This document shows positions 1 to 64,000 of a DNA stretch of 64,000 nt, piece by piece. Both the position numbers and the translations under genes were made by a program. This DNA comes from Amphiura filiformis (taxonomy: Eukaryota > Echinodermata > Ophiuroidea > Amphilepidida > Amphiuridae). The DNA lies in assembly GCF_039555335.1 (NCBI RefSeq), contig NC_092635.1, positions 70,282,058 through 70,346,057 on the forward strand, in the 5' to 3' direction. How positions within the stretch are numbered: position 1 is the first letter of the stretch; each line of letters opens with the position of its first letter. The notes under the pieces were generated by a model. It did not search any database. It was given only the letters and a program-made list of their open reading frames with translations, and had not been told where the DNA came from.

Positions 1-95
1 GGCTCCAGTGCTTGATCCTGACCGAATTTTAGATGCTGTCTTTATTTGCTTCCAATGATGTAATACACTACACCTTGAAGGACAAGTGCATTAAT

Positions 96-244
96 TTAAC
101 AATTGGTGCCTAAGAATCCTTGTATGTGGTGAGAAACATGTGCAGCAATGACAACATCAGTGTTTTCAGCATCTATGGTAATTGAAGTATCTTCCTGTTG
201 TACATTGGACGCATTTTTATAACATTCTGCTGAAGCCAGGCTAA
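96..244 (-). pseudogene. Decayed coding fragment with DTDV-like motif (part 2)
   Basis: An open minus-strand frame of about 49 codons ends at a TAA at 96-98 and contains the stretch ITIDAENTDVVIAAHVSHHI. The D-x-x-N/D-T-D-V-V pattern followed by histidines resembles a large, mostly uncharacterised family of repeated proteins in marine invertebrates in which an E-A-D-T-R motif precedes a D-T-D-V motif. The matching upstream half lies at 485-990, so the frame is interrupted by the SINE at about 240-490. No function is claimed. The family assignment rests on remembered motif spacing and is tentative. Confidence 0.4.
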
Positions 245-490
245 GCCCAATAGTGCTCAGAGGCAATTAAATTCAAGGGATGCCATCCGGATATGACGGG
301 ACAGGGATATGGGAAGAGGTCCGATTTTAGATGCAGGAGGAAAACCGGAGCATCCGGCGAAAAAACCTGCCAGGACAAGCATGGATCGGCAACCAAACTG
401 ACATGTGGCACTGCAGGAATTGAACCCCGGCCACAGTGGTGAGAAGCGAGTGAGAAGAACACTACACTAACCCGCCCACCCGCCATGGAA
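240..490 (-). mobile_element. tRNA-headed SINE, minus strand
   Basis: Read on the minus strand from about 490, the sequence has a tRNA-like promoter: an A-box-like GTTAGTGTAGTG near 470 and a B box GGGGTTCAATTCC near 415-430. It then has a body containing CCGG..GCTCCGG.TTTCCTCC, typical of many metazoan SINE cores. The element splits the coding fragment at 96-244 and 485-990. Near-identical AAGCC(A/T)GG octamers on the two sides may be the target-site duplication. Exact ends are uncertain by roughly 10 bases. Confidence 0.6.
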
Positions 491-990
491 GAAAAGCCTG
501 GTATCTTCATGTTGATGGCATATGAAGTGGGATTCTTCTGCACCAGTTGTTAAATTATTGCACCAGTTTTGGGTTCTGAGAGCATCATGGATCATAAATT
601 GATCTCTTCAAATGCAGTGTGGATAAACTCCTTTAACTCACGACTTTTTCAGGACATCTTCAACGAGTAGTTGTCACATTTCCCCATTTGGCTCATCTCT
701 TATCTTCTCTATTATATGTTGCAAACTTGGAGTGACATGGGTCTTCTTGCAATCACTAGCCACACAAAACATTCAAAATCAAGTTTATCAATACGTAAAG
801 CTCTCTTGTAATGTTTTCCTCTCAAAGCTTGCTCTGATACCAATCCTGACTCAATGATTCCAGCTGCAACAACACATTCTTCTAAGCCAGATCCACAAAA
901 ACGTTTGTAAATTGTTGACAGAAAGGCGGTATGAATATAAATCCTCCCAACACCGGTAACACCTTCTTTAATTTGGAAGTACATTTGTAA
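485..990 (-). pseudogene. Decayed coding fragment, repeated marine-invertebrate family (part 1)
   Basis: The frame 984-712 reads through GLEECVVAAGIIESGLVSEQ and GKHYKRALRIDKL, then continues with a shift or stop into IIEKIRDEP..., LKEFIHTAFEEINL and finally an E-D-T-R-L-F-F-H stretch that ends at the SINE near 490. The order (GKHYKRA, then EDTR, then DTDV) matches what I recall of a repeated, possibly transposon-derived invertebrate family. There are at least two disruptions, so this is a relic. It is not part of the KAT6 gene. Confidence 0.4.
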
Positions 991-2549
991 TATGGAGTAA
1001 CCTTTTTTTGTTCAGATGTTACGTAACTGTGCTTTTATTATAGGGATGAAACAGTATAACAATAATACTGTGCGTGCAATTACATTCAACTTTCAAACAT
1101 TAAACAGGGGAACAGAATCTTCATTAATCCTAAATTAATTAGGATGCCTCAAATATCCAATTTATAAAAGGGCTCAATTTTAAAGAAAAGTCATCCATCA
1201 ATGGGTCTATGCCATCGGTTTATTTAGCTCTTACAATTCTTATTGTGGACTATTTTACGTAACAGAACTTTATTTATTGGGAATTTGGCGGACATTTACA
1301 ATAGTGCCTCTTGTACTGGGCACACATGTAAATAAAATATTCTAAACGACTCATTTCAACATTTGTGTTAGAAACTCTTAATGTGTAATTGTGGGCTTTT
1401 GTACCAAAAGTGACTTTTTTAGGCATTTTGGTGTTTACGCAAGTACTAATATATTGCTTCTATGCAGAGAAAACCCATATCTAAGGCAATTCTGAAAAAA
1501 TATGCCCTGTAAATGGTTTTTTGCTCTCCAAAAAGCTGTAAGAAAAACATGATTTTGGTCTAATTTACCTTCTATATTTTACGTTCGAGATTGTTATTTG
1601 GTGGCCATTTTGAATAATAGCGCCCTCGTGCTTGGGCACACATGTGAATTAAACATTCTAAACAACTCATCCTGTTCAACACTGCTGTTAGATGCACCAA
1701 AATGAAATTTCTTTGGGCATTTCTATGTGTCTCCATAGCCTTTTGATTACCAAGAATAAAAACTAAAACTTTCGTCAATTCAACCCACAGGAGAACTTTA
1801 TTTTGGTGGTCATTTTGAAAAACGCCCTCTACAGGGTTCCCCACACTTCCCCGAGGTTTGACCCAAAAATTCTTGTTCAGCACAAAATCATCCCCAAAAC
1901 TTCTTTGTCTCAATTCACGCACTATATTCCGACTCCACTAATAATAATTATTTTTAACTTTATAATAAAACTTGACTAACCAAAAGCGGCTGAAAATGTG
2001 TTTTTATTTTAACAATCTTGTTTTGCCACCTGTGAGTAGTCCGACGAATAGTCCTGTTTTTTCTTAGTAACCAACTATATTCATGCAGACTCTGCTCGCT
2101 CAAAAAAGATTGACCGCAAAAGTCAACTAATCGCCCCACCTGAGGTCAGGCAACGCGGTCAATGGACTTTCACGATTTCGTCTTTCTTGCACCATGTGAG
2201 ATAGTGATCATAGAGGCGAGTCTAGTCTGGCAACTATAGAAAAAAAAGGTCCTACTCATCATGCAGTTGAAAACCAAAATGACAGTCATCACACAAAGTA
2301 TTTTCTATTTTCCAAGCTCTCAAGAGTTTTTTAATTTAATCCATCATATATACAATTTATGGCCATCATCGTTCACCTTTACAATGTCATCATGAGATTC
2401 AGCTAGAAATAAAACAGCCAATTAGAGGTATTATGTATTTACATGAAAATCATCAAGTATAATACATTAATATTACAATAATAGTGTAGTATGAACATTG
2501 TGACATTAGTTAAATTGGACTGTGTTAACTTATGGTGACTCATTTAGCT
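991..2549. other. Non-coding flank with a diverged direct repeat
   Basis: No gene was recognised. A sequence with 'ggcggacattt..aatagtgcctcttg' and 'gggcacacatgt..attctaaac.actcatt' occurs at about 1275-1440 and again at 1594-1725. A third partial copy is at 1800-1850 (ttttggtggtcattttgaaaaacgccc). The direct copies are about 320 bp apart. The 116-codon minus-strand frame at 1572-1922 lies in this repeat and is not convincing as a gene. Confidence 0.45.
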
Positions 2550-2755
2550 ATTCCACTTGAAACCCTCACACCCCTTGAGGAAGAATTGTTTTTTGTATAA
2601 AAAATCATTTTGGAGTTTAAACACTTTTCTGCCTTGGATTTTAACATCAAATAGTGAAAAATCCACTGATTGATTACATATTCAACTGGAATTGAGAATG
2701 AAGTGCAGTCTTCCACAGGGGAGTGTTAATTTTTATTGGAATAGCCAATTTCTCT
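2550..2755. repeat. Diverged copy of the ~180-bp foldback MITE (family A)
   Basis: The left end reads GCTATTCCACTTGAAACCCTCACACCCC. The right end contains CTTCCACAGGGGAGTGTTAATTTTTATTGGAATAGCC. The ends match family A (best copies at 34771-34955, 36676-36855 and 47670-47855), but the interior is poorly preserved, so this is an old copy. Confidence 0.5.
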
Positions 2756-4172
2756 CTATTTTGTCTAATCTCTTCAACAATCCACAAGTGTATCACTGCT
2801 TCTGGAACAGGCCGTATCAAAATGATAGGTACTTGTCTATTCCCAAATTACCCGCATTATTTTGACCACAATGCCGTCATTTAGTGGAAATTTCGATTGA
2901 ATATTAATGTTGCTAAAAATGCCAAGTTGAGTAAGATTCTGTTTCGAAATTAGAAAGGACTTTATTTCTTTATGATCAGACTTGGTGTCCCAATCCCATT
3001 GCATTTTTCCAATAATTACGATTATGGCAGCTAATGTGTGACACCTATATTATTTTGTTTTAATCAGATGGTCAAGAAATGATAAGCGTTTCTTTTAAAC
3101 ACGTTTTATCATCATCATGTTTAAATCAAGACAAAAATCATGTATTTATAATCTTTTTAAAAAAATTACTCATGCATCGGTACCAATCATTTTGATACAG
3201 CCTGTACTGACTTGTGCAATTAAATACTGTTGAGCTAAAACAGAGACTAAGTATTCTGTGTGTGACCTGTAGATCAATTGTTTCGCAATCGGTTTCTCTT
3301 GCTCAATTTCTCTCTCATATCCGACTACCCACAGACATGTGTGTTGTCAGCTTGGACCCTAATAGGAAGTTCATAATAATAAAAAAAACACAGCTGGGTA
3401 TATTGAGCATAACTGGTCAATTACATTTACATGGAATATTTCTCAGTCCATCTCCTACAATGATAGCAGCATCAATGCCACTTACAATTATTAATCAAAT
3501 ATCATATCAAAATCATTAATTTCTCCTTTTTTTTTCTTCTCCATGACAAATGCTATTATTATTCAAAGGCAACTGGACAATTAATTGAAATTTGAAATAA
3601 ATCTGTAATATATCTAAATGAACACAACACTTGAAATTAAGAACTTCAAATTGTTAAGAAAAAAATATCTCTACTGATATACTAACAATTAAAGTGGAAC
3701 CAAACAAAATACACATTGTCATATCAACAACAAACTATAGTGCACCATCGGAATAAAAAAAGCACAGTATTTTCAAACTATCAGCAAGCAGTAGGCCCAA
3801 TACTCATTTCCATGGACTTCATTATCAAATTCATCATGTCAAAGTTCCAACTTTTACAGACAGAAACTACGTTCAAATTTGGATAAAAATGTGAGATTGG
3901 GGGCAACATAAATACACAATGCAAATGCTGAAAAGAATATTTCAAAATTCAGTCTTGGTATCTCAGTGTTACTTTGCAAAAGCATGTCATGCTTCTGACC
4001 ATTTACATAGGGATGGCGCCAAAACCTGACCGTCTACTGACCACCAGCACCTGACAGGGTGTCCGTGGTCGACTGGCAGTTGAGTTTCCAAGCCATCCCT
4101 TATACCCAGTAATAAAACCACATACATATTCCTTTCAATAATTAAGAAGAATGACGCAAGATTTTCCTACTG
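2756..4172. other. AT-rich DNA, no gene recognised
   Basis: A plus-strand frame of 101 codons at 3214-3519 has no recognisable domain and no splice context, and is most likely chance. A degenerate inverted sequence around 4017-4090 (CTGACCGTCTACTGACC ... GTGGTCGACTGGCAGTTGAG) resembles the foldback at 7945-8037. Nothing else was recognised. Confidence 0.4.
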
Positions 4173-4404
4173 GTTTTGTGTACAAATTACTGACATATTT
4201 GTTGCAATGACACCTCAAATTTGGCATGGAGTTTTGTGTACAAATTACCGACATATTTGTTGCAATGACACCTCAAATTTGGCATGGAGTTTTGTGTACA
4301 AATTACCGACATATTTGTTGCAATGACACCTCAAATTTGGCATGGAGTTTTGTGTACAAATTACCGACATATTTGTTGCAATGACACCTCAAATTTGGCA
4401 TGGA
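4173..4404. repeat. 58-bp tandem repeat, four copies
   Basis: The unit starts TTTTGTGTACAAATTACCGA and ends GGCATGGAG. It recurs near 4173, 4231, 4289 and 4347 with almost no divergence; the first copy differs by ACTGAC versus ACCGAC. The near-identity implies recent expansion. It lies downstream of the KAT6 stop on the sense strand. Confidence 0.9.
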
Positions 4405-4874
4405 CTTGTTTGATCTATAATTAATAGACCAAACTTAATTCAAGGCATTTCATTTAATAAATTGTTTACAAAGATGGACATAATGAGGGATAATTTCATG
4501 GGTTTTTTACAAAAATCATTTCTCCCTATATTTTATCATTCAAAAGGCAAAAAGGATATTGTCCTTCCAGGTTTTTTTTTCTAATTTAAAATTTTTTTTT
4601 TTTTTATATAAAATAACAACAACAAAAAGTCAAACATAACTGATAGCAAATGGAATACATCACAAGTAATCTAAAATGTAAACAAAGTTGTGACTGATCA
4701 TGTGACTGATCATGTGACTGATATGGGAAATGAGGATATATTTTTTGGCTTAAATTTTACTTTCAAGATATTAAAAGTAAATGACTACTTGATACACATA
4801 ATCACATTAAGGTTGAGGGAAAAATAATTTTCAAGTCATTACTCAGTATTTAAAGCATGGTGTAAACAACATAA

Positions 4875-4988
4875 TGTGACATGATCTGGTCCATGGGGGC
4901 CAAATTTTCTTATGTATTTTATTGTTTTTACCTTTATCTCAGTTTCAAATTTGCCGCCTTTGGCCCCCATGGACCAGATCGTGTCACA
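4875..4988. repeat. 114-bp foldback element
   Basis: Arms TGTGACATGATCTGGTCCAT and its near-perfect complement ATGGACCAGATCGTGTCACA flank about 45 bp. The complementary GGGGGCCAAA/TTTGGCCCCC bases extend each arm to about 30 bp. Related termini occur at 49636-49897 (TGTGACACGATCAAGGG). Probably a non-autonomous DNA element. Confidence 0.75.
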
Positions 4989-5589
4989 TATTCCCTTTGC
5001 AATAAGAACCATATTTGATATGACCATGCCAAGGGTCAATAGCCTACAATTAATTACCATCTGAATGATAGAAATGAACAAGAAATTGATACAAAAATAG
5101 TAATGTTTTTTGGGTTTTTTTCAAACTGTGCAAAATGACTGAATGAATCTTTACATTACATAGACTTATATGACTGGTAAATTTCACTGCCTGTTTACTG
5201 TAAATAACAAAATCTCCTAAATCGTAAGCAAAATCCCTATAAAAAAATTTGCATTATCGTCCAAGAGGTATTGTTTTGAGCGAGGTCGGATAGTATACAG
5301 TTGAAGTCACGTGCGTATTACCCCAGGAGTACATTCCGATAAAAGCAATTTGGCATATTTAATTTATCAGTATAATAGCATGTTGGATAGTAAACACCAA
5401 GTGGATCTTTTACAAGAAAAGATACGTCATCCGCCTTTTGTGTTGATGATACTACCAATTTACACCAAGTCACAAGTATATTCTTGGTTTGAAATGAATT
5501 TGGTAATTAAGGGCTCGAACATCCATCTTTGCAAAGTATTTTTTGTGGGACCTAAAATTTCTAGGTCTTTAATGAAACTTCATGTATAT

Positions 5590-5850
5590 CTTCAATACAA
5601 AAGGTCAAAATTTTCCTATCATGGTCAGGTTTCCTCCCAGCTACATACACTTTAAGTACACATTTTGTTTACTTCGAGAACGGTTAAATTGCAAAAATGT
5701 CAACTTTAAATAAATTTGCATTTGTATAATATCGCAAATGTCAAAAAACTTTAAAAAAATGTCAAAAGGACATTCCTCGTATTCAGAATGCAATTTAGTG
5801 TCTGACGTGCTCTCAGGTTCCACAAAAAATACTGTGCAATGTTTTTGACA
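5590..5850. repeat. Partial arm of the piggyBac-like MITE
   Basis: This stretch carries CTACATACACTTTAAG, then TTTACTTCGAGAACGGTT, GTATTCAGAATGCAATT, and GTGCTCTCA..TTCCACAAAAAATACTG in the same order as the right arm of the 43079-43743 element. The last part of the terminus and the matching left arm are poorly preserved. It is an old, truncated copy. Confidence 0.65.
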
Positions 5851-6939
5851 GATCCAATCTTATCCACAACTTATCTCTTTGGAAGTAGTAGTACAAGTAA
5901 ATAAACTTATATTACTTATATTAAGATGACACTATATATTGAAAACATCATTTGAGAATCACTAGAGAAAATGTTGAACTATTGCAAATGCCCAAAACAA
6001 AAGCAGAAAATATACACAACTAAACATTACTAGAAGCAGAAAATATAACCATAACCAGTGCTACTTGAGAATTTCAAGACCTAAACTGAATTCAATGTTC
6101 ATGCTAATGATAACAATAGTATGTGCAATTTAATAGAGAAAAAGTTTTAATAGTTTAACAGTAAAGTAAAATCGGAAAATTAATCAAAAGTTTATTTTTT
6201 GTTTCATACCGGCTTAAAATCAGCGTTGGTCAATTCTATAGTTTTCAGCAAGATTCTTCAGCAGTCTGCTGATTTGGCACTGCTTATAGCATAAACATGG
6301 AAGTGGGGTTCTGAATGGCTTATTGAATCACATCATCATCAATACATCATTCGCCGATCAAGCCATGTAGCAACACACGAACTAGTTCTTTTTACACAAT
6401 AATCAGGAAGAGCAGTTAGACACCACTGAAGGAATTTGCTGAATATAATTTTTGTAATCTTTGTTATCTTAATCATAATGTCTTGAAATTCCAAGTTACA
6501 AATCAAAATTATTTGCATTGATTCAACAAATTTTGTTTATTTTTCTCTATAGAGGGTTAATATTCAAAGTGTCAGGCACCAACAAAGGAATGAAACAGCA
6601 TCACCATTAATTCCTAGAAATCTTGGTGAGATATTCGCTGTCGTAGTGACGTCAAAATTGATGGTTGTCAGGTCAACTGGTTCTTGATGTGACCTGAACC
6701 ACAATCAAAATTATCACAATGCAAACTCAATGGGTTGCTAACAGGTGTTCAAACCAAACGTAAACCAGTGACTTGGGTATGACGTATTCACTACGATGGC
6801 GAATATGGAACATGTAGGAGCAAAAGGTTCAACAAATTGGTATGATGTAAAATACATATTTTGTACCACTAAACCAAACCTGTCAAAATGTACTTGATTC
6901 TGATGCAGCATTTTGTTCAAATTATTTGCATTTTAGACA
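5851..6939. other. Non-coding, nothing recognised
   Basis: AT-rich sequence with only short chance frames. No splice-compatible exon, RNA gene or well-formed repeat was seen. Confidence 0.4.
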
Positions 6940-7215
6940 TTTATGTGTTTAGTTTTCATTCTATTGACCCTTTGTACAACCTGCCATCTTGCTACCAAAA
7001 CAAGCCATCTTGCTACCAAAACAAGCCATCTTGCTACCAAAACAAGGTTCTTCATGCAAACGTGGATTTTTGTTTTTAGATATTTTTTTGCACAAATTCA
7101 CACAACACGCAAGAATGCTTTTACAAAACTTAGTCCATAATTAAAGCATGTGTATGAAAGGCATGGGCAACACAACATATACTTCGCAAGTATGACCTCA
7201 TTTTGCGATGACCAT
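6940..7215. repeat. Dispersed repeat with 21-bp triplication (family with 60500-60715)
   Basis: CTTGCTACCAAAACAAGCCAT is repeated three times at about 6987-7049. It is followed by GGTTCTTCATGCAAACG, a T-rich stretch and ACACAACACGCAAGAATGC. The same order occurs at 60500-60715 (CTTGCAACCAAAACGAGGTC, CTGCAAACGCATGCGC, AACACGC), so both are copies of one dispersed repeat. The triplication is specific to this copy. Confidence 0.65.
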
Positions 7216-7271
7216 GCCTGGGTCAATATTACAGCAGAACACTTGCAAAAACTTTATTTAATTTTGTCCCA

Positions 7272-7443
7272 CAGGCTATTGCAGTTGAAATCCACACAAC
7301 TCCTATGGAAGACCTAACCTTAATGTCAATTTTAAATGGAGTCGCCCATTCAGGTAACCCCATTTGAAATTCACACTCCCTGTGTGGACGATTAAGGGCA
7401 TATCTTCTACTAAGGGTGTATGGATTTCAACTGGAACAGCCCC
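7272..7443. repeat. Foldback MITE family A
   Basis: Starts GGCTATTGCAGTTGAAATCC and ends GGATTTCAACTGGAACAGCCC, with internal CACACTCCCTGTGTGG. The layout is the same as the other family A copies: long imperfect inverted arms around a short centre. Confidence 0.85.
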
Positions 7444-7560
7444 ATGCAACCTATTTTAAATGGTTGCATTTGTATTGACTGAAAAGGAAAAACACTGCAT
7501 CTTGGGATATTTAACAAAGGCACTTTTAATATCGACTGCTCAGTGTCAGAAGTGGGTAAG

Positions 7561-7640
7561 TGCAAAAGCTGCCATGTGTAGATTAGTACATTATACTGTG
7601 TGTAAATTGCCAAATGGTCACAGGGCAGCTATTGCACTTA
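7561..7640. repeat. Short hairpin family with GCAATAGCTGCC ends
   Basis: AGCTGCCATGTGTAG ... GGGCAGCTATTGC form complementary ends around an ATACTGT core. Similar short hairpins are at 33541-33612 and 56720-56812, making a small three-copy family in this locus. Confidence 0.55.
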
Positions 7641-7944
7641 CCGAGCAGTTGATATGTTATGCTCAACTTGAAAGTATGAAGTACTTGGCTAGCTACACCT
7701 TATTGGTACATGTACCACAGATTTTCACATTTACTGTACAACTTGTTGCACACACGAGTCCAGTTCTTTACTTTATACTTCCAAGCTCAACAAATTCATT
7801 TTAATACAAGTTTTTAAATATGGACTGCTTCCACAGCATAGACTCTTAACAAATTGTGATACATAAATGTACTATCTGGCTCTTGTTATATGATCATCAG
7901 CATGCTTGCTTGAATTGGCAAGGGTGTAAAGGATGAAATCAAAA

Positions 7945-8037
7945 CTCGACCGCCAGTTGACTGCTGGTTCCGCCCGGTTTCCACTGTTTAGAACAATAGA
8001 AACCAGACGGAACCGCTGGTCATCCGCCAGTTGAGCT
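7945..8037. repeat. 93-bp foldback
   Basis: CCGCCAGTTGACTGCTGGTTCCG pairs with CGGAACCGCTGGTCATCCGCCAG in a staggered way, and GGTTTC pairs with GAAACC around a 17-bp centre. Likely a small MITE remnant. Confidence 0.55.
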
Positions 8038-9006
8038 CAGATTCATTCCTAATAGGATTGTGACACGACCTGTAGCATCAGAATACATTGAAAGAAATTT
8101 ATACCTGAAATGTTTGATGCTGGTCAGATAAAGTACTCAGCTAGGAGACGTGAGGAACCGACTGTACTGGAATTCCCCAGTTTTAATCATGTAAGTTGAG
8201 CACATAAAAAGAATTAGGAGTCACTATTCAATGGTAATCTAATAACACAACAGCTAAAATGCATAAACTATTAATAATCTACGACTCTCACCTTCCTCCA
8301 CTCCAAAAAAATTGAAAGAGGATGAGAAAAGGTCTGTTTTTGTTCCAAATAGCTGTACCTCATGATGTACACTGGGGGGACAGACAAGGGCACATCATTC
8401 ATTACACAGAAAAATAGTTAAATAGATAGCAAGTTCACTTCTAAAGCCATATACACATACTAGTAATAGAAATAAAACAGAAATGACACTTTTATCTGAA
8501 GAGATTGTACAAATTCATATAATTTTTTTCAATTGGATATTTTTATAGTGCCATTCATAACAATTGTATATTATATTGATAAATCTCATTTTTCAAATTG
8601 TGATTTTCTTTCAAGATGGAAAGAAATCATAGAAAAAAGTACATGTACAACACCTTAAAAAATAACATTTTTTTATATGTTAAAAACACCCTGTTCTGTG
8701 CACAATCATTAAAAGAAACAATAATACTTGGTTGGACGAAACATAAGTTAAGTGCATCACAACTCCTGATACAAATTTTTGGCCATACATACATTGAATT
8801 AGCCAATACATAATTATACATTCAACAACCTCTTCTGCATGGTAGCCAACTACGTTTAAATGTAATAAATTAATAATTAAAATCTTCACTACGCAACTCT
8901 AAATCGCAACCCATAAAACAACCAAAATAACAACAAACTTCACATGACGGAAGTCATGCAAGGATTGAAATGAAATTGAACAGAATGGTTCCGTGCATAA
9001 AAACGG
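8038..9006. other. Non-coding, nothing recognised
   Basis: Overlapping short frames on both strands at 8616-8889 have no family resemblance and low complexity. No exon signals were recognised. Confidence 0.4.
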
Positions 9007-9191
9007 GTTATTGCAGTTGATATCCAAACACGCCTCTATGGAATATACAACCTTAATCTGCCACACAGGGAGTGTAATTTTCAAATGGGACAACCTGATT
9101 GGGTGGCTCCATTTGTAATCTACACCCCATATATGGGCGATTAAAGTCATGTCTTCCATACAGGGTGTATGGATTTCAATTGGAATAGCTC
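9007..9191. repeat. Foldback MITE family A
   Basis: Contains CAGTTGATATCCAAACACGCC, the internal CCACACAGGGAGTGTAATTT and the right end GTGTATGGATTTCAATTGGA. A moderately diverged full-length copy. Confidence 0.85.
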
Positions 9192-9250
9192 GATGGTTCC
9201 GTGCATAAAAATGGGCTGCATATATGACCAACACACAAATGTGTCAAGAT

Positions 9251-9370
9251 AAAGGTCCGTTCATACTACGCCGCAATTGTGATGCAATACGTTGCCGCAC
9301 TGCATTGTACCACAGAATAATAGTTAAATACATTTTAACTGCAACTGCGGCGTAGTATGAACATACCTTA
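9251..9370. repeat. ~120-bp foldback with GTTCATACTACGCCGCAATTG ends
   Basis: AAGGTCCGTTCATACTACGCC pairs with GGCGTAGTATGAACATACCTT; inside, CGCAATTG pairs with CAACTGCG. A second copy of the same family is at 30907-31030, so this is a dispersed MITE rather than a local hairpin. Confidence 0.8.
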
Positions 9371-10028
9371 AGTTTTTCTCTCTACCTAGTTGCACTAAAC
9401 ATTTACATAATACGGCAATTTCTGAAGAAAGACAAGCACACATATACTAAAGGTTACAATATCTGTGACCTGTTTTGTCTTCATTGTATCGTTCTGCCAA
9501 ACGTAAAAACACAATATATATTAACATGAAAATTCTTTCAAACAAAAAAACATCTGAATACCATACAAACAGTTTGTGTGATCAACAGGTTTGTCACATG
9601 AAACATAGTAATAAATTAAGAACCTTTTTTTTTACGACTTGTGAAAATAACATTTTTTGTTTCTTTTCAATGATAACAGTACTACTAAAATATGCCTGCA
9701 TATGTACAATAGGCCTATTGACCATGCCCATACTACACTGCCTTACCAAAAAGGTGGCAAAAGCTCTTTTTTTATATATAATATATATAGCTATGAACAA
9801 TTAACAGAATACATAAATGTTTAAATATTTCTTTTATGGTTCCTCTGTCTACACACAAAAAAAGCCAAATTGAATTCTGTACACTATACAAAGTATGTTG
9901 TTACTGTACATGAGGTGAATATAACAAACAATAGTTGGTCTTTGGATCAATCAAGAAATAAATGAGATGCATTATGCAATATTTTAAATACAATTATACA
10001 CCATAAGAAAAAACAAACAAACAAAACT

Positions 10029-10209
10029 CTACTTTGTTTCACCTCAGAAGTTTGGTAGTGACGCATGTGCGTATTACGCTGGTCGTAGTATCGAATTACG
10101 CACCTAATCCTGCAGAGCATATATGAATGTGTTCAAAGCAGTTTGTCGGCACGCCAGCGTAAACGCACCAACGTCACTACCAAAACTTGAGATGAAGCAA
10201 AGTGTAGTG
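10029..10209. repeat. 181-bp foldback in the KAT6 3' region
   Basis: Outer arms CTACTTTGTTTCACCTCAGAAGTTTGGTAGTGACG and its imperfect complement enclose about 110 bp. It ends about 70 bp past the KAT6 stop codon on the sense strand, so it is probably transcribed in the 3' untranslated region. The arrangement resembles 56829-57007 (GTGGCAGTGACATCA). Confidence 0.7.
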
Positions 10210-10217
10210 TGGTTACG

Positions 10218-10269
10218 TGTCCCAGTGGATGATAAATAAGGAGTTACAATCTGCTCGTCCACTGGGACA
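10218..10269 (-). promoter_or_regulatory. Stem-loop with AU-rich loop just after the KAT6 stop
   Basis: TGTCCCAGTGGA (10218-10229) is perfectly complementary to TCCACTGGGACA (10258-10269), and the stem can extend to about 15 bp with one G-U pair. On the sense (minus) strand the hairpin begins 8 bases after the TGA. Its loop holds TTATTTATC, close to the AU-rich element core. The structure is directly visible; any role in mRNA stability is inference. Confidence 0.45.
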
Positions 10270-10277
10270 AATTATTC

Positions 10278-57102
<46,825 letters not shown>

Positions 57103-58499
57103 CTGTAGAAAAAAGAATGAAAACATGGATGACGATCAAAAATCATGCATAACATGGATAACCATGACATTGGTCGGGTTTAGAATGAAAAGAAAACATA
57201 GGATAACCACATCATTTTGAGACAATACCTATTGATTGCAGTCTACTACATGGTGTTATTATTTTGATTCCATGATTTCCTGAACTGATCACAAAGCAGC
57301 AATCATTATTCAATACAAAATTATACAATTTAGTATTCTAATTTTAAATATGACGATGAGCCAGTTGCAAACAAAGGTTAGGTTAGGTTCAAATGAATTG
57401 ATTCACAAAACATGGCAACATGTCTATATTTTGGCAAAACCTTTCCTGTTGATTTGCTTAATCCTCAGGGTTCCCAGCATTTCATAAAGTGATTGAAAAA
57501 CTAAATTATACACACAATGCATTGTTGTACACCCTACATTCCATAGGTTTAAGGACTCATATGTCAAATTTTGTTTGTTCAATGGCATGAAACATAAATC
57601 AAGACAAAGTTGAACAAAACCAAGGGGAAAATGTGTAATTGTGTAGACCTGTGCATTTCCAGGTAAAGTGGGACACATTTGATTTCACTAAGTACACCCA
57701 ACACATTCAGTGGTGTCTATTATTATCCCCACAAATGACAAAAAATAATTTTAACCTTTAGGGAAGATTTTCATGTTTTGGAAGCATAGGAAGGGAAAAT
57801 AGGGACCGCTGTCCGAAATGAGTTGTCCAAAGATATGGGTAGTGATAGTGTACAAACTATTATTCTGGGAGTGCAGCTATGACCTATGTTTAGTTGCAAT
57901 TGGATTTCAATTGTTCATTAAGATCATTTGATTTAATTTTCAGTCTATTTTACACATTGACCTTAAACGACCAATGACCTCAACAACCTATGTATACCAA
58001 ACTGAACATATTCGCTCATTTTTATTTTAGCAGTCCCAGTAGCTATGAAAATTAATGCCCCGCAAAAATGACCACTTTTAAATTAACCTTGTTATTTTAA
58101 CACAAAGGACATTGACCTATTTCACTTTACCACATCACCATTGCTCTGGTTCAGTATGTACCAATACTCAGAAATTGTACCACTTTGCCAAGGGGGAAGG
58201 GGAAGGGGAAGAAATATGTCATTATGTAGTAGAATATAGCATGCCCTACAGTTGTATAAATCCCTTCTTGGGAGGTTGGCCTCAAATGGCTAAATGCCAA
58301 ACGAATAGGTAGACATAGCCAGGGTATACAGGAAACATAGTGATGTTTTAGGGTCACTTCAAAAATTACAATGTGGGTCGTCACTAGCTGTAGTGCTGTA
58401 ATTGTATAGATTCACTGTAACAAACACTTCTGATAGTATTAAGTTGGTACATTATATATTACATCAATTGGGGGAAGTAACACCGTCAAATAATTTAAC

Positions 58500-58560
58500 C
58501 CAGGACCTCTGGTACACAGGACCTGCACCCAAAACACTCAGCCAAAACGGTTAATATTAG
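58500..58560 (-). repeat. tRNA-like SINE head fragment
   Basis: On the minus strand TTTTGGCTGAGTGTTTTGGGTGC has an A-box layout, followed by GTACCAGAGGTCCTGGGTTAAAT with a weak B box. No full cloverleaf; no clear ends. Confidence 0.4.
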
Positions 58561-60499
58561 ATTTTATTTTTACTTAATTAGCCAATTAAATAAAATTCTC
58601 CTTTCAAAGTCCTTTGGAATACTAGTATATCAAGCAAATTTCCAAGAAATGTTTTCGCATTTGATTTTCAATAGACCACTGGATTTCCATTTCCAATGTA
58701 TTTGTCATGTTTAGGAATGCATGTTTCCAGCACATCTAACCACTAAGTATTCTATTATACTAGTTAACAAGATCGTAATGACATATCATCTTGTGTGAAC
58801 AGTTTACAATAACCCTCACTTGTACTTTTATAACACATAATCATTCCAGGCATCGGAAATAGAAATAGAAATGTCAATGTTATATGTCAACACTAGCAGT
58901 AGCACATTGAACAAGTCAGAACAACCATCAAGAAACATACATACATTCACAGGGTTACATGTACAAGTAAATACTTGTCTGGATTTGAACAGTGCTTAAA
59001 GTAGTCAAAATAATACAGAGTCATCCCCATTCATTCGTACCCCTCCCTCCCTCCCCCAACACACACACACAACATGGGAAGTAGGTAAGCACAGTCCTAG
59101 GAATCCTAACCTTGCAAAAGAAATCATGGCCTATTACTGTTAAATTAATTTCTCTAAAATATCTACAACTATTTAGTATGCCATGCACCTACAGTCACTT
59201 GCTCTTTACTCATATCTATATTTTTTAAATGTACAAATAGCATAGTTGACAGACATTACAAGTATCCTCTGCAGCTACTGTCTTCAAACCTATCTATTAG
59301 GTCAGTAAACCGCACACACGTATTAATCGTACACATGCATGTGTGAGCATTCCATATTTCCCCCATGGCCAACACCCAAGAAACTACGACCTAAGGGCAC
59401 GGAAGTTGTCCAGCGTGGAGTGACCGTGGTGGGGCTGTGTGGGAGGAAAATGGGCATTTCCTCTATGAATTAGCAAACTTCAAATAACTCCTAGTATAAA
59501 GAGCGGAAAATCAATTGTTTGCCTTGAATGTCAGAAACAAAAATAACTTGACACATACAGCATGCAACAACAAATTGCATTACATACACTTAACACATAA
59601 ACACCCTTATACCCTGATACATACTGCAATATATACATATGTAACCGAGGATGTTGACCCACCCTGTCAAGTTTGTTCCCTTACCGTGGATGTGCTGAAA
59701 TATTCAAGTGCAGACTACACCAGCAAAATGCGGTCAATGACTATAATGAATTTGTAAGCTGTTATGGGTCTAGAAACACTAGTTACGAACTGTGTAATTC
59801 CAACGCTGATGTTTACAAAAGCATACATACACATTAACACACATACACTTCACAACAACAAAATCATCATGGTCAAAGGTTAGTACCATAATTTTGCAGT
59901 TCTCGAGAATTCTTTCAGTTCCCTGAAAGTACTATCCATTACAAAATTTTACTGATACAAATTATTTCAGATTCAATCAACGCTTGGCAAAAATGCAAAA
60001 ATAAAAGTGAGAAAACCCACACCATTTCAGCAAATCTCCGCCTTTTATCACGCTTCGGCAATCCAAGTCAAAGGCACAAATGTTTCCGTTCTAAATGCCT
60101 ATTACAAAGCTGCTACACAGCTTTAAACCTGTCGTTGAAATTGTCGCCAAGTCTAAGGAGATAGGAAGGGAAATACCTCCTAATGAGGCACTTCCCTGTT
60201 GGGAGGGCAGCACAGTGATGGGAATTCAGAGGGAGGAGGTAGCCCTCATTGTCACTTCTCCATTTATGTTGTGCGTAATACTTCACTTCCGTTGTAGACC
60301 TACATGTATTCACAACTTGCATGATCATGGCAATTCACTAGCTCTGTACCTGGCTAAGTGGGCAAGACGTGTGTAGGGGTGATAGAGAGAGGTTGAGAAG
60401 AAACATGGGACTTTTTTCCATTACATTCCAATGAACTGTGGACAAACAACCAACTGCGGATGTCCCGTCTACTAAAATGTGTTTATCAGCGAGTCCCCT

Positions 60500-60715
60500 A
60501 TTTGGGGTATTCACCCTTTGCACAGATCCCCCATCTTGCAACCAAAACGAGGTCCTCCCTGCAAACGCATGCGCAAAAAGTGCATTTTTGTTTCTCACAC
60601 TTTTCTAGCAACACGCCAGATGGTTTTTGCAAAGCGTGCGCAGTAATTAAATAACACGTTTGTCAGGCGTACGCACACACAACACGCACTTTGCGGGTAG
60701 AATTTTGTTTTGACC
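60500..60715. repeat. Second copy of the 6940-7215 dispersed repeat
   Basis: CATCTTGCAACCAAAACGAGG, CTGCAAACGCATGCGCAAAAAG, TTTTGTTTCTC and ACACAACACGC occur in the same order as at 6983-7110. More CpG-rich, so perhaps less decayed than the other copy. Confidence 0.65.
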
Positions 60716-61357
60716 GTGCGATCGGCGAATAGAGTCAGTCGGACTCAGTCCACGGTTCGCTGGGTGTGTCCTGATTTGGTCCACAATTTGATAGTTAATT
60801 TGGGTCCACATTTATGGGTGTGTTTTTATGTCCACTTATGATGTCTTTCTAGCAGGGGTGTTGGGGTATGTTTATATATACATATGTATACTTCAAATTG
60901 GCCTCAAACAAGGAAATACACTTCATTTAAACAGGTCTGCAAAAGTGCATGCATTTTTCTAAGCATAGAAACGTGACTGTCCATGTTTCCGGTTCTGTGT
61001 AATGGACAATAATACAGACCACATTCTTACCATTTCTACACCACTTTTCCAAATTTCACTTATTCCATTATTTACCTATTTAAATCACTAATTGAGTTCA
61101 ACATCTTTGCGCTTTTGCAAAATAACTTTCAACTTGGCATTGTCTTGTTATAAGCTTACTGATGTAGGAGGGTCTCTCCTACCCACAGGGAATCAGCCAT
61201 TAGCTCTGTGCCAAGGATATAACCCATTTTACTTGGCTCTTTGCCTCTGGTCTAACAACATTATGTGAAAGCCGTGCCAGACATGTCATTCTTTCCCACA
61301 TTGCACCACTTTTCTTGGCCAATGTCCTCATTATTTTATCATTCTTCATTACCACTT

Positions 61358-61577
61358 CTATAGTTTGTTCGGCTTATAATTGGCGTAAATTATTCGGTTT
61401 TTGTTACTGCGCGCGTCAGTAAAGTTCCAACATACGCATGTTTAAATTCACATTAGCGTGTGCCAGTCACACATTACGCAACTAGCATACATGTAAGCGC
61501 TGCGCCCAACTGCCATTCTGTATCAATACACAATGTTATGATTTTTTTTTGCCAATTATAAGCCGAACAAACTATAG
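61358..61577. repeat. 220-bp MITE with 27-bp terminal inverted repeats
   Basis: CTATAGTTTGTTCGGCTTATAATTGGC and GCCAATTATAAGCCGAACAAACTATAG are perfect complements. The interior is CpG-rich (TTACTGCGCGCGTCAG, ACATTACGCAAC). No coding capacity. Confidence 0.92.
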
Positions 61578-61892
61578 CACCCATTAGTTTTATAGGGGTC
61601 TATCTTTCTTTTCCTCACAAAATCACAAGAGAACAAAAATGGGGTTACAGAACATGTGGGAACAGTCTAACTAGGGCAAATTTTTCCATCCTTAAAGGTC
61701 ATGCCTTCAAGTTGTCATGATGTCAGCATTATTGATCCCTGTAAAGCCTTCAACTGTGAGTTCTGATGTAATGCATGGCAAGGTGAATGTTGTGAACTGG
61801 AGGCTATACTCATTATCACCACAATATTCCCTGTTTAAAAAAATCCTTCAGGGAGATCAAACAAAATTTGGCACATAACATGTCGTTTTGCT

Positions 61893-62785
61893 GGCGAGTA
61901 CCCGCTAGTCCGAAGGACCGCTAGTCCGAAGGTTTGCTAGTCCGAAGGTTCGCTAGTCCGAACACGTATTTCAATGGAGGACGTGAGGGTCGCTAGTCCG
62001 AATTCGCAAAAAGGTTCGCTAGTCCGAAAAAAAGGTTCGCTAGTCCGAAGGTTCGCTAGTCCGAAGGTTCGCTAGTCCTAAGGTTCGCTAGTCCGAATTT
62101 ATTAAAAGGTTCGCTAGTCCGAATTGTTAATCAGGTTCGCTAATCCGAATCAAAAAAAGGTGCTCTAGTCCGAATTTTAAATAAGGTCCGCTAGTCCGAA
62201 TTTTATATAAGGTTCGCTAGTCCGAATGATAAATAAGACCCGCTAGTCCGAATTCTATAAATAAGGTCCGCTAGTCCGAATTTTCTTTAAAGAACCTGAG
62301 CAGCGCTACCATACACCGGTCTCAAAATGTATTGGAGGTGTTTGATCAAATATAGCGCGTTACCTGAGTAGGTGCACACAGGTTCACAACATTGTTCATG
62401 TTTTGCAAGGTTTCTTTAAAGGTAATGATGGCAAGTACATAAAAGTATACATTTTCAGAAAGGAAACAATGCAAGTAACCCAATAAGTTTCCAAATCGAT
62501 GAAAACTGTATATTTATGTTCTAAAGACACAAAAAGTATACAGATGCTGTTTTGTTTTTTCCTAAAGTATTTGAATATTTATTCCTTTTAAAAATTACTG
62601 ATGTAGGTTTTGTAGAATGAATGAAATTGCAATCAAATATACACCATCGCCTCAATAGTAATGGATATAATTCAAGACAACAACGAGAGCTAGGCCTATT
62701 ATGAATGTCTAAAATACAAACTTTTCTATTTATTTTATTTCTTCATTGATTACTTTCTCTATAAATCCTTCTTCCTTTAATATAT

Positions 62786-62829
<44 letters not shown>

Positions 62830-62831
62830 TT

Positions 62832-62911
<80 letters not shown>

Positions 62912-62913
62912 TT

Positions 62914-62953
<40 letters not shown>

Positions 62954-63255
62954 AAATTCGGACTAGCGGACCTTATTTAAAATTCGGACTAGCTTAACCC
63001 TAAATCAAATTCAATTAGCGGACATGATTTTTAATTCGGACTAGCGAACCTTATATATAATTCGGACTAGCGAGCCTTATTTAAAATTCGGACTAGCGAA
63101 CCTTGTTAAAAATTCGGACTAGCGGACCTTATTTAGAATTCGGAATAGAGAACCTTCGGACTAGCGGACCTTCGGACTAGCGAACCTTCGGACTAGCGAA
63201 CCTTCGGACTAGCGAACCTTCGGACTGGCGGGCCTTAGGACTAGCGGGCTGTAAC
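61893..63255. mobile_element. Foldback element with mirrored arrays of a 16-bp unit (CRISPR look-alike)
   Basis: Left arm 61901-62290: about 17 copies of GGTTCGCTAGTCCGAA. Right arm 62954-63250: about 14 copies of the complement TTCGGACTAGCGAACC. In both arms the outer units are head-to-tail at 16-bp period and the inner units are separated by AT-rich spacers of about 10-12 bp (e.g. TTTTAAATAA). CGTTTTGCT occurs at 61884-61892 and 63256-63264, a candidate 9-bp target-site duplication. The 660-bp centre includes a (TTTC)n run and no recognised gene. The layout resembles Drosophila FB/Galileo-type foldback transposons. No cas genes; eukaryotic context. Confidence 0.8.
62786..62954. repeat. (TTTC)n microsatellite
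   Basis: About 40 tetranucleotide units with two interruptions (TTTTTC). It abuts the right arm of the foldback element directly, so it may have grown from that arm's inner end. Its open frame (FLSF repeats) is meaningless. Confidence 0.97.
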
Positions 63256-64000
63256 CGTTTTGCTTGCCCTACTCTCACCACTGCTTTGTAAACAAATTAG
63301 ATGGCTCTACGCCAGATGGATTTGACCAACTGGTGAATGCACCCTCTCTACAAACATAACATTGCTGCAGTTGCATGGAATACTCAACATCCACATTACA
63401 AGACGGTTACTATTACGTTTCAACTCCCATATGATGAAATTTCATTCTTCAAAATGTTCACGCTACCTTTAGTTTTGTTGACATGTCAACACCAACACTT
63501 ACGGCTATGTCTGTGAAAATCATGCGTCATCAAAGCACATGAGAATCTACCAAATGTTGTTACTTTGAACTATTTCCATTTCCACAAAAGCTGTGACATA
63601 TGATGAAATAATTTTGACATGAAATCTCTTGTACTTTATTGTCAAAAATCAATCAGATAAGTTATCAAAGATCAGCCATTATGCATTATACTTAGGCCTA
63701 AAAAATTGTATTGCCCTAGAGCTCCAAAGTCAGGGTCGGTCACCCGGTTTTGGGGTTTTTTTACCACATAAAATATCAAGAAATGCAAGTTTACCACAAA
63801 ATACCATGGAAAACATGATTTATATGGTTTCTTAATAGGCTTGTTGTTTTAAATGTATCAGAGTTGTGCAGTACGAATTACAAAACAGGCAAAACATTTT
63901 CACAACATTTGTGTTTTACATACCAAATATGAAAAAAATAATAATAATAATAAACACGCCCACCCATTGGATTTTAGGGTTGGTCAAAAAGGGCAAAACA
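63256..64000. other. Non-coding, no feature recognised
   Basis: AT-rich sequence with a short (AAT)n run near 63937-63952. The 68-codon plus frame at 63629-63835 has no similarity recognised. No PHD-type exon seen. Confidence 0.4.

Follow-up and report, generated by a model that had tools for sequence, protein, structure and literature searches.

A probable non-autonomous foldback DNA transposon with arms of short tandem repeats in an animal genome

A 1,363-bp segment at 61893-63255 of the window (the whole stretch of DNA analysed, 64 kb) is best explained, with rather good probability, as a non-autonomous foldback DNA transposon in an animal genome, one presumably moved by a transposase of the Mutator type (Phantom/Muta-like). 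The element is built like a non-autonomous cut-and-paste transposon, with recognisable ends, a gene-less middle and a short target duplication. Membership in the Mutator superfamily, drawn solely from the length of the duplication and the architecture, is likely but unproven. Since no transposase was found here, we infer the mobility of the element and the binding of transposase to its units, as we do the homogenisation of its arms and its superfamily. The earlier note had seen in this segment a foldback element of distinctive unit and layout. The reading as a foldback element with a 9-bp target duplication is still the best one; the claim of distinctiveness is now weaker, because the Muta families and Tm1 share the plan.

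On each side the element is flanked by the 9-bp sequence CGTTTTGCT, identical and in direct orientation, at 61884-61892 and 63256-63264 (both read on the plus strand). The two copies constitute a candidate target-site duplication, as had been proposed from a first look at the sequence, and the proposal withstood a random-pair control: an exact word of at least 9 bases within 16 bases of both array ends was shared by only 14 of 20,000 random window pairs, and when 25-base windows at the array ends were used instead, 14 of 5,000 random pairs shared such a word. The length falls within the 8-11 bp that excerpts of PMC6446971 give for MULE target duplications, at this one locus only. The arms themselves stop 6 bases (left) and 5 bases (right) before the direct repeats. 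The non-repeat sequences that fill these gaps, GGCGAG at 61893-61898 on the plus strand, which is unmatched at the other end, and GTTAC, read inward on the minus strand, at 63251-63255, are dissimilar; they are asymmetric, non-inverted terminal motifs lying beyond the array of units, as in Phantom/Tm1 elements. For most cut-and-paste elements, a difference in the outermost 5-6 bases at the two ends would be unusual. The left flank of the element also carries a perfect 27-nt inverted repeat (61358-61384 and 61551-61577).

Structurally, the segment has the long inverted ends, built of short tandem repeats around a middle segment, that characterise foldback elements. With up to 7 differences from the unit GGTTCGCTAGTCCGAA allowed, and degenerate copies included, the left arm (392 bp) contains 17 units with starts from 61899 to 62265 and the right arm (301 bp) contains 14 inverted units spanning 62957-63250, which confirms the earlier estimates of about 17 and about 14. 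An eighteenth left match at 61885 (7 differences) was excluded because it overlaps the direct repeat, and the right unit at 63024, likewise with 7 differences, was retained because it is in register with the array. At a tolerance of 3 or fewer mismatches there are 28 matches to GGTTCGCTAGTCCGAA in the 64-kb window, every one of them within the element; shuffled controls average 0.12 matches and never exceed 2. Beyond the element, the window holds a single match, at 33062 with 4 mismatches, and no second copy of the element is present elsewhere in its 64 kb.

The earlier note had also described the arms as mirror images, each with a close-packed outer and a spaced inner zone. This description suits the right arm (minus strand), where an outer zone of 7 units at a 16-bp period (63139-63250) adjoins an inner zone of 7 units with 10-bp AT-rich spacers and a 26-bp period (62957-63138), two of these inner units being degenerate (7 and 3 differences). 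It does not suit the left arm (plus strand), which is interrupted: an outer block of 4 units at a 16-bp period (61899-61962) is followed by a 24-bp interruption (61963-61986), then by two single units, the first trailed by a 10-bp and the second by a 5-bp spacer, and 4 further units at a 16-bp period (together 61987-62097), and lastly by an inner zone of 7 units whose AT-rich spacers measure 9-12 bp and whose period is about 26 bp (62098-62280). Most of the short, AT-rich spacers are variants of one 10-mer, and 13 of the 17 non-zero ones are exactly 10 bp long. Since most inner-zone spacers have this length, neighbouring units are more widely spaced in the inner zone than in the outer, by about one helical turn; we can only infer that the helical spacing is important, because the 26-bp period may reflect no more than the amplification of a 26-bp monomer. 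Inner 26-mers from different arms are about as alike (20.2 of 26) as those from the same arm (20.3 for one arm, 18.9 for the other), and this fits one homogenised pool. An in-register homology of the seven inner 26-mers across the arms was also considered, and was set aside as unconvincing (best offset 23.25 of 26, permutation P 0.076).

Variation within the unit is concentrated at one side. The column counts, from which the degenerate unit at 63024 was left out, cover 30 of the 31 units and give 33 departures from consensus. Columns 1-4 hold 24 of these and columns 5-16 the other 9, the split between 4 and 12 columns having been picked after the counts were made. This pattern suggests a unit composed of a conserved 12-bp core, CGCTAGTCCGAA, and a 4-bp variable linker. 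If the split is drawn after the first five columns, 26 of the 33 departures fall in these, a number reached in none of 20,000 simulations; this split was written after the units had been seen, and the simulation assumes independent units, which tandem copies are not. The two CpG sites of the unit are intact in 27 and 28 of the 31 copies, in a window that is otherwise poor in CpG (observed/expected ratio 0.515), and this retention fits, and does not prove, an element that is fairly young or unmethylated. The quasi-palindromic character of the unit, to which the earlier note had pointed, has no detectable effect on folding: the left arm alone had a z of +2.47, all 100 shuffles being at least as stable, and a hairpin-forming unit is thus not supported for that arm. 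In the predicted fold of the whole element, 250 of the 392 left-arm bases are paired with the right arm, a figure that stands without a shuffle control at that length.

The arms enclose a middle segment of about 0.68 kb (62281-62956, no strand assigned) in which no coding capacity was recognised. It includes a TTTC microsatellite at 62785-62953, and bases 62285-62784 have no second match in the window. Neither a captured gene nor a transposase was found in the 5 middle-segment ORFs scanned, and the six other ORFs of at least 38 aa there are microsatellite; a match to RPN6_C_helix in one middle-segment ORF (E 0.047) lies under the family cut-off and was taken as chance. Among the window's 34 ORFs of at least 110 aa, the 17 that were scanned contain no transposase, MULE-type DDE included. 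The window gave 0 matches to Rfam at gathering score and 0 tRNAs.

Two described groups of Mutator-type foldback elements, Muta and Tm1, are built on closely the same plan. According to excerpts of PMC5225508, 9-15 bp tandem repeats occur in 10 of 12 long-TIR Muta families of Aedes, with 8-9 bp duplications. In the same excerpts, Muta1 of Aedes aegypti has a 10-bp terminal motif and, after it, nine 12-bp repeats spaced 3-4 bp apart, and Muta5 has a terminal motif and nine 15-bp repeats; the terminal motifs of the two measure 8-10 bp, and both have 8-9 bp duplications and non-autonomous derivatives. Those of Muta1, which its authors class as a type-2 foldback element, vary in their middles and in their repeat numbers (PMC5225508, in part). 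Compared by these partial descriptions only, our element resembles Muta1 and Muta5 in its short terminal sequence, its arrays of short repeats and its 9-bp duplication. Its arms, however, are 392 and 301 bp long as against 145-151 bp in Muta1 and Muta5, and unlike Muta1 and Muta5 it has a second zone, at 26 bp, outermost bases that differ between the ends, and no transposase that could be found.

Tm1, a Phantom-type Mutator foldback element of Meloidogyne, is described in excerpts of PMC3169594 as having asymmetric, non-inverted 7-bp ends, arm repeats of 13-15 bp in variable number, target duplications in 45 of its 53 complete elements (8-10 bp long, 9 bp in most), and gene-less copies, one of them of 1,080 bp. 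So far as these excerpts go, the two are alike in their asymmetric non-inverted ends, short arm repeats, 9-bp duplication and want of genes, but our element has two spacing zones and its repeat sequence is not significantly similar. A test for kinship with the Tm1 repeat (motif C) was not significant, 784 of 5,000 shuffled units scoring as high. The portions of PMC3688188 and PMC4079207 at hand describe Galileo and Tetris of Drosophila as having long inverted ends with internal tandem repeats, and copies that are gene-less or broken; the arms of Tetris are structured into flanking, outer and inner domains (PMC4079207), and the THAP domain of Galileo binds near the element end, and the sequence bound there led to further sites in the tandem repeats of the TIR (PMC3688188). 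Sea-urchin foldback elements are cited in the same portion of PMC4079207. As excerpted, Tetris differs from our element in its far longer repeats, of about 220 bp, and Galileo in its P-type transposase. The TU elements of sea urchins belong to the foldback class, with arms divided into an outer and an inner domain, tandem repeats of about 15 bp, variable middles and an 8-bp duplication; they are like ours in the domains and the short repeats, and unlike it in the length of the duplication. Elements of this kind are well described, and what is unusual here is solely the combination of a 16-bp with a 26-bp pitch.

In the mechanism that we favour, a Mutator-like (Phantom/Muta) transposase supplied in trans from elsewhere would move the element by cut-and-paste, and would stagger the target cut by 9 bp, which would produce the 9-bp duplication. 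Each arm would then be an array of putative transposase-binding sites, in which the 12-bp core is combined with the 4-bp linker, and the 10-bp AT-rich spacers of the inner zones would add about one helical turn, so that successive sites come to lie on the same face of the DNA. Slippage together with unequal exchange or conversion would let the copy number vary and would homogenise both arms together. In support of this reading are the mirror arms, the excess of units, the flanking 9-bp repeats, the succession of non-inverted ends and inverted arrays as in Tm1, and the 4+12 clustering of unit variation, which is comparable with the 12-bp repeats of Muta1 and their separation by 3-4 bp. The likeness of the inner monomers across the arms, the pairing of the arms in the predicted fold and the binding seen for the THAP domain of Galileo also speak for it. 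Counting against this reading are the single copy in the window and the lack of a transposase in the scanned ORFs, along with the outermost 5-6 bases that differ between the ends, the lack of significant similarity to the Tm1 repeat, and the want of support for a fixed register between the two inner zones (P 0.076).

The same architecture could have been reached independently on the P/hAT side, by a Galileo-like foldback element with a P- or hAT-type transposase. Duplications of 7-8 bp are usual for P and hAT types, and of 7 bp for Galileo and P elements, against 9 bp here, and the combination of short 12-16 bp units with non-inverted ends is better matched by Muta and Tm1. We consider such an origin unlikely, even though Galileo is a P-type element with foldback ends and the authors of the Tm1 study state, in the part of PMC3169594 at hand, that different transposases accompany foldback ends. 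Less likely still is an event without any transposition, in which a local minisatellite was duplicated in inverted form by hairpin-capped repair or template switching, and the 9-bp repeat is coincidental or made by repair. The single copy in the window, the presence of several other minisatellites there and the unequal length and layout of the arms all speak for it; however, an exact 9-bp repeat adjoins both ends (matched in 14 of 20,000 random pairs), and the arms enclose a separate segment of 0.68 kb. As for a CRISPR-like or other prokaryotic repeat-spacer array, which the regular order of repeats and spacers might call to mind, it would have to be reconciled with an animal gene context (MOZ_SAS, 4.9e-54), with short, AT-rich spacers that are mostly variants of one 10-mer and not unique, and with arms that are inverted, and we give it practically no credence.

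Outside the window, relatives of the element were sought by exact matches to the sequence of its unit. An exact 14-base core occurs in at least 119 stretches of prokaryote genome contigs; among the matches listed, 118 have one core and a further stretch (L037) has two cores in opposite orientation. These matches, isolated among those listed, were taken as chance. The exact search of viral contigs gave 2 stretches with a single match and 0 with two cores at 16-bp pitch. In the open-licence literature searched, the unit sequence was not found; the family may already be catalogued elsewhere.

The window is, judged by its sequence, animal nuclear DNA, because it contains an exon of the MOZ/SAS acetyltransferase family (MYST; MOZ_SAS) at 31142-31501 on the minus strand (E 4.9e-54). 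Two further ORFs, at 10278-14243 (glutamine-rich) and 55164-56291, presumably correspond to parts of the same KAT6-type gene. The former, a probable KAT6-type exon, runs for 1321 open codons, is very glutamine-rich and repeat-rich, and includes several tandem repeats of 21-27 bp with units that are multiples of three. The element lies upstream of the 55164-56291 exon. The insertion is probably in or near a KAT6/MOZ-type gene, and perhaps in an intron of it. The full PHD-finger motif matched once in the six frames of the window, on the opposite strand at 13643; PHD half-motifs gave scattered matches on the minus strand, five of them in 56.6-63.9 kb and none convincing by eye. No convincing PHD-finger exon was found in the window, ORFs of at least 38 aa at 56-64 kb having been inspected by eye, and a location inside a KAT6 intron can hence only be presumed.

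Other repeats also occur in the window. A dispersed, partly palindromic, MITE-like repeat of about 185 bp occurs in about seven places (7271-7446, 9001-9197, 21108-21242, 34764-34958, 36674-36856, 47666-47859 and 49981-50180), with CCATACACCCCCTATGGAAGACAT at 36.7 kb. Two inverted-repeat elements, at 46106-47293 and 31838-32521, have arms of about 170 and 215 bp with 95% and 89% identity, respectively; no self-match of at least 60 bases links either one with the foldback element. A palindromic element at 43100-43713 has a diverged relative at 5586-5839 (71-74% identity), and a perfect 62-nt hairpin with a 20-nt loop (37666-37809) is possibly very young or an effect of assembly. A minisatellite at 18577-19929 comprises 15 copies of a 90-bp unit with 96% matches; it has open frames on both strands, the unit being a multiple of three. 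The ORF at 35462-36097 resembles the end of a LINE reverse transcriptase, and Pfam gives for it only DUF6451, under its cut-off.

In Drosophila, foldback elements have been tied to chromosomal inversions (excerpts of PMC2775673) and to the birth of satellite DNA (excerpts of PMC4079207). The present element is a well-delimited case of a foldback element with repeat-built arms, whose conserved core and variable linker predict a footprint, and its natural contrast between 16-bp and 26-bp pitch could be used to test the importance of the helical phase of transposase sites. It is doubtful that it represents a new animal foldback family with two helically equivalent pitches of binding sites, 16 and 26 bp, one turn apart. 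If this were true, the close-packed outer zone and the spaced inner zone could offer the transposase two modes of loading and determine how large the synaptic complex is.
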